From assembly GCF_003385955.1 (NCBI RefSeq), contig NZ_QRDW01000006.1, forward strand, positions 1 through 64,000: a stretch of 64,000 nt of DNA. Reading direction: 5' to 3'. Made by a program: the position numbers and the translations under genes. The DNA comes from Aestuariispira insulae. Its GTDB lineage: Bacteria; Pseudomonadota; Alphaproteobacteria; UBA8366; Aestuariispiraceae. The notes beneath the pieces are model-generated. The model did not search any database. It was given only the letters and a program-made list of their open reading frames with translations, and was not told the origin of the DNA. This document shows positions 1 through 64,000 of this stretch, piece after piece; position 1 is the stretch's first letter; every line of letters begins with the position of its first letter.

Positions 1-1960
1 GCCGTATCACTCTGCGCCTGGAAGCCGCTTTCGCCCGCATCCGCATCGGTCGCGGTCAGTGTGCCGCTGGCGGTCAGGGTGGTATCCTCGGTCACAGCGC
101 CACTGTCATCACCGGAAATTTCCGGCGCATCATCGGTGCCGTTGATGGTAATGGTCACGGTTTCTTCCGTGCCGTCCCCGGTCAGGACCGTGAAGCTTTC
201 GGTCAGGCTGTCGCCTGCGCCAAGCGCCTGAACATCAGTGGCGTCATTATCCAGATCATAAGACCAATTGCCATCGGCATCGATCGAGAAGGAACCGTAA
301 GTGCCTTCGGTGTCACTCTGCGCCTGGAAGCCGGACTCGCCCGCATCCGCATCGGTTGCCGTCAGGCTGCCGCTGGCGGTCAGGGTGGTATCCTCGGTCA
401 CAGCACCACTGTCATCACCGGAAATTTCCGGTGCATCATCGGTGCCGTTGATGGTCACGGTTATGTCCTGGGTTGTGCCGTCAGTCGCGGTCAGAGTGAT
501 CGTATCGGTGACCTGATCGCCCTCATTCAGCCCCTGAACCGCGCCCTGGTCCAGCGTATAGGTCCAGTTGCCGTCGCCATCCAGTTCCAGCGAGCCATAT
601 TCGCCGCTGGCCGTGGTCGCTTCAAACACCGGATTGTCACTGGCATCAATATCGCTGATCGCAATGGTGCCGGTGGCCGTGGCCACATCGCCCGCGTCAC
701 CTTCAGAGACCGCACCGGTGAAGCTGCCGGATACCTCCGGCGCGTCATCCGTGCCGTCGATGGTAATCGTCACCTGGCTCTCAACACCCTCATCAGTGAC
801 AACCGTGAAGGTCTCGGTCAGGCTCTCGCCATCACCCAGCGCCTGCACATCCGCATTGTCATTATCCAGATTAAAGGTCCAGTTACCACTCGGCGTGATC
901 GAGAAGCTGCCGTAAGAACCTTCGGTATTATTCTGGGAGACAAAATCCGCATTGGCATTGTCGGCGTCGTCAATAGACAGGCTGCCCGTGGCCCGGGCGC
1001 TGCCGTCCTCTTCCACGGAACCGGTGAAATCACCGCTGACAATGGCATCATCGTCGGTGCCGGTGATGGTCACCGTGATATCCTGGGTCGTGCCATCGCT
1101 CGCCGTCAGGGTAATGGTGTCGGTCACCACCTCACCCGCCGTCAGATCCTGTACGGAGCCTTGATCCAGGGTATAGGTCCAGTTGCCGTCGCCATCCAGT
1201 TCCAGCGAACCATAGGCACCGCTCTCCGAGGTGGCCTCAAAGACCGGATTGTCGCCCGCATCAATATCACTGATCGCAATGGTACCGGTGGCGGTGGCCA
1301 CATCGCCTTCGTCGCCTTCCGTCACCGCGCCGGCGAAACTGCCGGACACTTCCGGCGCGTCATCGGTGCCGTTGATGGTGATGGTCACGGTTTCTTCCGT
1401 GCCGTCACCGGTCAGGACCGTGAAGCTCTCGGTCAGGCTGTCGCCTGCGCCCAATGCCTGAACATCAGTGGCATCATTTGCCAGGTCATAAGACCAGTTG
1501 CCATCCGCATCGATCGAGAAGGAACCATAGGAACCCGCCGTATCACTCTGCGCCTGGAAGCCGCTTTCGCCCGCATCCGCATCGGTCGCGGTCAGTGTGC
1601 CGCTGGCGGTCAGGGTGGTATCCTCGGTCACGGCACCACTGTCATCACCGGAAATTTCCGGCGCATCATCGGTGCCGTTGATGGTAATGGTCACGGTCTC
1701 TTCCGTGCCGTCACCGGTCAGGACCGTGAAGCTTTCGGTCAGGCTGTCGCCTGCGCCAAGCGCCTGAACATCAGTGGCGTCATTATTCAGGTCATAAGAC
1801 CAGTTGCCATCCGCATCGATCGAGAAGGAACCGTAAGTGCCGCTGGTACCATCCTGGGTCTGGAAATAGGCCTCTCCCGGATTTTGATCCGTTACGGAAA
1901 GCGAGCCGGTTGCGGTCGTGACGCTGTCTTCAGTGGTTTCAACACTATCGTCACCGGTTA
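1..1960 (-). repeat. Tandem VCBS repeat units in the adhesin
   Basis: About six and a half units of roughly 305-310 bp follow each other, each ending in the NGTDDAPE-type motif (near 1675, 1370, 1055, 750, 440 and 135). Two unit flavours occur: one with DADAGESGFQAQSDT and one with DIDAGDNPVFEAT. The copies at 1-300 and 1537-1836 differ at only about 8 positions by eye. Confidence 0.88.
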
Positions 1961-4900
1961 CCGTTGCCTCAGAAGGCAATTCCGGCCCATCAAGGGTCAG
2001 GCTTTCCCAGTTTTTGACCGTCAGACCAAGGGCATCAAAGGTCTGTTCGACACCGGCATTGTCCGGATTGCCGATGAAATCCTGCAATTCATGGAGGGCG
2101 GCCACAATATCCGGATTTTCCAGATCTTCCGCGCTATAGCTGACCACCAGGCTGTCGGTGCCGTCCCCGCCGTCATAAATCTCGCCTTCGCCGCCTTCAC
2201 CCACGGTGAAGAGACCGGTATCCGAGCCGTCACCGCCGCGCACATCATCCACATCCACACCGCCATCCAGCGTGTCATCCCCGCCGCCGCCGATCAGCGT
2301 ATCATCCCCGGCACCACCGGTGATGACATCGTCACCTTCTTCAAATTCGGCAACTGTCACGGAAATGGTCTGGCTTTCTGAAGCCGTCTCACCATTGAAG
2401 GTCTCCGTGCCCGTGGCGGTCACGGTAACATCAAAGCCTTCCGCATCACTTGGCATCGTGATGGTCACACTGCCCAGCGCATCCAGTTCTTCCGCCGACG
2501 TGAATGTCCAAACGGTCGGATCGTCGGGATCCTGTGTCCCGGCACTTAAAACGGCATCTTCGGGGACGCCGCTGATGGTGACTGTAAGCGCTTCGTTATC
2601 GTCCACCAGTGCCGCCGCAATACCAAGCGGCGCGGTGACCAGATTATCCGGCTCGCCATCACCAACCAAAACATCGCTGCCCGAACCGCCGGCGATCATG
2701 TCATCACCACCACCGCCACGCAGATGCTGGTCACTGTCCGAAGCCGACCCGTCGACGGAATCGTCCCCGCCCAGGCCATCAGAATCGGTTGCGGTAACTT
2801 CTTCTTCTGCGGTCAGTGTCACGCCATCCGCACCGATATCAACCGTATGGGTCGAAATCGTGCTGGAAGTAACCGTATTGTCGGCATCATCGGAAGAGGC
2901 AACAGAGACCTCAAACTCAGTATCCGCCGCCAGATCCGTTCCCGCCACATCTGCAGACCAGGAGCCATCTGCCCCAACGGTCGCGGTGTAATCGGTACCG
3001 TTCACGGTGAAACTGACCGTATCACCTTCCGAGATATCGCCGCCGGTCGCCATGCCGGATACGGTAATGTCACCCCCGGCTTCCGTGGCCGTGACAACAT
3101 CATCACTGGTGATCGCATCAACCGAGACAGTCCCGGCCTCCGCTTGGGTATCAACCATGTGGGTTGAGGTCGTGCTGGAAGTGGTCGTGTTTCCGGCCGC
3201 ATCAGAGGAGGTTACAGAGACCTCAAACTCGGTATCCGCTGCCAGATCGGCACCAGCAACAACCACGGACCAAGTGCCATTGGCCCCCACCGTGGTGGAA
3301 TAATCCTTACCATTGACCGTGAAGCTGACCGTATCACCTTCTGAAACATCGCCACCAGCCGCGGTACCGGATACCGTGACATCCTCTCCGGCCTCCGCCA
3401 CATTAACCACATCATCGCTGGTGATGGCATCAACCGTGACCGTTCCGGCTTCCGCTTGCGTATCAACCGTATGGGTCGAGGTCGCGCTGGAGGTAACCGT
3501 GTTGCCTGCCGTATCGGAAGAGTCAACAGAGACCTCAAACTCGGTATCCGCCGCCAGGTCGGCACCGGCAACATCCACGGACCAAGAGCCGTCCGCCCCC
3601 ACCGTGGTGGAATAATCCGTGCCGTTAACCGTGAAGCTGACCGTGTCGCCTTCGGAAATATCACCGCCCGTCGCTGTGCCGGAAACCGCCACATCACCGC
3701 CGGCTTCCGCCGCATTAACCACATCATCGCTGGTGATGGAGGCCACCGTGACAGTGCCCGTTTCCGCTTCAGTATCAACCGTATGGGTCGAAGTTGCGCT
3801 GGAGGTGACCTCATTCCCGACAGCATCGGTGGAGGCAACATTAATCTCAAGTTCCGTGTCCGCTGCCAGGTCGGAACCGGCAACATCCACGGACCAGGTG
3901 CCATCCGCCCCAACGGTCGTCGAATAGTCTGTGCCATTCACGGTAAAACTGACCGTATCGCCTTCCGAGATATCGCCGCCGATTGCGGTACCGGAAACGG
4001 CCACGTCGCCGCCGGCTTCCGCCGCATTAACCACATCATCGCTGGTGATGGCATCAACCGTGACCGTCCCGGCTTCCGCTTGCGTATCAACCGTATGGGT
4101 CGAAGTTGCGCTGGAGGTGACCTCATTCCCGACAGCATCGGTGGAGACAACATTAATCTCAAATTCCGTGTCCGCCGCCAGATCCGTTCCCGCCACATCC
4201 ACGGACCAGGAACCATCGGCCCCAACGGTTGTCGAATAGTCTGTGCCATTCACGGTGAACCTGACCGTATCGCCTTCCGAGATATCACCGCCGGCCGCCA
4301 TGCCGGAAACGGTCACATCGCCGCCGGTTTCCTGAGCCGAGAGAATGCCGTCACTGGTGATCGGATCTACTGTGACAGAGCCTGCGTCGGCCTCGGTATC
4401 CGCCCCATGGACGGAAACACCGGAACTTGTAACCGCGTCACCGCCGCCACTGGTCGAAGAGACATAAACGGTGAATGCCTGATCCGCCGCCAGATCGGAC
4501 CCGGCCACATCCACAGACCAGGTGCCGTCGGCACCAACCGTCGTGGAATAATCGGTGCCATTGATGGTGAAGCTGACCGTATCACCTTCGGCAATATCAC
4601 CGCCGGTCGCAGTACCGGAAACCGTGATATCGCTTTCAGATTCTACTCCCGTCACCAGATCATCTTCGGTGATTGCATCCACCGTAACAGTGCCTGGCTC
4701 AGGCTGGGTGTCGCTTGGATTCGTGTCAATGCCGTTCCCGGTGCTGGTAACCGTATTGCCAGCCGCATCCGAAGAAGAGACTGTGACTTCAAACTCGGTA
4801 TCATCCCCCAGCACGCTACCCGGCACATCCGCCTGCCAGTTACCATCTGCATCCACAGTGGTTGTATAGGTGATCGGGCCATCCGGACCGTCAAGTGTGA

Positions 4901-6263
4901 AACTGACTTCATCACCTTCGGAAATATCACCGCCGATCGCCGTGCCAGACACAGTAATTGTTTCATCATTTTCCGCCGCAGCCTCAATGTCTGCCGCAGA
5001 GATGCTGTTCACGGTAACCGTCCCCGGCTCGGCAGTAAGATCTTCATCAACGGTCTCGGAAGACTGAGCTGTCTGACCAGACTGAGTACTGGAACCGCCG
5101 CCGCTGCCACCGCCGCCGCCACCGCCGCCGCTACCGCCGAGGGTTTCCGGACCATCGACGTCTTCACCCCCAATATCGTTATCGAGATTATTGAGAAATT
5201 CGATATCCGCCACACCGCTGGTCTGAGCCTCCGGCCCAGCCGCGGTTTCAATGCCTTCCAATTCATCCGCGATGGCATCTAAATCCACCTCGGCACTGTC
5301 ATTAGCATCCTTGATCTCGGAGGGATCGATATCCGGTTGTTTCGGCGAATAGGACAGCGCATTGCCGTAAGTCGCTTTTTGCGCGCCGTCATCCATGAAG
5401 AAGACATCACTGTGCACGCCACCAATGTCACTGATGGTGACACTGTCACCAAAGGCGCTGAGCACGGACTGGCCGCCATCGTTGAAGACATTCACTGCGC
5501 CTTCAAAAACAGTGATGGTGGATTCGCCATCCAGGGCGCTGACATTGATCCCGTATTTGGTGCCGCGGATCCCAATGGTCGCCACCGGGGTTGTGACGGT
5601 GACGCTGTCGGGATCATTTTTGCCGATAACACCGCTGGCAAAGACAAAGGCGCCCTGCACCACGTTAAACACCTGGGTGCCGAGATTGGTGCTGGGGTCA
5701 TAAACCATCGCGTCCATGACGAGGCGGGCATCCTCACCCATGGACATGGTGCTTTTATCCACAAAGATAATACCAAGGGACCCATCTGCGCCGGTCTGGA
5801 TGATGTCACCTTCAAAAACCGGATCGCCGGTTGCCAGTTGCACCTTGGTGCCATCGGCCCGGGTCACCGTGATCGTGCCAACGCCATTTTCAACTTCGCC
5901 GATCGGCTCGCCGAGGACTTCGGAGGGGCCGGTCTGCGCAACCTGTCCAGGCGCCAGAGGACCCGCCAGCCGCTGAGCGACTGTGGCGGTAATCATTGCG
6001 CCGCTTTCGGTGATCAGATCAGGGGGAATATCCTGGTTATAATAATCCTGCAGCACAACGGTTGATCCGTCAGGCCCTTCCAGGATCATGTCCTGGCCGC
6101 TGCGGGAATATTCCGCATCCAGGATCAAGAAACCATGAGGCACCGTTACCGTTTCCGGCCCGGTGATTTCAATCACATCAATTGCTCGGGTCGCATCGGA
6201 CCCTAACGACTGTGATTCGCTAACATTGCCGGTTCCAGAACCGCCAGGTGTTTCAACGACCAT
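1..6263 (-). CDS. Giant FecR/Ig-like/RTX/VCBS repeat adhesin, N-terminal part (3' end off window)
   Basis: This is an open frame of about 2,087 codons that runs off the left edge. The ATG at 6263 follows a GGGGG ribosome site. From the N-terminus: a short leader without an obvious Sec signal; a FecR-like domain at about residues 110-230 (TPVATIGIRGTKYGI); a Gly/Ser linker near 370-395; Ig-like units of 104 aa at about 405-1160; RTX-type GGxGxD stretches near 1180-1205 and 1310-1350 (GGAGDDTLIGGGGDDTLDGG); then VCBS units of about 102 aa to the window end. This architecture is typical of type I-secreted, calcium-binding biofilm adhesins, whose secretion signal is C-terminal and therefore unseen here. 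No TolC/HlyB/HlyD genes lie in the window. The adhesin role is inferred from domains. Tandem repeats make assembly errors possible. Confidence 0.9.
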   Translation of the reverse strand, partial: MVVETPGGSGTGNVSESQSLGSDATRAIDVIEITGPETVTVPHGFLILDAEYSRSGQDMILEGPDGSTVVLQDYYNQDIPPDLITESGAMITATVAQRLAGPLAPGQVAQTGPSEVLGEPIGEVENGVGTITVTRADGTKVQLATGDPVFEGDIIQTGADGSLGIIFVDKSTMSMGEDARLVMDAMVYDPSTNLGTQVFNVVQGAFVFASGVIGKNDPDSVTVTTPVATIGIRGTKYGINVSALDGESTITVFEGAVNVFNDGGQSVLSAFGDSVTISDIGGVHSDVFFMDDGAQKATYGNALSYSPKQPDIDPSEIKDANDSAEVDLDAIADELEGIETAAGPEAQTSGVADIEFLNNLDNDIGGEDVDGPETLGGSGGGGGGGGSGGGSSTQSGQTAQSSETVDEDLTAEPGTVTVNSISAADIEAAAENDETITVSGTAIGGDISEGDEVSFTLDGPDGPITYTTTVDADGNWQADVPGSVLGDDTEFEVTVSSSDAAGNTVTSTGNGIDTNPSDTQPEPGTVTVDAITEDDLVTGVESESDITVSGTATGGDIAEGDTVSFTINGTDYSTTVGADGTWSVDVAGSDLAADQAFTVYVSSTSGGGDAVTSSGVSVHGADTEADAGSVTVDPITSDGILSAQETGGDVTVSGMAAGGDISEGDTVRFTVNGTDYSTTVGADGSWSVDVAGTDLAADTEFEINVVSTDAVGNEVTSSATSTHTVDTQAEAGTVTVDAITSDDVVNAAEAGGDVAVSGTAIGGDISEGDTVSFTVNGTDYSTTVGADGTWSVDVAGSDLAADTELEINVASTDAVGNEVTSSATSTHTVDTEAETGTVTVASITSDDVVNAAEAGGDVAVSGTATGGDISEGDTVSFTVNGTDYSTTVGADGSWSVDVAGADLAADTEFEVSVDSSDTAGNTVTSSATSTHTVDTQAEAGTVTVDAITSDDVVNVAEAGEDVTVSGTAAGGDVSEGDTVSFTVNGKDYSTTVGANGTWSVVVAGADLAADTEFEVSVTSSDAAGNTTTSSTTSTHMVDTQAEAGTVSVDAITSDDVVTATEAGGDITVSGMATGGDISEGDTVSFTVNGTDYTATVGADGSWSADVAGTDLAADTEFEVSVASSDDADNTVTSSTISTHTVDIGADGVTLTAEEEVTATDSDGLGGDDSVDGSASDSDQHLRGGGGDDMIAGGSGSDVLVGDGEPDNLVTAPLGIAAALVDDNEALTVTISGVPEDAVLSAGTQDPDDPTVWTFTSAEELDALGSVTITMPSDAEGFDVTVTATGTETFNGETASESQTISVTVAEFEEGDDVITGGAGDDTLIGGGGDDTLDGGVDVDDVRGGDGSDTGLFTVGEGGEGEIYDGGDGTDSLVVSYSAEDLENPDIVAALHELQDFIGNPDNAGVEQTFDALGLTVKNWESLTLDGPELPSEATVTGDDSVETTEDSVTTATGSLSVTDQNPGEAYFQTQDGTSGTYGSFSIDADGNWSYDLNNDATDVQALGAGDSLTESFTVLTGDGTEETVTITINGTDDAPEISGDDSGAVTEDTTLTASGTLTATDADAGESGFQAQSDTAGSYGSFSIDADGNWSYDLANDATDVQALGAGDSLTESFTVLTGDGTEETVTITINGTDDAPEVSGSFAGAVTEGDEGDVATATGTIAISDIDAGDNPVFEATSESGAYGSLELDGDGNWTYTLDQGSVQDLTAGEVVTDTITLTASDGTTQDITVTITGTDDDAIVSGDFTGSVEEDGSARATGSLSIDDADNANADFVSQNNTEGSYGSFSITPSGNWTFNLDNDNADVQALGDGESLTETFTVVTDEGVESQVTITIDGTDDAPEVSGSFTGAVSEGDAGDVATATGTIAISDIDASDNPVFEATTASGEYGSLELDGDGNWTYTLDQGAVQGLNEGDQVTDTITLTATDGTTQDITVTINGTDDAPEISGDDSGAVTEDTTLTASGSLTATDADAGESGFQAQSDTEGTYGSFSIDADGNWSYDLDNDATDVQALGAGDSLTESFTVLTGDGTEETVTITINGTDDAPEISGDDSGAVTEDTTLTASGTLTATDADAGESGFQAQSDT
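2790..5040 (-). repeat. Tandem 312-bp Ig-like repeat units in the adhesin
   Basis: Seven consecutive units of about 312 bp (104 aa), each with the pattern VNGTDYSTTVGADGTW followed by VTSSATSTHTVDT. The conserved THTVD segment recurs near 2848, 3156, 3468, 3780, 4092 and, more diverged, near 4405 and 4720. The units at 3468-4250 are most alike, which suggests recent internal duplication. Confidence 0.85.
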
Positions 6264-6464
6264 CACAACCCCCTGAATACCAATTGCCCCTCAGTATCCA
6301 GACCCGGCTATTATGCCTTCTAAGACTTAATAACACATGAACCATATAGGTCACACAAGCAGTATTACCGCATTTTCAAAGAATTTTGATAAAATGAACT
6401 ACTTATGCAGGCAACAATTAGCCTGTTTCTCCTCTAACAAGCAAGAAAGACTTGATAGCATGCT

Positions 6465-7268
6465 TCATGAATTTGGGTTCAGGCCCTGAAGATAGGTTTC
6501 AATAAGCCGGTCAAGCTCACCGGTTTTTCGCACTTCTTCCAAGGCTGCATCGAACCGGTCCCGCTTGTTTCCCGCATCGGGCCCGCTCTTCGGATAGAGA
6601 ACATAATGCCCCACTTTATCCGTGGTCAGTTCAAGCACCCGGAAGACACCCGGCACCAAACCGGTTTCACGAATTACGGTCGGCGCGACAAAATTGTTCA
6701 GTTCGACAAAATCAACCCGTCCCTGAGCCAGACGGCGCAGACAACTGGCCATGGAAGTTGCCGTGACCCGTTTGAGTCTGCCCTGCTCCACCAGCCGCTC
6801 AATCCGCGTGGTGTTGGCATAGCCATTCGGCAGGCAGGTCTGCCGTCCGGTCAGATCATTATATTCATCGGCGAAAAAATCGCTGTCTGACTTGGTGTAA
6901 AGCTGGACCAGAACAAACAGGACCGGCGCGGAAAAATAAAATGCCTCGGCCCGTTCATCGGTCAGGATATAGGGGAATGTCGCCTCAAAGCGACCTTCCA
7001 ACGTTTCCAGATATCCCCGTTTCCAGGGACGAAACGCAAACTCCACGGCCTCTCCGTTCCGATCATAAATCATCCGCACGATCTTAGTGAATAGACCGCC
7101 TTCCGGGAGGGTTTCATCCGTAAAAGGAGCATATTCATTGCCTGTCACCAGGAACACAGTCTGGCCCCAGGCCCCACCCTGCGACGGCACAACCATCGCC
7201 ACAGCGATCATCATCAGGCAACAACCGCATATACTTCTGGCGAATATGCCTCTGATACGACCGATCAT
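6465..7268 (-). CDS. Periplasmic family 3 solute-binding protein
   Basis: A 267-aa protein with an N-terminal signal peptide (hydrophobic stretch around residues 14-32, likely cleavage after AWGQ). It then shows the bacterial extracellular solute-binding family 3 fold pattern: GNEYAPFTDETLPEGGLF near the start, ATFPYILTDERAEAFYFS in the middle and an ETYLQG-like end. Family members bind amino acids or similar small solutes in the periplasm for an ABC permease, or act as stand-alone sensors. No permease or ATPase gene is adjacent, so it is an orphan binding protein and its ligand cannot be told. It lies upstream of the adhesin on the same strand, with about 200 bp between them; that gap holds no gene and presumably the adhesin promoter. 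Confidence 0.8.
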   Translation of the reverse strand: MIGRIRGIFARSICGCCLMMIAVAMVVPSQGGAWGQTVFLVTGNEYAPFTDETLPEGGLFTKIVRMIYDRNGEAVEFAFRPWKRGYLETLEGRFEATFPYILTDERAEAFYFSAPVLFVLVQLYTKSDSDFFADEYNDLTGRQTCLPNGYANTTRIERLVEQGRLKRVTATSMASCLRRLAQGRVDFVELNNFVAPTVIRETGLVPGVFRVLELTTDKVGHYVLYPKSGPDAGNKRDRFDAALEEVRKTGELDRLIETYLQGLNPNS

Positions 7269-7422
7269 CGGTGTCTCCCGATACCTGTTACTTCCGGTTC
7301 ACAGCGCAGCGTCAGGTTTTCAGGATAGCCGAGCGAGGTAAAAGAAGAGTGAATCAAAAGCTGGTCAGCCACCGCGCCAGCGGATAAACCAGCGGCAAAG
7401 TTAAGACGGAGCGCCCCACATC

Positions 7423-8247
7423 ATGCCTGACTGGGCACAGATCAATCCCCATCTGACAATCGGTCAATCAGACTTGGCCAGCCGTCCGCCTATGGGAGGC
7501 TGGCCCGACATGGCCACCGTTTCACGAAATCTGGAAGAAGAAGGCTATCTTCAACTGCCCCCGGTTTTCGACAATGCCTGGGTCACACCATTGCGCGATG
7601 GGATATGTAATCTGGCCGCTAACGGTCTGCCGCCGGTCTGTATCTATCTTTATGATCAGCCCTGGCATCTGTTTGCTGCGCTCCGACCTCTGGTCAGCCG
7701 CTTCCTCGGCGACGATTATCGGTTGCTGCCCAATTTCTGGGCCTGGCATCTCTCGACCGAAGCCGGTTCGCGCGGCTGGCCCGCGCATCGCGATTGCCAG
7801 GCGCAAACCCGTTTCCCGGACGGACTTGGCGGCCATCTGCTGATGAGCCTGTCCCTATGGGTCCCGCTCACCGACGCGGACGAGGATAACGGCTGCATGC
7901 ATGTACTGCCCAGAAGCGTGGAAAACCAATATGATCCACCGCTAGATGATCCGGACCGCATCGATTATCGACAGGGGCGGCCACTGCCCGCAAAAGTCGG
8001 GTCTGTGCTGGGCTGGCCTCAGGATCTGTTCCATTGGAGCGGCCGTGCTACCGGCCGCTCAGAAGTGCCGCGCATGAGCCTGTCCCTGGAATTTCAAAAT
8101 CCAGCCTTTGACCCGCTGCGCACACCGCTATTGGAAATCGACAACCCGCCGCCACTGGAAGTGCGACTATCCCTGATCAAGGACCAGTTCGCGCGTTACC
8201 GGCATATGGAAAAAACCACCTTTGACCCCGAGAGCCTCACAGCATAG
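7423..8247 (+). CDS. Phytanoyl-CoA dioxygenase (PhyH) family Fe(II)/2-oxoglutarate oxygenase
   Basis: A 274-aa cytoplasmic enzyme. The metal-binding facial triad is visible as the H-x-D in WPAHRDCQ (about residue 124) and a distal histidine in PQDLFHWSGRA (about residue 205), with a downstream Arg expected to hold 2-oxoglutarate. The segments NGCMHVLPRS and RMSLSLEFQ are also typical of PhyH proteins. Family members hydroxylate lipids or small molecules with O2 and 2-oxoglutarate; the substrate here is not identifiable. The start at 7423 has a GACGGAG site about 11 nt upstream. It is followed by a membrane hydroxylase gene on the same strand, which hints at lipid modification, but a hairpin separates the two. 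Confidence 0.78.
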   Translation: MPDWAQINPHLTIGQSDLASRPPMGGWPDMATVSRNLEEEGYLQLPPVFDNAWVTPLRDGICNLAANGLPPVCIYLYDQPWHLFAALRPLVSRFLGDDYRLLPNFWAWHLSTEAGSRGWPAHRDCQAQTRFPDGLGGHLLMSLSLWVPLTDADEDNGCMHVLPRSVENQYDPPLDDPDRIDYRQGRPLPAKVGSVLGWPQDLFHWSGRATGRSEVPRMSLSLEFQNPAFDPLRTPLLEIDNPPPLEVRLSLIKDQFARYRHMEKTTFDPESLTA

Positions 8248-8304
8248 CTTTCTTGGAGATTGCCTATGCGCCCCTGATGCGTTTATGACAGCATCATGAC
8301 AAAC

Positions 8305-8339
8305 CGTCTGAATTCCCTTCATCGTGGGAAGGCCAGACG
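8305..8339 (+). other. Inverted repeat in leader of the membrane hydroxylase gene
   Basis: CGTCTG (8305-8310) pairs with CAGACG (8334-8339) and TTCCC (8313-8317) pairs with GGGAA (8326-8330), an 11-bp stem with a small internal loop. It lies just before the ribosome site of the gene at 8356. No T-run follows, so it is not a clear terminator. A leader structure is inference. Confidence 0.45.
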
Positions 8340-8355
8340 AACAGGGGGAAAATGA

Positions 8356-9513
8356 ATGAATCAGGCCGAATTTCCAAAACGCCAGACCGAGGATATGAGC
8401 GATCGCGCCTTTCGCATGGGCGAAGGTAGGATCAGCGGCTTTATCTCCGTTGCGCTCGGCCTGCTGAGCATCCTGGCTGTGCTTTGTTACAAATTCCCAA
8501 GCTACCTCACCACACCGGAACTGCGCGCCGCCTATGATCCCGCCCTTTTGCGCGAGATCCTGAAATATGGCATGTGGGCCTCGATCACCTTCGGCCTGCT
8601 GACCTTTATCCTGAACCGGCGCAAACGGCTGGGGGCGGTTGGCATTCTGGCGACTTTGACCGCCTTTGCCCTGGGCGGCTATTGGGCCGAGGGCCCAGCC
8701 ATTGAGCCGACTGCGTATTTTGCAGGCTTGGACTGGCTGGTGCTGGATCTTCTGGCCACGGCCACCGTCTTTATCTTCATTGAGAAGCTCTGGCCGAAAT
8801 ATCGGGAACAGGCGATCCTGCGTCCGGAATGGGGCCATGACCTGGTCTATTTCGCCTTCAATCATCTGATGATCGGTGTGATCCTGTTGATCGTGAACGG
8901 TTTTGCGCCAAGCTATTTCAATTGGGCGGTGTCCGCCGGCTTCCAGGCCTGGATCCAGGACCTGCCGCTGATCCTTCAGGTGATCGGTCTGATCTTTGCC
9001 GCCGATTTTGCGCAGTATTGGGTCCATCGCCTGTTCCACACGGTGCCGTTCCTCTGGCGCTTTCACGCGGTACATCACAGTTCAGAAAACATGGACTGGC
9101 TGGCCGGTTCGCGCACCCATTTTCTGGATACGCTGTGCGTGCGATCCTTCTCCATGGTGATGATCTACCTTTTGGGTGCATCGAAAGAGGCACTGGATAT
9201 CTATGTGGTCTTCGCCAGTTTCCAGGCGGTCTTCATCCATGCCAATTTCAGCGGCAATTTCGGTCCGCTGCGCTATCTGATCACCACACCGCAGTTTCAT
9301 CACTGGCATCATTCGTCGGACGCAATCGCGATTGATATGAATTATGCCGCCCATCTGCCGCTGCTGGACAAAATTTTTGGCACTTACCTCATGCCGGGGC
9401 AGCATTGGCCGGAAAAATACGGCACCGTTGGCGACCCGCTGCCCCGGGGCATCATCAAGCAGCATCTTTACCCCTTCCTGCCGGCACCAAAATCCGAAAC
9501 TCAGCCCAAATAG
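8356..9513 (+). CDS. Sterol desaturase / fatty acid hydroxylase superfamily membrane di-iron enzyme
   Basis: A 385-aa integral membrane protein. Several hydrophobic segments fill roughly residues 30-200. The di-iron histidine clusters follow: HRLFH, then FHAVHHSSE, then FHHWHHS in the C-terminal third. These are the histidine boxes of the fatty acid hydroxylase superfamily, which uses O2 to hydroxylate or desaturate lipids in the membrane. The length exceeds the core family (about 250 aa) because of extra N-terminal membrane segments. AGGGGG at 8343-8348 precedes two overlapping ATGs (8352 out of frame, 8356 in frame). The 3' end overlaps the convergent rhombosortase gene by 59 bp. Substrate unknown. 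Confidence 0.82.
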   Translation: MNQAEFPKRQTEDMSDRAFRMGEGRISGFISVALGLLSILAVLCYKFPSYLTTPELRAAYDPALLREILKYGMWASITFGLLTFILNRRKRLGAVGILATLTAFALGGYWAEGPAIEPTAYFAGLDWLVLDLLATATVFIFIEKLWPKYREQAILRPEWGHDLVYFAFNHLMIGVILLIVNGFAPSYFNWAVSAGFQAWIQDLPLILQVIGLIFAADFAQYWVHRLFHTVPFLWRFHAVHHSSENMDWLAGSRTHFLDTLCVRSFSMVMIYLLGASKEALDIYVVFASFQAVFIHANFSGNFGPLRYLITTPQFHHWHHSSDAIAIDMNYAAHLPLLDKIFGTYLMPGQHWPEKYGTVGDPLPRGIIKQHLYPFLPAPKSETQPK

Positions 9514-10111
9514 AAGATAGTGCAGCCCAGATCAGGCCCAGAACCCCGCCAGCCAGGAAACCCGCCAGATGGGCGTCCGGCATGGCGGGCCAGGCCAGAT
9601 CCATCACCAAACTGTTCGTGCTCAGCATTTCATAGCCGATCTTGAAAAGCGCACCCAAGGCAAAGAGCCAACAAATGCGTCGGTCCAGAACATCGCGCAA
9701 CGCCACAAGGCAAAAAGCCAGTAGGCCGTTCAATATCGCGGAAAGACCACAATAATAGGCGATGTCCGGACGGCCCAGCCAGAGATAGCCATCCAAAACC
9801 ACCATCAGCACTGCTGAGACAAGGGCCAGCAGAGCGGCGCGGCAGCGGGCAATCATTTCCAGGAACAGGCCGATCAGCACAAAGGCAAGACCGTTCCAGA
9901 GCAAATGCTGCGGATCCAGATGAACCAGATGGCCGGTTACCAGCCGCCAATATTCACCGCCGACAATCGCCTCACGGTGGTAGGTAAAGATTTCGGGCAC
10001 AAAGCCCGCCACACCAGCCAGCGCCAGAAGAACGGCAAGACCACCCAGGGTGAACCAGGGCGGCGTAAGACCGCCCCGGTTTTCCTCGCCAGCCATAATC
10101 CAACCGGTCAT
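9455..10111 (-). CDS. rrtA: Rhombosortase (rhomboid-family serine protease)
   Basis: A 218-aa polytopic membrane protein of the rhomboid fold. The catalytic serine lies in YCGLSAILNG (about residue 122) and the histidine in MPDAHLAGFLAGG (about residue 182). An early VTGHLVHLDPQHLLWN segment carries the conserved His/Asn region. Rhombosortases cleave GlyGly-CTERM tails of exported proteins at the inner membrane. The gene overlaps the stop of the upstream VIT-vWA gene by ATGA (10108-10111), so the two are translationally coupled. That upstream protein ends in a GlyGly-CTERM-like tail, which makes it the obvious substrate. The family is best known from gammaproteobacteria such as Vibrio and Shewanella. 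Confidence 0.85.
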   Translation of the reverse strand: MTGWIMAGEENRGGLTPPWFTLGGLAVLLALAGVAGFVPEIFTYHREAIVGGEYWRLVTGHLVHLDPQHLLWNGLAFVLIGLFLEMIARCRAALLALVSAVLMVVLDGYLWLGRPDIAYYCGLSAILNGLLAFCLVALRDVLDRRICWLFALGALFKIGYEMLSTNSLVMDLAWPAMPDAHLAGFLAGGVLGLIWAALSSIWAEFRILVPAGRGKDAA

Positions 10112-12213
10112 TTCCGCCTCCCGCGGGACAGCAGCGCCACCCCACCCAGCAGAGCCATGAAGACCGCCCAGAACGGGCCAAGCGCACTGGAGCCGCCGCC
10201 ACTGGTGCCACCGCCGCTGTAGCTGGGACGCGGTTTCTGAAAGGCCGGTGTCTGTTGGTCCACGCGGTTGCTGGTGACCTGAGCCTGGGCGCGCGCGGCC
10301 TGGGCCAGCTGCTCACTTTCAACCCGATCCTTATTCTTCCGGTCAATGCCGCGTTGTTTGAAAACCTCTTCGCGCAGCACGATCATGGAGGTATAGGGTG
10401 TCACGATTCCGTTCTCGACCGAGAGATCCACCACCGCCTGCTTTCGGTCCTCATCAGCACCGAAGGTCGCATCATCCTTCATCATGCCTTCAATGGCAGC
10501 AAAGGCCCACAGACGCTCAATCTCGGGATTCTCGTCACTGGTCTCCGGGAAGGGAAAACGGGATTGATAGGTGACATCACGGCCCGATATCTTGGCCCGG
10601 ATCGTCACATCCGCCTCCCCGCCTTTCCAATAATGGCCGAACAGGACCAATTGCTGGCCACGATAGAGGCTGCCGATCCGCTGTGGCTCCAGGCTGGTCA
10701 CCTTGACCCCATCGATATCGACCGACATATCATGCAGCGCCTCATGCCCCAGCTTGCTGGTGGCGGACATGATCGCACCGACAATATCGTCACTGTTGGA
10801 AAGGGCCAGCGCCGTGCCGCCGGATTCGCTCGAAACCTGGGTCAGCAACGGCCGGTTGGCGCTGTTGCCCATCATCATGGTAAAGAGGCGCACATCCTGA
10901 TTTTGAACCAATTCCAGGAACTTCCGCTTTTCCGTTTCTCCCACATTGGCAACCCCGTCGGTCACCAGGATCAGACCCGTCGTGCGGTCGGCATCCAGTC
11001 CCTTGAGCCCCGTGGCCATCCCGGCATAGAGATTGGTGCCATTATCGGGCCGGACGGTTTTCAACAGATCGATCATCGAGCGGACATTCGCCTCGGTCGC
11101 GGGCTGGAAATCCCTTGTGAGCTCACGCACCGAACTGTCAAACAGGACGATCCGGAAGCGGTCGTTGGGCGGCACCTTGTGAAGCGCCTGCTCAACCCCT
11201 TCCAGCAGTGTATCGAACTTGCCCTCCATGGAGCCGGATTTATCCAGTACAAAGACCCAATCACGCCCCTTGGTGATCGGGGCCAGATCATCCCCCGGTG
11301 TCGCCACCAGCATGAAAGTGCCGCGCTTGCCCGCCTCCGGCTTATGGGTGATCAGGTCGATGGATCCAGGCAGGCCGTCTTGATGCCGCCAATAGGTGAT
11401 GATGTCCGTGTCAAGGCGGAACGGCTGGCTCTTCAGGGCGATTTCGCCCTGACCACCATCAATCGCCACGGCCTCCCCATCGCCTTCATAACCGGCCAAC
11501 CGGACACCGTTATCCAGATGCACCTTCCATTCATGGTCTTTCAGGCGGGTGATTTGGGCCTGGGGATGTTTCGGCAGGCGCAGGGCTTCGATCGGATAGC
11601 CGTTGCGCAGGGTAAGATCGAAAGAGAACCGACCCGTCACCTGGTCCTGGGACGTCCAAAAGGACATTTTTTCAGGATCAACCCCGCCCTCTTCCAGCGG
11701 ATAGTTATAGCGCCCGACACCGGTATCCATATGGGTTGGCTGGATATATCCCAGGCGGATCCTCACATCCTGGCCAGCGCGTACCGGCCAGACCGAGATA
11801 TCGAAGGTTTTATAGTCATCCTGCTCGGTCAGCGCCGCCTCGCGGCCGCTGGCCTTTTCCTCTTCGTAGATCTTGCGGGCCTCAGCCTTTTCCATCACCT
11901 CCCCCTGAACCGGCTTGCCGTCGATCCAATAGGTGAAGCTGCTGACCGCGGCCTTTTCCGGGACGGGGAAGGAATAGACCGCTTCCAGATCCCGGCCATG
12001 GGGATTGGTGAAAACCTGTTCCACCGTGGTGATGGCATAGCCATCCTCGATCACAACATCGACCTTGTGGTCCCGAATCTCCAGCGGCGCTTGCCCGCCA
12101 TGGACGGGGGTGAGCAGACCGGCCGCTTGCGCGTCGGTCAGGGTTGCCGTGCCCGCCACCAGCAGGCCCGAGAGACAGATCCCTGTCATGAGTTTTCGTT
12201 TCAAGGATATCAT
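10108..12213 (-). CDS. VIT and von Willebrand factor A domain protein with GlyGly-CTERM tail
   Basis: A 701-aa exported protein. It has a signal peptide (about residues 1-30), a VIT domain (about 35-165, with VFTNPHGRDLEAVYSFPVP), a vWA domain (about 305-480) with an intact MIDAS motif DKSGSM, a C-terminal region to about 640, and a tail of Gly/Ser spacer, hydrophobic helix and SRGRRK. The tail is a GlyGly-CTERM signal, not the LPxTG signal found in otherwise similar marine proteobacterial sortase-target proteins. The gene follows a 53-aa membrane protein and overlaps the rhombosortase. GAGGAG precedes the ATG at 12213, and a TetR-type operator lies just upstream of that site. Role: surface-displayed, metal-dependent adhesion or binding, by inference. 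Confidence 0.85.
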   Translation of the reverse strand: MISLKRKLMTGICLSGLLVAGTATLTDAQAAGLLTPVHGGQAPLEIRDHKVDVVIEDGYAITTVEQVFTNPHGRDLEAVYSFPVPEKAAVSSFTYWIDGKPVQGEVMEKAEARKIYEEEKASGREAALTEQDDYKTFDISVWPVRAGQDVRIRLGYIQPTHMDTGVGRYNYPLEEGGVDPEKMSFWTSQDQVTGRFSFDLTLRNGYPIEALRLPKHPQAQITRLKDHEWKVHLDNGVRLAGYEGDGEAVAIDGGQGEIALKSQPFRLDTDIITYWRHQDGLPGSIDLITHKPEAGKRGTFMLVATPGDDLAPITKGRDWVFVLDKSGSMEGKFDTLLEGVEQALHKVPPNDRFRIVLFDSSVRELTRDFQPATEANVRSMIDLLKTVRPDNGTNLYAGMATGLKGLDADRTTGLILVTDGVANVGETEKRKFLELVQNQDVRLFTMMMGNSANRPLLTQVSSESGGTALALSNSDDIVGAIMSATSKLGHEALHDMSVDIDGVKVTSLEPQRIGSLYRGQQLVLFGHYWKGGEADVTIRAKISGRDVTYQSRFPFPETSDENPEIERLWAFAAIEGMMKDDATFGADEDRKQAVVDLSVENGIVTPYTSMIVLREEVFKQRGIDRKNKDRVESEQLAQAARAQAQVTSNRVDQQTPAFQKPRPSYSGGGTSGGGSSALGPFWAVFMALLGGVALLSRGRRK

Positions 12214-12230
12214 TGGATTTCTCCTCTATA

Positions 12231-12243
12231 TGAACGCCGTTCA
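12231..12243. promoter_or_regulatory. TGAAC-N3-GTTCA operator 1
   Basis: TGAACGCCGTTCA lies between the 53-aa gene and the VIT-vWA gene, just upstream of the latter's ribosome site. It matches three other copies in the locus. It is the proposed binding site of the divergent TetR protein (inference). Confidence 0.7.
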
Positions 12244-12271
12244 ATATTCAGATGAAAAAGGGGATGTCCCG

Positions 12272-12433
12272 CTATCGGGCAAAGGGGTTTAACCGGTTTT
12301 CCAGGACCTGGATCAGGTCCGGTAAAAAAGTTGCCGCCGGTTTTGCCTGCATCAGGTAACTTGATAGAAAGATTGTCAGAATGCCGGCCATGGTGGCCAT
12401 GGAGGCAGCAAGGAACTGGGATTTACTCAACAT
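12272..12433 (-). CDS. Small single-pass membrane protein, 53 aa
   Basis: A small gene starting at ATG 12433 and ending with TAG at 12272-12274. An AAAGGA ribosome site lies 7 nt before the ATG. The product begins MLSKSQFLAASMATMAG, has one hydrophobic segment at about residues 9-28 and a short polar tail ending in NRLNPFAR. I do not recognise a family. It is the first gene of the minus-strand transcription unit continuing into the VIT-vWA protein and rhombosortase, with operator 2 about 25 nt upstream of its start. It could be a partner or chaperone of the surface protein in the inner membrane. The good ribosome site and position are the main evidence. Confidence 0.65.
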   Translation of the reverse strand: MLSKSQFLAASMATMAGILTIFLSSYLMQAKPAATFLPDLIQVLENRLNPFAR

Positions 12434-12457
12434 GATACCGTCCTTTCATTCTTTTAA

Positions 12458-12470
12458 TGAACATCGTTCA
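12458..12470. promoter_or_regulatory. TGAAC-N3-GTTCA operator 2
   Basis: TGAACATCGTTCA lies 25 nt upstream of the 53-aa gene start, where it would overlap the minus-strand promoter or early leader. A bound TetR repressor here would shut off the whole surface-protein operon (inference). Confidence 0.75.
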
Positions 12471-12507
12471 TTTTTTAGCGTGAACAAAACCGCTTTCGCG
12501 GATTTTC

Positions 12508-12534
12508 TGAACATCATTTATTGAACGCTGTTCA
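12508..12534. promoter_or_regulatory. TGAAC-N3-GTTCA operator 3 with adjacent degenerate half-site
   Basis: A perfect site TGAACGCTGTTCA lies at 12522-12534. A degenerate copy, TGAACATCATTTA, abuts it at 12508-12520. This pair sits in the middle of the divergent intergenic region next to a TATATA sequence at 12538-12543. Confidence 0.7.
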
Positions 12535-12574
12535 GTTTATATAGCTTGAACTGATCAGGGGCGCAACCGTAAAA

Positions 12575-12587
12575 TGAACGATGTTCA
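12575..12587. promoter_or_regulatory. TGAAC-N3-GTTCA operator 4 (autoregulatory)
   Basis: TGAACGATGTTCA lies 17 nt upstream of the TetR start codon and just before its AAGGA ribosome site. This suggests that the regulator represses its own gene. Confidence 0.75.
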
Positions 12588-12604
12588 AATTTTAAGGAAA
12601 AACC

Positions 12605-13210
12605 ATGGCCCGCCGGTCCGACCATAACCGAGAAGAACTCTATGCGCTGGCCATGCAGGCCGCCCGTGATATTGCGGTGCATGACGGGCTGAAGGGCCTG
12701 ACCGCGCGCAATATTGCCAAGCGGATCGGCTATTCCGCGGGCACGCTTTATAACCTGTTCAAGAATCTGGATGAGATCGCTCTGCATGTGAATGCGGGCA
12801 CGCTGGATCAGTTGCATGACCGCTTGGGCGAAGTGGCATTATCCGGCAAGCCGAAGAAGGATATCCGCCAGCTGCTGGACGCCTATCTTGATTTCATCGG
12901 CGGGAATGACCGGCTCTGGTCCCTGCTTTTCGACCATAAGCTGCCCGACGGCACGCCCCTGCCTGACTGGTACCGGGCGCGGATCGCGCGGGTTCTCTCC
13001 CTGCTGGAGGCGGCGCTTGCACCGCTTTTCCCGGAACCGGACCATCCGGAATGCCAGCTCTCTGCCCGCGTGCTCTGGTCCAGCCTGCACGGCATCTGCC
13101 AGCTGGCCAATGCTGACAAGCTGGAAATTGTCTCGGACGAGGATACAAGGGCGCTGGCCCATGCGCTGGTGGAAAACTACCTGGCGGGGTTGAAGGCACG
13201 GCTGGGGTAG
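12605..13210 (+). CDS. TetR-family transcriptional regulator with WHG-type C-terminal domain
   Basis: A 201-aa regulator. The N-terminal helix-turn-helix covers about residues 10-57 (LTARNIAKRIGYSAGTLYNL). The C-terminal ligand/dimer domain includes the WSSLHGICQL segment that marks the WHG subgroup of TetR proteins. AAGGA lies 6 nt before the ATG. The gene is divergent from the 53-aa/VIT-vWA/rhombosortase operon, and the same dyad TGAAC-N3-GTTCA occurs four times around both starts. Repression of both directions is therefore the simplest reading. The inducing ligand is unknown. Confidence 0.88.
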   Translation: MARRSDHNREELYALAMQAARDIAVHDGLKGLTARNIAKRIGYSAGTLYNLFKNLDEIALHVNAGTLDQLHDRLGEVALSGKPKKDIRQLLDAYLDFIGGNDRLWSLLFDHKLPDGTPLPDWYRARIARVLSLLEAALAPLFPEPDHPECQLSARVLWSSLHGICQLANADKLEIVSDEDTRALAHALVENYLAGLKARLG

Positions 13211-13434
13211 TGCCGGGAACCAGTTGATGTGCGTGTTACACTTGAATCCCGTACCATGGCTGAGATAACAGGACACCTTAGAGAAATCCTACCGTACATC
13301 TATATGATACCTTGAGTCCCAGTGGACAATCCCCAGATTTTGACGAGATATCTTAGCTTCAGGATTAGTGACCCGAGTTGTCACAGGGCTCAATCAGCGA
13401 TAGAAAAACCACAAATTCAACGGGGGAGATTGAA

Positions 13435-13743
13435 ATGAGGCGATCGGTAGTTTTCGGAGCATTGTTGCTCGGGGCTTGTCAAACAGTACCAGTCACACAG
13501 CACGGGAATGTGCTCGCAGCAGGACCAGACGCCGTGAAAGATTGCAAGAGCGCAGGTATCGTTTTCGGTCAATCCGATAAAGGTGGAGTGTGGATTAAGT
13601 ACGGAATCAATGAAGCCAAGATTGAAGCCATGGAGCAAGCCGAGCAAATACAAGCGACACACGTGACTTGGCAGGATTTTCAATCTAATAACGGCTGGAC
13701 CTCCGTAAAAGGAGAAGCTTGGAGATGCAAAGGACTTGACTAA
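13435..13743 (+). CDS. Small putative lipoprotein
   Basis: A 102-aa protein with a lipoprotein signal: basic start MRRS, hydrophobic core, lipobox LLLGAC with Cys at about residue 14. The mature part has a conserved-looking pattern (DAVKDCKSAGIVFG ... WIKYGINEAK ... A-EQ-QATHVTW) resembling the DUF4156 class of small envelope proteins; this match is from memory and uncertain. The start at 13435 is chosen because GGGGGAG lies 8 nt upstream and because the signal peptide begins there; an upstream in-frame start at 13378 would bury the signal. Base composition of the gene and its 220-bp upstream gap is visibly more AT-rich than its neighbours, a possible sign of transfer. Confidence 0.7.
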   Translation: MRRSVVFGALLLGACQTVPVTQHGNVLAAGPDAVKDCKSAGIVFGQSDKGGVWIKYGINEAKIEAMEQAEQIQATHVTWQDFQSNNGWTSVKGEAWRCKGLD

Positions 13744-13792
13744 GCCAGGAGAAAGCAGCGCCAATAGCATCATCTAGCCTTAGGCTCTTTCT

Positions 13793-14041
13793 TCACCCCC
13801 CTGCCAGGCGCGGAATGACAAAGACCTCCGCACCTTCGGGGATCGGCTGGAACCAGTCGTCGCGATAGAGGGTGCCGTCAATGGAGACGGCCACCCCTTT
13901 CGCGATCAGCGGCCCGAGATCCGGGCAGGCGGCTTCCAGGGATTTCAGCAGCTGGCGGATGTTGTTCCCCTCCAGCTCCAGCGCGGTCAGCCCGGCTGTC
14001 TTGGCCACAATCCCCGAAAGCGTCACCTGATGGACCGGCAT
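13793..14041 (-). CDS. MoaD/ThiS-like ubiquitin-fold protein
   Basis: An 82-aa protein with a beta-grasp pattern and the C-terminal RLAGG that marks MoaD/ThiS sulfur carriers. FVIPRLAGG at the end resembles the MoaD tail closely. The start at 14041 is preferred because it begins MPVHQVTLSG and sits a few bases after the molybdenum subunit stop; a longer reading from 14071 is possible. It is the last gene of a molybdenum hydroxylase operon. It could supply sulfur for cofactor maturation or be a dedicated small subunit. I cannot tell whether a general MoaD exists elsewhere. Confidence 0.7.
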   Translation of the reverse strand: MPVHQVTLSGIVAKTAGLTALELEGNNIRQLLKSLEAACPDLGPLIAKGVAVSIDGTLYRDDWFQPIPEGAEVFVIPRLAGG

Positions 14042-14045
14042 TGCC

Positions 14046-16313
14046 TTATTCCGCCGCCAGTTTGGTGGCACCGATGGCTTTCAACACCTTCGGCGGTGAC
14101 ATGGGCAGATCGGTCAGGCGCACACCCGCCGCCGCCGAGACCGAGTTGGCCAGCGCCGCCAGCGGCGGCACGATGCCGGTCTCGCCAACCCCGCGCACCC
14201 CATAAGGGTGGCCCGGGTTCGGCACTTCGACAATGACCGTGTCGATCATGGGAAGATCAGACGCCACCGGCAGGCGGTAATCCAGGAAAGTGGCGTTTTG
14301 CAGACGGCCATCCTCGCCATAGATATATTCCTCATTCAGGGCCCAGCCGATGCCCTGCACCGCGCCGCCCTGGAACTGGCCTTCCACATAATCGGGATGG
14401 ATCGCCTTACCCGCATCCTGAACCACGGTGTAGCGCAGAATTTTGACATAGCCGGTTTCCGGATCCACCTCGGTATCAACGATATGGGTGCCGAAGCTGA
14501 CCCCCGCCCCGTCGGCGTTATATTCATGATGGCCCGCAATCGGCCCGCCGGTCTTGGCGGCAGAGCCTGCGATTTCCTCAATGGTCATTGGCTCGAAATC
14601 ACCGGCATTGGGACCAGAGGGATGGGCGGCACCTTCCGCCCAATAAACCGCCTCGGCCGGTATGTCCCACATCATGGCGGCTCGTTTGCACATTTCTTCC
14701 TTCGCCTTGCGTGCGGCCTTGATCAGGGCCATGCCGCTGGAGAAGGTCACCCGGCTGCCTTCGGTGGTGTCGTTAAAGCCAAGCGCCGAGGTATCGGCCA
14801 CGATGGCACGCACCCGCTCGTAAGGGACCTCCAGCTCTTCCGCCACCATGATGCACATGCTGGCGCGCGAGCCGCCGATATCCGGGGTGCCGACCGCCAG
14901 GGTGATGGTGCCGTCTTCATTGACATTCAAATTCGAGCAGGTCTCTCCACCGAAATTGAACCAGAAGCCACTGGCCACGCCGCGTCCCTGGTTGGGGCCC
15001 AAAGGCGCCGCATAATGCGGATGCGCCTTGGCCGCCTCCAGGCATGCCACCAGGCCGATCTTGCCGAATTTCGGACCATAAGAGCTTTTGGAACCGTCGC
15101 GCGCTGCGTTTTTCAGGCGCAGATCAAACGGGTCCATGCCGATTTCCTTGGCCAGTTCATCCACCACGCTTTCCACCGCAAAGACCGACATGGGCGCGCC
15201 CGGCGCCCGGTAGGCCGCCCCTTTCGGGCGGTTGGTCACCACGTCAAAGGCAACCGCCTTCACATTTTCCAGGTCATAACAGGCAAAGGCCGACATGGCG
15301 CCGAAATCCGCCGGCGCACCGGGGAAGGCCCCGCCCTGGTAATTCAGAGATGCCTCACCCGCCGTGATGGTGCCATCCTTCTTCACACCGATTTTGACCC
15401 GCATGGAGGAGCTGGCGGTCGGGCCGGAGGCCTTGAACACCTCTTCCCTGGTCATCACCAGCTTGACCGGTCGGCCTGCTTTACGGGACAAGGCCAGGGC
15501 CACCGGCTCGATAAAGACCGTGGTCTTGCCGCCAAAACCACCGCCGATCTCGGAGGCTGTCACCCGCAGGCGCGAGACGTCCATGCCCAGCAGGCTGGCA
15601 CATTGCGAACGCACATGGAAATGCCCCTGGGTGCAGACCCAGAGCTCGGACATGCCATCGGCGCCAACATTGGCGACACAGGCATGGGGCTCGATATAGC
15701 CCTGATGGGTGGCGGCCGTCTTGAAATCGCGCTCGATCACGATATCGGCTTGGGCAAAACCTTTCTCCACATCGCCATGGCCAAATTCATGGCGGGCGTT
15801 GATGTTGGAGGGTTTGGCCGGTTTTTCGTCCAGGCCCTGGGTAAACATATCGTCATGCAGGATGGGCGCATCCGGCTGCATGGCCGCATCCACATCGGTG
15901 ACATGGGGCAGGATCTCATAATTGACCTTGATTCGCTTCAACGCCTGCTGGGCCTTGATCCGGCTGGTCGCGGCCACCGCCGCCACCGCATGACCTTCAT
16001 AGAGCGCCTTGTCGCGCGCCATGATGTTGGTCAGCACATCCCGGTCCTTGGCATCGGCATTGAAATCCTCAGCCGTCACCACGGCCTTAACGCCTGGCAT
16101 GGCCAGGGCCTCGGAGGCGTCAATGGATTTGATCCGGGCATGGGGATGGGGTGAGCGCAGGATTTTGCCGATCAACTGACCCGGCATATTCATATCCGCG
16201 CCAAAGCGTGCCTTGCCGGTCACCTTATCCATACCGTCGGGACGGGCGGGACGGGTGCCGACCACACGGAAATCCTGGGCGCGGTCTGCGTCAAATTCCT
16301 GGTTACCAGCCAT
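14046..16313 (-). CDS. Molybdenum hydroxylase large (molybdopterin-binding) subunit, xanthine dehydrogenase family
   Basis: A 755-aa catalytic subunit of the xanthine dehydrogenase/CO dehydrogenase family. It opens with GTRPARPDGMDKVTGKARFG, typical of these subunits, has the Gly-rich cofactor segment EIGGGFGGKTTVF (about residue 255) and the C-terminal GVRGVGETGIVPP containing the catalytic base glutamate. Such enzymes hydroxylate N-heterocycles, aldehydes or aryl-CoA esters with water at a molybdopterin-cytosine cofactor. The ATG at 16313 is preferred over a GTG at 16319 because AGGAG lies about 9 nt upstream. Genes run medium-small-large-MoaD, the cox order. The loop lacks an obvious AYxCSFR motif, so a true CO dehydrogenase is unlikely. 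Substrate unknown. Confidence 0.85.
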   Translation of the reverse strand: MAGNQEFDADRAQDFRVVGTRPARPDGMDKVTGKARFGADMNMPGQLIGKILRSPHPHARIKSIDASEALAMPGVKAVVTAEDFNADAKDRDVLTNIMARDKALYEGHAVAAVAATSRIKAQQALKRIKVNYEILPHVTDVDAAMQPDAPILHDDMFTQGLDEKPAKPSNINARHEFGHGDVEKGFAQADIVIERDFKTAATHQGYIEPHACVANVGADGMSELWVCTQGHFHVRSQCASLLGMDVSRLRVTASEIGGGFGGKTTVFIEPVALALSRKAGRPVKLVMTREEVFKASGPTASSSMRVKIGVKKDGTITAGEASLNYQGGAFPGAPADFGAMSAFACYDLENVKAVAFDVVTNRPKGAAYRAPGAPMSVFAVESVVDELAKEIGMDPFDLRLKNAARDGSKSSYGPKFGKIGLVACLEAAKAHPHYAAPLGPNQGRGVASGFWFNFGGETCSNLNVNEDGTITLAVGTPDIGGSRASMCIMVAEELEVPYERVRAIVADTSALGFNDTTEGSRVTFSSGMALIKAARKAKEEMCKRAAMMWDIPAEAVYWAEGAAHPSGPNAGDFEPMTIEEIAGSAAKTGGPIAGHHEYNADGAGVSFGTHIVDTEVDPETGYVKILRYTVVQDAGKAIHPDYVEGQFQGGAVQGIGWALNEEYIYGEDGRLQNATFLDYRLPVASDLPMIDTVIVEVPNPGHPYGVRGVGETGIVPPLAALANSVSAAAGVRLTDLPMSPPKVLKAIGATKLAAE

Positions 16314-16315
16314 GA

Positions 16316-16792
16316 TCACGCACTCCTGAGCTCTTGGGCGGCATCCATCACCGCACGGATGATTTTGTCATAACCGGTACAGCGGCACAGATTGCCCGCC
16401 AGCCAGTAACGCACTTCTGTTTCGGTCGGGTCCGGATTCTTTTCCAGCAAAGCCTTGGCCGCAACAACAATGCCCGGTGTGCAGACCCCGCATTGCAGGG
16501 CCGCATGATCCAGGATTTTCTGCTGCACGGGGTGCAGTTCATTGCCTTGCGCCACGCCTTCGACCGTGCCGATTTCATGGCCGCCCGCTTCCGCGCCCAG
16601 CATCAGGCAGGAACAGGTGAGCCGCCCGTCGACGGTGATTGAACAGGCCCCGCAATCGCCGGTGCTACAGCCTTCCTTGGCGCCGGTCATGCCGAGCCGG
16701 TCGCGCAGCACATCCAGCATGGTTTCTTCCGGCTCGCAGACATAATCGATCTGGTCACCGTTGATGGTGGTGGAAACGTGAATGCCGCTCAT
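16316..16792 (-). CDS. Molybdenum hydroxylase small subunit, two [2Fe-2S] clusters
   Basis: A 158-aa iron-sulfur subunit. The N-terminal plant-ferredoxin-like cluster motif is GCSTGDCGACSI with a fourth Cys in LTCSC (about residues 43-65). The C-terminal helical cluster has CGVCTPG (about 100) and CRCTG (about 137). It passes electrons from the molybdenum site to FAD. Length and motif order match the family. It lies 2 nt after the FAD subunit gene and just before the large subunit gene. Confidence 0.92.
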   Translation of the reverse strand: MSGIHVSTTINGDQIDYVCEPEETMLDVLRDRLGMTGAKEGCSTGDCGACSITVDGRLTCSCLMLGAEAGGHEIGTVEGVAQGNELHPVQQKILDHAALQCGVCTPGIVVAAKALLEKNPDPTETEVRYWLAGNLCRCTGYDKIIRAVMDAAQELRSA

Positions 16793-16794
16793 GA

Positions 16795-17655
16795 TTATTT
16801 GCCTCCCGCCCGTTTGTAGGCGATTTTCGCCGCGCGCTTTGCCAGCACACCGGCCACGTCCACGCGGAACTCAATGGTGCCGCGCTTGTCATTAATGGGG
16901 TTGCAGGCAGCACTTGCCGCCGCCGCCAATTTCTCCAGCGCCGCCTCGTCCAGTTTGGAGCCGATGATGGCTTTCGCCGCATCCTCGACATCCAGAACGG
17001 TGGGCGCAACCGCGCCAAGGCCGACACCGGCCTCCGTTATGGTGCCATCCGCGTCCAGGGTCAGGCTGACGCCGACGCCAACGACGGCGATATCCATCTC
17101 GGTGCGCGGGATGAAGCGCAGATAGGCATCGCCCGAGCGTTCCGGCCGCTTGGGCAGGAAGATGCTCTCGACGATCTCACCTTTTTTCAGGTTGCTCTTG
17201 CCCGGCCCCGCCGGGATATCCTTGACCAGGATCTCGCGCCGGCCCTCCGGACCGACCACGGTGGCCACCGCCTTGGCCGCAACCAAGCCCGGGACCGAAT
17301 CCGCCGCCGGGCCGCAATTACACAGGTTTCCGGTCATGGTGGCGCGGCCCTGCACCTGGGTGGAGCCGATCAATTCCGCCCCTTCGACCACGCCGGGCCA
17401 GGCCGCGACCAGGGCCGCATGTTCGCCCATGCGCGCGCAACTGACCCCGGCCCCGATGCGGAAACCGCCGTTTTCCTCCACAATGTCCATCATGGCCGGG
17501 ATGCGTTTCACATCGACCACCAGGTCCGGTTCGATCATGCCGGCGCGCAATTGCACCAACAGATCCGTGCCGCCCGCCAGGACGCGGGCAATCCCGCTTT
17601 CCCGGGCCAGCAGGGTTGCCGCCTCTTCTATGGTGCCGGGTGCTTCATATCGCAT
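16795..17655 (-). CDS. Molybdenum hydroxylase medium (FAD-binding) subunit
   Basis: A 286-aa FAD subunit of the CoxM type. FAD-binding motifs are VLAGGTDLLVQLR (about residues 25-37) and TMTGNLCNCGPAADSVPGL (about residues 108-126). The C-terminal CO dehydrogenase flavoprotein domain follows. GGAAGG lies about 7 nt before the ATG at 17655. It heads the operon, so transcription probably starts in the 17656-18123 gap. Confidence 0.9.
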   Translation of the reverse strand: MRYEAPGTIEEAATLLARESGIARVLAGGTDLLVQLRAGMIEPDLVVDVKRIPAMMDIVEENGGFRIGAGVSCARMGEHAALVAAWPGVVEGAELIGSTQVQGRATMTGNLCNCGPAADSVPGLVAAKAVATVVGPEGRREILVKDIPAGPGKSNLKKGEIVESIFLPKRPERSGDAYLRFIPRTEMDIAVVGVGVSLTLDADGTITEAGVGLGAVAPTVLDVEDAAKAIIGSKLDEAALEKLAAAASAACNPINDKRGTIEFRVDVAGVLAKRAAKIAYKRAGGK

Positions 17656-18123
17656 GAATGTGCCTTCCGTCTTGTCATGTCCCTGTGGGGCCTTGGAGCG
17701 CCAGGGCCGCCTTTGATCCGGATTGTTGCAGCCCGGTTGGACCGGGCCTGATTTGTCTAAGCGCGATGCTGCCGCAAGGCCAGGATAGTGTCAATCAGCC
17801 CCGCAGCCTGTACTGCCGCCGCCATGTTCCGTTCCGCAACCGCCACGGCGTATTTGTGATCACATTTTGACAAAAGCCTCAGCCGCCCGCAAGGGAAAAG
17901 GCGCAAAAAACCGCCCTTGGGCCGGGATACCGCCCGGACCGCCGCCACGCCGCCGCCCTTGGGGGATAATTCCCTGAGCCCCGGAATTTTTTGTGGCCGC
18001 AATCAGGATTGTGGCGCGCCAAATCGGGAATATGCAATTTTCATCTTTTCAAGCCGGTCCGGGCGCGATATACAACCCCGGTTCGCGGCGCTCCGCAGAG
18101 ACGCCACCTTATGCGACAGAGAT
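17656..18123. other. Intergenic region upstream of molybdenum hydroxylase operon and tRNA-Arg
   Basis: This 468-bp stretch should carry the operon promoter on the minus strand and the tRNA promoter on the plus strand. I see short GC-rich runs but no convincing terminator, riboswitch or gene. A minus-strand frame at 17757-18002 lacks a ribosome site and family resemblance. Confidence 0.5.
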
Positions 18124-18200
<77 letters not shown>

Positions 18201-18202
18201 CT

Positions 18203-19129
18203 TCACCCCTTAAAAACCACCCGCCGATGATAGTCCAAGAATCTTGGATGCGGCCGGAAATCCGGGTTCTCAGGCAGGATCAGTTTGCGCTCTTTGCGGA
18301 TCAGCCGGTCTATGGTGTCGGGCACCTTGTCCTTGGCGGTCAGGATGGTGAAATCATCCTCCAGGCTGATCAGGCCGCGGTCGAACATCCAATGGACCGT
18401 GCCAGAGAGCGCGATGCCATTGCGGATGGAATCGGGGCCTTTGTCCGCCACCGGGCGGATATGGGCCGCCTGCACTTCCGGACGTCCACCGCCATTGATG
18501 ATCTTCCATCCCGTGATGCCGCATTGATTGCCATAGGCCTGTTTGACCTGGCGGGCAAAGGCATGATCGCGAAAACGGCGGCGCTGCAGGCGTTCCACCA
18601 TCGGGCGTTCGGTCACGCCATGGTCGAAGGTGGCCGTCTCTTCGCCCAAGCTAAACCGCCCTTCTTCCCCATCCTCCGAGATATCCGGGATGAAATCCAT
18701 TTCATCAGCACGGAAACCCGCTTTAAGGATCCGGTCATATTCCAGATCTTCCAACAGGCGCACGGATCGGCCAAACGCGCCCTTGTTGGTGGAGCCGTCA
18801 GCTTTTTGCAGGTTACTCTCATAATAGTCTCCGCCCTGACGGAACATTACCGGCCGGTCAAATTCCAGATAGCCCTCAACCCTGGCATAATGATGATCCT
18901 CCAGGACTGGATCAGGCAGAATCTCCACCAGCCTTGCGGTCGCGAAATAGCGCTGTCGGCCACCAGCGCTCATCAGGTCGCCGCTGGACCGCCGCGGCCC
19001 GGAATAGAGGATCCAGTCACCAATGGCCTGGGACACCTGATTCAGATAACTGCACGGAAAATGATAATGGATTTCCGGTAAGTCATCATAGTCAGGCAGG
19101 ATTTTCGTGGAGAAAACAGCTTTAACCAT
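18203..19129 (-). CDS. HNH endonuclease with N-terminal PUA/EVE-like region
   Basis: A 308-aa protein. The C-terminal part (about residues 180-270) matches the HNH_2 nuclease pattern: [20 protein letters not shown], then [21 protein letters not shown], then [11 protein letters not shown]. The N-terminal 150 residues contain [11 protein letters not shown] and [16 protein letters not shown], resembling PUA/EVE-like modules that read modified bases; this resemblance is by eye only. That layout suggests a stand-alone, modification-dependent restriction enzyme, with no methyltransferase beside it. The gene ends 2 nt from the 3' end of the convergent tRNA-Arg, with no integrase nearby. Confidence 0.75.
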
Positions 19130-19191
19130 AAAGTCTTCATTATCTGAGCCTTAAAGCCCAATCCCACCAAACCGTTTCGATCGCGCCCGAT

Positions 19192-20697
19192 TCAGACACC
19201 CGTTGCATCAGCCCGCTTCTCAACCTCCAACGCACCAATCCGCCGCGCCACGCCGGCCCAGTCGCCGTCCTTTTCCTGGCGGATCAGGCGCAGGCTTGGA
19301 TACCAGGAGGTCTGATCGCCTGTTGGGCCCCAGCGGAAATCGGGAACATTGGATAACAGCAGCCAGGTCGGCACATCCAGGGCCCCGGCCAGATGGCCCA
19401 TGGCCGTATCCACCGTGATCATCAGATCCAGGCCCGGCATGGTGGCGGCAATCGCTGCCATGTCCAGATACCCGCAATCCCGCATGAAGGCGCATTTTGC
19501 CATCAAAGCGCGGTCCTTTTCATTTATGTCCCGCTGGAAACTGATCAGCTCTATATTGCCAAAGCGCTTGTGCAGCGCCTGCAAGCCCGGCATCAGCTTT
19601 GCCAGAGTGGTTGAACGCCGGTGGTCATTGGGCTGGATCGGATTTCCAGCCCATGCCAGGCCTATTTTCAAGGGGCCCGGTTGCAAAGCCAGCGCTTGTG
19701 ACGGATCCGGGCACAGTTTTGGAAAGTCACGGAGTGGCCCATCGGCATAAACCCGGTGCGGCAAAGCCTCCAACGGGCAATGCCGATCAAAATCCACCAG
19801 GCCTTCCTCCGCCGATTGGATTTCCACCTGCCCCCCTAAATCCGGCAGCAACGACAGCAGTCCGGCCTGGATCCGCAGGATGACCTTTGATGCCTTTGAT
19901 TGCGCCACTGCCAAGGGCACATAGCGCAGGAACTGGATCGTATCGCCCAATCCCTGTTCCGCATGGATCAAAAGAACCTCGCCTGCCATCGCCACCCCAT
20001 CCCAAAGCGGCTTGCCGCCCTGGAAAACCGCCGAGGTCAGCCGCTGTCCGCGCCAACGATATTCATGCAGCGCCCAGCCTTCGCGATAGTCACCTTTGAA
20101 AAGCAGGAAATAACCCAGTTCCTTGTGGCAATCCGCATTATCCGGCGCAACCTCCACCGCTTTGCGGTAGCTGGCTTCCGCGGCGGCCATGTCCCCCTTC
20201 AGCCGTTGCAGATAACCCAGAGTGGTATGGTTACTGCCATTGTCCGAGGCAATTTTTAGGGCCTGGCGGAGGGGTTTTTCCGCCTCCTTCAGCAAACCCT
20301 GCTCGCAAAGTGTCATCCCCAGATTACGATGAAGATAGTCCAACCTGTCATTGCCCTTTATCGCCTTGCGATAAAAGATCTTGGCCTGTTTGTAATTGTG
20401 GCGCTGATGAGCAATGCGCCCCAACCGGAACAGGATCTCCGGGGCCTCCGGGTTATGGCGGAGCAGGTCGAGATAAAGCGTTTCCGCCTGATCCAGTTCC
20501 AGACGGGCATAATGCCGCTCTGCGCGGTCAAAAACCATGGATGCCATATTGGCCGCCATGCCGGATGAAGGATGCCGCTGCACTTGAACCCCCAGCTGAT
20601 GATAACCGGGCAGCAGCCTATTCAGATCCTGCCGATTGTTCAATAGGCCGCAATGCCTCTCTTGGGCATATGATTCCGCCCCAAAAGACACCAGCAA
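19192..20697 (-). CDS. Tetratricopeptide-repeat protein with glycosyltransferase-like C-terminal domain
   Basis: A protein of up to 501 aa. Residues about 55-220 form at least four TPR units (for example LDYLHRNLGMTLCEQGLLKE). The C-terminal half resembles the GT9/GT41-type fold, with KIGLAWAGNPIQPNDHRRS (about residue 345) and DLMITVDTAMGHLAGAL (about residue 430), the latter being a usual nucleotide-sugar site. Such proteins are common in alphaproteobacteria and may modify surface glycans or proteins. The longest frame starts with TTG at 20697; an ATG at 20559, right before the first TPR, is an alternative, and neither has a strong ribosome site. Acceptor and donor are unknown. Confidence 0.75.
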   Translation of the reverse strand: MLVSFGAESYAQERHCGLLNNRQDLNRLLPGYHQLGVQVQRHPSSGMAANMASMVFDRAERHYARLELDQAETLYLDLLRHNPEAPEILFRLGRIAHQRHNYKQAKIFYRKAIKGNDRLDYLHRNLGMTLCEQGLLKEAEKPLRQALKIASDNGSNHTTLGYLQRLKGDMAAAEASYRKAVEVAPDNADCHKELGYFLLFKGDYREGWALHEYRWRGQRLTSAVFQGGKPLWDGVAMAGEVLLIHAEQGLGDTIQFLRYVPLAVAQSKASKVILRIQAGLLSLLPDLGGQVEIQSAEEGLVDFDRHCPLEALPHRVYADGPLRDFPKLCPDPSQALALQPGPLKIGLAWAGNPIQPNDHRRSTTLAKLMPGLQALHKRFGNIELISFQRDINEKDRALMAKCAFMRDCGYLDMAAIAATMPGLDLMITVDTAMGHLAGALDVPTWLLLSNVPDFRWGPTGDQTSWYPSLRLIRQEKDGDWAGVARRIGALEVEKRADATGV

Positions 20698-20733
20698 GCA
20701 TCACCAGGGAAATTCATGACTTTGCCCGTCACT

Positions 20734-20748
20734 ATAAATGTGATTTAT
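20734..20748. promoter_or_regulatory. LysR-type T-N11-A box
   Basis: ATAAAT-GTG-ATTTAT is a perfect 6+6 dyad containing the classic T-N11-A core (T20735, A20747). It lies between the divergent TPR gene and the LysR gene, about 40 nt upstream of the chosen LysR start. Confidence 0.6.
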
Positions 20749-20788
20749 GAAGTCCCTCATACCGAAAGCAGGCATCCCCGAGGTTTTG

Positions 20789-21676
20789 ATGGGCATCACC
20801 TATCCCCAGATGAAGGCGCTGAACGCGGTGGCGCGGCGCAGGAATATCACCCATGCGGCGCAAGATCTGGGGATCAGCCAGCCGGCGGTGACCGCCCAAA
20901 TCCGCAAACTGGAAAACGACTATAACAAGCAGGTGATCGAGCGCGGGCCAAACGGGGTCCAGCTCACCCCCTTCGGGCTACAGCTCTACCGTGTCACCCA
21001 GGAGCTGGATGATATGGAGGCCGCGGCCAACGCATTGTTGGAAAACACGCCGGGCCTGGGCCAGGTGCCGTTGAAACTGGCCACCTCCTCCTCCCAGGTG
21101 TTCATGCCGGTCATTGCCGCCTTCACAAAGAAATTCCCTGAGGTGCGGCTGGAAATCGAACATGCGGATACCGACATCGTTTTTAAAAGCCTGCTGGAAC
21201 AGCGCGCCGATATCGGCCTGATGCCGGAACGGCCGGAGGACAACCGTCTGGAAGTAATGCGGTTCTGCCAAAACCCGCTGGCCGCGGTCCTATCAAAAGC
21301 GCACCCACTGGCCACTTTTGATAGGATCTCGATCCAGGATCTACGCAATGAGACCTTCATTTCCGGCGAACCCAATTCCGTCACCCAGGTGATGACGGAA
21401 AAGCTGTTGAAGCAGGCGAAACTAAAGAAAAAAACCAGCCTGCTGCTCTATTCCCGGGAGGCGATCCACGAGGCGGTCGCCAATAATATCGGCATTACCA
21501 TCAGTTTCCAGCGTGACGTGCCGCCCGATCCCCGGTTCCGGGTGCTGCCCATTTCCGATATCACGGTGGATGTCTGGGAATGCCTGATCTGGCGAAAACA
21601 GCGCTCCGACATCCCCGTGATCCAGGAATTCATCAAGATCGCCGACAGTTTCCGCTATCGGCAGAATGCCGAATAA
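20789..21676 (+). CDS. LysR-family transcriptional regulator
   Basis: A 295-aa regulator. The N-terminal winged helix-turn-helix is clear (about residues 3-62; NITHAAQDLGISQPAVTAQI). The effector domain follows from about residue 90 with the usual periplasmic-binding-like pattern (LEQRADIGLMPER). I chose ATG 20789 because GAGG lies 5 nt upstream and because a T-N11-A dyad overlaps the earlier in-frame ATG at 20747, making the earlier start unlikely. The divergent neighbour is the TPR protein; the convergent neighbour is phnA, whose stop is only 2 nt away. Target genes and ligand are unknown, though autoregulation is likely. Confidence 0.85.
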   Translation: MGITYPQMKALNAVARRRNITHAAQDLGISQPAVTAQIRKLENDYNKQVIERGPNGVQLTPFGLQLYRVTQELDDMEAAANALLENTPGLGQVPLKLATSSSQVFMPVIAAFTKKFPEVRLEIEHADTDIVFKSLLEQRADIGLMPERPEDNRLEVMRFCQNPLAAVLSKAHPLATFDRISIQDLRNETFISGEPNSVTQVMTEKLLKQAKLKKKTSLLLYSREAIHEAVANNIGITISFQRDVPPDPRFRVLPISDITVDVWECLIWRKQRSDIPVIQEFIKIADSFRYRQNAE

Positions 21677-21678
21677 CC

Positions 21679-22179
21679 TCAGACCGATTTCTTGACGAAT
21701 TCGGTCAGGATCACGATCTGCTGTCCGTTAACCCGGCCTTCGATATGCTTCTCATTGCTGGGCGAGAGCGAGATGTTGCGCACCGCCGTGCCGCGCTTGG
21801 CGGTAAAACCCGCGCCCTTGACCGGCAAATCCTTGATCAATGTCACCGTGTCGCCGGCGGCCAGCACCGCCCCGTTGCTGTCCCGATGCACCAAATCATC
21901 ATCATCCGCGCCGGCCTGGCCGGCACGCGCCCAGGCCTCCACTTCTTCCTCCAGATAAAGCATCTCCAGCTGGTCATTGGCCCAGGCTTCGCCTGCCGTC
22001 GCCAGCCGGTTCAATAGCCGCCAGGCCGTGACCTGGACCGCCGGGACCGGGGTCCACATGCTGTCATTGAGGCAGCGCCAATGATGCGGGTCCAGATCCG
22101 CGCCCGCGATCTGGACCCGGCAGCTGTCACAGGCCAGGATATGATCGTCGGCGTCACCATGGCGCGCAGGCTCGACCAC
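21679..22179 (-). CDS. phnA: PhnA family protein, apparently lacking the first zinc knuckle
   Basis: A 166-aa protein whose C-terminal 70 residues match the PhnA domain: DTVTLIKDLPVKGAGFTAKRG, then HIEGRVNGQQIVILTEFVKK. The preceding segment HHWRCLNDSMWTPVPAVQVT is typical of long alphaproteobacterial members. One CxxC (ACDSC, about residue 17) is present. The usual N-terminal CxxC that completes the zinc ribbon is missing: the in-frame sequence upstream of the GTG start hits the MscS stop at 22198-22200 after six codons. Either the protein has lost half its zinc site or the family expectation does not apply. Despite its name, PhnA has no firm role in phosphonate use. Confidence 0.8.
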   Translation of the reverse strand: MVEPARHGDADDHILACDSCRVQIAGADLDPHHWRCLNDSMWTPVPAVQVTAWRLLNRLATAGEAWANDQLEMLYLEEEVEAWARAGQAGADDDDLVHRDSNGAVLAAGDTVTLIKDLPVKGAGFTAKRGTAVRNISLSPSNEKHIEGRVNGQQIVILTEFVKKSV

Positions 22180-22197
22180 GGCAAACTGCCCCCGGGG

Positions 22198-24459
22198 TCA
22201 GGACGGCGTCTGGTCCTTTTCCGGCTGGTCCTGGGCACGGGTTGCGGCATGGGCCGCGCCCGCCTCCATCTGGCGGGTTGCCTGTTTGACCTTTTCCGCA
22301 TTGGCGGCATCGTCATTTTCCTCTGCGCGCACCCGGATCTCGGGCCGGGCAAATTCGATGCCGTTCTGGGCAAAGGCCTCCTGCACCGCCATGAAGGCAT
22401 AGCGCCGGATCAGGAATTGCCGCCCCGGCTTGCACATGAATTTCGCGCGCACCACCAGGCCGTAATCATCCACCTCCAAAACCCCCTGGGATTTGAACGG
22501 CTGGATGAAATCCTCGCCAATCTCGGGATGTTCCAACAGTTTCAGCCCCACCTTCTTGATCACTTTGCGGACTTTCTCAATGTCGGTATCAAAAGTCACC
22601 CGGAAGGGCAGCTTCATGATCGCCCAGTCGCGGCTGAAATTGGACAGGGTGCGGATCTCGCCGAACGGCACCGTATTGACCGCGCCCAGATGATGGCGCA
22701 GCTGAAAGGAACGGATGGTAATCTTCTCCACCGATCCCTTCACATGGCCGACACTGACATATTCGCCTAGCCGGAAAGCATCATCCAACAGGAAGAACAG
22801 GCCGGAAACGATATCACGCACCAATGCCTGGGACCCGAAGCCGACCGCCAGGCCGACCACACCGGCCCCTGCCAGCAACGGCCCAATATCAACACCAAGG
22901 GCGGAGAGCGCGACAATCACTGCGATCGCCCCGATGGTAATCTGGACCGTGCGTTTTGCCAAAGGCAACAAGGTGCGGATCCGCGACAGGCCGGTGCCGC
23001 CAATCTCCATCTCGGCCAGATCCATGCCCTCTTGGGCAAAGGCTTTATCTTCTTCCGCGATTTTCTTATCGATCCAGATCCGGGCCGCACTCCAGCAGAC
23101 ATAAGCGACCAGGATCGTCACCCCCACCTGGAACAGCGCATTGACCACCTGGCCGCTCAGCCCCGATCCGGCCATACCGGTGACATCAATCCGCCAGGCC
23201 ATGGCCAGAAACACAATAGTCGCCACAAAGGCACAAACCTTGGCCGCGCGCAGCATGGCCGCGCGCACCTCTTCCTCTTTTGCGATGAAGCGCCTGGCCT
23301 CCCGTTCGAGCGCCATGATGATGCCCGGTGCCAACAGCAACAGCGCAATGGAAAAAAGCGCCGCGCCATAATGCGGGGTCAGCCCCAAAAGTGCGGTCAG
23401 CACCACCCCGATCCAGATCAGCGCAATGATCGCGGCAAAGGCCCAGGGCCAGGCGGCCGCCATATAGAGCCGGATCATGCTTTGCTTTTGGTCCTCATGC
23501 AGCAGATCTTCTTTAAGTGCATGACGCCCCAGAATCACGGTCGCCATCATGCCCAGGGTGATCATGGTGCCGACCAGGATCAACAGCAGCTGATGCACCC
23601 GCCCGCCAATGCCCAGAACGCCAAACAGCGCACAGCTGAAATAACCGAACGCGCCCAGGATGACCGTGGCAGAAACTGCCCGACGCACCCCCCCCGCATC
23701 ACGGTCGGAATAATGGGGAATGCGTAGATTGGGATGATCCGGGCAAAAGAAAATATCTGCCCCTGTGATGACCAGCCGGATGATCAGGATCGCCGCCATA
23801 TAAAAGACAAAGGTTGTCCGGTAATAACCATCGCCCGCCGCCAGCAACAGCATGCCGCCCACGGTCGCCAGGGTGAAAAGAAAGATTCCTAAGAGATCAG
23901 TCACCAGGAGAAAGCCCAGCGCCGCGGCTTTTTCCCCATCGCTGTCACAGGTCCGTTCTCGCACGGCCTCCCGCGCAGCCTTCATGCGGCGGCGCAGCAG
24001 ATATTCCGCCCCGGCCCCGATCACCAGCGCGGCGATAAAGGCTAGCAGGAACCGGTCCACCCCCCCTTTCCCCCGATCCTGGTTCAACGCCTCAAAGGCC
24101 CGGGGGAAAATGCCCGGCAATTCCGGAAAGGCACCAAAGATGGCCGAGGCCTCACTATGCAGCCGCCCCAGATGGCCCTGCAGCTGGAACGCCGTGATCG
24201 CCGGATTGAACGATTTCTCAGCGTCTGGCGCTCGCTCCCGCAGCCGTTCCAGCAGCAGCGCACGCACCTCCGCATCAGACAGCCTGGCCAGCGCCGCCTC
24301 CGGGTTATCATCCAGTGCCTTTTGAGCCGACTGATCCTGCACCGGTTCCAGCGGGGAATGAGTCGCGGTCAACCCCGCCGCCTGCGCCACCGCTGACGAC
24401 AGCAGAAAACAGATCAGAAGCAACCAATTGGGAAGCGATCCCCGCGCGACCTTTTGCAT
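22198..24459 (-). CDS. Large MscS-family mechanosensitive channel
   Basis: A 753-aa inner-membrane protein with a signal-like N-terminus (to about residue 28), a periplasmic helical region (to about 135) and about ten hydrophobic segments. The conserved MscS core follows: pore helix GAGVVGLAVGFGSQALVRDI (about residues 530-550), then the beta domain (FFLLDDAFRLGEYVSVG) and cytoplasmic alpha/beta vestibule (to about 700). The size matches the extended YbdG/YbiO/MscK-type paralogues rather than the 286-aa core. It opens under membrane tension to release solutes in hypo-osmotic shock. It sits 18 nt upstream of phnA, so the two may share a transcript. Confidence 0.88.
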   Translation of the reverse strand: MQKVARGSLPNWLLLICFLLSSAVAQAAGLTATHSPLEPVQDQSAQKALDDNPEAALARLSDAEVRALLLERLRERAPDAEKSFNPAITAFQLQGHLGRLHSEASAIFGAFPELPGIFPRAFEALNQDRGKGGVDRFLLAFIAALVIGAGAEYLLRRRMKAAREAVRERTCDSDGEKAAALGFLLVTDLLGIFLFTLATVGGMLLLAAGDGYYRTTFVFYMAAILIIRLVITGADIFFCPDHPNLRIPHYSDRDAGGVRRAVSATVILGAFGYFSCALFGVLGIGGRVHQLLLILVGTMITLGMMATVILGRHALKEDLLHEDQKQSMIRLYMAAAWPWAFAAIIALIWIGVVLTALLGLTPHYGAALFSIALLLLAPGIIMALEREARRFIAKEEEVRAAMLRAAKVCAFVATIVFLAMAWRIDVTGMAGSGLSGQVVNALFQVGVTILVAYVCWSAARIWIDKKIAEEDKAFAQEGMDLAEMEIGGTGLSRIRTLLPLAKRTVQITIGAIAVIVALSALGVDIGPLLAGAGVVGLAVGFGSQALVRDIVSGLFFLLDDAFRLGEYVSVGHVKGSVEKITIRSFQLRHHLGAVNTVPFGEIRTLSNFSRDWAIMKLPFRVTFDTDIEKVRKVIKKVGLKLLEHPEIGEDFIQPFKSQGVLEVDDYGLVVRAKFMCKPGRQFLIRRYAFMAVQEAFAQNGIEFARPEIRVRAEENDDAANAEKVKQATRQMEAGAAHAATRAQDQPEKDQTPS

Positions 24460-24500
24460 GTTTTGCTTCCTCCCTGGTTAAATTCAGTTCATCGGAGGGT

Positions 24501-26000
24501 TTATGAACCCGTCCGATATTCCGGATAGATCTCTTCCAGCGGCACCGAACGCCCGTTTTCCTGTACCACCCGGCAATGATAGCGCCGGAGGTCGCGGGGT
24601 TCGCGTACGCCACAGGAATGGGCAATCACGCCAACACTATATTCCATATTGCGTTTGTAATGGGCGACCCGCACCGATTTATCCACCGGATCCAACCCTT
24701 TTTGCAGACCGGGATCATGGGTGGTTATGCCGGTTGGGCAGGTGTTTTTGTTGCATTGCAGGGCCTGGATACAGCCCAGCGCAAACATGAAGCCCCTGGC
24801 CGAAACGCAAAAATCCGCGCCCATGGCCAGCGCCCAGGCCACATCCGCCCCATTGACCAGCTTGCCACCGGCAATCACCCGAACCCGGTCGCGCAGGCCG
24901 TGTTTGTGCAACAGATCCACCACCAAAGGCAGGCTTTCTTTCAAGGGCAGCCCCATATAGTCCATCAACCCCATGGGCGCCGCCCCGGTGCCGCCATCGG
25001 CGGAATCGATGGTGAAGAAATCCGGCGCGCTCTCGATCCCGCGCCGGTTAATCTCGGTAAACAAATCCTCCAGCCAGCCATAGGCCCCAATCACCGCCTT
25101 CAGGCCGGTCGGTTTGCCCGTCACCTCGCGCACATGGGCGATCATATCCAGCATGTCAGCCACCGTTTCATGCTCCGGATGGCGGTTCGGGCTGATCGAA
25201 TCACAACCAGCCGGGATGCCGCGAATGGCCGCAATTTCCTCCGTCACCTTGGCACCGGGCAATATCCCGCCTTTGCCAGGCTTCGCCCCCTGGCTGAGCT
25301 TGATCTCAATCATCTTCATCTGGTCGTGAGCGGCGATCGCCCGCAACCGGTCATCGCTCAATCGCCCTTCGGCATCGCGCACCCCATATTTGGCAGTCCC
25401 GATCTGGAAAACGATATCCGCACCACCTTCCAGATGATAGGGCGACAAGCCGCCCTCTCCGGTATTCATCCAGGCCCCGGATTCCTTGGCCCCCTTGGAA
25501 AGCGCGCGAATCGCAGGCTTGGAAATCGCCCCGAAACTCATGCCCGAAATATTAAAAAAAGACCGGGTGCTGTAGGGTTCGCGGCAATAAGGCCCGATCA
25601 CCAGCGGCTCCGGTTCGGCGCTATGCTGATCGATTGGCGGGAACGCCCCATTGACGAACAGGATCGTGCCCACGGGACTGAGATCCCGGGTCGAGCCAAA
25701 AGCGATGGTATTGTCCAGGTTCTTGGCCGATCGGTAAATCCAGCTGCGCTGGGCCCGGTTGAAGGGCATTTCCTCCCGATCCTGGGCAAAGAAATACTGA
25801 CGGAAAAACTCGCCCATATGTTCAAAGAAATACCGGAATCGTCCGATCACGGGAAAATTCCGCCGGATCGCGTGTTTGGTCTGGGTCACATCCAGAATGT
25901 AAAGAACCGCCACCACAAGAATGGCAATACCCAGCCCCAGAATCAGCAACGTCACCAATATCTGGTTGGCCGACTGCACCAGGGAAAATGTCTCTTCCAT
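24501..26000 (-). CDS. FMN-binding glutamate synthase family protein (GltB central-domain homologue)
   Basis: A 499-aa protein with one N-terminal membrane helix (about residues 12-38) followed by the FMN-binding TIM barrel of glutamate synthase. Motifs seen are IEIKLSQGAKPGKGGILPG (about residue 240), SADGGTGAAP (about residue 330) and the cysteine set CIQALQCNKNTCPTG (about residue 420) that binds the 3Fe-4S cluster. It lacks the amidotransferase domain, so it cannot use glutamine as classical GltB does. Stand-alone versions are common and mostly of unproven function. It is followed on the same strand by the MscS gene at 42 nt. Confidence 0.85.
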   Translation of the reverse strand: MEETFSLVQSANQILVTLLILGLGIAILVVAVLYILDVTQTKHAIRRNFPVIGRFRYFFEHMGEFFRQYFFAQDREEMPFNRAQRSWIYRSAKNLDNTIAFGSTRDLSPVGTILFVNGAFPPIDQHSAEPEPLVIGPYCREPYSTRSFFNISGMSFGAISKPAIRALSKGAKESGAWMNTGEGGLSPYHLEGGADIVFQIGTAKYGVRDAEGRLSDDRLRAIAAHDQMKMIEIKLSQGAKPGKGGILPGAKVTEEIAAIRGIPAGCDSISPNRHPEHETVADMLDMIAHVREVTGKPTGLKAVIGAYGWLEDLFTEINRRGIESAPDFFTIDSADGGTGAAPMGLMDYMGLPLKESLPLVVDLLHKHGLRDRVRVIAGGKLVNGADVAWALAMGADFCVSARGFMFALGCIQALQCNKNTCPTGITTHDPGLQKGLDPVDKSVRVAHYKRNMEYSVGVIAHSCGVREPRDLRRYHCRVVQENGRSVPLEEIYPEYRTGS

Positions 26001-26152
26001 CTATCGTCCGATCCGCGGGCCTTCTTCCCGGCCAGCCTGCTGTTCCTAATCCTCATGATCTATAAGCCCATGGCATCACAGGCAAATGACATTATCATCG
26101 CAAGGCCGTGAGCCAGGCAAGCAGACTTATGCCATTGATCGGAAGAGACCGG

Positions 26153-27040
26153 CTATTTCCGGAAGGCCTTGGACCGGGTGATCAGGCCGACACCGGCCAG
26201 CACAATCGCGCAGGACCCAGCCATATGCCAGGTCAGATCCTCGCCCAGCACCAAGGTGGTGGCGATCATGGCAATCACCGGCACCAGCAGGGTGAAAGGC
26301 ACCAGGAAGCTGATTGGCTGTTGACGCAGCAGCCAGGCCCAGGACCCATGGGCAATAATGCTGGAGACAACCGCCACATAGCTGATGCCCAACCAGGCTT
26401 TCAGGCTGACCTCCGGCAGGGTCACCAGGGGGCTAGGCTCATTGATAAGCGCGATCGCCCAGCAGAGCGGCGTCCCGAAAGCAGAGGTCCAACAAATGAT
26501 CGCGAGTGGGGAAATCCCCTGCCATCGGCGCACCAAGACCATATAGGCGCCGACACAAAACGCCGACCCCAAAGCCAGGATCAGGGGCCGGAAATTATCC
26601 AGGAAAGCCGGCTCATAAAACAGCACCACCACCCCGATAAACGCGATGGTCAGTCCCGCGATCCGCTTAACACCCGGTTTGTCACCGAACATCGGCCAGG
26701 CCAGAAGGATCGAAAAAGCCGGGTTCATCTGCACGATCACAGAGACCGCGCCGACACTGTTGGTGGTCTCAACCGCCCAGAAAAGCAGGCCGAAATGCCC
26801 AGGCACCAGCACCGCCGAGATGACCAGAAGCGGCACCAACTGCCCCTTGGGAAAACGGATGAAGGGCAGCAGGATCACACTGACCAGCGAGAAACGGACC
26901 GCCAGCGCCGTCCAGACCGGCATTTCCGAGACACCGAATTTGATTGCCAGGAAGTTGAGTGCCCACAGGATCAGAACCGCCGCAAGAACCGCATATTCTT
27001 TCGGGCTGACCGGCTGGTCCTGACTGCTAAGCACGCTCAT
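26153..27040 (-). CDS. DMT-superfamily (EamA) transporter
   Basis: A 295-aa protein with ten predicted membrane helices and the duplicated EamA domain: WALNFLAIKFGVSEMPVWTA in the first repeat, and a second repeat starting near residue 150. The start MSVLSSQDQP at 27040 is chosen because AGGA precedes it and because the extra residues from 27148 are not membrane-like. Such carriers usually export amino acids or other metabolites; the substrate is not known. Confidence 0.85.
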   Translation of the reverse strand: MSVLSSQDQPVSPKEYAVLAAVLILWALNFLAIKFGVSEMPVWTALAVRFSLVSVILLPFIRFPKGQLVPLLVISAVLVPGHFGLLFWAVETTNSVGAVSVIVQMNPAFSILLAWPMFGDKPGVKRIAGLTIAFIGVVVLFYEPAFLDNFRPLILALGSAFCVGAYMVLVRRWQGISPLAIICWTSAFGTPLCWAIALINEPSPLVTLPEVSLKAWLGISYVAVVSSIIAHGSWAWLLRQQPISFLVPFTLLVPVIAMIATTLVLGEDLTWHMAGSCAIVLAGVGLITRSKAFRK

Positions 27041-27190
27041 TGGGCAATAATCCTGTGATATACCGATATAACTCCGTCTTCGGTAGCGCGCGCTCGGTAT
27101 CGGCGGCAAGGCCGATTTTACACCGCGCGAAGAAAGCGAGTGCAGCAAGCAATCAAAATATTGAAATTACTATGAAATCATCCCATGTCC

Positions 27191-27224
27191 AAAACGGCAC
27201 AAGAGATATTCCCTAGGCCGTTTT
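27191..27224 (-). terminator. Possible terminator at the end of arsJ
   Basis: AAAACGGC (27191-27198) and GCCGTTTT (27217-27224) form an 8-bp stem across the arsJ stop codon, with only a short T-run on the minus strand. This is weak evidence for termination. Confidence 0.35.
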
Positions 27225-28448
27225 TGGATCTGCAACCCGACTGAGCGGAAACATGGAGAGCCAGGCGACCAAAACCATAAAGGCGGAAACCGCCAGACAA
27301 AACCCAAGCCCGCCCAGTTGAAAAGCCAGGCCGGACAGCAGGGTCCCGGCAAACCGCCCCACCGCATTGGCCATGTAATAAAAACCAACGGAGAGCGCTA
27401 CGGTCTCGCGTTCCGCATAGGCGACAATCAGATAGGAATGCAGGGCCGAATTGACCGCGAAAACCCCGCCAAAAAACAACAGCCCCCCCAGCAAGACCAT
27501 GTCTTGTTCCACCGGTGACAACACACCTTCCTGCAGAGCAGCGGTCAGGGCCAGCATCACCAGCAATAACCCGCCGGCCCATCGCCGTGCCGATCTGGCC
27601 CCTTCCAGGTTGCTGTCGATCTTGCGGGTGAAACGCGGCACAACCGCCTGAATTATGCCATAGCCCACAATCCATAGCGCCATAAAGGCGCTGACCTGAT
27701 CAAAGCGCCAATTCAGGGAGGAATAGAGGTAGATCGGCAGGCCAACGACGAACCAGACGTCGCGGCTGGCAAACAGGAACACCCGGGCGAAAGAAAGATA
27801 ATTGATCTCCCGGCTTTTCGAAAAAAGCTCGGCGCCTTTGATCTTACGTTTGGCCTTGCCCAGTTCTTGGCGGATCACGACGATAACCGTGATCAGGATC
27901 AGCACCAGACCGGCAGCCATTGCCCACAGAGCCTGCTGGAAACCCAGATATTCCAACAACAGCCCGCCCATCAGAAAACCGACCCCTTTCAGGGCATTTT
28001 TCGACCCCGTCAGCAGCGCCACCCATTTGAAGAGGAGATTGTTCGACCCCTCCGTTTCCTTCACCACCAGCTTGACCGCGCTTTTGGAACTCATCTTGGT
28101 CAGGTCCTTGGCAACCCCGGAGAGCGCCTGTGCCCCCATCACATAGGCAACCGACATGATCCCGACCCAGCCCGGGTTCAGAAAGGACAGCGCGGTCAGC
28201 GCCACAATCTGGGTGGTCAATCCGGCATAAAGGGTAGAACGCAGGCCGAACCTTGTGCCGATCCAGCCCCCCAGGAAATTGGTGACAACCCCCATCGCTT
28301 CATAAAGCAGGAACAGGAAGGCAAGATCCAGCGGGCTGTATCCCAGAGCGTGGAAATGCAACAACACCAGCATACGCAGTGCGCCATCAGTCAGGGTGAA
28401 GCCCCAATAAGCGGCTGTGACGGCGATGTAATCGCGGATATTGGCCAT
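27213..28448 (-). CDS. arsJ: ArsJ organoarsenical (1-arseno-3-phosphoglycerate) exporter
   Basis: A 411-aa MFS transporter with 12 helices. The opening IRDYIAVTAAYWGFTLTDGA and the loop MSSKSAVKLVVKETEGSNN are highly characteristic of ArsJ. It exports 1-arseno-3-phosphoglycerate made by the partner GAPDH from arsenate and glyceraldehyde 3-phosphate; the product breaks down outside, giving arsenate resistance. The ATG at 28448 overlaps the GAPDH stop (TGATG), which fixes the start and shows coupling. No arsR, arsC or acr3 gene is in the window, which is unusual because this pair normally sits in an ars operon. Confidence 0.9.
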   Translation of the reverse strand: MANIRDYIAVTAAYWGFTLTDGALRMLVLLHFHALGYSPLDLAFLFLLYEAMGVVTNFLGGWIGTRFGLRSTLYAGLTTQIVALTALSFLNPGWVGIMSVAYVMGAQALSGVAKDLTKMSSKSAVKLVVKETEGSNNLLFKWVALLTGSKNALKGVGFLMGGLLLEYLGFQQALWAMAAGLVLILITVIVVIRQELGKAKRKIKGAELFSKSREINYLSFARVFLFASRDVWFVVGLPIYLYSSLNWRFDQVSAFMALWIVGYGIIQAVVPRFTRKIDSNLEGARSARRWAGGLLLVMLALTAALQEGVLSPVEQDMVLLGGLLFFGGVFAVNSALHSYLIVAYAERETVALSVGFYYMANAVGRFAGTLLSGLAFQLGGLGFCLAVSAFMVLVAWLSMFPLSRVADPKTA

Positions 28449-29455
28449 CAGAGGCTGCGCGCTACCATGCGCGCCACATCGGTCAGACGGTTCACATAGC
28501 CCCATTCATTGTCATACCAGGCATAGATTTTCAGCTGAGTGCCCTCGACCACCATGGTGCTGGGGCCGTCAATGATGGTGGACCGGGGATCACCCACAAA
28601 ATCGCTGGAGACCAGCGGACGGGATTCAAATCCCAGGATGCCGTTCAACTCACCTTCGGCGGCAGCGGCAAACAATCCGTTCACCTCTTCCACGGTGACC
28701 GCACGCTGCATTTCAAAGACACAATCGGTCAGGGATCCGTTCAAGGTCGGCACCCGGACCGCATGACCGTTCAGCTTACCCTTCAATTCCGGATAAATGA
28801 TGGTGATCGCTGTTGCCGACCCGGTTGTTGTCGGGATCAATGCCTGCAAACCGGACCGCGCCCGGCGCAGATCCTTATGCGGCATGTCCACCATCACCTG
28901 GGTATTGGTCACGTCATGAATGGTGGTGATCGATCCATGTTTAATGCCAATATTACCCTGCAACACCTTCACCACCGGAGCCAGGCAGTTGGTGGTGCAA
29001 CTGGCGGCCGTTACCAGATCCTGGCTGCCATCATAGAGATGGTGATTGACCCCATAGACGATATTGAGCGCGCCCTCGGTTTTGACCGGTGCCGCCACCA
29101 CGACCTTTTTCACGCCGCGCTGATAATAGGGTTGGACAAGATCGGTGGTTTTGAACACCCCTGTGCATTCCAGCACCATATCCACGCCAAGTCCCGCCCA
29201 GTCAACTGCACCCGGATCCTGTTCGGCAGAGAAGGAAATCTCGCGGCCATCCACAAGGATTTTTTCACCATCATGGGAAATCGACCGATCCCAACGGCCC
29301 TGGATTGTATCAAATTCCAAAAGATGGGCCGCGCATTCCACCCCGCCCTTGATCTCATTCACATGAACGATTTCGAAATCCGGATTGTCAAAAGCCGCCC
29401 GCAGCACAAGTTTGCCCATGCGCCCAAAACCGTTGATGGCCACTTTCACCGTCAT
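28448..29455 (-). CDS. ArsJ-associated glyceraldehyde-3-phosphate dehydrogenase
   Basis: A 335-aa NAD-dependent GAPDH. The Rossmann start is [16 protein letters not shown]. The catalytic Cys lies in [12 protein letters not shown] (about residue 155) and the catalytic His in [15 protein letters not shown] (about residue 180). The C-terminus ends [14 protein letters not shown]. In this context it uses arsenate in place of phosphate to make 1-arseno-3-phosphoglycerate for ArsJ. GGAGAAAG precedes ATG 29455; the residues read upstream are not GAPDH-like. It lies 100 nt after rbsR and could have its own promoter or be read through from the ribose operon. Confidence 0.9.
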
Positions 29456-29555
29456 TTCTTTCTCCATGGAATACCAAAACTGTCCGATCCTGCGCAGTAT
29501 AGGCCGCACGACCGGCGCAAGCTATAGTCGGCAACGGTTACAGAATTATGAATAT

Positions 29556-30548
29556 TCAGGCAACCGGCCCGGAAGAACCGCGCACGATCAGGCGGCCGGG
29601 AAACTGGGTATGGCTGCCGGCGGGACGGGGGTCCAGCACCGCGTCTATGGCGGCTTCGGCTAGGGCGGCGACCGACTGGCGGATAGTGGTCAGCCTGGGC
29701 GTGACCAAACCGGCCAGAGGGATATCATCAAATCCGACCACAGACAGATCCTGGGGCACCTGCAAGTCAAGATCCCGGGCTGCGCGCATCACGCCAATCG
29801 CCTGCTGGTCACTGGCCGTGGCAATGGCGGTCGGCCGCTCACCGACTGGACGTTGCAGCAATTCCCGGCCCAATTCCTCGCCTGTGGCAAAATCAAAGGC
29901 CCCGCGCACGGTTTCAACCCGCACCGCCAAACCGGTATCCGCCTGCCCCTTTTCAATGCCCGCACGGAAGCCCGATTCGCGAGCACGTGCAACGGCAGTA
30001 CCTTCCGGCCCCGCTATGTAGGCTATATGGCTGTGGCCGTTTTCCAGGAGATGCAGGGCCGCCAGACTGGCGCTCCATTCATGGTCGGTGGCAATGGCGG
30101 GATAGCGAGCATATTGGCGGTCAACCGCAACAATGGGAATATCCGTCTCCAGGATCGCGGTTTGATCATCGGTCGCGCTGACCACCAAAATACCACGGGG
30201 CGAGCGCTCCAGCAGATTTTCGATCTGCTGTTTTTCATACAAAGGATCATCATGGGTATTGGCCAGCATCACGAAGAGGCCTCTGGCCGCGGCCACCGTC
30301 TCCACATGCTTGGCCAGTTCAGCAAAGAACGGGTTGGTGATGTCCGGCACAATCAGGCCGATCACGTCCGAACGGCTCATGCGGAAGGCGCGGGCCAGGT
30401 GGTTCGGTTTATAGTTCAGGTCGCGGACAGCCTGCTCGACTTTTTCCCGAAGGCGCGGTTTGACCGTATCATTCTTGGAGAGCACCCGGGAGACGGTCCC
30501 CACCGATACGCCGGCCCTGGCGGCCACATCCCTGATTGTCGTTGTCAT
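29556..30548 (-). CDS. rbsR: LacI-family repressor of the ribose operon
   Basis: A 330-aa regulator. The LacI helix-turn-helix TIRDVAARAGVSVGTVSRVL covers residues 3-22, followed by the hinge helix (NHLARAFRMSRSDVIGLIVP). The periplasmic-binding-type effector domain follows to residue 325. It overlaps rbsK by ATGA (30545-30548) and is last in the rbs operon, unlike its position in many bacteria. Three tandem TGAAACG-type dyads upstream of rbsB fit its DNA-binding class. Ribose as inducer is inferred from context. Confidence 0.85.
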   Translation of the reverse strand: MTTTIRDVAARAGVSVGTVSRVLSKNDTVKPRLREKVEQAVRDLNYKPNHLARAFRMSRSDVIGLIVPDITNPFFAELAKHVETVAAARGLFVMLANTHDDPLYEKQQIENLLERSPRGILVVSATDDQTAILETDIPIVAVDRQYARYPAIATDHEWSASLAALHLLENGHSHIAYIAGPEGTAVARARESGFRAGIEKGQADTGLAVRVETVRGAFDFATGEELGRELLQRPVGERPTAIATASDQQAIGVMRAARDLDLQVPQDLSVVGFDDIPLAGLVTPRLTTIRQSVAALAEAAIDAVLDPRPAGSHTQFPGRLIVRGSSGPVA

Positions 30549-31519
30549 CCTGCCCCTGCAAAAGTCTCTGCCGCTGCTTGCACCCGATCATCTGCAGCGT
30601 GACCGCCACTATTCACAAAGCGCATCACTTCGTCAAACGAAGGTGCGGCGACCGCCGCCCCGGGCCGCGTAGTGGCCAGCGCGCCGGCATGGCTCGCAAA
30701 GGCCACCGCCTCTTCAAAGGCCATTTTCCGAGCCAGGCCAACCGCCAGAGCGGCATTAAAACAATCCCCTGCCGCCACCGTATCCACCACATCCACACAA
30801 GGGGCCGCCACCTGGCCGGTCGCGCCGTCATGGCACCAGGCAGCGCCCAGACCGCCCATAGTGACAATCGCGCTGCCGCCAGTATTCGAGACGATTTCCG
30901 CCGCCGCCTGCCGAGCTTGATCCAGGGTTGCCGGTTCCCAGCCGATCAGCACCGCCACCTCATGTTGGTTGGGGGTCAGTATATCGAAATGTTCCAGTGT
31001 TTCTTCGTTCCAGGCCTCTTTTGGCATCGGGGCCGGGTCCATGACCACGGTCGTCCCGCTGGTCTTGGCAATACGAGCCGCCGCCAGAGCCGCCGCCAGC
31101 GGCACTTCATTTTGCAGCAGCAACAGATCCGCTTCGACAATGACATCCCGATAGCGTTCAGCCAGCGCCACATCCACCAGGCCATTGGCACCACTGGCGA
31201 TCCGGATGCTGTTGGAACCATCAGACGCCACGTCAATCAGCGCCAGTCCCGTAGTCTCTTCCGGATGTTCCGCCAGCGCCATATAGACCCGTTCTTCCGC
31301 CAGGGTCTTGCGGGCAGTTTCCCCATGGCTGTCATCACCGACCGCGCCAATCATCCAGGTATCAAGCCCGAGCCTGCTGGCAGCAATCGCTTGATTGGCC
31401 CCCTTGCCGCCCATGGCCATGGCCAGTTTTTCGGCCATCAGGGTTTCCCCCGGCACCGGATGCCGGTCCAAATAGGCGGTGATATCAATATTGATGCTGC
31501 CGAAAACCGCGATACTCAA
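30545..31519 (-). CDS. rbsK: Ribokinase
   Basis: A 324-aa PfkB-family kinase. The substrate-binding GGKGANQAIAASRLG (about residues 37-51) and the anion-hole/base motif DTVAAGDCFNAALAVGLA (about residue 255, with catalytic Asp in AGDCF) are intact. It phosphorylates D-ribose at O5. The start is a TTG at 31519 that overlaps the rbsD stop (TTGA), and no ATG lies near. A TTG start suggests expression below that of rbsD. Confidence 0.88.
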   Translation of the reverse strand: MSIAVFGSINIDITAYLDRHPVPGETLMAEKLAMAMGGKGANQAIAASRLGLDTWMIGAVGDDSHGETARKTLAEERVYMALAEHPEETTGLALIDVASDGSNSIRIASGANGLVDVALAERYRDVIVEADLLLLQNEVPLAAALAAARIAKTSGTTVVMDPAPMPKEAWNEETLEHFDILTPNQHEVAVLIGWEPATLDQARQAAAEIVSNTGGSAIVTMGGLGAAWCHDGATGQVAAPCVDVVDTVAAGDCFNAALAVGLARKMAFEEAVAFASHAGALATTRPGAAVAAPSFDEVMRFVNSGGHAADDRVQAAAETFAGAG

Positions 31520-31926
31520 AAGACAACTCCGCTGATCAGGATGACATTGGCATAGGGCGTTGTTTCGCCGGTGCGGATGACCGCTTTGGCCCTGCCCGTC
31601 CGCTGTTTGAAGCTTTCATGGGATTGGGTTTCAACTGCAATGGGCTTGCCCTGCTCGACCGCCCAGGCGGAAAGCACCGATTCCAATTGGCCGCGAAACG
31701 GTCCCTGCGCCTCATCGGCCAGGACCACCTGTTCCACCGCCAGTTCAGTGCGGACCGCCTCCAAAAGATCGAAGAACCCCGGCACCCCGGCCAGCACAGC
31801 CAGATCAATACACCTGACCCCGTCCGGTACCGGCAGACCGGCATCGGCAATCACGATTTCATCAAGATGGCCCAGGCTGGCAATCAGCGCGCTCACATCC
31901 CGGTTCAGCAAAGCCGTTCTTTTCAT
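31516..31926 (-). CDS. rbsD: D-ribose pyranase
   Basis: A 136-aa protein of the RbsD/FucU mutarotase family. The catalytic His region is seen in SALIASLGHLDEIVIADAG (about residue 20), and the family end appears as TGETTPYANVILISGVVF. It interconverts beta-pyranose and beta-furanose forms of ribose so that the kinase can act. It lies 7 nt after rbsC and overlaps rbsK. Confidence 0.9.
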   Translation of the reverse strand: MKRTALLNRDVSALIASLGHLDEIVIADAGLPVPDGVRCIDLAVLAGVPGFFDLLEAVRTELAVEQVVLADEAQGPFRGQLESVLSAWAVEQGKPIAVETQSHESFKQRTGRAKAVIRTGETTPYANVILISGVVF

Positions 31927-31933
31927 CGCCGCC

Positions 31934-32935
31934 TCACCCTTTGGTCAGTTTCGCGCGATAGTGATCCAGGATCACTGCCACGATGATGACGACGCCGGTG
32001 ATCATCTGGCGCATGAAATCGCTCAAACCCAACAGGATCAGGCCATTTGCCAGAACCCCAATGATGAAGGCCCCAAGCAGGGTACCCAGGACCGATCCCC
32101 GGCCGCCGGACAGGCTGGTTCCGCCGATGATTACGGCGGCAATGGCATTCAATTCAAACCCGCTGCCGGCAATGGGGCTGGCGATATTGAGCCTTGCCAT
32201 ATAGATGATGGCGGCAATACCGGCGGTAAAACCACAGATCGTGAAGGCTGCGACTTTGAGCCAGAAAACCGAATGGCCGGCCAGGCGCACCGCCTCCTCA
32301 CTGTTGCCAAGCCCATAGATCAGGCGGCCAAAGACCGTGCGCGACAGTACCAACCAGGCGACCAGCGCCAAGCCCAACGCCACCAGGAAGACCACCGGCA
32401 GCCCCCAGACCGTCAGCGATCCAAAATTATTGAATTCGACCGGAAAGGAATAAATCGTGCGTGCATCCGAGATCTGCAACGCCGCCCCGCGCGCGATATT
32501 GAGCATACCCAGTGTGATGATAAAGGATGGCAATCCCCACCAGGCGCTGACCACGCCATTCAGGATACCGCAGAGTGTGCCGGCCACCATAGCCGCCAGC
32601 ACCGCCAACGCGATCGCTTCTGCAGGGCCCAGGCCCGGCATGCTGATCGCCTTGCCCGCAACCACCGCCGCCAGGGCCAGGACTGATCCCACCGACAGAT
32701 CAATCCCACCGATCAGGATGACAAAGGTCATGCCCACCGCCAGAATCAGATTGATGGTGATCTGGGTCAGGATATTAGTGATGTTATTGGCGGTCAGAAA
32801 ATGTTCTGAGGCCAGGGAAAACACGATAATCAGCCCGATCAAGGCCAGGCCGATCCCCGCTTCGCGCATGATCGCACGGATGGAAAACCCCTTCGATCCG
32901 GGCTTGCCCGCGGTATCGGTTACAGCAGCGGTCAT
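31934..32935 (-). CDS. rbsC: Ribose ABC transporter permease
   Basis: A 333-aa inner-membrane permease of the BPD_transp_2 family with about ten helices. Typical segments are GMTFVILIGGIDLSVGSVLA (about residue 70) and AAVIIGGTSLSGGRGSVLG (about residue 265), the latter being the loop that contacts the ATPase. Its ATG overlaps the rbsA stop (ATGA at 32932-32935). Confidence 0.92.
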   Translation of the reverse strand: MTAAVTDTAGKPGSKGFSIRAIMREAGIGLALIGLIIVFSLASEHFLTANNITNILTQITINLILAVGMTFVILIGGIDLSVGSVLALAAVVAGKAISMPGLGPAEAIALAVLAAMVAGTLCGILNGVVSAWWGLPSFIITLGMLNIARGAALQISDARTIYSFPVEFNNFGSLTVWGLPVVFLVALGLALVAWLVLSRTVFGRLIYGLGNSEEAVRLAGHSVFWLKVAAFTICGFTAGIAAIIYMARLNIASPIAGSGFELNAIAAVIIGGTSLSGGRGSVLGTLLGAFIIGVLANGLILLGLSDFMRQMITGVVIIVAVILDHYRAKLTKG

Positions 32936-34512
32936 TCTTCAGTCCCCTCTTCTTCCCTGCGATAGGCAAGACGCAGGATCTTTTCTTCTGAAAATTCTGT
33001 ATGGTGCAATTCACCCTGGATCTTGTGATCGGCCAGCACCAGGATCCGGTCGCACAGCGTGATCAATTCCGGCAGTTCTGACGAAACCACAAGCAGTGCC
33101 ACCCCTTTGGCCGCCTGCTCGCGTAAAATCGCATAAATCTCGGCCTTGGCACCGACATCGACCCCCCGGGTGGGTTCATCCAGCAACAGCACCTTGGGCT
33201 GTCGGGCGAGCCATTTTGCCAATACGACCTTCTGCTGGTTGCCACCGGACAGGCTCGACGCCGCATCCTTGACGGTGCCACATTTCAGATTGAGGCCAGC
33301 CCCCAGTTCTTCCGCCAGATTCCGTTCCCGGCCCCCCAGCAAAAATCCGTTGGAGGAAACCTGGTCCAGGGCTGCCAGCGAACTGTTGGCGGCGATGGAC
33401 ATATCCAGGATCAACCCTTCATCCTTGCGGTCTTCGGTCACAAAACCAATGCCCGCCGAAATGGCCTTGTCCGGGCCGGTAATCTCAGTCACCGCACCTT
33501 CGCGCAGCATTTGCCCCGAAACCGGTTTCTGCAGACCAAAGATGGTGCGCAGAATCTCAGTGCGCCCGGCGCCGACCAGGCCTGCGATTCCTAAAATCTC
33601 GCCATAATGAAGATCAAAGCTGACCCCATCACTGTGCGGGGATTGAGGCACCTGCAGACAGTCCAGCCGCAAGGCGCTGTCTCCGATATGGTCATGATCC
33701 ACCTTTTGCGCCATTTCGGCGGCAAGCCTGCGGCCAACCATATGGGCCACAACCCGATCCGGCGAGGTGTCGGCGATATCCTCGGTGATGATTGTCTCAC
33801 CGCTGCGCAGGACCGTCACCCGGTCGCAAATCTCAAACACCTCGTTCAGGTGATGTGAGACAAAAACAACCGCCACCCCTTTTGCCTGGATCGAGCGCAC
33901 GATATCAAACAAGCGCTCTGTCTCCCGGTCGGTCAGGGTCGCAGTCGGCTCGTCCAGGATCAGGATCCGGCTTTCCGACTGCAGGGCGCGCGCAATCTCG
34001 ACCAATTGGCGGTGCGCGATCCCCAGATCCTTGACCGGTGATTTGACATCCACATCACTCAGCCCGATCGCGTCCAGAGCCTGGCGGGCGCGCGCATTCA
34101 TCCGGGTTTTATCGAGAAAACCGAACCGGTTGCGCGGCAAGGCTTCGAAACTGATGTTTTCCGCAACAGAGAGATGCGGCAGGAGATTGAATTCCTGGTG
34201 GACCACTTGCAGGCCCTTTGCCTTTGCGTCCCTCGGGCCCGCGGGGGCGTAGGCCGCATTTTCCAACCGGATCTCTCCGCTATCGGCTGGAAATGAGCCG
34301 GACAGGATCTTGATCAGGGTGGATTTACCCGCGCCATTTTCACCGACCAGGGCATGCACTTCGCCCGGTCGCAAATCAAAGGTCACCCCTCGGAGTGCCT
34401 TCACGCCACCAAAGCTTTTCCGGATATCCTTCACCACAAGCAGGGAAGATACTTGGGAAGATGCGTTTTCGACGGGGGATTGGGGCGCGATTTTTACGGC
34501 GCTGCTATCCAT
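32932..34512 (-). CDS. rbsA: Ribose ABC transporter ATP-binding protein (two ABC domains)
   Basis: A 526-aa protein with two fused ATPase domains. The first has Walker A VGENGAGKSTLIKIL (about residue 62) and Walker B ILILDEPTATL. The second has the degenerate Walker A region LVGAGRTEILRTIFG, signature LSGGNQQKVVLAKWL and VLLLDEPTRGVDVGAK, as is normal for sugar importers of this class. I chose ATG 34512 because GGAAAG lies at the right distance; ATG 34524 and TTG 34563 are also in frame. It lies between rbsB and rbsC. Confidence 0.9.
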   Translation of the reverse strand: MDSSAVKIAPQSPVENASSQVSSLLVVKDIRKSFGGVKALRGVTFDLRPGEVHALVGENGAGKSTLIKILSGSFPADSGEIRLENAAYAPAGPRDAKAKGLQVVHQEFNLLPHLSVAENISFEALPRNRFGFLDKTRMNARARQALDAIGLSDVDVKSPVKDLGIAHRQLVEIARALQSESRILILDEPTATLTDRETERLFDIVRSIQAKGVAVVFVSHHLNEVFEICDRVTVLRSGETIITEDIADTSPDRVVAHMVGRRLAAEMAQKVDHDHIGDSALRLDCLQVPQSPHSDGVSFDLHYGEILGIAGLVGAGRTEILRTIFGLQKPVSGQMLREGAVTEITGPDKAISAGIGFVTEDRKDEGLILDMSIAANSSLAALDQVSSNGFLLGGRERNLAEELGAGLNLKCGTVKDAASSLSGGNQQKVVLAKWLARQPKVLLLDEPTRGVDVGAKAEIYAILREQAAKGVALLVVSSELPELITLCDRILVLADHKIQGELHHTEFSEEKILRLAYRREEEGTEE

Positions 34513-34610
34513 GGCTCTTTCCATCACTGGCTGCTTCACTGATTGAAAGAACCGGTCCAGCAAGGGGTCGCGCCGGACCGGTCTCTCAGTTTCAGGCCGC
34601 TACGGGCCGG

Positions 34611-35537
34611 TTAGTTGCCGGTCACCAGTTCGATCGGGGTTTTCACCCAACCCTGCGGCTCCGGCGCGCCCTTGACCACTTCCAGGGCCTGATCGATGGC
34701 ATTGGCCGCCATGTCACGGCCGAACTGATCAACAGTCGCCAGCAGACGGCCATCTTTCAGCATCGGGCCGACAGCTGGGATGTTATCGAAACCGACAACC
34801 TGGATCTCGCCGGCCTTACCAGCGGATTCCAGCGCCTTCACAACGCCGATCGCCATGGAATCGTTAGCCGCCATGATGCCCTGGATATCGGGATGCGCGG
34901 TCAGCATGTTGGTGGCAACCGTATTGGCTTCTTCGGTTTCCCAATGGGCGGTCCGGGAATCGAGAAGTTCCAGACCGCCTTCCTTAATCGCGTCTTCAAA
35001 ACCCAGTTTCCGCTGCAGCGCATTGTCTGCGCCCGGATTGCCTTCCAGGATCACAACCTTGGCACCCTTGCCAAGCTTCGCTGCCAGCGCTTCACCGGCC
35101 AGTTTCGCACCCCCGCGGTTGTCGGGGCCGACAAAGGCCAGCTCAACACCGTTCTGCTCTTTCGCTTTCGGATCGAGTGATACATCAAAATTAATCACGG
35201 TGATGCCAGCTTCCATGGCACGTTTCAACGGCGGCACCATGGCGCGGGAATCGGCCGGAGCGATCACAATGGCATCAACCCCCTGGGTTATGAAATTTTC
35301 GACCGCGTTGATCTGGGATTCGATATCGGATTCGTTTTTCATGCCGACGGCTTTAAGAACATAATCACCGCGCTTGGCTTCATGTTCCTTCGCCCCTTCC
35401 AGCATATCCTTGAAAAACTCATTAGCCAGCGACTTCATCACAAGGCCGACCACCGGTTTTTTCTCGTCTGCGGATGCACCGCCAGCCGCCATCATCAAGG
35501 ATACCGCTGCGGCGGTTACAAATTTGGTGAACTTCAT
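34611..35537 (-). CDS. rbsB: Periplasmic ribose-binding protein
   Basis: A 308-aa protein with a signal peptide (residues 1-23, ending GGASA) and a family 4 periplasmic-binding domain. Typical sugar-contact segments are VGLVMKSLANEFFKDMLEGA, then AIVIAPADSRAMV, then VGPDNRGGAKLAGEAL. It captures ribose for RbsAC. It is the first gene of the operon and is preceded by three tandem operators about 90-135 nt upstream. Confidence 0.9.
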   Translation of the reverse strand: MKFTKFVTAAAVSLMMAAGGASADEKKPVVGLVMKSLANEFFKDMLEGAKEHEAKRGDYVLKAVGMKNESDIESQINAVENFITQGVDAIVIAPADSRAMVPPLKRAMEAGITVINFDVSLDPKAKEQNGVELAFVGPDNRGGAKLAGEALAAKLGKGAKVVILEGNPGADNALQRKLGFEDAIKEGGLELLDSRTAHWETEEANTVATNMLTAHPDIQGIMAANDSMAIGVVKALESAGKAGEIQVVGFDNIPAVGPMLKDGRLLATVDQFGRDMAANAIDQALEVVKGAPEPQGWVKTPIELVTGN

Positions 35538-35628
35538 GGAGAATCTCCCTGTTTAACCATGCCGCAACCAAAATCACCCAACAACAGGCGGCATGTTTTC
35601 GTTGATGACGGCAATTATGACGGAATGA

Positions 35629-35673
35629 TGAAACGCGTCAATATGAAACGTATCATTTTTTTGAAACGTTTCA
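35629..35673. promoter_or_regulatory. Three tandem LacI-type operators upstream of rbsB
   Basis: TGAAACGCGTCA (35629-35640), TGAAACGTATCA (35644-35655) and the perfect palindrome TGAAACGTTTCA (35662-35673) follow each other. The central ACG/CGT core resembles known RbsR and other LacI-family sites. They lie in the divergent region between rbsB and lpxR, so RbsR could affect both directions. Confidence 0.75.
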
Positions 35674-35723
35674 TTTTCGAGCCTTTTCAAGGCGGCATTG
35701 CTGCCCGGTTATTTTCGAACTAT

Positions 35724-35753
35724 TTGCACAATTCCGTCACAATCCGGTACATA
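35724..35753 (+). promoter_or_regulatory. Candidate sigma-70 promoter of lpxR
   Basis: TTGCAC (35724-35729) and TACATA (35748-35753) are separated by 18 nt and lie about 30 nt upstream of the lpxR start. Confidence 0.35.
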
Positions 35754-35782
35754 ATGGGGCTGGCTGATAAGGGGAAAAAATC

Positions 35783-36805
35783 TTGAACGCTCGATTAAGG
35801 ATGTTGGCAGTCACAGTGACCTTCGGCCTGTGGTTCGCACAGACCCCGGCCTTTGCGGAGGAAACTGATCCTGTGCTGCGGGACCGCGAAGATGAACGCG
35901 GCACCTATAGCTTTGTTCTGGAGAATGACAAATTCGCCGGCAAGGATGACGGCTATACAAATGGCGTGCGTATCTCCTGGCTGTCACCGGAAACCGATAT
36001 TCCGGATTGGATTGATGAAGGTGCCGACTATGTGCCCTTCTTCTCCCATCAGGGCCGCCGGCGTTACGGCTTTTCTTTGGGTCAGACCATGTATGCCCCC
36101 GATGACCTGACGGTCAAACAACTGCAAGATGACGACAGGCCCTATGCGGGCTTCCTGTTCGGCTCTGTTGGCATTCTGTCCGACACCGGTTACCGGCTGG
36201 ACAATCTTCAACTGACCCTGGGGGTGGTCGGCCCCGCCTCCCTTGCTGCGGAAACCCAGGATTTTGTTCATCATAGCTTGGATACCACCGACCCCCAGGG
36301 ATGGGATAACCAATTGCATAACGAACCGGGATTTATCCTGACCTACGAGCGGAAATGGCGTGGCATATATGAATTTTCGCCTTTCGGCTTGGCGATGGAC
36401 ATGACCCCGCATCTGGGCGCCAGTCTGGGCAACATCCATACCCATATCACAACCGGTGCCACAGCCCGGATCGGCTTTGATCTCCCGGCGGATTACGGCC
36501 CGCCCTTGATCCAGCCCAGCCTGCCCGGCTCCGATTTTTTCGCGCCCAGCCGGAAATTGGGTGGTTATCTATTCGCCGGTGTCGAAGGCCGCGCGGTACT
36601 GCATAATATCTTCCTGGACGGAAACACCTTCCGGGACAGCCATTCGGTTGATAAAAAACCCTTTGTCGGCGGCATCCAGGTTGGCGTGGCCCTGACCTAT
36701 GGCGATGCCCGGCTGGCCTATACCCACCTGTTCCGCACCAAGGAATTTGACGGTCAGGACAGTGCCGATGAATTTGGCGCCATCACCTTGAGTTATCGGT
36801 TCTAA
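35783..36805 (+). CDS. lpxR: LpxR-family lipid A deacylase (DUF2219)
   Basis: A 340-aa outer-membrane beta-barrel with a signal peptide (to about residue 26, ending AFA). Family hallmarks are FVLENDKFAGKDDGYTNGVR near residue 50, carrying the Asn/Asp catalytic region, and DDRPYAGFLFGS near residue 110. The protein ends with a phenylalanine (LSYRF), as barrels do. LpxR removes the 3'-acyloxyacyl chain of lipid A, changing the cell surface. The TTG start at 35783 has AGGGG about 8 nt upstream; ATG 35801 is an alternative. Confidence 0.85.
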   Translation: MNARLRMLAVTVTFGLWFAQTPAFAEETDPVLRDREDERGTYSFVLENDKFAGKDDGYTNGVRISWLSPETDIPDWIDEGADYVPFFSHQGRRRYGFSLGQTMYAPDDLTVKQLQDDDRPYAGFLFGSVGILSDTGYRLDNLQLTLGVVGPASLAAETQDFVHHSLDTTDPQGWDNQLHNEPGFILTYERKWRGIYEFSPFGLAMDMTPHLGASLGNIHTHITTGATARIGFDLPADYGPPLIQPSLPGSDFFAPSRKLGGYLFAGVEGRAVLHNIFLDGNTFRDSHSVDKKPFVGGIQVGVALTYGDARLAYTHLFRTKEFDGQDSADEFGAITLSYRF

Positions 36806-36818
36806 AGCACCTACACCG

Positions 36819-37169
36819 TCATTCGGCCAGAGAAACCCGGCGGCAATGCCAGCGCAGATGCCCATCAGGCTCACAGACCATATGAAGCGCAAACTGTTTC
36901 CGCCCGGGGATGATTTCCAAATCATGGACCACCAGATCCCGGAAATCCTCCCGGTCGCATTCCAGGCCCGAAACCTCTTCAAAAACCAAATCCACCGGCC
37001 GTTCCCCGGCATAACCGGGAATGCCGATAAAATCACTGTCTAGGTCATCAAGGGATATTTTCAAACGTGCCTGTCCCGGCTCCCAGGCAAAGGCTGTTAT
37101 AGAGGCGCTGTGAACGCCACCATGATCTTCAAAGAAACCGACCGGATCTTCCAGCAATTTTGTAACCAT
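36819..37169 (-). CDS. Hypothetical acidic protein
   Basis: A 116-aa soluble, acidic protein with no signal or membrane segment and no family I recognise. It looks like a single beta-rich domain (FAWEPGQARLKISLDDLDSD; QFALHMVCEPDGHLRWHCRR). The start at 37169 is preferred to 37175 because GCGGGG lies 8-9 nt upstream of it. It is convergent with lpxR, 13 nt apart. Confidence 0.55.
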   Translation of the reverse strand: MVTKLLEDPVGFFEDHGGVHSASITAFAWEPGQARLKISLDDLDSDFIGIPGYAGERPVDLVFEEVSGLECDREDFRDLVVHDLEIIPGRKQFALHMVCEPDGHLRWHCRRVSLAE

Positions 37170-37208
37170 GACCATACCCCGCTTTCATACTGGGCAGAAT
37201 GGCGTTTA

Positions 37209-37252
37209 TCGTAACATAATTTTCCATTACGTTAATTAAATTCCTGTTACGA
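37209..37252. promoter_or_regulatory. AT-rich inverted repeats in the 37.2-kb intergenic region
   Basis: TCGTAAC (37209-37215) and GTTACGA (37246-37252) are perfect inverses 30 nt apart, with CATTACG and TTAATTAA between them. This is a possible promoter/operator zone for the hypothetical gene on the left or the candidate RNA on the right. Confidence 0.3.
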
Positions 37253-37299
37253 AATCAATGCTTGGTCCAACCCTTCTTCTGCATGAACAATTCCGTGCG

Positions 37300-37480
37300 G
37301 GTTGAATGACCTTTTTCGTCCCTTACGGGAAAGGGCTGGAACGCGGTATGGATGGTTATTCCCTCAGTCGGCAGTTTCTCGCACGTTCTGCCGACTTACC
37401 GGTCCGCCTCGCGGACACCGGTTTTCCCGCGCAGGGTAAATTAGACTGCCGCCGGCTTCATCTTGAACCGGCGGTTTTTT
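37300..37480 (+). ncRNA. Candidate structured small RNA ending in an intrinsic terminator
   Basis: Four hairpins follow each other on the plus strand: CCCTT/AAGGG (37320-37335); a 9-bp perfect stem AGTCGGCAG/CTGCCGACT (37366-37374 with 37388-37396); a 10-bp stem with a 2-nt bulge (37398-37407 with 37411-37422); and the terminator. Neither flanking gene is transcribed into it on this strand, so a transcript would be independent. A 59-codon frame (37306-37485) overlaps it but lacks a good ribosome site and family resemblance. No known RNA family is recognised. The 5' end is a guess. Confidence 0.4.
37449..37480 (+). terminator. Intrinsic terminator, plus strand
   Basis: CCGCCGG (37449-37455) pairs with CCGGCGG (37468-37474), extended inside by TTC/GAA, and is followed directly by TTTTTT. 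On the minus strand no T-run follows, so it works for a plus-strand transcript only. Confidence 0.75.
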
Positions 37481-37517
37481 CTTAGGCTCTTCGGTCCGTG
37501 CCAGCCGAAGTCATCAA

Positions 37518-40500
37518 TCAATGGATCGTCGGATCCCGATCCAGGAAACCTTCCTCCAGAACACGCCGGATTTCGAGCAAAAGCAGGCCCAACGCCGATA
37601 CCAGAGATTCCGGATCCGGTGGAACAACATCCTCGTTTTTTCGGCAATCATCCAGTTCCTTTTTGAACAATCTGGCCGCTTTTTCCAGACCTGTTGCACC
37701 AATGGTCCCGCTCAATCCGCAAAACGTATGGACAAAGCGGGCGGCTTCTTCGCTTGGACCCGATGCCAGCAATATTGAAAGCTCCCCTTCAAAATCGCTG
37801 TATTTGTCCAGATAGTCCCGCAGCATCTTTTGATAGAGTGACCGACGGCCATCCAGATTGGCCAAGCCGCCTTCCAGGGATAGATGCTCAAGGGGATCTC
37901 CCGGCACTGCCACCAGGTCCTCACTCTTTGCCATCGGTACTGCGTCTCGCCCGCTCCTTCTCGACCAGCGGGAAATCACCTCGATGGCATGGCTGGGGTT
38001 GATCGGTTTCGCCAGATAATCATTCATGCCGTGGTGATGGCATTTATCCACCACTTCCTGGAACACCTCGGCAGTCAGCGCGATCACCGGAAGTTCTTCC
38101 GGGCCAAAATCCCGCCGGATCAGACGCACCGCCTCAAACCCGTCCATGACCGGCATATGCAGATCCATCAGGACGATGTCAAAAGCATCCGCACCCCGGT
38201 CCCGGATCAGATCCAGGGCATGACGACCATTGCCGGCAATGGTGATCTCTGCTCCCGCATCGCCCATCAGTTCCTCAACCACAAACTGGTTCTGCTCGTT
38301 ATCCTCCACCAGCAGGATCCGGACATCCGCCAGAGGGCGGTCCCGGCCGCCGGGGCTGAGCGGCAGATGCGGGGCATCAATCTCCATATTCAACAGGGTG
38401 CCAATCGAACTTTTCAACCGGCTGATACGCACGGGCCGCGACAGAACCGCGTCCAGAATACCGGTATCCAGCATACGTTCATCTTCCGTCGTGATTGATT
38501 GGGTCACGGCAATCACCGCCAGCTTATCCCGCACTCCTGAAGCCTTCAGCCCGGCCAGCATGGCCTGTTTGGCCGGTTTATCCTGATCCCAGTCCATCAG
38601 CAGGACCTCAAAAGGGTGATCGGAAACGGCCGCCGCCTTCAGGATATCCACCGCACCGGCATCAAAACCAGCCGTAACCGGCATCATGGAAAGCCTGGAG
38701 AAAAGCCGTTCCAGACTGTTCAATTCCCGCTCATCATTGCTGATGGTCAGCACATGAACCGGTGAATCCAGACCGGCAAACGGGTTTTCCTTATCCTGCG
38801 CCGCCAGGCCCATCGGTACCTGGAACCGGAAACAGCTGCCCTCGCCCGGTTTGCTCTCCACCGAGATGCTGCCCCCCATCAACTGGACCAGGGTTTTCGA
38901 TATGGCCAATCCCAGCCCGGTGCCGCCATATTCGCGCGTGGTTGCGCTGTCGGCCTGGGTGAAAGCATTGAAGATGCTTTCCATCTTGTCTTTGGGAATG
39001 CCAATCCCGGTATCTCGCACATTGAAAAAGAGTTCCGCCCGATCCCCATCTAAGGGGTCAAAGCGGATATCGCACTCAACATAGCCCTGATGGGTGAATT
39101 TGATGGCATTCGTAATCAGATTCAGCAAAACCTGCTGCAGTTTCAAGGGATCGCCGACCAGTTTCCGGTCCAGATTGGCCGGGCGCAACAAATAGGCATC
39201 GATCGATTTCTCCGCCAGCATGGGACGGATATGGATCGAAAGATCATCCAGAACATCGTCAAGATCGAATTCGACCGCTTCGGCCTTCAATTTCCCCACA
39301 TCCATCTTGGTAATATCCAGGATGTCATTGATGATCTTGAGCAGGATCTTTCCGGCCTTGTTCAAGTTCAGCAGATACCGGTTCTGGGCCGGCAGATGTT
39401 CCTTCATCAACAAAAGATGGCCGATCCCGACAATGGAATTGAGCGGTGTGCGGATCTCGTGGCTCATATTGGCGAGGAAATTCTGCTTGGCCGCCGCCGC
39501 CTGCAAAGCCACCTGTTTCGCGCCTTCCAATTCCGCCGTGCGCTCTTCCACCATCTGTTCCAGATGGCTTCGATACAGCGCGACCTCATCTTCAGCCTGC
39601 TTCCTCTTGGTCACATCAATCACGCCGGTGACCAGGGCATCCTCGCCCATAAAGCTGATTGCGCAGGTGGAAACCGACATCCAGAAACGGGTTCCGTCCA
39701 GACGCCTGGCCGGGATGACAAAATCGCTGACCACATTGGTGGTCTGCAGCTTCAACAGCAATTGCGCCCGGTCTGCGGGATCATCATAAAAATCCAGGAA
39801 GCGCAGCTTATGCTCATCTTCCTCCGGGGGAATGGCGAACAATTCCCGCAGACGCCGGTTCAAATAGAGGACCTTGCCGTCAGAACGCCTGGCGATCACC
39901 AGCCCTTCGGGCAGAGATTCGGCTATCAATCGGAACCGGTTCTCGCTTTCCCGCAGCTCTTCAAACGACATGGATAGCTGGTCACGCATCCGGTTGATGG
40001 TGCTGCCCAGCAAGTCAATTTCGGTAAAGCCCTTTTCGCGCAGCGGCCGGACCGAAACCCCGCCCAACGGCGAGGCGCTGATCTCACCGGTCATGGCGGC
40101 CAGCGGCCGGACCAGCGCCCGGCGCAGCCAAAGGAAAGCGCCGGCCATGCTGACCAGGATAATCGCAATCAACACGGTCAGGATCTGTCCCGTCACCTCA
40201 CTGGCCCGGTCAATAAGCGGCTGTTGCGGGGTCACCACCACAATCTTCCAATAGACCTTGGGCATGATGAACATGGAGACCAGGACCGGCTCTCCCAGGA
40301 TCAGATCCTTGCTCATGGAAAAGCGCACCGAGCTTTTGAAATCACCTGCCCCATTGCCGGGGGAGAGCGGATCGGCAAAGGTGGCGGAGATCATCTGGGC
40401 TTCATGGCGGTTGATCTGATAACTTTCATTGGCGATCAGTTCCGAAAGCCCCGGATCATAGCCACCATGTTCCTGGGCCAGGGACAGCAGTTGATCGGAA

Positions 40501-41375
40501 AATTCCTGCAACCTTGCGGCAATGGGTTTGAAATCCGGATGGCGGGTGGCAAATTCCCGCACCGTCACAAATTCCCGTGCCTGATTCTGCTTGCCCGGCA
40601 CATTCACCACCTTGACCATATCCAGCGCCGGGTAGGACAGAAATTTATTATTGCGGTCGACCGCAAAAGCATAACCGCCAAGCTTTTCCGCACGGGTGGC
40701 AAAAAACTGCTGCAAGCCGGCCAGCTTCACATCAACCGTCGCCACCCCAACCATTTCCTCCTCCCGATGCATCGGCACCGAACAGGTGACCATCGGTTCC
40801 AGGGAATAGGGATCCATATAGGATTTCGACCAGAAGCAGCGGTCGCGCCCAACATATTTTGCGGGCACGTACCATTCCTCACGATGATAGCCCAGCCCTT
40901 CCGGCGCGTTATAATCGTCGTAATATTTCAGTTGGTTATCAAACTTGCGCGCCCAGAAAAAACTGCGCCGTTCCCGGGATGGGTCAAATTGATAAGGTTC
41001 CGGCCAGACCCCGCCGCCCGCGATGATCTCCTCATTGCCGCCGGTTTTCATCAGATGCGGCACAACCTGCTTATAAAGCTTTTCGTCAAAAGGAAGCCGC
41101 TCCACCAGGCTGGCGATGGAGCGGGTCAGGGCCTCGGTCGCTTCAACCTGCTGGCCAAGCTCGGTCACCAAACCGGTGCCGGCCTGTTCCACCAGGTCGA
41201 AGTTATTCTCGATCAGGACGGAACGCAGCAGGGTCTGGTTCACTGTCATGAAAGCCAGGATCAGAATACCCAAGATCACCAGAAGGCCGATAGAGAGCCT
41301 AAACTGCAGGCTCTCATACCATTGCACCGGCCTTGGCAGGGCCTTGCCGACCTTGTCTTCCAACTGTTCCGCCAT
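37518..41375 (-). CDS. Hybrid sensor histidine kinase (dCache-HAMP-PAS-HisKA-HATPase-REC-REC-HPt)
   Basis: A 1,285-aa inner-membrane sensor. Two membrane helices (about residues 28-50 and 390-415) flank a periplasmic Cache-like sensor. Then come HAMP, a PAS domain (about 485-600) and HisKA with the phospho-His in NMSHEIRTPLNSIVG (about residue 637). The ATPase has DTGIGIPKDKM and GGTGLGLAISKTL. A first receiver-like domain is degenerate but keeps LLMDWDQD. A second, complete receiver has the phospho-Asp in VLMDLHMPVMDG (about residue 1072) and the Lys in DYLAKPI. The HPt has its His in ARFVHTFCGLSGTIGA (about residue 1214); the usual Lys three residues on is Cys. No separate response regulator is adjacent. 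Confidence 0.9.
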   Translation of the reverse strand: MAEQLEDKVGKALPRPVQWYESLQFRLSIGLLVILGILILAFMTVNQTLLRSVLIENNFDLVEQAGTGLVTELGQQVEATEALTRSIASLVERLPFDEKLYKQVVPHLMKTGGNEEIIAGGGVWPEPYQFDPSRERRSFFWARKFDNQLKYYDDYNAPEGLGYHREEWYVPAKYVGRDRCFWSKSYMDPYSLEPMVTCSVPMHREEEMVGVATVDVKLAGLQQFFATRAEKLGGYAFAVDRNNKFLSYPALDMVKVVNVPGKQNQAREFVTVREFATRHPDFKPIAARLQEFSDQLLSLAQEHGGYDPGLSELIANESYQINRHEAQMISATFADPLSPGNGAGDFKSSVRFSMSKDLILGEPVLVSMFIMPKVYWKIVVVTPQQPLIDRASEVTGQILTVLIAIILVSMAGAFLWLRRALVRPLAAMTGEISASPLGGVSVRPLREKGFTEIDLLGSTINRMRDQLSMSFEELRESENRFRLIAESLPEGLVIARRSDGKVLYLNRRLRELFAIPPEEDEHKLRFLDFYDDPADRAQLLLKLQTTNVVSDFVIPARRLDGTRFWMSVSTCAISFMGEDALVTGVIDVTKRKQAEDEVALYRSHLEQMVEERTAELEGAKQVALQAAAAKQNFLANMSHEIRTPLNSIVGIGHLLLMKEHLPAQNRYLLNLNKAGKILLKIINDILDITKMDVGKLKAEAVEFDLDDVLDDLSIHIRPMLAEKSIDAYLLRPANLDRKLVGDPLKLQQVLLNLITNAIKFTHQGYVECDIRFDPLDGDRAELFFNVRDTGIGIPKDKMESIFNAFTQADSATTREYGGTGLGLAISKTLVQLMGGSISVESKPGEGSCFRFQVPMGLAAQDKENPFAGLDSPVHVLTISNDERELNSLERLFSRLSMMPVTAGFDAGAVDILKAAAVSDHPFEVLLMDWDQDKPAKQAMLAGLKASGVRDKLAVIAVTQSITTEDERMLDTGILDAVLSRPVRISRLKSSIGTLLNMEIDAPHLPLSPGGRDRPLADVRILLVEDNEQNQFVVEELMGDAGAEITIAGNGRHALDLIRDRGADAFDIVLMDLHMPVMDGFEAVRLIRRDFGPEELPVIALTAEVFQEVVDKCHHHGMNDYLAKPINPSHAIEVISRWSRRSGRDAVPMAKSEDLVAVPGDPLEHLSLEGGLANLDGRRSLYQKMLRDYLDKYSDFEGELSILLASGPSEEAARFVHTFCGLSGTIGATGLEKAARLFKKELDDCRKNEDVVPPDPESLVSALGLLLLEIRRVLEEGFLDRDPTIH

Positions 41376-41422
41376 ACAACAGGCCGGCGGGTCCGGCCCT
41401 CACTCCCGTCTTGGTTATGAGA

Positions 41423-42790
41423 TCAGATGATCTCGAAATAGCGGCTCATCTCCCAATCGGTGATCGCCTTGCGAAACTCCCGCTCTTCCCATTCGCGCGA
41501 CTGCGCCCAATGGGTGACGAATTCTTCCCCGAAAAGTTCCGCAGCCGCCTTGGATTTGCGCAGACGACCAGCCGCTTCAAACAATGTCTGCGGCAGCTTC
41601 ATCTCATCGGGATAGCTGCCTTCATAGGCATTGCCCTGGATCGGGTCGGTCGGCTCGATTTTATTTTCAATCCCATAGAGCCCGGAACCGATGGAGGCTG
41701 CAAGCGCAATATAGGGGTTAATGTCCGCGGCCGAAATACGGTATTCCACACGCTGGGATTTCGGGCTGCCCGGAATGGCGCGCAGGGCACAGGTCCGGTT
41801 TTCAACACCCCAGGTCGCTTCGGTCGGCGCCCAAAAACCGGGAATCAGTCGGGTATAGCTGTTGACCGTGCAGGCGATCATGGAGAGAAACTCCGGCATC
41901 AGGGCTTGTTGACCGCCAATGAAATGGCGCATCGTGTCGGACATATTGTGCGGCTTGCTCTCGTCATGGAAGACCGGGCTGCCATCCTTGCCCTTCAGCG
42001 AAATATGGATATGCCCGGACTGGCCCGGCCAGTCGGGGGACCATTTCGCCATGAAGGTGGCCATCAGACCATGGCGCTGGGCCATCACCTTGGTAAAGGT
42101 CTTGAAGAGCGCCGCCTTGTCGGCCGCATTCAGGGCATCGTCATGGGCAAGGGCTGCCTCCAGGACACCGGGCCCGGTTTCCGTATGCAGGCCTTCGATG
42201 GGCATGTCCATGTCGGTACACATGTTCAACAGCTCATGATAAAGCTCCGCATGGACGGAATTACGGATCATGGAATAGCCGAAGAAACCAGGAGTCAGGT
42301 TCTGCAGGTCCTTATAGTTCTTTTCCCGGACCGTTTCCGGGGTCTCGTCAAAGACAAAGAATTCAAATTCACAGGCCGCACTGGCGGTCAGGCCCATATC
42401 CTCGGCCTTTTTCAAAACCCGGCGCAGGGTGCCGCGCGGGCAGATTTCTTCCGCCTTGCCTTCAAACTCACCGATGAAGAGCAGGGTGTTTTCCTCAAAC
42501 GGCACTTCGCGGCAGCTTTCCGGGATCACACGCACCGGCGCATCCGGATAGGCGGTGTGCCAGCCGGTATAAGTGGCGGAATCATAGAGCTGGTCATTGG
42601 AATCCCAGCCCAGCACCACGTCACAGAAGGCAAAACCGTTATCCAGGGATGAGAAAAACTTCTCTTTCGACATATATTTGCCGCGCATGATGCCGTCGGC
42701 ATCAAAAATCCCGATCTTGATATAATCGATGCCGCGTTCGGAGATGATCCGCTTGGCATCCTCGATTGTTTTTACATCTCTTGCTTCCAT
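41423..42790 (-). CDS. Glutamine synthetase-like gamma-glutamyl-amine ligase
   Basis: A 455-aa member of the GlnA/PuuA family. It keeps the ATP/metal core: CEFEFFVFDETPE (about residue 140), AKWSPDWPGQSGHIHISLKG (about residue 250), the ENRTCALRAIPGS arginine segment (about residue 335) and RVEYRISAADINPYIALAA. It lacks a C-terminal adenylylation tyrosine loop that I can recognise, so it is probably not the housekeeping enzyme. Family members glutamylate polyamines, ethylamine or ethanolamine. The genes before it encode an aldehyde dehydrogenase and an iron alcohol dehydrogenase, which points to an amino alcohol such as ethanolamine (inference). Confidence 0.83.
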   Translation of the reverse strand: MEARDVKTIEDAKRIISERGIDYIKIGIFDADGIMRGKYMSKEKFFSSLDNGFAFCDVVLGWDSNDQLYDSATYTGWHTAYPDAPVRVIPESCREVPFEENTLLFIGEFEGKAEEICPRGTLRRVLKKAEDMGLTASAACEFEFFVFDETPETVREKNYKDLQNLTPGFFGYSMIRNSVHAELYHELLNMCTDMDMPIEGLHTETGPGVLEAALAHDDALNAADKAALFKTFTKVMAQRHGLMATFMAKWSPDWPGQSGHIHISLKGKDGSPVFHDESKPHNMSDTMRHFIGGQQALMPEFLSMIACTVNSYTRLIPGFWAPTEATWGVENRTCALRAIPGSPKSQRVEYRISAADINPYIALAASIGSGLYGIENKIEPTDPIQGNAYEGSYPDEMKLPQTLFEAAGRLRKSKAAAELFGEEFVTHWAQSREWEEREFRKAITDWEMSRYFEII

Positions 42791-42827
42791 GACCTCACCT
42801 GTCTTTTTCTTGTCTTTGAAGGAAGGA

Positions 42828-42855
42828 CGCCCCGGCGCAGGTTGCGGCCGGGGCG
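42828..42855 (-). other. Intercistronic hairpin between the alcohol dehydrogenase and ligase genes
   Basis: A perfect 9-bp GC-rich stem (42828-42836 with 42847-42855) with a 10-nt loop. On the minus strand it is followed by TCCTTCCTTC, not a real T-run. It is more likely an RNA-processing or stabilising hairpin than a full terminator. Confidence 0.5.
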
Positions 42856-42867
42856 CCCGAAATTTTC

Positions 42868-44040
42868 TTAAAGCGTGCCGTTCACCGCATTGCGGAAGAT
42901 ATTGGCATATTCTTCCGCGCTGAACGGGATCGGGTTGGTGCCCGCCGTCGGATCATTGACCGCCATCTGGCCGACCTTTTCCGCCTGGGCGTCGTCAATG
43001 CCGATCTCTGCCAGGGTATGCGGGATGCCGATCCGCTCGCGCAGGTCCAAAACCCAGTTCAGGAAACCGTCAAAGGTCTGGTCCTCCAACCCCATGGAGC
43101 GAGCCAACTCCGCAATGCGGGTTTCGATCGAGGACCGGTTGGCCACCAGGATATAGGGCATCACCACCGCGTTCAGCATGCCATGATGGGCATCATAAAG
43201 CGCACCCAGCGGATGAGCGAGCGAATGCATACCGCCAAGCCCGATCTGGAAGGCCGTCGCCCCCATGGCGCTGGCCGCCATCATTTTCGCACGGGCATCG
43301 ATATTGGCACCATCTTCACAGGCAGTGACCAGGGACTCATTCACCAGACGGATGCCTTCCACGGCAATGCCGATGGCCATTGGGTGGAACCCCGGCGCAC
43401 AATAGGCTTCCAGGTTATGGGAGAGCGCATCCATGCCGGTGGCCGCAGTCACATGCGGCGGCAGACCGACTGTCAGCGCCGGGTCGGCCAGCACCAGGGC
43501 GGGCAGCATCTTGGGATGGAAGATGATCCGCTTGATGTGGTTATCCTCATCGGTGATGACAGAGGCACGGCCCACTTCGGATCCGGTGCCCGATGTTGTC
43601 GGCACCGCAACGACGGGAGCGATTTTCGCCTCATCCGCGCGCAGCCAATTATCGCCTTCATCGACGAAATCAAAGACCGGACGGCCCTGTTTCGCGACCA
43701 GCGCAATCGCCTTGGCTGCATCCAGCGCAGAGCCGCCGCCAAAAGCGATGATACCGTCATGACCACCGGCATTGAAGGCATCAACGCCATCGGCCACGTT
43801 TTTACCGGTCGGGTTGCCCTTGATCTCGGAGAAGAGCGCGACCTTCAGGCCGCCCTTTTCCACGATCGCCATGGCCTCGCCGATCATCGGCAGGGCCGCA
43901 AGGCCCGGATCGGTGACCAGCAGCGGGTTTTCCATGCCGAGCGCCTTGCAGCAGTCGGCCAGTTCGGCAATGCGCCCCGCGCCAAAACGCATGGCGGTGG
44001 GATAGTTCCAGTTGCCGTTCAAATTGGATTGTCCTGACAT
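42868..44040 (-). CDS. Iron-containing alcohol dehydrogenase
   Basis: A 390-aa group III dehydrogenase. The NAD(P) segment is GGGSALDAAKAIAL (about residue 100), followed by PTTSGTGSEVGRASVI. The metal ligands are visible in GMDALSHNLEAYC (Asp and His, about residues 198-202) and GMHSLAHPLGALYDAHHGM (two His, about residues 270-285). Such enzymes interconvert alcohols and aldehydes with Fe(II). Between the aldehyde dehydrogenase and the gamma-glutamyl ligase, it may oxidise the hydroxyl of a gamma-glutamylated amino alcohol (inference). Confidence 0.88.
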   Translation of the reverse strand: MSGQSNLNGNWNYPTAMRFGAGRIAELADCCKALGMENPLLVTDPGLAALPMIGEAMAIVEKGGLKVALFSEIKGNPTGKNVADGVDAFNAGGHDGIIAFGGGSALDAAKAIALVAKQGRPVFDFVDEGDNWLRADEAKIAPVVAVPTTSGTGSEVGRASVITDEDNHIKRIIFHPKMLPALVLADPALTVGLPPHVTAATGMDALSHNLEAYCAPGFHPMAIGIAVEGIRLVNESLVTACEDGANIDARAKMMAASAMGATAFQIGLGGMHSLAHPLGALYDAHHGMLNAVVMPYILVANRSSIETRIAELARSMGLEDQTFDGFLNWVLDLRERIGIPHTLAEIGIDDAQAEKVGQMAVNDPTAGTNPIPFSAEEYANIFRNAVNGTL

Positions 44041-44059
44041 ATTATGATGCCTTTTATTC

Positions 44060-45448
44060 TTATGCGTGTTTCAGATGATAGGATTTCGGGCGGGTCAGCG
44101 CCTCATATCCCAGTTTCGAGAGCGAACATCCGCGCCCGGTATTCTTGACCCCGGTCCAGGCCAGCGCCGGGTCCAGGTAATCGCATCGGTTCATGAAGAA
44201 GGTACCGGTATTGATCTGGTCGCCCAGCTCCACCGCCTTGGCCAGATCCTTGGTCCAGATGGAGGCGGTCAGGCCAAATTCGGAATCGTTCATCAATGCA
44301 ACCGCTTCCTCATCAGAGGAAACCTTCATGATACCGACCACCGGGCCGAAGCTTTCTTCCGTCATCACCGACATGGAATGGTCCACATCGACCAGGACTT
44401 GGGGCGCCAGATAGGACCCTTCACCATCATCTGCGGGGAAATCGGCTACACTCACCAGCGCCCGGGCACCGGCCGCCACCGCATCCTTGATCTGCTGGCG
44501 GACAAAATTGGCAGCCTTCGCATTGACCACGGGGCCGAGCGTCGTCTCTTCATCCAGGGGCGAGCCCAGCTTGTAACCGCTGACCAGTTTGGCCGCGCCA
44601 TCGACAAAGGCGTCATAGACACTTTCATGCACATAAATGCGCTCGATCCCGCAGCAGGACTGGCCGCTGTTGAACATGGCACCATCCACCAGGCCATCAA
44701 CCGCCTGATCAATATCCGCATCGGCGCGCACATAGGCCGGATCCTTACCACCCAGTTCCAGGCCAGTGCCCAGGAAATGGCCGCTGGCAGCCTTTTCAAT
44801 CTCGGAACCGCCGCGCACCGAACCGGTGAAGGAGACATAATTCACCTGGCCGGAGCCGATGATATCAGCGGCATCCTGATGGCTGAGATGCAGCGCCTGG
44901 AACAGGCCGTCGGGCAAGCCCGCCGCGGCGAACGCATCAGCAAAACGCTCGGCACAGCCCAGCGTCTGGGTTGCATGTTTCAAGATCACAGCATTGCCCG
45001 CCATCAGGGCCGGGATCACGGAATTAACCGCGGTCATATAAGGGAAATTCCAGGGCGCGATGGTGAAAACCACCCCGACCGGCTCCCGCTTGATATAGCG
45101 GGTAAAACCGTCCTTCTCCCCAACCTGGACATCCCGCAGGGCCTCTTCGGCAACGGAAATCATATAGGTGGCGCGTTCCACCAGACCGCCAACCTCGCCT
45201 TTGCCATACCGGATCGGGCGGCCCATCTGCCAGGCCAGTTCTTCCGCATGGCGGTCGGCCTCGCCTTGGAATGCCTCAACAAAGGCGGTGCAGATCTTTG
45301 CACGCTCCGCAACCGTTTTGCGGGCCCAATCCTTTTGGGCAGCATTGGCTTTGGCGAGGGCCGCGTCGATCGCTTCGCTGGATGCGGTTTCACGCTCCAG
45401 ATAAACGGACCCGTCGACCGGGGAGATGCATTTCAAAATCGTGGACAT
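44060..45448 (-). CDS. NAD(P)-dependent aldehyde dehydrogenase
   Basis: A 462-aa ALDH. The catalytic Glu is in LELGGKDPAYVRADADID (about residue 245), the catalytic Cys in NSGQSCCGIERIYVHE (about residue 280), and FTIAPWNFPYMTAVNSVIPA marks the cofactor site. The start at 45448 (MSTILKCISPVDGS) matches usual ALDH N-termini and has AAGGG upstream; the longer TTG/ATG-type frame to 45499 adds nothing typical. It is first in the cluster with the iron alcohol dehydrogenase and gamma-glutamyl ligase. Its substrate may be a gamma-glutamyl aminoaldehyde, like PuuC in putrescine use. Confidence 0.88.
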   Translation of the reverse strand: MSTILKCISPVDGSVYLERETASSEAIDAALAKANAAQKDWARKTVAERAKICTAFVEAFQGEADRHAEELAWQMGRPIRYGKGEVGGLVERATYMISVAEEALRDVQVGEKDGFTRYIKREPVGVVFTIAPWNFPYMTAVNSVIPALMAGNAVILKHATQTLGCAERFADAFAAAGLPDGLFQALHLSHQDAADIIGSGQVNYVSFTGSVRGGSEIEKAASGHFLGTGLELGGKDPAYVRADADIDQAVDGLVDGAMFNSGQSCCGIERIYVHESVYDAFVDGAAKLVSGYKLGSPLDEETTLGPVVNAKAANFVRQQIKDAVAAGARALVSVADFPADDGEGSYLAPQVLVDVDHSMSVMTEESFGPVVGIMKVSSDEEAVALMNDSEFGLTASIWTKDLAKAVELGDQINTGTFFMNRCDYLDPALAWTGVKNTGRGCSLSKLGYEALTRPKSYHLKHA

Positions 45449-45499
45449 ATGGTGGCTACCCTTATTCGCTGCGCTATTGTGACACAAAGACCGGATCAA

Positions 45500-45544
45500 C
45501 GCTTTACATCCCGGCGCTTTTCACCCCAGCGCTTTACATCAATG
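45500..45544. repeat. Three 15-bp direct repeats upstream of the ALDH operon
   Basis: CGCTTTACATCCCGG (45500), CGCTTTTCACCCCAG (45515) and CGCTTTACATCAATG (45530) lie in perfect 15-bp register, 52-96 nt upstream of the ALDH start. The core CGCTTT(A/T)CA is kept in all three. They look like a regulator-binding iteron. Confidence 0.6.
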
Positions 45545-45548
45545 ACGG

Positions 45549-45572
45549 GCCGCAGGCTATCATCCCTGCGGC
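45549..45572. other. Inverted repeat next to the 15-bp repeats
   Basis: GCCGCAGG (45549-45556) and CCTGCGGC (45565-45572) form an 8-bp perfect stem with an 8-nt loop. No T-run follows on either strand. The rest of the 45449-45768 gap shows no gene. Confidence 0.45.
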
Positions 45573-45768
45573 ATCCTCACCGGTTTATAGAAGGGCGGCT
45601 TTTTCGGAAAGCCAAGAAAAGATCATGGCTGGCGGATGGAAAAGATCATGGTGGAACCGCCCGCCATAACCCCCGCTATTCCCCCGGAGGCCCGCGTAAG
45701 ATATGCCCGCATAGGCAACCTCGCTAGAGCCAGTCTGAACGGATGAAGCGACCAATTCCCGCACATAA

Positions 45769-46683
45769 TCAGTCCAGATTGGCTTCCAGGAATAACCTAA
45801 CCTTTTCATGGGTCTTGCGGGCGGCATCCTCATCATAGCCAATGCTGGCCCCCTTGGCAGCTGGGCTGTAGATATTCTGAACATGTTCGATGAAATGCAA
45901 CGCGCCAGCCCCTTCATCATCATAGCCATGGGCCGCGCCCGGATATTTGACATAATCGACCGGGTTTGCCTTGCCCACGGCCGCAGCCGCCGTTTTGTCG
46001 CATTCCTTAGCAAAGGTCCAATCATCCGACGCGCCGATATGGATGGCGAGCGGCAGATAAAACTCACCGCTGGTCATATCCTTGCAATAAGGATAGATCG
46101 CGACCGCCGCCTTGAATTTCTGCGGGTAAAATTTCTGCTGGCCGTTGGTGACCACCGCGCTCATGATCGGGCTGAAGCCCCAGCCCATCAAGGCAACATT
46201 GTCGCCATCAATGAACGGCAGTTCCTTCAAATAGGCCAACGCGCCATAGCTGTCGGCGGAATTATTGCTGCCAACCCCAAGGTAAAAGGCATCATTCAGG
46301 TTGCTGCAGGTTTCCTCGATATTGCGCGGGCCAAAACTGTCGACCTGCAGGGCCACATAGCCCCAGTCTGCCAGCTTCCTGGCCCAATCCTCCTGATAAG
46401 GCTGGATCCCGAAACAGCTGTGGATCAACACCACCGCCGGAAACGGCCCATCGCCAGCAGGTTTATGCAGGATGCCCCGGATCTCAATGCCGGGTTTGGT
46501 CTCCAGAGTGATCCCCTTGGCCTTCGCCCGGCGCAGCTCAAACGCGGTCGGCGGTGTACCCGCACTGTTGAATTGGACAGTTTCGGTATGAATCGTCGCA
46601 TCGGCGAAAGCAACACCGCTCAGCAGCCCGATTACCAACCCGCATAAAACCCCAAGAACACCAATTGGTACTCGCGCTGTCAT
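45769..46683 (-). CDS. Exported dienelactone hydrolase-like protein lacking the usual nucleophile
   Basis: A 304-aa protein with a signal peptide (to about residue 28, ending VAFA) and an alpha/beta-hydrolase fold of the dienelactone hydrolase type: AVVLIHSCFGIQPYQEDWAR (about residue 85), GASDDWT with the acid (about residue 215), and PGAAHGYDD with the His (about residue 260). The nucleophile elbow, normally GxC/SxG, reads MGWGFSPIMS (about residue 167), with Gly where Cys or Ser should be. Either it is inactive, has a non-hydrolytic role, or uses a shifted residue. The start at 46683 follows GGGGGAGG and begins the signal peptide. Confidence 0.78.
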   Translation of the reverse strand: MTARVPIGVLGVLCGLVIGLLSGVAFADATIHTETVQFNSAGTPPTAFELRRAKAKGITLETKPGIEIRGILHKPAGDGPFPAVVLIHSCFGIQPYQEDWARKLADWGYVALQVDSFGPRNIEETCSNLNDAFYLGVGSNNSADSYGALAYLKELPFIDGDNVALMGWGFSPIMSAVVTNGQQKFYPQKFKAAVAIYPYCKDMTSGEFYLPLAIHIGASDDWTFAKECDKTAAAAVGKANPVDYVKYPGAAHGYDDEGAGALHFIEHVQNIYSPAAKGASIGYDEDAARKTHEKVRLFLEANLD

Positions 46684-46764
46684 AGCAGCCTCCCCCTGTT
46701 TTCTGTCCTGGGGGAATTTATAACATGGCACCGGTCAGTCTGGAATGTTTTGTTCCCCCGCCAC

Positions 46765-47160
46765 TTATGCCGGCACCACCGCCGTCGCTTCGATCTCCAC
46801 TTGCGCGCGATCTTCGATCAGATCGGCGACCTGGACCATGGCCATGGCGGGAAAGTTCTTGCCCATGGTGTCGCGATAGGCCGCCCCCACATCCTTGAGT
46901 CTGGCCAGGTAAACCTGTTTGTCGGTCACATACCAGGTCAGGCGCACCACATGTTCCGGCCCGGCCCCGCCCTCTTCCAGGATGGCGATGATGTTGGCCA
47001 GCGCCTGGCGCACCTGATCGACGAAATCGTCGGATTCAAATTCCTGGTCGCCATTCCAGCCGATTTGGCCGCCCACATAGATCTGGCGGCCGCTGGCCAC
47101 CACGCCGTTGGCATAGCCGATGGGTTTCTTCCAGGCTTTGGGGTGAAGCTGTTCATGCAT
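46765..47160 (-). CDS. RidA-family enamine/imine deaminase-like protein
   Basis: A 131-aa protein of the YjgF/YER057c/UK114 (Rid) fold, with GQIYVGGQ-like RQIYVGGQIGWNGDQ (about residue 25) and a C-terminal VEIEATAVVP. The active-site Arg of archetypal RidA, normally before the EIEA motif, is not obvious, so it belongs to another Rid subgroup. It overlaps the thioesterase gene by 8 nt and ends the anthranilate operon. The pathway makes a cyclic enamine-type CoA intermediate, so help with imine/enamine hydrolysis is a reasonable guess. Confidence 0.83.
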   Translation of the reverse strand: MHEQLHPKAWKKPIGYANGVVASGRQIYVGGQIGWNGDQEFESDDFVDQVRQALANIIAILEEGGAGPEHVVRLTWYVTDKQVYLARLKDVGAAYRDTMGKNFPAMAMVQVADLIEDRAQVEIEATAVVPA

Positions 47161-47599
47161 TGTTATTCTCCTGCTCTTTTGAGCTTATGATGAAAGTCTT
47201 AAGGGCCTGTGAAAGGTCGGCGGGCCAGCGCAGGGCCCTGCCCGTCTCCATGCTGAAATAGACCAGGGTCAGCTTGCCTTCGAACCGCAGCACATGATCC
47301 GCGCGGCCGGTGACGGCAAAGACGCAATCCGCGCTGGACCCGCCCAGCTTTTCCACGCCGATCTCAAAGATCAGTTCCTCGCCCAGGCGGCTGGGCTTTT
47401 TGAAATCCACCTCCAGATGGGCGGTCGGCACGCCGGTTTTGCGGTTGAGATGCATCTCGGCGAAGGAGCAATTCAGCGCCTCTTCGAACCATTCTTCCAC
47501 CACGCCGTTGAGCATCTCGAAATAGCGCGGGTAAAAAACAATCCCCGCCGGATCACAATGGTTGAATAGTACCTTCTGGATCGATTGATAGGCCGTCAT
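47153..47599 (-). CDS. 4-hydroxybenzoyl-CoA-type hotdog thioesterase
   Basis: A 148-aa hotdog-fold protein. The family motif FNHCDPAGIVFYPRYFEM (about residues 12-29) has the catalytic Asp position of 4-hydroxybenzoyl-CoA thioesterases. ATG 47599 is chosen over a GTG at 47605 because GGGAG lies 8 nt upstream. It sits between livF and ridA in the anthranilate operon. It may free CoA from dead-end aryl-CoA esters. Confidence 0.87.
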   Translation of the reverse strand: MTAYQSIQKVLFNHCDPAGIVFYPRYFEMLNGVVEEWFEEALNCSFAEMHLNRKTGVPTAHLEVDFKKPSRLGEELIFEIGVEKLGGSSADCVFAVTGRADHVLRFEGKLTLVYFSMETGRALRWPADLSQALKTFIISSKEQENNNA

Positions 47600-47601
47600 G
47601 A

Positions 47602-48291
47602 TCACACTCCCAGGAACCGGTCCTGCAGATCCCGGTCAGCAGAAAGCGCGTCCGGTGTGCCGGTCCAGACATCGCGGCCCTTTTCCAGGATCACACAACG
47701 ATCGGCAATGGGCAGCAGTTCTTTCAAGGTCTTGTCAATGATCAGGGTCGCCTGCCCAGCGGCTTTCAAGGTGCGGATCGCCGACCATATTTCCTGCCGG
47801 ATCAGCGGCGCCAAGCCTTCGGTCGCCTCATCCAGGATCAATAGTTTCGGGTTGGTCATGAGCGCGCGGCCCACGGCCAGCATCTGCTGCTCGCCGCCGG
47901 ACAGAGTCTGTGCCGACTGATTGGCGCGTTCCTTCAGCCTCGGGAACAGGTCATAGACTTTTTCCAGGGTCCAAGATCCTGCGCGTTCGGTCGCCACCAG
48001 ATTTTCCCAGACCGACAGATTGGGAAAACAGCGCCGTCCCTCCGGCACCAGTCCGATGCCGAGCCTGGCCACCTTATAGGCCGGCAGGCCTTTGGTCTCG
48101 GTGCCGCTAAATCGGATGGTGCCGCGCTTTGGCTGGCTGAGATTGCAGATGGAGCGCACGGTCGTGGTTTTGCCCATGCCGTTCCGGCCCAGCAGCGCCA
48201 CCATCTCGCCCTCGCCAATTTCCAGACTGACCCCGTGAAGGGCCTGAGAGGGACCGTAAAAGGTTTCAATATTCTCCAATGCCAGCATCAT
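47602..48291 (-). CDS. livF: Branched-chain-type ABC importer ATPase LivF
   Basis: A 229-aa ATPase with Walker A LLGRNGMGKTTTVRS (about residue 35), signature LSGGEQQMLAVGRALM (about residue 133), Walker B LLILDEATEG (about residue 155) and the LivF-type middle LGIGLVPEGRRCFP. It overlaps livG by ATGA (48288-48291). With LivG, H, M and K it forms a high-affinity importer; in this operon the cargo is probably an aromatic acid such as anthranilate rather than leucine. Confidence 0.9.
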   Translation of the reverse strand: MMLALENIETFYGPSQALHGVSLEIGEGEMVALLGRNGMGKTTTVRSICNLSQPKRGTIRFSGTETKGLPAYKVARLGIGLVPEGRRCFPNLSVWENLVATERAGSWTLEKVYDLFPRLKERANQSAQTLSGGEQQMLAVGRALMTNPKLLILDEATEGLAPLIRQEIWSAIRTLKAAGQATLIIDKTLKELLPIADRCVILEKGRDVWTGTPDALSADRDLQDRFLGV

Positions 48292-49037
48292 TCCTCCTCC
48301 CCCAGATAGGCTTCGCGCACCTGGGCGGATTGCCGGATTTGATCCACCGTACCGGTTTCAATCACCCGGCCATAAACCAGCACCGAAATCCGGTCGGCCA
48401 GTTGAAAGACCGCATCCATGTCATGCTCGATCAACAGGATTCCAACTTCAGCCTTCAGGCTTTCCAGGAACTCGGTCAACCGCTGCGAGCCACCGGCCCC
48501 CAGCCCCGCCATGGGTTCATCCAGCAGCAGCAATTTTGGTTTCAGCGCCAGGGCACAGGCCACTTCCAATTGACGGCGTTGGCCATGGGACAGTTCCGAC
48601 GTAACCGTCCGGGCGCTGTCCGCCAGGCCGACACGCTCCAACTGGATCATGGCCTCATCCATCAATCCCTGGTCGGACCGCACCTGTTTCCAGAATTTGA
48701 AACTGGATCCTTCCCTGGCCTGCACCGCCAGTATGACGTTTTTCAGCGCGGAAACCTCCATCGCCAGGGACGAGATCTGGAAGGACCGGCCAAGCCCCAT
48801 CCGGGCGCGCTTTGCCACCGACAGTGGGATCACATCGCGATTGAGAAACCGGATCTGTCCTTCATCAGGTTTCAACCCGCCGGCAATCTGGCCGATCAGG
48901 GTGGATTTCCCGGCCCCGTTCGGCCCGATCAGGGCATGGATCTCGCCCGCCTGCACATCCAGATTCACATCATCGGTCGCTTTGAGTGCGCCAAAGCTTT
49001 TGCGCAGTCCCTTGATTTCAAGCAGGGTCTCAGTCAT
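48288..49037 (-). CDS. livG: Branched-chain-type ABC importer ATPase LivG
   Basis: A 249-aa ATPase with Walker A IGPNGAGKSTLIGQI (about residue 37), a signature reading LSHGQRRQLEVACAL (His in place of the second Gly of LSGGQ, common in LivG) and Walker B LLLLDEPMAGLG. It overlaps livM by 8 nt and livF by 4 nt. Confidence 0.9.
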   Translation of the reverse strand: MTETLLEIKGLRKSFGALKATDDVNLDVQAGEIHALIGPNGAGKSTLIGQIAGGLKPDEGQIRFLNRDVIPLSVAKRARMGLGRSFQISSLAMEVSALKNVILAVQAREGSSFKFWKQVRSDQGLMDEAMIQLERVGLADSARTVTSELSHGQRRQLEVACALALKPKLLLLDEPMAGLGAGGSQRLTEFLESLKAEVGILLIEHDMDAVFQLADRISVLVYGRVIETGTVDQIRQSAQVREAYLGEEE

Positions 49038-50013
49038 GGCGTGCCCTCCCGGCGATCAGGCCCATCAAGCCGCCTTTGGCAAACAGGACCACACCCAGCA
49101 GGATGAGTCCTAGGAAAAACTGCCAGCGGTCGGTAAAGCCACCGATGAAGAATTCCAGCAGGATAAAGAGTGCCGCCCCCGCCAACGGGCCATAAAGCCG
49201 TCCGACACCGCCCAGGATCACAAAGATCATGATCTCACCAGACCGGTGCCAGCTCAGCATTGAGGGGCCGACAAAGCCATTGAGTTCGGCAAAAAGCGCC
49301 CCTGCCAGACCGGTGATCATGGCCGAGAGCACAAAGCCGGTCAGCTTCACCGGGAAGGGGGCGATGCCAACAGTCGCCAAGCGCACCTCATTCATGCGCG
49401 CGGTCTGCAAAGCCGCGCCGAACCGGCTGCCAATAATCCGGGAGGAGAGGAAAATCCCACCCATCAGCAGGGCATAACAGACCAGGAAGAATGTCAACGG
49501 ATCATCGCTGGAAACCACCGGCAATTGGTTGCGGACATAGATCGGCAAGCCATCTTCGCCACCATAGGTCGGGATCGAAATGCCCAGATAATAGATCATC
49601 TGCGCGAAGGCCAGTGTGATCATGATGAAATAAACACCGGTCGTACGCAGGCTGAACAGGCCAATCAGGATCGCCAGCCCGCCACAGAGGATGATCGCCA
49701 TTGGCCAGATCAGCAGCAATTGATCGGTTGCGGCAAAAAGGCCCAGAAAATCCGACCCCTCAAACATATGATGGGCTGAAATGCCGGCCACATAGCCGCC
49801 GACGCCAAAGAAAGCCGCATGGCCGAAGCTGATCATGCCACCATAGCCCAGCGCCAGATTCAGGCCGACCCCCGCCAGGGACAGGATCGCCACCTTGGTC
49901 GCCAGGCTGATATAAAAAGGCTCATCCAGCGCCAGCGCCAGCATGGGCGCCGCCAGAAGCAAAAAGGCCAGGCTGATATTGACGATTGTTTCTCGGTTCA
50001 GGGTATCAGTCAT
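49030..50013 (-). CDS. livM: Branched-chain-type ABC importer permease LivM
   Basis: A 327-aa permease with about nine helices. Family segments are LSLAGVGLNLALGYGGMISF (about residue 45) and a C-terminal FVILGGVGRLYGPLAGAALF that forms the ATPase-contact loop. The ATG at 50013 is preferred to a TTG at 50022; it overlaps the livH stop by 8 nt. Confidence 0.9.
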   Translation of the reverse strand: MTDTLNRETIVNISLAFLLLAAPMLALALDEPFYISLATKVAILSLAGVGLNLALGYGGMISFGHAAFFGVGGYVAGISAHHMFEGSDFLGLFAATDQLLLIWPMAIILCGGLAILIGLFSLRTTGVYFIMITLAFAQMIYYLGISIPTYGGEDGLPIYVRNQLPVVSSDDPLTFFLVCYALLMGGIFLSSRIIGSRFGAALQTARMNEVRLATVGIAPFPVKLTGFVLSAMITGLAGALFAELNGFVGPSMLSWHRSGEIMIFVILGGVGRLYGPLAGAALFILLEFFIGGFTDRWQFFLGLILLGVVLFAKGGLMGLIAGRARHD

Positions 50014-50926
50014 GGGCGGCAAACAACCCCTTCGGCTTCCAGATCAACACAATGGCCATCAGGATATAAATGGAGGTGGAAGAGAGCGCGGAACCGACAG
50101 AAGTGGCGGCGCTCGGCTCCATGAAAAGGGCGAAGAACTGGGGCAGGAAAACACGCCCCAGAGTATCAACCAGCCCCACCAGGACAGACGCCACCAGCGC
50201 CCCTTCGATCGAACCGATGCCGCCGATCACGATCACCACAAAGGCCAGGATCAATACCGGTTCACCCATTCCGACCTGTACGGACTGCAGAGCGCCGACA
50301 AAGGAACCAGCCACACCGGCCAACGCCGCGCCTAAGGCAAACACCACCGTATAGAGGGTTGCGATATTGATGCCCAAGGCACCGATCATTTCACGGTCGC
50401 TCTCGCCCGCCCGGATCTGCATCCCCAAACGCGTCTTGGTGATCAGCATATAAAGCCCGATGGCCAGCGCCACCCCGACCAAAATGATCGCCAGGCGATA
50501 CAGCGGATAGGAAACCCCAAAGGGCAGATCCACCGCCCCGGACAAAAGCTGCGGAATATCCAGCCACAAGGGCTGGTCGCCAAAAAGCCAGCGTGTGCCT
50601 TCGGAAAAGATCAGGATCATGGCGAATGTGGCCAGTACCTGATCCAGATGGTCCCGTTGGTAAAGCCTGCGGATCACCAGGATTTCCATCAAGGCCCCCA
50701 CGGCCGCTGCCGCCAGCAAACCCGCCACCAGACCGATCCAGAAGGACCCGATCCAGCCGGAAACCCAGGCGCAGACAAAGGCACCGATCATATAAAGTGA
50801 TCCATGGGCCAGGTTGATCAGTCCCATGACGCCGAAAACCAGGGTCAGCCCGGCCGCCATCAGGAACAGCATCACCCCGAACTGCACGCCATTCAGGATC
50901 TGTTCGATTACAAAAGCGCTCGTCAT
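50006..50926 (-). CDS. livH: Branched-chain-type ABC importer permease LivH
   Basis: A 306-aa permease with about eight helices. LTLVFGVMGLINLAHGSLYM (about residue 28) and VVIVIGGIGSIEGALVASV (about residue 232) are LivH signatures. It is separated from livK by 63 nt containing a strong hairpin, which may lower its level relative to the binding protein. Confidence 0.9.
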   Translation of the reverse strand: MTSAFVIEQILNGVQFGVMLFLMAAGLTLVFGVMGLINLAHGSLYMIGAFVCAWVSGWIGSFWIGLVAGLLAAAAVGALMEILVIRRLYQRDHLDQVLATFAMILIFSEGTRWLFGDQPLWLDIPQLLSGAVDLPFGVSYPLYRLAIILVGVALAIGLYMLITKTRLGMQIRAGESDREMIGALGINIATLYTVVFALGAALAGVAGSFVGALQSVQVGMGEPVLILAFVVIVIGGIGSIEGALVASVLVGLVDTLGRVFLPQFFALFMEPSAATSVGSALSSTSIYILMAIVLIWKPKGLFAAHD

Positions 50927-50950
50927 ATCAGGAAACTTTTAAAAGAAAGC

Positions 50951-50981
50951 GGCGGGAGGCCGCACGGGGCTGCCTCCCGCC
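50951..50981 (-). terminator. Intercistronic hairpin between livK and livH (attenuator-like)
   Basis: GGCGGGAGGC (50951-50960) pairs with GCCTCCCGCC (50972-50981), 10 bp with an 11-nt loop. On the minus strand it is followed by GCTTTCTTTT. Partial termination or mRNA stabilisation would make more binding protein than permease, as in many ABC operons. Confidence 0.55.
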
Positions 50982-50989
50982 GGATAAGA

Positions 50990-52150
50990 TTACATCTTGC
51001 ACTGATCCACATAGGCATTGGCATGGCCTTTCAGACCCACCGCCACAATCTTATTGGTCAGCACATCACCTTCCTTCACCACTTCGCGAACATAGATGTC
51101 CTGAATGGGGTGGTTATTGGAAGCGAATTTGAAATCACCGCGAACCGAGGTGAATTCCGCTGCTTTCAGCGCCGCCCGGAAGGCATCGGCATCTTTCGCG
51201 CCGCCCGCTTTTTCCACGGCGGAGATAATCAGGTTCGCAGAATCAAAACCCTGGCTGGCATAGAGCGACGGCAGACGGCCATATTCCTTCTGGAAGCTCT
51301 CAACGAAGGCCTTGTTGGCCGGGGTGTCGATATCCTTGGACCATTGCGAACTGTTTTTCACACCAACCGCCGCATCGCCGACAGCGGCCAGAATGCCCTG
51401 GTCGAAGCTGAAGGCCGGGCCGAATACCGGGGTGCTCACACCGGACTGGCTGTATTGCTTCATGAAGGCGATACCCATACCGCCGGGCAGGAAGAAATAC
51501 ACGCTGTCCGCGCCGCTGGCCTTGATCTGGGCAATCTCGGCAGCGTAATCGGTCTGGCCCAGCTTGGTATAAACCTCGCCCGCCAGCTCGCCGGTATAGA
51601 ACCGCTTAAATCCGGTCAGCGCATCTTTGCCCGCCGGGTAGTTCGGCGCCAGGATAAAAGGTTTCTTATGGCCTTCGGCGCTCACATACCCGCCCATGGC
51701 TTCATGCAGGTTGTCATTTTGCCAGGCCGCATTGAAATAGTTTTCATGACAGGCCTTGCCCGCAAGTGCGCTGGGGCCCGCATTGGGAGAGATATAAAAC
51801 ACACCCTGGCGCACCGCAGGCGGTACCACGGCCATGGCCAGGTTCGACCAGATGATGCCGGTCAAAATGTCGACCTTTTCCTTCTGGATGAACTTATCCG
51901 AGATCTGTTTGGCCACATCCGGCTTCCTGGCGTCATCCTCGATCATGACGTCGATATCGGTTCGACCGGATTGTTTGATCGCGAGCATGAAGCCGTCCCG
52001 CACATCAATGCCCAGTGAGGAACCGCCACCGGACAAGGTGGTGATCATACCGATCTTCACATTTTCCGCCATGGCCGATGCCATGCCGCCGACGCCCACT
52101 GCCGTGGATACCGCCAGCGCGGATAAGGTCTTCAATAGATTATTTTTCAT
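50990..52150 (-). CDS. livK: Periplasmic substrate-binding protein of the Liv-type importer
   Basis: A 386-aa protein with a signal peptide (to about residue 28, ending ASAMA) and a family 6 periplasmic-binding domain: VKIGMITTLSGGGSSLGIDV, then QISDKFIQKEKVDILTG, then SADSVYFF-like GADSVYFFLPGG. Homologues near aryl-CoA genes bind aromatic acids. The ATG at 52150 is used; an ATG at 52159 is also in frame. Two Cys (about residues 151 and 384) may form a disulfide. Confidence 0.88.
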   Translation of the reverse strand: MKNNLLKTLSALAVSTAVGVGGMASAMAENVKIGMITTLSGGGSSLGIDVRDGFMLAIKQSGRTDIDVMIEDDARKPDVAKQISDKFIQKEKVDILTGIIWSNLAMAVVPPAVRQGVFYISPNAGPSALAGKACHENYFNAAWQNDNLHEAMGGYVSAEGHKKPFILAPNYPAGKDALTGFKRFYTGELAGEVYTKLGQTDYAAEIAQIKASGADSVYFFLPGGMGIAFMKQYSQSGVSTPVFGPAFSFDQGILAAVGDAAVGVKNSSQWSKDIDTPANKAFVESFQKEYGRLPSLYASQGFDSANLIISAVEKAGGAKDADAFRAALKAAEFTSVRGDFKFASNNHPIQDIYVREVVKEGDVLTNKIVAVGLKGHANAYVDQCKM

Positions 52151-52209
52151 AATACCCATCCCTGTTTCATGGATAAGAGTTTCCGGTTTTTAGGCTTGTT
52201 GCTGTGCTT

Positions 52210-53835
52210 CTAGTTTTCCCGGAGTTTGAACCGCTGCAGCTTGCCCGTCTGGGTTTTTGGCAGCTTATCCGCAAAGATGATTGAGCGCGGATATTTGTAA
52301 GGCGCAATGGTTGCCTTCACATGATCCTGCAGTTTCTTTGCGCATTCTTCTGACGTTGCCACCCCCTCTTTCAGCACCACATGGGCCTGGACGATGGTGC
52401 CCCGCTCGGGGTCCGACGCGCCGACCACAGCGCATTCTGCCACATCATCATGGGATAGCAACGCCTCTTCCACCTCGGGTCCGGCGATGTTGTAACCGCT
52501 GGAGATGATCATGTCATCGGCCCGCGCGGCAAAGTGGAAAACGCCCTCTTCGTCCCTGGAAAAGGCATCGCCGGTGACATTCCAGCCATCTTTCACATAG
52601 CTCAATTGACGGTCATCCGCCAGATAGCGGCAACCGGTCGGACCGCGCACCGCCAGGTTGCCCACCTCACCCGCCGGCAGCTCATTCATGTCCGCATCGA
52701 CAATCTTTGCCTCATAGCCCGGCACCACTGTGCCGGTGACGCCGGGGCCGAATTTATCCTGCCGGTTGGAAATGAAGATATGCAGCATTTCGGTTGCCCC
52801 GATCCCGTCCAGGATCGGCACCCCGATTTTGTCCATCCACTGTTCAAACACCGGCACCGGCAGGCTTTCCCCGGCGGAGACCGCAACCCGAAGCGAGGAG
52901 AGCCGCATATGGCCTTCCTGGGCATTCATCATGGCCAGATAGGCGGTCGGCGCGGTGAAACAGATGGTCGCCTTATATTGCTGGATAATATCCAGAAGAT
53001 TTGCCGGGCTCGCCTGTTCCAGCAGGCAGGCCGCCGCCCCGAAACGCAGCGGGAAAATCGCCAGGCCGCCAAGGCCAAAAGTGAAGGCCAGCGGCGGCGA
53101 GCCGACAAAGATATCCTCTGGTGTTACCTGCAAAATGTTTTTGGCATAGCCATCGGCAATGATCATCAGGTCACGGTGAAAATGCATGGTTGCCTTAGGC
53201 ACACCCGTCGTACCGGACGTAAAGCCAAGCAGCGCCACATCATCCTGGGAGGTCTGCACGGCTTCAAACCGAACTGGCTTGTTCAGTGCCAGTTCATCCA
53301 GCTCGGCTTCATGATTGGACGTGCCATCAAAAGCCACCACCCGTTCCAACAGGCTATCCGCATCCGCCACGCAAGGCTCGATCTCTTCCAGCATGCGGCT
53401 GTCGCAAAGCGCGATCTTAATCTCCGCCTTATCGATGATTTTCTTCAATTCCACCGTGCGCAGCAACGGCATGGTATTGACCGCGACGGCGCCGACCTTG
53501 GTCACCGCCAGCCACGCCGCCACCATGGCCGGATTGTTGGCAGAGCGAATCAGAACACGGTTTCCGGGTTGGACCCCCAGATCCTCCACCAGCACATGGG
53601 CCAACCGGTTGGTCCAGTCCAGCAATTCCTTGTAAGTGCGTTGGCGCCCATGGCCGATCAGGGCCACATGATCACCAAAGCCCTTTTCCACCATCCGGTC
53701 GGTCAGTTCCACCGCGGCATTCAGCTTGTCCGGATAATGGAACTCACCCTGTTCCAGCATCAAATCCGGCCACTGATCAACGGGCGGCAGATTATCGCGC
53801 GTGAATGTATCCACATGTGCTGATGGTTTCAGCAT
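52210..53835 (-). CDS. abmG: 2-aminobenzoate-CoA ligase (benzoate-CoA ligase family)
   Basis: A 541-aa AMP-forming ligase. The P-loop-like motif is LLGFTSGTTGVPKATMHFHR (about residue 185). The A5 motif is DGIGATEMLHIF (about residue 315), then the hinge ARADDMIISSGYNIAGPEVE (about residue 430), and the catalytic Lys is in LPKTQTGKLQRFKLREN at the C-terminus. N-terminal DNLPPVDQWPDL is typical of aminobenzoate/benzoate ligases. It activates anthranilate for the monooxygenase/reductase in the same operon. ATG 53835 follows GGGAGGAAAG; residues read upstream are not family-like. A related aryl acid as substrate is possible. Confidence 0.85.
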   Translation of the reverse strand: MLKPSAHVDTFTRDNLPPVDQWPDLMLEQGEFHYPDKLNAAVELTDRMVEKGFGDHVALIGHGRQRTYKELLDWTNRLAHVLVEDLGVQPGNRVLIRSANNPAMVAAWLAVTKVGAVAVNTMPLLRTVELKKIIDKAEIKIALCDSRMLEEIEPCVADADSLLERVVAFDGTSNHEAELDELALNKPVRFEAVQTSQDDVALLGFTSGTTGVPKATMHFHRDLMIIADGYAKNILQVTPEDIFVGSPPLAFTFGLGGLAIFPLRFGAAACLLEQASPANLLDIIQQYKATICFTAPTAYLAMMNAQEGHMRLSSLRVAVSAGESLPVPVFEQWMDKIGVPILDGIGATEMLHIFISNRQDKFGPGVTGTVVPGYEAKIVDADMNELPAGEVGNLAVRGPTGCRYLADDRQLSYVKDGWNVTGDAFSRDEEGVFHFAARADDMIISSGYNIAGPEVEEALLSHDDVAECAVVGASDPERGTIVQAHVVLKEGVATSEECAKKLQDHVKATIAPYKYPRSIIFADKLPKTQTGKLQRFKLREN

Positions 53836-53854
53836 CTCTTCTTTCCTCCCATCG

Positions 53855-55018
53855 TCAGGAGGCGCTCGCAGCCTCCAGAGCCTGTCTTGCAATGACAATC
53901 TTCTGGACGTCCGACGCCCCTTCATAAATGCGGAGTGCCCGGATCTCCCGGTAGAGCTTCTCTACCGGATGGCCGGATTTCACCCCGTCGCCTCCATGTA
54001 TCTGGACCGCTTTATCGATTATTTTCTGTGCGGCCTCTGTCGCATATAGTTTGGCCATCGCGGCTTCCCGCGTGACCCGGGCTGCGCCCTGGTCCTTGGT
54101 CCAGGCCGCCCGGTAAATCAGCAGGGCGGCGGCATCCACATCCAGTGCCATATCGGCCAGATGCCCCTGCACCATCTGCAAGTCGCTGAGCGGCCCGCCA
54201 AATAGCTCTCGGTTGCTGGCGCGGTTCAAAGCTTCATTCAGTGCGCGCCGTCCCATGCCAAGCGCCGCCGCGCCCACGGTAGACCGGAACACATCCAAAA
54301 CCGACATGGCGATCTTGAAGCCCTGGCCGGGTTGTCCGATCAAGGCGCTGGCGGGCAGTTTAATATTGTTAAAACGCAGACGGGCCAGGGGATGGGGGGC
54401 CATCACCTCCAGCCGTTCCGCGATGTCCAGGCCGGGGGTGTCGGCCGGCAACACGAATGCCGACAGCCCCCTGGCGCCTGGCGCTTCACCCGTTCGGGCA
54501 AAGACGGTGTAGAGATCCGCGATCCCGCCATTGGAGATCCAGGTTTTTTCCCCGTTGAGGATGTAATGATCCCCCTCCCGGGTCGCGGTGGTTTCCATAT
54601 TGGCCACATCGGACCCGGATTTTGGTTCGGTCAGGGCAAAGGCGGTGATCGCCTCGCCTTTCCTGGACCGCCGCAGCCATTCCCGCTGTTCCGCAGAGCC
54701 AAACAGCGACAGCGCGCCAGTGCCAAGCCCTTGCATCGCAAAAGCAAAATCCGCCAGCGCATCATGCCGGGCCAGGGTTTCCCGGATCAGGCAGAGCGCG
54801 CGCACATCCAAGGGGTTTTCCGGGCTATCCGGATCAACCGCGCTATGGGTCAGCCAGCCGTCACGGCCCAACCGGGCGACAATTTCACGGCAGGCATTAT
54901 CAGTGTCGCTATGATCAATATCGGCAAGATTCCGGGTGGCCCAATCATCCAGCATCGCGGAAAGCGCACGGTGACGGTCTTCAAAAAACGGCCAATCCAG
55001 GAAGCTCTTGTCCGACAT
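53855..55018 (-). CDS. Acyl-CoA dehydrogenase
   Basis: A 387-aa FAD enzyme. [20 protein letters not shown] (about residue 130) and the C-terminal [19 protein letters not shown], followed by [19 protein letters not shown], are family signatures; the catalytic Glu is expected in YEGASD. In this operon it may desaturate the ring or chain CoA intermediate after the reductase step. It sits between the ligase and enoyl-CoA hydratase genes, 3 nt from the latter. Confidence 0.9.
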
Positions 55019-55021
55019 GGT

Positions 55022-55834
55022 TCAGTCCCCCTTGAAATCCGGTTTGGATTTGGCGGCAAAGGCCTTGTAGGCACGCTCGAAATCTTTCGTCTGCATACAG
55101 ATCGCCTGGGCCTGGGCCTCCGCCTCGATGGCCTGCTCCAGGCTCATATTCCATTCCTGGTTCAGCTGGGTCTTGGTGATCATGTGGCCAAAGGTCGGAC
55201 CGTCGGCCAGCCTGGCCGCCATGGCGATGGCTTCCGCCTCCAATTGATCTGCCTCGACAAGGCGGTTGTAATAGCCCCAGTCGAATCCTTCCTGCGCCGA
55301 CATGGACCGGCCCAGATACAACAACTCCGCCGCCCGGCCCTGGCCGATGATCCGGGGCAGCATGGCACAAGCGCCCATGTCACAGCCGGCAAGCCCGACC
55401 TTGGTGAATAGAAAAGCGGTCTTGGCCTCTGGTGTTGCCAGGCGTAGATCCGATGCCATGGTGATGATGGCCCCCGCCCCGACGGCCACACCGTCGACAG
55501 CGGCTATAATCGGCTGCGGGCAATTGATCATGGCCTTGACCAGATCACCGGTCATGCGGGTGAATTCCAGCAGGCCCTTCATATCCTTGTCCAGAAGCGG
55601 CGCAATAATGTCATGCACGTCACCGCCGGAACAGAAATTGCCACCGTTAGGGGCGAACACAACCGCCTTCACATCGTCGGCATAAACCAGGTCACGGAAA
55701 GTGTCGCGCAGTTCGGCATAGCTCTCAAATGTCAGCGGGTTCTTGCGATCCGGCCGATCCAGTTGGATCACCGCAACCGGGCCCTTCATGCGCCATTTGA
55801 AATGGGTCGGGTTCAGATCCGCCATTTTGGTCAT
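55022..55834 (-). CDS. Enoyl-CoA hydratase/isomerase family protein
   Basis: A 270-aa crotonase-fold protein: [20 protein letters not shown] (about residue 20), oxyanion segment [13 protein letters not shown] (about residue 65) and [20 protein letters not shown] (about residue 112). The region [18 protein letters not shown] has Asp where one catalytic Glu often lies. It probably hydrates or opens a ring-derived CoA ester. Its ATG overlaps the marR stop (TAATG). Confidence 0.88.
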
Positions 55835-56307
55835 TACTCAACACCCCCGGCTTCATTTTTCAGCTGTTCCAGAACAGCGATCATCTCATCAATGCGGGCC
55901 TCATTGAGGCTCTCCATCATTTCATCGATCCAGCTTTCATGGGCTTCCGCCATGATCTCAAACTCGCCCTTGCCTTTCGGCGTCAGTTGAACGGTTGTAG
56001 CGCGCCGGTCATTGGCAATAGGCACACGTAGAACAAAACCATCCTTGGTCAGGCGGTCGACAATGCCGGTCACGTTGCCGTTGGAAACCTCCAGATCCCG
56101 GGAAAGAGCGGTCATGGTCAGCCCCTCCGGATGGCGGTAGAGCGCCGCCAGCACGTCAAAACGCGGCAAGGTCACATCAAAGGTCTTTTTCAACCGCTCG
56201 CGCACTTCATTTTCAATGGTCTTGCTGGCGCGCAGCATGCGCAGCCACAGGCGCAGGCGCTGCTTGCTCAAACTCAGATTGTTATTCTCGGCTGCCATGA
56301 CCTTCAT
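55834..56307 (-). CDS. MarR-family transcriptional regulator of the anthranilate operon
   Basis: A 157-aa winged-helix regulator: [20 protein letters not shown], then the recognition region [20 protein letters not shown] (about residues 68-87), then the wing [20 protein letters not shown]. The start at 56307 overlaps the SDR stop by ATGA and follows GGAGAG. Being inside the operon, it probably senses a pathway CoA ester and controls the 59.4-kb promoter region, where an AT-rich dyad is present. Confidence 0.88.
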
Positions 56308-57068
56308 ATCTCTCCTCCGGACAGGGACAGGGCCTGGCCGGTAACCGAAGCCGCCCCTTCGCCGCACAGCCACAAGACCATGTCGGCCACTTCTTGCACC
56401 TGAATGAAACGGCCCTGCGGATTATCTTTCACCAGTGATTTCCGGGCCTCTTCTTCCGAACGACCGGTTTTTTCCATAATGTTGCGAATGGATTCATCCA
56501 GCATTGGCGTTTCCATGAAACCGGGGCAGACCGCATTGACGGTAATCCCGGTTTTCGCCGCTTCCAGGGCCAGGGATTTCACCAGCCCGACCACGCCATG
56601 TTTTGCCGCCGAATAGCCTGACACATAGGGATAGCCGCGAAGACCAGCTGTGGAGGCAATGGCGATGATCCGCCCCCAGCCCAGCCCTTTCATATCCTCA
56701 TACCCGGCCTGAGCCGTTAGATAGGTGCCCGTCAGATTGACCGAGAGCATCCGGTTCCACAGCTCCATATCCATGCGGTGAAACGGTGCGCTTTCAGCCG
56801 CGCCTGCATTGGCGATCACAATGCCCGCCGGGCCATGGTCGGCGCTGGCCGCATCAAAGGCGGCAAAGAGTGAATCCATGTCTGTCACATCCGCAGCCTG
56901 GCAATGGATGTTGGCATGCTGATCCGCCAGCGCCATCAGCGGTTCCATCCGGCGTCCCATGACGGTAACCACCGCACCAGCATCGGCAAGGGCTACGGCA
57001 ATTGCCGCCCCGGCACCGCTGCCGCCGCCGGTCACCACCGCATGTTTGCCGGTCAGATCCACCATCAT
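56304..57068 (-). CDS. SDR-family 3-hydroxyacyl-CoA dehydrogenase-like protein
   Basis: A 254-aa short-chain dehydrogenase. The NAD motif reads GKHAVVTGGGSGAGAAIAVA (Gly-rich loop, residues 12-18). The catalytic Ser is in IIAIASTAG, and the Tyr/Lys pair is in YSAAKHGVVG (about residues 150-154). NAG appears as VIANAGAA. Its start overlaps the monooxygenase/reductase stop (TGATG); ATG 57065 is equally possible. It may oxidise a beta-hydroxyacyl-CoA in the ring-degradation route. Confidence 0.88.
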   Translation of the reverse strand: MMVDLTGKHAVVTGGGSGAGAAIAVALADAGAVVTVMGRRMEPLMALADQHANIHCQAADVTDMDSLFAAFDAASADHGPAGIVIANAGAAESAPFHRMDMELWNRMLSVNLTGTYLTAQAGYEDMKGLGWGRIIAIASTAGLRGYPYVSGYSAAKHGVVGLVKSLALEAAKTGITVNAVCPGFMETPMLDESIRNIMEKTGRSEEEARKSLVKDNPQGRFIQVQEVADMVLWLCGEGAASVTGQALSLSGGEI

Positions 57069-59356
57069 CACACCTTGATTGCCTGGGTTTCAGCCCGTTC
57101 CGCCAAGCGGTAAAGCTGATCCCGGCCCGCCTCATAGGGTTTCGGCCAAGTAACCGTCTTGTCCTGCAACTGGGCCGCTGAATGAAGCGTCCAATAGGGG
57201 TCAGCCAGATGCGGCCTTGCCAGACAGCAGAGATCCGCACGCCCCGCCATCAGGATCGAGTTCACATGATCGGGTTCATAAATATTGCCCACCGCCATGG
57301 TCTTGAGACCGGTCTCGTTCCGGATCCGGTCGGAAAACGGCGTCTGGAACATGCGGCCATAGACCGGTTGGGCTTTTTTGGAAGTTTGTCCGGCGGATAC
57401 ATCGATGATATCGACACCGGCCTCACCCAGCATGCGGGCAATCTCCACCGCCTCTTCCGGGGTGACCCCTTCGTCACCGACCCAATCATTGGCGGAAATA
57501 CGAACCGAGATCGGCTTGCCGTCGGGCCAAACATCGCGCACCGCCTGAAATACCTCCAGTGGGAAACGCATGCGGTTTTCAAGGCTTCCGCCATATTCAT
57601 CGGTGCGCTTGTTGGTGAGCGGCGTGATGAAGGAAGACATCAGATAGCCATGGGCATAATGCAGTTCCAGCCAGTCAAAACCGCAACGGTCCGCCATTTT
57701 GGCCGAAGCAACAAATTGGTCGCGAATCTGGTCCATATCCGCGCGTGTCATTTCGCGCGGCACCTGATTGCGGTCCGACCAGGGCACGGCGGATGCCGCC
57801 AGCAGATCCCAATTCCCCTCTTTCAAGGGGGCATCCATCTCTTCCCAACCAACCTGGGTCGAACCTTTCGGCCCCGCATGGCCAATCTGCATGGCCATTT
57901 TTGCATCGGTCTCGGCATGGACAAAATCAACGATCCGTTTCCAGCTGGCTTCATGGTCCGGCGCATAAAGCCCCGGACAGCCCGGCGTGATCCGGCCATC
58001 GGCGGAAATACAGGTCATTTCCGCATAGACCAGCGCCGCGCCCCCTTTGGCACGCTCGGCATAATGGACCAGATGCCAATCGGTCGGGCAGCCATCCACC
58101 GCCTTATATTGCGCCATGGGCGAGACCACGATGCGGTTTTTCAATTCCACATCACGCAGCTTGAACGGGGTGAACATCGGCGCATGGGGCTTTTTGGAGG
58201 GATACCCCGCCTGTTCGGCAAACCAGGCCTCTGCACTTTCCAGCCATTCCCGATCGCGCAGGCGCAAATTTTCATGACTGATGCGCTGTGACCTGGTCAG
58301 CAGGGAATAATTGAACTGGGTCGGATCCATATCCAGATAGCGTTCGACCTGCTCGAACCACTCCAGAGAATTCCTGGCGGCCGATTGCAGGCGCAGCACT
58401 TCCAGACGACGCTCTTCTTCATAGCGCTCGAAGGCCGCTTCCATACTGTCTTCTGTATGGAGATATTCGGCCAGCGCGATGGCGCTTTCAAAAGCCAATT
58501 TGGACCCGGATCCGATAGAGAAATGCGCGGTCGCGGCCGCATCCCCCATCAGAACGATATTCTTGTAAGACCATTTTTCGCACAGGACCCGCGGAAAATT
58601 GATCCAGGCGGAGCCGCGGATATGGTTGGCATTGGTCATCAGCGCATGACCATCAAGATGATCAGCAAAAATCTTTTCGCAAACAGCGATGCTTTCCTGC
58701 TGGTTCATTTCGCCAAAGCCGAATTTGGCCCAGGTCTCTTCCGTGCATTCCACGATGAAGGTCGCGGTCTCGTCATCAAACTGATAGGCATGGGCCCAGA
58801 CCCAGCCATGTTCGGTCTCTTCAAAGATGAAGGTAAAGGCATCATCAAATTTCTGATTGGTGCCCAACCAGACGAATTTGCAAAGGCGGGTATCGATATC
58901 CGGCTTGAAATGATCCGCATGCTGCATCCGTGTTTTCGAATTCAGCCCGTCACTGGCGACGATCAAGTCAAAATCGGCAAAATCATCCGTGCTGTCCGCT
59001 TCGGTCTGGAAACGCATTTCAATGCCAAGCTCCCGGGCGCGATCCTGCAATAGGACCAGCAGCTTCATCCGGCCGATACCGCAAAAACCATGACCGGTGG
59101 AAAGCGTGCTCACCCCCTTATGGACGACGGCAATATCATCCCAATAGGCAAAATTGTCGCCGATGGCTTTGGCGCTGACCGGGTCATTTTCACGCAAATT
59201 GTCCAAGGTTTCATCGGACAGGACCACTCCCCATCCGAAAGTATCATCGGGGCGGTTGCGCTCGATCACCACAATCTCATGATCAGGATCCCGCAATTTC
59301 ATGCTGATGGCGAAATAAAGCCCCGCAGGTCCACCGCCAAGACAAGCAATACGCAT
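57068..59356 (-). CDS. 2-aminobenzoyl-CoA monooxygenase/reductase (FAD monooxygenase fused to Old Yellow Enzyme)
   Basis: A 762-aa natural fusion. Residues 1 to about 385 form a class A flavin monooxygenase: [19 protein letters not shown], an internal [19 protein letters not shown] and the second FAD motif [20 protein letters not shown]. Residues about 395-760 form an Old Yellow Enzyme domain: [20 protein letters not shown], then [20 protein letters not shown]. This pairing is that of ACMR, which hydroxylates and then reduces 2-aminobenzoyl-CoA to a non-aromatic ketone; salicylyl-CoA 5-hydroxylase/oxidoreductase is the alternative name for close relatives. The adjacent ligase and formamidase favour anthranilate. 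It is the first gene of the operon. Confidence 0.88.
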
Positions 59357-59425
59357 GATCAAAACTCCCAGTCGACATTTATTTTTCTGCTGCCGTTGAA
59401 AGAATGGTCTCAGTTTTCTAAATTT

Positions 59426-59456
59426 ATTTCAAGCTTAAAATATCAAAGTTTAAAAT
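59426..59456. promoter_or_regulatory. AT-rich dyad and repeat in the divergent anthranilate promoter region
   Basis: ATTTCAAGCTTAAAAT (59426-59441) is a palindrome with one mismatched pair. It is followed at once by a related copy, TATCAAAGTTTAAAAT (59441-59456). The pair lies between the divergent monooxygenase/reductase and formamidase genes. This is the likely MarR target (inference). Confidence 0.45.
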
Positions 59457-59521
59457 TACTGCTGTGCAATCGGCGAAAACCAGCTAGCATGGCCAAAATG
59501 TAAGCGGGGAGAGAGTGTAAA

Positions 59522-60355
59522 ATGCCGTGGCGGAATTATTCCAGCATCGATCTGGAACGACAGTATAATCCGAGATTATCGATTCCGGATTTTGATTATG
59601 TCATTGCACCATTCCAGGTCCTGTCCGAGGAAACCCGCAACCGGCACCCCCACCGGAATGATGTGCGCTATGGCCCGGGCAACAAGGAAACGTTTGATTT
59701 TTTCCCGGCCAGCGAACCCAACGCGCCGATCCATATCTTTTTCCACGGCGGTTATTGGCGCGCCCAGGACAAGCGCGAACATGCCTTTGTGGCGCGTGAT
59801 CTGGTCGGCGAGGGCTTTAATGTGATCATCGCCAATTATGACCTCTGCCCGGATGTCACTATCGAGGAAATTATCGAACAGGCGATCCGTTGCGTGCTCT
59901 ACACCCACAAGCACGGGCATGAATTGGGCGGCGATCCGTCCCGAATCAGCATTTCCGGCCATAGTGCTGGCGGCCAGATCGTGGCCAAGCTCTGCGCCAA
60001 CCGCTTCAGCGGCCCTCTAATCAAGGCCGCAGTCGCCATTTCCGGCGTTTTCCATCTGGAACCGCTGCGCTTCACCTCCATCAACGAAGCTGCACGCATG
60101 ACCGAGGAAACGGCAAAAATCAATTCGCCCTATCATGATCCCGCCCCGGAGAATGTCGCGCCGCTCCTGATGTTAGGCGGCGGCGAATCAGAGGAATTTC
60201 ACCGCCAAAGCGAAGAATATGCGGAAAAATGCCGGATCGCCGGCCATGAGGTCGACGTGATCCCCGTCGGCACCTGCAACCATATCGATGTATTGCCTGA
60301 AATATATCTCAAAGGCGGCGAAGGATATAGGGCCTTCTTAAAAGCGATCACCTAA
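59522..60355 (+). CDS. Kynurenine formamidase-like alpha/beta hydrolase (HGGYW type)
   Basis: A 277-aa alpha/beta hydrolase. The oxyanion motif IFFHGGYWRAQDK (about residue 77) is that of animal-type arylformamidases. The nucleophile elbow is ISGHSAGGQIV (about residue 145), and the late GTCNHIDVLPE contains the catalytic His. Arylformamidase cleaves N-formylkynurenine to kynurenine, which gives anthranilate after kynureninase. It is divergent from the anthranilate operon and shares its control region, which supports this reading. No kynureninase or dioxygenase gene is in the window. Confidence 0.8.
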   Translation: MPWRNYSSIDLERQYNPRLSIPDFDYVIAPFQVLSEETRNRHPHRNDVRYGPGNKETFDFFPASEPNAPIHIFFHGGYWRAQDKREHAFVARDLVGEGFNVIIANYDLCPDVTIEEIIEQAIRCVLYTHKHGHELGGDPSRISISGHSAGGQIVAKLCANRFSGPLIKAAVAISGVFHLEPLRFTSINEAARMTEETAKINSPYHDPAPENVAPLLMLGGGESEEFHRQSEEYAEKCRIAGHEVDVIPVGTCNHIDVLPEIYLKGGEGYRAFLKAIT

Positions 60356-60367
60356 CGCCCGGCGCGC

Positions 60368-61201
60368 TCAGCCTTCCAAATCAAGATTCTGCAGTGAACC
60401 GATCACATCTTGAATGGTGGCACGGGCATGGCGCAGATTATCCGATCGCTCAGACACCATCTGTTCCAGCGCCTCCCGATTTTTCTTCAACGCCACATGG
60501 GTGCGGATACGCGCGCGCAAAATGGCGGGTTTAACGGGTCGCGCTACATAATCGGCCGCGCCCAATTCCAACCCCGTTGCCTCTTCTTCCTGATCATCCA
60601 GCACGGTCAGGAAGATCACCGGGATATTTTCGGTCAGGAAGTTACCCTTCAATTCCCGGCAGACCTCATGGCCATTCATGCCGGGCATCTGCACATCCAG
60701 CAAGATCAGATCAATGTCGGGGGTTTCCTGGGCCGCCTTCAGGGCATAGCGACCATTGGTCTCAGCGATAATTTCATATTCATCCTGCAGCAGCTCGGTC
60801 ATCATGGTGATGTTCATAGGCTCGTCATCAACCAGCAGGATCTTGCCCTGCTTCTCGCCGCTGGCGGCCTCTCGCGATTCCGTCTGTGTAACAGCCTCTT
60901 CACTGACATCATTAATATCTGGGTTTTGCACGATTTTCTGGGTGACCCGGGCAATGCTTTCAATCGACGGCGAAACCGTGCTGACAAACAACTCGCCCGC
61001 CGCCGTGAGGGAAAGCGCCTTGCCGCTGCGTTCAAACAGGGTGGTGCCCAGGAAATCTTCCAGCAGGCGAATCTGGCGGCTGACCGCCTCCCGGGTGACC
61101 AGTAATTCCTGCGAGGTTTTGGTGAAATTCAGCTGCCGGGCGGCCGCCTCAAACACCACAAGCGAGGTCAGGGGCGGTAGCGCCCGTCGAAGATTTCCCA
61201 T
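60368..61201 (-). CDS. LysR-type DNA-binding domain fused to a response-regulator receiver
   Basis: A 277-aa protein with an unusual build. Residues about 5-65 are a LysR winged helix-turn-helix (LNFTKTSQELLVTREAVSRQ; LFERSGKALSLTAAGELF). After a linker (about 85-120), residues about 120-240 form a full receiver: KILLVDDEPMNITMM (acidic pair), phospho-Asp in IDLILLDVQMPGMNGHEVC (about residue 169), Thr in IFLTVLDD and Lys in VARPVKPAIL. A short coiled segment follows. The LysR effector domain is absent. It is divergent from msrPQ. The start at 61201 has GGAAG upstream; 61234 is a longer option. No kinase is adjacent. Confidence 0.85.
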   Translation of the reverse strand: MGNLRRALPPLTSLVVFEAAARQLNFTKTSQELLVTREAVSRQIRLLEDFLGTTLFERSGKALSLTAAGELFVSTVSPSIESIARVTQKIVQNPDINDVSEEAVTQTESREAASGEKQGKILLVDDEPMNITMMTELLQDEYEIIAETNGRYALKAAQETPDIDLILLDVQMPGMNGHEVCRELKGNFLTENIPVIFLTVLDDQEEEATGLELGAADYVARPVKPAILRARIRTHVALKKNREALEQMVSERSDNLRHARATIQDVIGSLQNLDLEG

Positions 61202-61528
61202 ATGTCTTGCTTCCTGTTCGCAGGCCCGGTTCATCCCAGGCTCTGATCTTGATTGGGGAAGGCCGCGCCCTCACGCCCCCTTCCCCTTAATTCCGAACCG
61301 CTGTTATAGCGGCCCCGCCCCCAGGCTGGCCATATCAAATCGCATCCTAAAGAATGGCCAGTTGGGCCTGACACTGAAAAGGGAAAAAATATGTCGCAAT
61401 CTAAGTAACTTTCTTTTCACACCCACGCGGCAATAACGTCTTTGTTATTTCTGTTTAGTCGCCTTTTTCCCTCGGCAACGCCATATTCCCCTCAACTGCT
61501 GATGCATTCATTGAGGTAAAACCGGATC
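61202..61528. other. Divergent control region between LysR-receiver gene and msrP
   Basis: This 327-bp stretch has no gene. It holds a perfect dyad AATAAC-N6-GTTATT (61432-61449), about 80 nt before msrP, and a small palindrome CCGCT-N5-AGCGG (61298-61312). TTGAGG lies about 10 nt before the msrP start. Confidence 0.5.
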
Positions 61529-62494
61529 ATGTTGCTGAAAGAAAAAAAAACCTGGGCCCTTCCCTATTCTGCGGTCACACCGAAAGCGGATTACCTGAAC
61601 CGTCGGGACATTCTGAAAGCCATGGGCATGGCTGCCGCGGCCGGCACCGGCCTGGCCATGGGCTTTCGCCCTTCCGGCGCCCGCGCGGCAGGAAAGGCGC
61701 TGGAATATCGGAAAACCGGCTATTCGGTGGATGAGCCGCTGACCGATCGGGAGTTGGCGACGCAATATAACAACTTCTATGAATTCACCACGTCAAAGGA
61801 AGCGGTCGTGGCGGAAGCCCGTGATTTCAATACAAGCCCCTGGACGGTCAAGGTTTCCGGTTTGGCGGATAAAACCGGTACTTATGATCTTGCTGATCTC
61901 ATCGACTATAACGCACTGGAAGAACGGATCTACCGCTTCCGCTGTGTCGAAACATGGTCGATGATCGTGCCCTGGATCGGTGTACCGCTGGCCGATGTGG
62001 TCAAGAAACTGGGACCGCAGCCAGGGGCGAAATATGTCCGGTTCCAGACCTTGGTGGATGAAGAACAGATGCCGGGACTCAATCGGATAAATATTCCCTG
62101 GCCCTATCAGGAGGGCCTGCGCATGGATGAAGCGATGAACGCCCTCCCCCTGCTGACCGTTGGTATGTATGGCGAGATTCTGCCCAACCAAAACGGCGCG
62201 CCCATCCGCCTGATCGTGCCATGGAAATATGGTTTCAAAAGCATCAAATCCATTGTCGGTCTTCATTTCACCGATCAGGAGCCAAAGACCACCTGGAACA
62301 TCCTGGCCCCCAATGAATATGGTTTTTATGCCAATGTGAACCCGGATGTCTCTCACCCGCGCTGGAGCCAGTCATCCGAGCGCCGCTTGGGGGCAGGCCT
62401 GTTTGACGGGCGTGAAGACACCCTCTTCATGAACGGTTATGCCGACGAGGTGGTCTCCCTCTATGACGGCATGGATCTCAAGAAGCATTACTGA
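61529..62494 (+). CDS. msrP: Protein-methionine-sulfoxide reductase catalytic subunit MsrP
   Basis: A 321-aa periplasmic molybdoenzyme. A twin-arginine signal is visible (NRRDILKAMGM, about residues 27-37, cleavage after ARA near 56). The molybdenum-ligand Cys is in YRFRCVETWSMIVPW (about residue 148). It repairs oxidised methionines in envelope proteins. The stop overlaps msrQ (TGATG). It depends on molybdopterin, like the hydroxylase at 14-17.6 kb. Confidence 0.92.
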   Translation: MLLKEKKTWALPYSAVTPKADYLNRRDILKAMGMAAAAGTGLAMGFRPSGARAAGKALEYRKTGYSVDEPLTDRELATQYNNFYEFTTSKEAVVAEARDFNTSPWTVKVSGLADKTGTYDLADLIDYNALEERIYRFRCVETWSMIVPWIGVPLADVVKKLGPQPGAKYVRFQTLVDEEQMPGLNRINIPWPYQEGLRMDEAMNALPLLTVGMYGEILPNQNGAPIRLIVPWKYGFKSIKSIVGLHFTDQEPKTTWNILAPNEYGFYANVNPDVSHPRWSQSSERRLGAGLFDGREDTLFMNGYADEVVSLYDGMDLKKHY

Positions 62495-63141
62495 TGGATA
62501 TCAACAAAACCCTCCGGCATGGGCTGGCCAAACCGGTTCTCCATCTTTTAGCGCTGCTACCGGCCTTCTGGCTGGGATGGCTGGTGCTGAGTAACGATCT
62601 GGGGGCCAACCCGATCGAGCGGGTCAATCGCTTCACCGGGGACTGGGCGCTTTACATGCTGCTGATCGCGCTGGCCGTGACCCCGGCAAAACTGCTGAGC
62701 GGCTGGAAAAGCCTGCCACGTTTCCGACGGATGCTGGGCCTATACAGTTTCTTTTATGCCAGCCTGCATTTGACCAGCTATCTGGTGCTCGACCACCAGC
62801 TTCATTGGGGCCGGATCATCGAGGATATCACCAAGCGCCCCTATATCATGGTCGGCCTGGCCTGTGTCATCATCCTGACCATGCTGGCCGTAACCTCGCC
62901 CAAGGCGGCGATCCGCAAACTCGGCGCAAAAGCCTGGCAAAAGTTGCATAAGCTGGTCTATGCGGCCGGCTGTCTTGGCGTTATCCATTATTATCTTCTG
63001 GTCAAGGCCGATATCCGCCAACCCCTGCTGATGGCCGGCATTTTGCTCTTGCTGTTCGGGATCCGTTTCTGGCACCACCGACGCGCAGCCAGCAGCCCCC
63101 CCAAAAAGACGTCAGTGGATCGTCCCGGCCACGCAGTCTGA
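62494..63141 (+). CDS. msrQ: Heme-binding membrane subunit MsrQ
   Basis: A 215-aa inner-membrane protein with about six helices of the ferric-reductase-like fold. Heme-ligand His residues are likely those in FYASLHLTSYLVLDH (about residue 92) and KLHKLVYAAGCLGVIHYYL (about residues 151-165). It passes quinol electrons to MsrP. The C-terminal tail overlaps the convergent small gene by 30 nt. Confidence 0.9.
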   Translation: MDINKTLRHGLAKPVLHLLALLPAFWLGWLVLSNDLGANPIERVNRFTGDWALYMLLIALAVTPAKLLSGWKSLPRFRRMLGLYSFFYASLHLTSYLVLDHQLHWGRIIEDITKRPYIMVGLACVIILTMLAVTSPKAAIRKLGAKAWQKLHKLVYAAGCLGVIHYYLLVKADIRQPLLMAGILLLLFGIRFWHHRRAASSPPKKTSVDRPGHAV

Positions 63142-63306
63142 ACAGAAAGCCTCAATCGCCCACAAGACCTGGGTCCAGATTTCCAGCTCACCGTCATCCC
63201 CATCTTCCAGCAGCCTGTCATAATGCTCCGCCGCCACCAGATAGGCATCCTCGCCGTGGCGGTGCAGCAGATCCGCCGCCGATTTCAACACTTCATTGGT
63301 AAACAC
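63112..63306 (-). CDS. Small conserved hypothetical protein
   Basis: A 64-aa protein starting with GTG at 63306, with GGGAG 6 nt upstream. The pattern LHRHGEDAYLVAAEHYDRLLEDG, here given in part, and IWTQVLWAIEAF resembles small alphaproteobacterial proteins of the type (I/L)xRHGxxAxxxAxxRADxLLxxGD...WxxILxAI (DUF6961-like, from memory). Function unknown. It overlaps msrQ on the other strand. Confidence 0.6.
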   Translation of the reverse strand: MFTNEVLKSAADLLHRHGEDAYLVAAEHYDRLLEDGDDGELEIWTQVLWAIEAFCSDCVAGTIH

Positions 63307-63428
63307 GCTCTACTCCCGGACAATTCATACGCATGATACCAATCAAAATTGATGCCAAAGAGCGTGAAGATGAATCAGACCGCGGGGAAACCAGCCTTGG
63401 TCTGGCCAGCCTCCCCGCCGCCTTGGGC

Positions 63429-64000
63429 CTATGCGGCAAGTTCCGCCGCCCTCTGATAGTCAATTTTGCCGGTTCCCAGCAGTGGCACCGCCGCCACCAC
63501 GCGCACCTCACGCGGCACCATCAGTTCGGCCACGCCTTCCTCTTTGGCATGGGCTGATAGGGCGGCCCTGGAGGCATCATCGCGATCAGTCACCAAAACC
63601 AGTTGTTCGCCTTTCCTGGCATCCGGCACGGCAATCACCGCATGAAGGCTGTCCGGCCAGAGTTTGGCCGCCTGCCCCTCCACTGCTGTAAGCGAAACCA
63701 TTTCACCCGCGATCTTGGCAAAGCGCTTGGCCCGCCCCTGGATGGTGACAAACCCATCCGCATCGATTGAGACAATATCGCCGGTATCGTACCAGCCGCC
63801 AGCCGGAGGCTGTAACTCACCCGGCCGGTCCGCCATCAGATAGCCTTTCATGATATTGGGACCGGAAACATACAACCTGCCGCCTTTCTCAATACCCGGC
63901 ACCGGTTTCAGTTCGGCCCGGATGCCTGGCAGCAGGCGCCCGACCGTACCTGCCTGGAAATGCATTGGTGAATTCACCGCGAGCACCGGTGCCGTCTCGG
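63429..64000 (-). CDS. aas: Acyl-ACP synthetase / 2-acylglycerophosphoethanolamine acyltransferase, C-terminal part (5' end off window)
   Basis: About 190 C-terminal codons of an AMP-forming enzyme, entering from the right edge in frame as ETAPVLAVNSPMHF. It shows GRLYVSGPNIMKGYL, GGWYDTGDIVSIDADGFVTI and RAKRFAKIAGEMVSLTAVE, then the catalytic Lys region LLGTGKIDYQRA. The hinge reads GRAKRFAKIAGEMVS as in the acyl-ACP synthetase domain of Aas, which re-acylates lysophospholipids in the membrane. A plain fatty-acid or acyl-ACP ligase cannot be excluded because the acyltransferase domain would lie outside the window. Confidence 0.78.
   Translation of the reverse strand, partial: ETAPVLAVNSPMHFQAGTVGRLLPGIRAELKPVPGIEKGGRLYVSGPNIMKGYLMADRPGELQPPAGGWYDTGDIVSIDADGFVTIQGRAKRFAKIAGEMVSLTAVEGQAAKLWPDSLHAVIAVPDARKGEQLVLVTDRDDASRAALSAHAKEEGVAELMVPREVRVVAAVPLLGTGKIDYQRAAELAA

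What the first reader, a model, noticed from the sequence alone, without database searches (positions are those of the whole stretch)
9455..13210. TetR / 53-aa membrane protein / VIT-vWA / rhombosortase locus: a self-contained surface-display system
A VIT-vWA protein of the kind that elsewhere carries an LPxTG tail beside a class C sortase here carries a GlyGly-CTERM tail and is translationally coupled (ATGA) to a rhombosortase. A 53-aa membrane protein and a divergent TetR complete a one-substrate module. The sorting machinery appears swapped while the surface protein is kept. The small protein appears undescribed.
Basis: partly seen in the sequence, partly recalled or inferred. Interest (0 to 1): 0.78.

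Follow-up and report, generated by a model that had tools for sequence, protein, structure and literature searches.

The report
Lipid-linked regulon of a sorted protein
A bacterial adhesion-type protein is encoded with the membrane protease that should trim its tail, and one repressor appears to control this pair together with membrane-phospholipid repair genes, which makes the question of how such trimmed proteins are anchored testable; the protein/protease pairing itself was already known.

Summary
The protease is a true rhombosortase (TIGR03902, 114 bits, cut-off 84) overlapping the VIT-vWA gene by ATGA. The "swap" is not new: Haft & Varghese (2011, Fig. 3C) already show this protein family with GlyGly-CTERM, LPXTG+sortase or PEP-CTERM tails. 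Nor is it recent here: the same genome keeps the sortase version (class GN) as a distant paralogue. The 53-aa gene is not conserved (no credible match in 384 other Alphaproteobacteria or about 64 sister loci). The window's tail is missed by the GlyGly-CTERM model, but 41 of 63 homologous tails match it. "Surface display" is doubtful: the genome lacks type II secretion (no GspD over cut-off, no GspG).
New here: four perfect TGAACNNNGTTCA sites (0.08 expected) mark a TetR operator recurring with TetR at sister loci (20/22 versus 4/38 without). The same operator precedes a distant operon for a PGAP1-like hydrolase and an LplT-PlsC-Aas lysophospholipid flippase/acyltransferase. In three other genomes TetR sits beside that lipid operon and operators stay at the vWA gene; in five others the acyltransferase directly follows the rhombosortase. 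The module looks like part of a membrane-phospholipid regulon.

The parts
9455..10111 (-). rhombosortase (RrtA-type rhomboid protease), 218 aa, catalytic Ser124/His181
   Evidence: TIGR03902 114.1 bits vs cut-off 84; Pfam Rhomboid 1.7e-10; invariant S124 and H181 in alignment
10108..12213 (-). VIT-vWA protein, 701 aa, N-terminal signal-peptide-like segment; ATGA overlap with the rhombosortase gene
   Evidence: Pfam VIT 1.6e-35, VWA_3 1.3e-13; TIGR03788 227.7 bits, below cut-off 551.65; 45-60% identical relatives in Alpha-, Gammaproteobacteria, Desulfobacterota, Omnitrophota
11746..12075 (-). VIT domain (residues 47-156)
   Evidence: PF08487, 122 bits
10786..11256 (-). vWA domain (residues 320-476) with MIDAS motif DKSGSM at 324-329
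   Evidence: PF00092/PF13768; DxSGSM in 62/62 homologues; ITIH4/ITIH1 nearest solved structures
10111..10224 (-). C-terminal tail: Gly/Ser-rich motif, hydrophobic segment, RGRRK; divergent GlyGly-CTERM
   Evidence: sequence; not hit by TIGR03501, aligned homologous tails hit (41/63)
12272..12433 (-). 53-aa ORF with one hydrophobic segment and ribosome-binding site AAAGGACG; orphan
   Evidence: no relatives in 384 genomes or in sister loci
12605..13210 (+). TetR-family regulator (TetR_C_33), 201 aa
   Evidence: Pfam TetR_N 1.7e-7, TetR_C_33 9e-12; orthologues 35-54% identical at sister loci and in order relatives
12231..12243 (.). operator TGAACGCCGTTCA, just upstream of the VIT-vWA start
   Evidence: 4 exact in 64 kb, 0.08 expected
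12458..12470 (.). operator TGAACATCGTTCA, upstream of the 53-aa ORF
12522..12534 (.). operator TGAACGCTGTTCA, between the divergent genes
12575..12587 (.). operator TGAACGATGTTCA, just upstream of tetR
63441..64000 (-). 3' end of the LplT-PlsC-Aas gene (full match G000:C6:63444-66839), second operon of the proposed TetR regulon; its hydrolase partner and operator (C6:67868-67880) lie just outside the window
   Evidence: homologue L053 passes NF005291 acyl-[ACP]--phospholipid O-acyltransferase at 1667 bits

Best explanation
The locus is a dedicated VIT-vWA/rhombosortase pair under a TetR repressor, and it belongs to a membrane-phospholipid regulon. TetR binds TGAACNNNGTTCA sites in front of its own gene, the 53-aa ORF, the VIT-vWA gene and a distant hydrolase/LplT-PlsC-Aas operon (operators and co-distribution shown; binding inferred). 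When an unknown signal, most likely an acyl or lipid ligand, lifts repression, the VIT-vWA protein is exported by Sec and held in the inner membrane by its C-terminal helix (inferred from sequence). The rhombosortase cuts it near the Gly/Ser-rich motif and probably joins the new C-terminus to an ethanolamine phospholipid, as proposed from mass spectrometry for VesB in Vibrio cholerae (inferred by homology). Because this genome has no type II secretion system, the protein most likely stays lipid-anchored or membrane-associated in the periplasm. The LplT-Aas enzyme and hydrolase, made at the same time, supply, repair or remodel phospholipid. The vWA domain with its intact metal site then binds a still unknown ligand.
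For: Rhombosortase over cut-off and overlapping the target gene; the tail family matches GlyGly-CTERM; only one such tail found in the genome. Operators: four exact in the window. Among sister loci with at least 700 bp upstream, 20/22 with a TetR and 4/38 without have operators; Fisher p 5e-10, not corrected for relatedness. Three of those four exceptions (L069 = G034, L070 = G035, L095 = G433) are genomes whose TetR sits elsewhere, beside the hydrolase/LplT-Aas operon. Mirror image: in G000 and G442 the TetR sits at the vWA gene and exact operators lie in front of the distant hydrolase/LplT-Aas operon. In five gamma/desulfo genomes LplT-PlsC-Aas is the next gene after the rhombosortase (5 of 39 loci with downstream sequence). 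Gadwal 2018 (PMC6219818) reports a C-terminal glycerophosphoethanolamine on rhombosortase-processed VesB. GspD over cut-off and GspG are absent from G000, G034, G035, G433 and G442.
Against: Three of four TetR-type loci checked outside the alphas (G425, G426, G434) have no LplT-Aas at E 1e-100, and the fourth, G429, has a hit without operators or TetR. G424 has operators at vWA but none near its LplT-Aas. Many order relatives have TetR-hydrolase-LplT-Aas and no rhombosortase over cut-off, so the lipid enzymes do not exist only to serve it. Near the TetR genes of G034/G035 only one-mismatch operators are found. The five fused operons fall in only two clades of the vWA tree. The anchor chemistry has not been shown for any VIT-vWA protein. 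The TetR ligand class is only a guess from weak FasR/FadR/FabR similarity.
Confidence: 0.5

Rival explanations
1. Cut and release: the rhombosortase only cleaves the membrane tail, and the VIT-vWA protein becomes a soluble periplasmic protein. The link to lipid genes is co-regulation under envelope stress, not anchor chemistry.
For: No type II secretion in this genome; the TetR/LplT-Aas operon exists without rhombosortase in many order relatives; rhomboids are by default hydrolases (established knowledge).
Against: The closest studied rhombosortase gives a glycerophosphoethanolamine-modified, cell-associated product (PMC6219818).
Confidence: 0.27
2. One reading: a self-contained surface-display module in which sortase was exchanged for rhombosortase, with the 53-aa protein as a component.
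For: Gene order and pairing are real; homologues in Gammaproteobacteria and Pelagibius live in genomes with type II secretion, where surface display is plausible.
Against: No GspD over cut-off and no GspG here; 53-aa gene not conserved; sortase-type paralogue still present; the two types are deeply separated clades.
Confidence: 0.13
3. The tail is a plain membrane anchor that the rhombosortase does not process; the pair is adjacent for regulatory reasons only.
For: The window's tail is not recognised by TIGR03501.
Against: Rhombosortase adjacent or overlapping in about 45 of 64 loci across phyla; aligned tails match GlyGly-CTERM in 41/63.
Confidence: 0.06
4. The shared operator is the motif of a common TetR family, and the lipid operon and the vWA pair are unrelated targets of a broad regulator (this concerns only the link between the two operons and can hold together with the other readings).
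For: TetR orthologues occur in 19 of 43 order genomes, mostly without the vWA pair.
Against: In G000 only 8 exact sites exist genome-wide and 3 of them lie inside genes; the five remaining serve just these two operons and tetR. In five other genomes the acyltransferase gene directly follows the rhombosortase gene without any TetR.
Confidence: 0.25

Closest known systems
GlyGly-CTERM / rhombosortase dedicated systems (Haft & Varghese 2011, PMC3237569)
   Same: Rhombosortase next to its single target; VIT-vWA proteins with GlyGly-CTERM, LPXTG or PEP-CTERM alternatives are shown in their Fig. 3C; adjacency in single-target genomes in Table 3
V. cholerae VesB / rhombosortase RssP (Gadwal 2018, PMC6219818)
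   Same: Rhombosortase cuts a GlyGly-CTERM tail
   Different: VesB is a protease exported by type II secretion; here a VIT-vWA protein encoded with its own rhombosortase in a genome with no type II secretion system
Marine proteobacterial sortase target / class GN sortase (TIGR03788/TIGR03784)
   Same: VIT-vWA domains, single target next to its sorting enzyme; present in this same genome (L027)
   Different: About 24% identical, separate clade, LPxTA-type tail and sortase in place of rhomboid protease
LplT-Aas lysophospholipid repair (acyl-[ACP]--phospholipid O-acyltransferase, NF005291)
   Same: The co-regulated enzyme's homologue L053 scores 1667 bits vs cut-off 1349
   Different: Here under the same proposed operator as a rhombosortase pair; no report of this found
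GPI anchoring in eukaryotes
   Same: C-terminal membrane tail removed and replaced by a phosphoethanolamine-linked lipid (comparison made in PMC6219818); PGAP1 is a lipid-remodelling hydrolase and the co-regulated hydrolase has a weak PGAP1-like match
   Different: Analogy only; no homology between rhombosortase and GPI transamidase is claimed

Membership tests
Rhombosortase (TIGR03902) | score over the equivalog cut-off of 84 bits | tested here: met
   114.1 bits
Rhombosortase (TIGR03902) | Ser/His catalytic pair | tested here: met
   S124 and H181 invariant in 7 aligned members; G[FLA]S[GA] in 45/46
Rhombosortase (TIGR03902) | cleaves a GlyGly-CTERM substrate | not testable with these tools
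   needs experiment
GlyGly-CTERM (TIGR03501) | score over 15.5 bits | tested here: not met
   no match in own genome at E<=10 and none for the tail alone
GlyGly-CTERM (TIGR03501) | homologous position and layout with recognised GlyGly-CTERM tails | tested here: met
   41 of 63 aligned tails match TIGR03501, best 5.7e-6; one glycine of the motif over 90% conserved in the alignment
Marine sortase target (TIGR03788) | score over 551.65 bits | tested here: not met
   227.7 bits; the paralogue L027 does pass (682)
TetR family | TetR_N DNA-binding domain over cut-off | tested here: met
   31.4 vs 24 bits; TetR_C_33 46 vs 26.8
TetR family | palindromic operator at its divergent promoter, recurring with orthologues | tested here: met
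   binding itself not tested
Rhombosortase/type II secretion surface display (VesB type) | type II secretion system in the genome | tested here: not met
   GspD only C-terminal secretin matches, GspG none
Rhombosortase/type II secretion surface display (VesB type) | glycerophosphoethanolamine on the mature C-terminus | not testable with these tools
   needs mass spectrometry

The most novel reading that the evidence does not exclude
The rhombosortase and the co-regulated hydrolase/LplT-PlsC-Aas enzymes form one pathway: the protease transfers the VIT-vWA protein onto phosphatidylethanolamine, and the lipid enzymes make, remodel or recycle that anchor, a bacterial counterpart of GPI anchoring with its own regulator, working on the periplasmic side without type II secretion.
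Probability: 0.15. Interest if true: 0.85.

Novelty: new variant of a known kind. Interest (0 to 1): 0.5.

Why it matters
How rhombosortase products are held to the cell, and what lipid chemistry supports it, is open: the VesB work found a glycerophosphoethanolamine adduct but could not say which enzyme attaches it or whether an intact phospholipid is used. A dedicated one-substrate system sharing an operator with, and elsewhere sharing an operon-like arrangement with, a lysophospholipid flippase/acyltransferase gives named genes to delete and a single protein to weigh. It also shows rhombosortase pairs in genomes without type II secretion, so the accepted route to the surface cannot be general.

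Tried and rejected
Small-protein co-occurrence: no relative of the 53-aa protein in 384 other Alphaproteobacteria except one chance-level match inside a 218-aa frame (E 0.009), in any VIT-vWA locus (blastp) or as a neighbour cluster. The GlyGly model in the whole genome was uninformative, so a tail profile was built instead; that profile contains the window's own tail, so its strong self-match is expected. Three of the eight exact genome-wide operator sites (in L065, L066, L067) lie inside genes and were set aside as chance. Homology of the alternative regulator in gamma loci (L074) to the regulator beside class GN sortase loci (L167) was tested and not found. One tree row (L169) was translated in a wrong frame, sits on a branch of length 10 and should be ignored. 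Promoter and terminator scans gave no more than chance. Literature searches for TetR with VIT domain or with lysophospholipid transporter gave nothing relevant. No structure prediction was run.

Full report
What is there. The protease is a rhombosortase by the curated model (114.1 bits, cut-off 84) with the Ser124/His181 pair kept. The neighbouring protein carries a signal-peptide-like N-terminus, a VIT domain (47-156) and a vWA domain (320-476) with an intact DKSGSM metal site; its nearest solved relatives are inter-alpha-trypsin inhibitor heavy chains and, for the VIT part, PARP4. Stop and start overlap as ATGA. The TetR is divergent.

The tail. It has the expected layout: a Gly/Ser-rich motif, a hydrophobic helix and RGRRK. 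Its homologues at the same alignment position do match that model in 41 of 63 cases, and rhombosortase lies next to or overlaps the target in about 45 loci, so I treat it as a divergent GlyGly-CTERM. A profile of the 63 tails finds no second credible substrate in this genome (the profile includes the window's tail).

The swap is old and published. Haft and Varghese (2011, PMC3237569) already describe VIT-vWA proteins with GlyGly-CTERM, with LPXTG beside a sortase, or with PEP-CTERM, and the adjacency of rhombosortase and target in single-target genomes. In this very genome a second VIT-vWA protein (L027:5674-7830) passes the sortase-target model (682 bits, cut-off 551.65) and sits beside a class GN sortase (152 bits, just under its cut-off of 158). 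In a quick tree the four correctly read sortase-type proteins form a 100%-supported clade on a long branch, away from the rhombosortase-type set, in which the window groups with other alphaproteobacteria (row L169 was mistranslated and is ignored). So both lineages exist side by side.

The small protein. No relative was found in 384 other class genomes, apart from one chance-level hit inside a longer frame, nor in the sister loci, where TetR and vWA genes are typically separated by only about 190-240 bp. Its ribosome-binding site and hydrophobic segment make chance less likely, so it may be a young or fast-evolving gene, but it is not a conserved component of the system. Unrelated small one-helix ORFs sit in comparable places in L090 and L053, which is a lead only.

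How widespread. One scan of genome contigs returned 69 loci. Apart from three distant planctomycete proteins, those with a readable gene are 45-60% identical and come from Alpha- and Gammaproteobacteria, Desulfobulbaceae and Pelobacter, and one Omnitrophota bin. In the divergent position they carry either a TetR (22 of 60 with enough upstream sequence) or an unrelated helix-turn-helix regulator (23), never both.

The operator. Four exact TGAACNNNGTTCA palindromes lie in the window, all between 12231 and 12587 (expected 0.08). At sister loci the motif occurs in 20 of 22 with TetR and in 4 of 38 without (Fisher p 5e-10, not corrected for relatedness). Three of those four exceptions are explained by a TetR orthologue elsewhere in the same genome (G034, G035, G433); in the fourth, L071 (G424), no TetR was located.

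The second operon. Genome-wide there are eight exact sites. Three fall inside genes; besides the four of the module, the remaining one, with a second near-perfect site beside it, lies about 52 bp upstream of a secreted alpha/beta-hydrolase gene with weak PGAP1/DUF676-type matches. The next gene is a roughly 1140-aa LplT-PlsC-Aas protein (C6:63444-66839) whose 3' end is inside the window at 63441-64000. Its homologue in L053 passes the acyl-[ACP]--phospholipid O-acyltransferase model at 1667 bits. In order relatives the TetR orthologue sits directly beside this hydrolase and/or LplT-Aas gene. The arrangement is reciprocal: in G000 and G442 the TetR is at the vWA gene and exact operators lie in front of the lipid operon; in G034, G035 and G433 the TetR is at the lipid operon and operators lie in front of the vWA gene. 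In L076, L077, L083, L091 and L130 the LplT-Aas gene is the next gene after the rhombosortase, 5 of 39 loci with enough downstream sequence, in two clades of the tree.

Limits of that link. Outside the alphas three of four TetR-type genomes checked have no LplT-Aas at E 1e-100 (G425, G426, G434) and the fourth, G429, shows no operators there; G424 also lacks operators at its LplT-Aas. Many relatives have the TetR/lipid operon without rhombosortase. So the lipid genes are not exclusive helpers; shared control in response to the state of the membrane is the safer reading.

Where the protein ends up. In V. cholerae, VesB is cut by rhombosortase, linked to a glycerophosphoethanolamine moiety and exported by type II secretion (PMC6219818). 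This genome (99.4% complete) has no GspD over cut-off, only C-terminal secretin matches, and no GspG; four further alphaproteobacterial genomes with the pair are the same (G034, G035, G433, G442). Surface display by the known route is therefore not available, and a periplasmic, probably membrane-attached, protein is more likely. This step is inferred.

Verdict. The interpretation as a recent swap and a self-contained display system is not supported. The useful finding is the regulon that ties a dedicated rhombosortase pair to phospholipid repair and makes the anchor question testable.

Noticed in passing
L027:5674-8405 (G000:C1, about 627.7-630.4 kb): The same genome carries a true sortase-type VIT-vWA protein with a class GN sortase; its tail (LAGPATATPMTL...) lacks a clean LPxT[AG] motif, unlike the LPQTAT/LPQTGT tails of plasmid homologues.
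   Followed up: partly
L074:7102-7908:- and the same position in 22 other loci: A helix-turn-helix regulator of about 252 aa, without a good family match, replaces TetR in 23 VIT-vWA loci; the two regulators never co-occur.
   Followed up: partly
L090, 252 to 19 bp upstream of the vWA gene (77 aa); L053:5779-6021 (80-aa frame): Unrelated small one-helix ORFs lie directly in front of the vWA gene (Omnitrophota) or beside an operator in front of the hydrolase, in places comparable to the window's 53-aa ORF.
   Followed up: no
L025:11491-11829: In G034 the vWA/rhombosortase pair lies next to the tmRNA gene; the same flanking sequence is seen in L026, a possible insertion spot.
   Followed up: no
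window 8356-9513: Fatty acid hydroxylase (OlsE-like, below cut-off) convergent with the rhombosortase gene, 3' ends overlapping by 59 bp.
   Followed up: no
window 13435-13743: 102-aa ORF with a lipobox-like start (LLLGAC), no family match.
   Followed up: no
L021:10370-11888: In another family of the order, rhombosortase neighbours a rhombotarget lipoprotein (TIGR04179, 323 bits, cut-off 150) in place of a VIT-vWA protein.
   Followed up: no

What the first reader, a model, noticed from the sequence alone, without database searches (positions are those of the whole stretch)
12231..12587. Four copies of TGAAC-N3-GTTCA around a divergent TetR gene
Four perfect copies (12231, 12458, 12522, 12575) plus a degenerate one (12508) lie within 357 bp. 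Copies flank the tetR start, the 53-aa gene start and the vWA ribosome site. Such repetition is very unlikely by chance and indicates bidirectional repression plus an internal control point before the vWA gene.
Basis: partly seen in the sequence, partly recalled or inferred. Interest (0 to 1): 0.7.

Follow-up and report, generated by a model that had tools for sequence, protein, structure and literature searches.

The report
Operator cluster for a conserved TetR regulon
Four copies of a 13-base palindrome in front of a regulator gene are very probably that regulator's docking sites, and related bacteria suggest that the same switch governs both a processed surface protein and a membrane-lipid repair enzyme, a pairing for which I found no report.

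Summary
Confirmed and extended. The four perfect TGAAC-N3-GTTCA palindromes are where stated. The 4.82-Mb genome holds only eight; of the other four, three lie in open frames and one (C6:67868, 3.9 kb past the window) lies just upstream of a predicted hydrolase - acyl-ACP:phospholipid O-acyltransferase (LplT-Aas-type) operon. Among 80 named relatives of this TetR, 44 carry a perfect copy within 350 bp upstream of tetR (reversed control: 0). In two genomes the VIT-vWA/rhombosortase pair lies away from tetR yet keeps the palindromes; one Magnetovibrio MAG holds rhombosortase-vWA<->tetR-hydrolase-Aas as one cluster. So the palindromes are best read as operators of this TetR, controlling tetR, the VIT-vWA/rhombosortase pair and a phospholipid-reacylation operon. 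The operator near the vWA start recurs in 7 of 13 vWA loci. The 53-aa ORF was found in none of the 80 loci. DNA binding, repression and ligand are untested. The palindrome equals the predicted site of actinobacterial BioQ, also TetR-type, so the motif is not new; the regulon appears to be. Verdict: real, a new regulon of a known kind.

The parts
12231..12243 (.). operator copy 1, perfect, 17 nt upstream of the vWA ATG, next to its ribosome site
   Evidence: a copy 12-28 nt before the vWA ATG recurs in 7 of 13 vWA loci
12458..12470 (.). operator copy 2, perfect, 24 nt upstream of the 53-aa ORF start
12508..12520 (.). degenerate copy, 2 mismatches, adjoining copy 3
12522..12534 (.). operator copy 3, perfect, directly downstream of the putative leftward -10
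12575..12587 (.). operator copy 4, perfect, overlapping the last base of the putative tetR -10
12546..12575 (+). putative tetR promoter TTGAAC-N18-TAAAAT
   Evidence: 1 found, 0.6 expected in shuffles: weak on its own
12538..12566 (-). putative leftward promoter TTGCGC-N17-TATATA
   Evidence: read by eye from the sequence printed; not listed by the scanner; placed like TTGAC-type promoters read by eye in L125, L128 and L173
12605..13210 (+). TetR-family regulator, 201 aa
   Evidence: PF00440 and PF13305 above gathering scores; model, mean pLDDT 91
12272..12433 (-). 53-aa hydrophobic ORF, coding status doubtful
   Evidence: no family; 0 matches in 80 loci
10108..12213 (-). VIT + vWA protein, 701 aa, signal-like N terminus, Gly/Ser-rich tail + hydrophobic stretch + basic end
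9455..10111 (-). rhombosortase, 218 aa, overlaps the vWA stop by 4 bases
   Evidence: TIGR03902 114.1 bits, cut-off 84
63432..64000 (-). 3' part of the LplT-Aas-type gene that runs on to C6:66839, second target operon; its operators lie outside the window at C6:67846-67858 (1 mismatch) and C6:67868-67880 (perfect)

Best explanation
The palindromes are operators of the adjacent TetR protein. Dimers bound at 12575 and at 12522 each cover the start region of one of two face-to-face promoters 53 bp apart, so the regulator represses itself (rightward) and the leftward VIT-vWA/rhombosortase transcript; the copy at 12231 lies in the leader just before the vWA ribosome site and probably blocks elongating polymerase or a second promoter. 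The same regulator controls, from two further sites 55 kb away, an operon of an alpha/beta hydrolase and an acyl-ACP:phospholipid O-acyltransferase fusion. A ligand, probably an acyl lipid, releases it. Shown by sequence: sites, statistics, conservation, co-location with these genes, adherence to vWA and hydrolase when tetR is elsewhere. Inferred: binding by this TetR, repression rather than activation, promoter positions, role of the near-start site, lipid ligand.
For: Cluster far beyond chance. Perfect copy within 350 bp upstream of tetR in 44 of 80 named homologue loci, 53 of 80 with up to one mismatch, reversed control 0 of 80, only 4 perfect copies in the other 929 kb. Sites fit TGAACRNYGTTCA in 65 of 71. 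vWA orthologues in G030 and G021 lie on other contigs than tetR but carry three sites each, two perfect and one with a mismatch; 27 loci of distant VIT-vWA proteins (L075-L101) carry no perfect site. Hydrolase with a site pair away from tetR in the window genome and in G008; hydrolase within 5 kb of tetR in 12 of 80 and Aas in 26 of 80. L111 holds all in one cluster. Pair pattern in 16 of 385 class genomes, reversed control 0; 12 of the 16 pair-bearing genomes have a TetR homologue at E<=1e-20 against 0 of 40 pair-free genomes I picked.
Against: No binding or expression data. 27 of 80 TetR homologues have no copy with up to one mismatch within 350 bp, mostly one Hyphomicrobiaceae clade, although recognition-helix residues are nearly the same and no other palindrome was found. 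2 of the 16 pair-bearing genomes lack a homologue at 1e-10, and 2 of the class pairs look like repeats of another kind (L191, L198). 6 of 13 vWA loci have no near-start operator. Promoters are weak consensus matches. The 11 more distant TetR loci (L026, L029-L038) have no perfect site, as expected for non-orthologues, which also bounds the claim.
Confidence: 0.85

Rival explanations
1. The sites are bound by this TetR, but it acts as an activator or a dual regulator at the vWA and hydrolase promoters.
For: Copies at several spacings up to about 180 bp from tetR starts; dual roles are known for TetR-type proteins such as LuxR of Vibrio harveyi (PMC2628434, search listing and abstract start only).
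Against: Copies sit on or just after the putative -10 and next to the start codon, the usual place of repressor sites (inference).
Confidence: 0.1
2. Another regulator that favours the same palindrome, for example a BioQ-like TetR protein, is the true binder, and this TetR is a bystander.
For: TGAAC-N3-GTTCA is the predicted BioQ site (PMC3398298, passage read).
Against: The sites follow homologues of this TetR in 44 of 80 loci, and the window genome has no other match to it at E<=0.001. Of the window genome's four off-locus copies the only one outside an open frame is that at the hydrolase.
Confidence: 0.04
3. The copies are a repeat element with no regulatory role.
For: Repetition alone could be a repeat.
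Against: Only the palindromic arms are conserved; the central base and most flanking bases vary apart from an A/T preference, spacing and genomic place are conserved across families, and the reversed control is empty.
Confidence: 0.01

Closest known systems
BioQ (TetR-type biotin regulator of actinobacteria)
   Same: TetR family; predicted operator TGAAC-N3-GTTCA is identical (PMC3398298, passage).
   Different: BioQ sites lie before biotin genes in actinobacteria; here they lie before tetR, VIT-vWA/rhombosortase, hydrolase and Aas genes in alphaproteobacteria. No BioQ sequence was compared.
Dedicated GlyGly-CTERM / rhombosortase pairs, including vault/vWA-type targets (PMC3237569, 2011)
   Same: Target gene adjacent to its own rhombosortase; VIT-vWA target; Gly/Ser-rich tail, hydrophobic stretch, basic end (passages read).
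   Different: The tail here is not recognised by TIGR03501; that paper has no occurrence of 'TetR' in its main text.
TIGR03788 marine proteobacterial sortase target
   Same: Same VIT-vWA architecture, E 2.6e-67.
   Different: 227.7 bits against a cut-off of 551.65, and a rhombosortase in place of a sortase.
Acyl-CoA-responsive TetR regulators FadR and FasR
   Same: Structural and weak sequence similarity and a lipid-gene target.
   Different: Not the nearest: 3cjd of Jannaschia, of no stated function, is. Many non-lipid TetR proteins match equally well.
LplT-Aas lysophospholipid recycling (E. coli, recalled)
   Same: The target enzyme passes NF005291 acyl-[ACP]--phospholipid O-acyltransferase, 1673 bits, cut-off 1349.
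   Different: One fused protein here; link to a TetR and to rhombosortase not found in the searches named in the report.

Membership tests
TetR family | TetR_N DNA-binding domain over the gathering score | tested here: met
   PF00440 31.4 bits, cut-off 24; PF13305 46 bits, cut-off 26.8
TetR family | all-helical dimer that binds a palindromic operator and is released by a ligand | not testable with these tools
   all-helical monomer model only
BioQ | operator TGAAC-N3-GTTCA | tested here: met
   motif of BioQ
BioQ | operators before biotin genes | tested here: inconclusive
   of the 8 perfect copies only the four here and the hydrolase copy lie in front of genes; biotin genes were not searched for by name and one-mismatch copies were not all inspected
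Rhombosortase (TIGR03902) | model score over cut-off | tested here: met
   114.1 bits, cut-off 84
GlyGly-CTERM (TIGR03501) | model match at the C terminus of the target | tested here: not met
   no match in the genome at E<=1, nor on the tail alone; only the tripartite look is there (read by eye)
TIGR03788 sortase target | model score over cut-off and adjacent sortase | tested here: not met
   227.7 of 551.65 bits; neighbour is a rhombosortase
Acyl-[ACP]--phospholipid O-acyltransferase (NF005291) | model score over cut-off | tested here: met
   1673.3 bits, cut-off 1349
Acyl-CoA-responsive TetR (FadR/FasR) | release from DNA by acyl-CoA or related lipid | not testable with these tools
   sequence models only: FasR 26.5 of 330 bits and FadR 20.1 of 200 bits, far below cut-offs

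The most novel reading that the evidence does not exclude
A widespread alphaproteobacterial envelope regulon: one lipid-sensing TetR repressor, by TGAACRNYGTTCA operators, jointly switches lysophospholipid re-acylation (hydrolase, LplT-Aas) and a dedicated rhombosortase with its VIT-vWA target, so that membrane-lipid damage or turnover calls out a processed surface protein. In some lineages DUF2339 and a fatty-acid hydroxylase are drawn in.
Probability: 0.4. Interest if true: 0.65.

Novelty: new member of a known kind. Interest (0 to 1): 0.5.

Why it matters
Neither the signal nor the role of rhombosortase-linked VIT-vWA proteins is known to me. Tying them by shared operators to phospholipid re-acylation gives a concrete, testable function (envelope lipid stress) and a regulator whose ligand can be screened. 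It also gives an operator motif with which further members can be found in alphaproteobacterial genomes.

Tried and rejected
A repeat element without function and chance were rejected. The three other off-locus perfect copies (C9:75694, C12:8225, C26:1199) were dropped as background because they lie within open frames; two of these three also break the RNY centre. A replacement palindrome in the 23 motif-poor Hyphomicrobiaceae loci (20 none, 3 with one mismatch) and in 4 Magnetococcales loci was looked for and not found. A DUF2339 homologue in the window genome was sought and not found, a search without positive control. A type II secretin over cut-off was not found: two partial matches below it, so the export route of the vWA protein is open. 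The 2-mismatch copy before the fatty-acid hydroxylase (8309-8321) was set aside as chance level. Structure search gave no ligand hint beyond general TetR similarity.

Paper searches for the motif, rhombosortase, VIT/biofilm (48), TetR with lysophospholipid or acyltransferase genes and BioQ (66) gave one paper with the motif (BioQ) and none seen that describes this regulon; only open-licence PMC papers are held, and apart from PMC3237569 and PMC3398298 (passages read) I saw listings and abstract starts only.

Full report
Observation. The four perfect palindromes TGAAC-N3-GTTCA are at 12231, 12458, 12522 and 12575, and a copy with two mismatches at 12508. They fill the gap between a leftward VIT-vWA gene (10108-12213) and a rightward tetR (12605-13210), with a 53-aa ORF (12272-12433, leftward) inside. 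20,000 dinucleotide shuffles of the gap gave a mean of 0.0003 perfect copies and never two. In the genome (4,823,716 bases, 49 contigs, the window is C6:1-64000) there are 8 perfect copies, reversed control 1; with up to one mismatch 123 against 36. With up to two mismatches the window shows no excess (24 against 21.0 expected).

The other four genome copies. Three (C9:75694, C12:8225, C26:1199) lie within open frames. The fourth, C6:67868-67880, lies about 50 bp upstream of the ATG of a 323-aa alpha/beta hydrolase (start C6:67816), with a one-mismatch copy at C6:67846-67858 between. 8 bases downstream of the hydrolase begins a 1136-aa protein that passes NF005291, acyl-[ACP]--phospholipid O-acyltransferase, 1673 bits against 1349, with MFS, acyltransferase and AMP-binding domains; its 3' part is at window 63432-64000. 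The hydrolase passes DUF676, putative serine esterase.

The genes. The regulator passes TetR_N and TetR_C_33. The vWA protein has VIT and vWA domains and a Gly/Ser-rich, hydrophobic, basic tail, which TIGR03501 does not recognise. The next gene overlaps it by 4 bases and passes the rhombosortase model (114.1 bits, cut-off 84).

Conservation next to tetR. In 59 genomes, 31 have a match to the TetR at E<=0.001; I fetched 20 regions, one of them the window's own hydrolase region, and of the 19 relatives' tetR loci 14 have a perfect copy and 17 one with up to one mismatch within 400 bp upstream. An alignment of 16 TetRs used on genome contigs gave 180 relatives, of which the best 80 were kept. Of these 80 loci, some of them the same records as, 44 have a perfect copy and 53 a copy with up to one mismatch within 350 bp upstream of tetR; the reversed control gave 0 of 80; only 4 further perfect copies lie in the other 929 kb, two of them 709 and 740 bases past a tetR start. 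65 of 71 perfect sites fit TGAACRNYGTTCA, with A/T-rich flanks. On a tree of 81 TetRs the motif is clustered (8 changes, shuffled mean 26.9); 27 of 80 loci have none within one mismatch, 20 of them in one Hyphomicrobiaceae clade of 23, where I found no replacement palindrome although the recognition-helix residues are nearly the same.

Operators without tetR beside them. Close vWA orthologues (59-61% identity) occur in 2 of the other 42 genomes of the order sample, G030 and G021, each followed by a rhombosortase (40-41% identity). Their tetR lies on another contig, beside hydrolase and Aas. Both vWA genes carry two perfect copies and one with a mismatch. None of the 27 loci with distant VIT-vWA proteins (L075-L101) has a perfect copy. 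In G008 a pair of copies precedes the hydrolase, and in G003 a pair precedes a DUF2339 protein. In the Magnetovibrio MAG L111 the whole set is one cluster, rhombosortase-vWA <- operators -> tetR-hydrolase-Aas. Within 5 kb of tetR in the 80 loci: vWA and rhombosortase 10, hydrolase 12, Aas 26, DUF2339 6, fatty-acid hydroxylase 1, 53-aa ORF 0; 35 of the 44 perfect-motif loci have at least one of vWA, hydrolase, Aas and DUF2339, against 2 of 27 without motif. The hydrolase and DUF2339 queries were picked in this work because of such sites, so the count is not blind.

Breadth. The pair pattern of two perfect copies 5-35 bases apart matched 9 of 43 genomes of the order and 16 of 385 of the class, reversed control 0 in both. 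Of the 16, 14 have a TetR homologue at 1e-10 and 12 at 1e-20; of 40 pair-free genomes that I picked by handle number, 9 and 0. These genomes were not matched for size. Two of the 16 pairs (L191, L198) have near-identical or repeat-like copies and may be unrelated. The window genome itself has no such perfect pair, since its copies stand further apart.

Layout and mechanism. The putative tetR promoter (12546-12575) ends where operator 12575-12587 begins. On the other strand TTGCGC (12566-12561), 17 bases, TATATA (12543-12538) is followed after 3 bases by operator 12534-12522; this promoter is my reading of the sequence, the scanner did not list it. Spacings of 52-54 bp between two such copies recur in L073, L074, L125, L128 and L173, some of these copies imperfect. 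A copy with 12-28 nt between it and the vWA ATG is found in 7 of 13 vWA loci (window, L073, L074, L111, L125, L128, L173), and not in L130 or the five Roseibium/Labrenzia loci. In L074 the ATG of the alignment was used in place of the longer frame, in L128 the ATG was read from the printed sequence because the frame is broken further on, and in L173 the first of two ATGs was used. In G030 and G021 the two copies nearest the vWA gene are about 100 bp apart against 227 in the window, so the 53-aa ORF lies in extra DNA. I take the near-start copy to be a roadblock or a second-promoter operator; this is inference.

Relation to what is known. The single palindrome is the predicted BioQ site of Corynebacterium (PMC3398298, passage). 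Dedicated rhombosortase-target pairs, and vault/vWA-type GlyGly-CTERM proteins, were described in 2011 (PMC3237569, passages). The nearest solved structure is 3cjd, a Jannaschia TetR protein of no stated function; FadR and FasR are among weaker matches. New, as far as the searches listed under Tried and rejected go, is the joining of the rhombosortase-VIT-vWA pair and phospholipid re-acylation under one TetR.

Verdict. Binding, direction of control and ligand remain to be shown.

Noticed in passing
window 9455-12213: VIT-vWA gene and a rhombosortase overlap by 4 bases, a dedicated processing pair; the target's tail escapes the GlyGly-CTERM model, and no type II secretin over cut-off was found in the genome.
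   Followed up: partly
L144-L190, Hyphomicrobiaceae loci: A well-supported clade of 23 TetR homologues lacks the operator upstream of tetR (20 none, 3 with one mismatch) while the recognition helix hardly differs.
   Followed up: partly
window 8356-9513: Fatty-acid hydroxylase gene; its homologue in G045 stands divergent to a TetR gene with three copies of the palindrome between (L058), while in the window only a chance-level 2-mismatch copy precedes it.
   Followed up: partly
G003:C2:1244145 (L109), L117, L118, L119, L122, L174: A large DUF2339 membrane protein repeatedly stands behind the same operators.
   Followed up: partly
window 13435-13743: 102-aa lipoprotein-like ORF downstream of tetR without any family above cut-off.
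   Followed up: no
L073 about 3980-4180, L074 about 3980-4180: Upstream of the vWA gene in G030 and G021 lies a sequence that looks like the 3' part of a tmRNA gene; by eye only.
   Followed up: no
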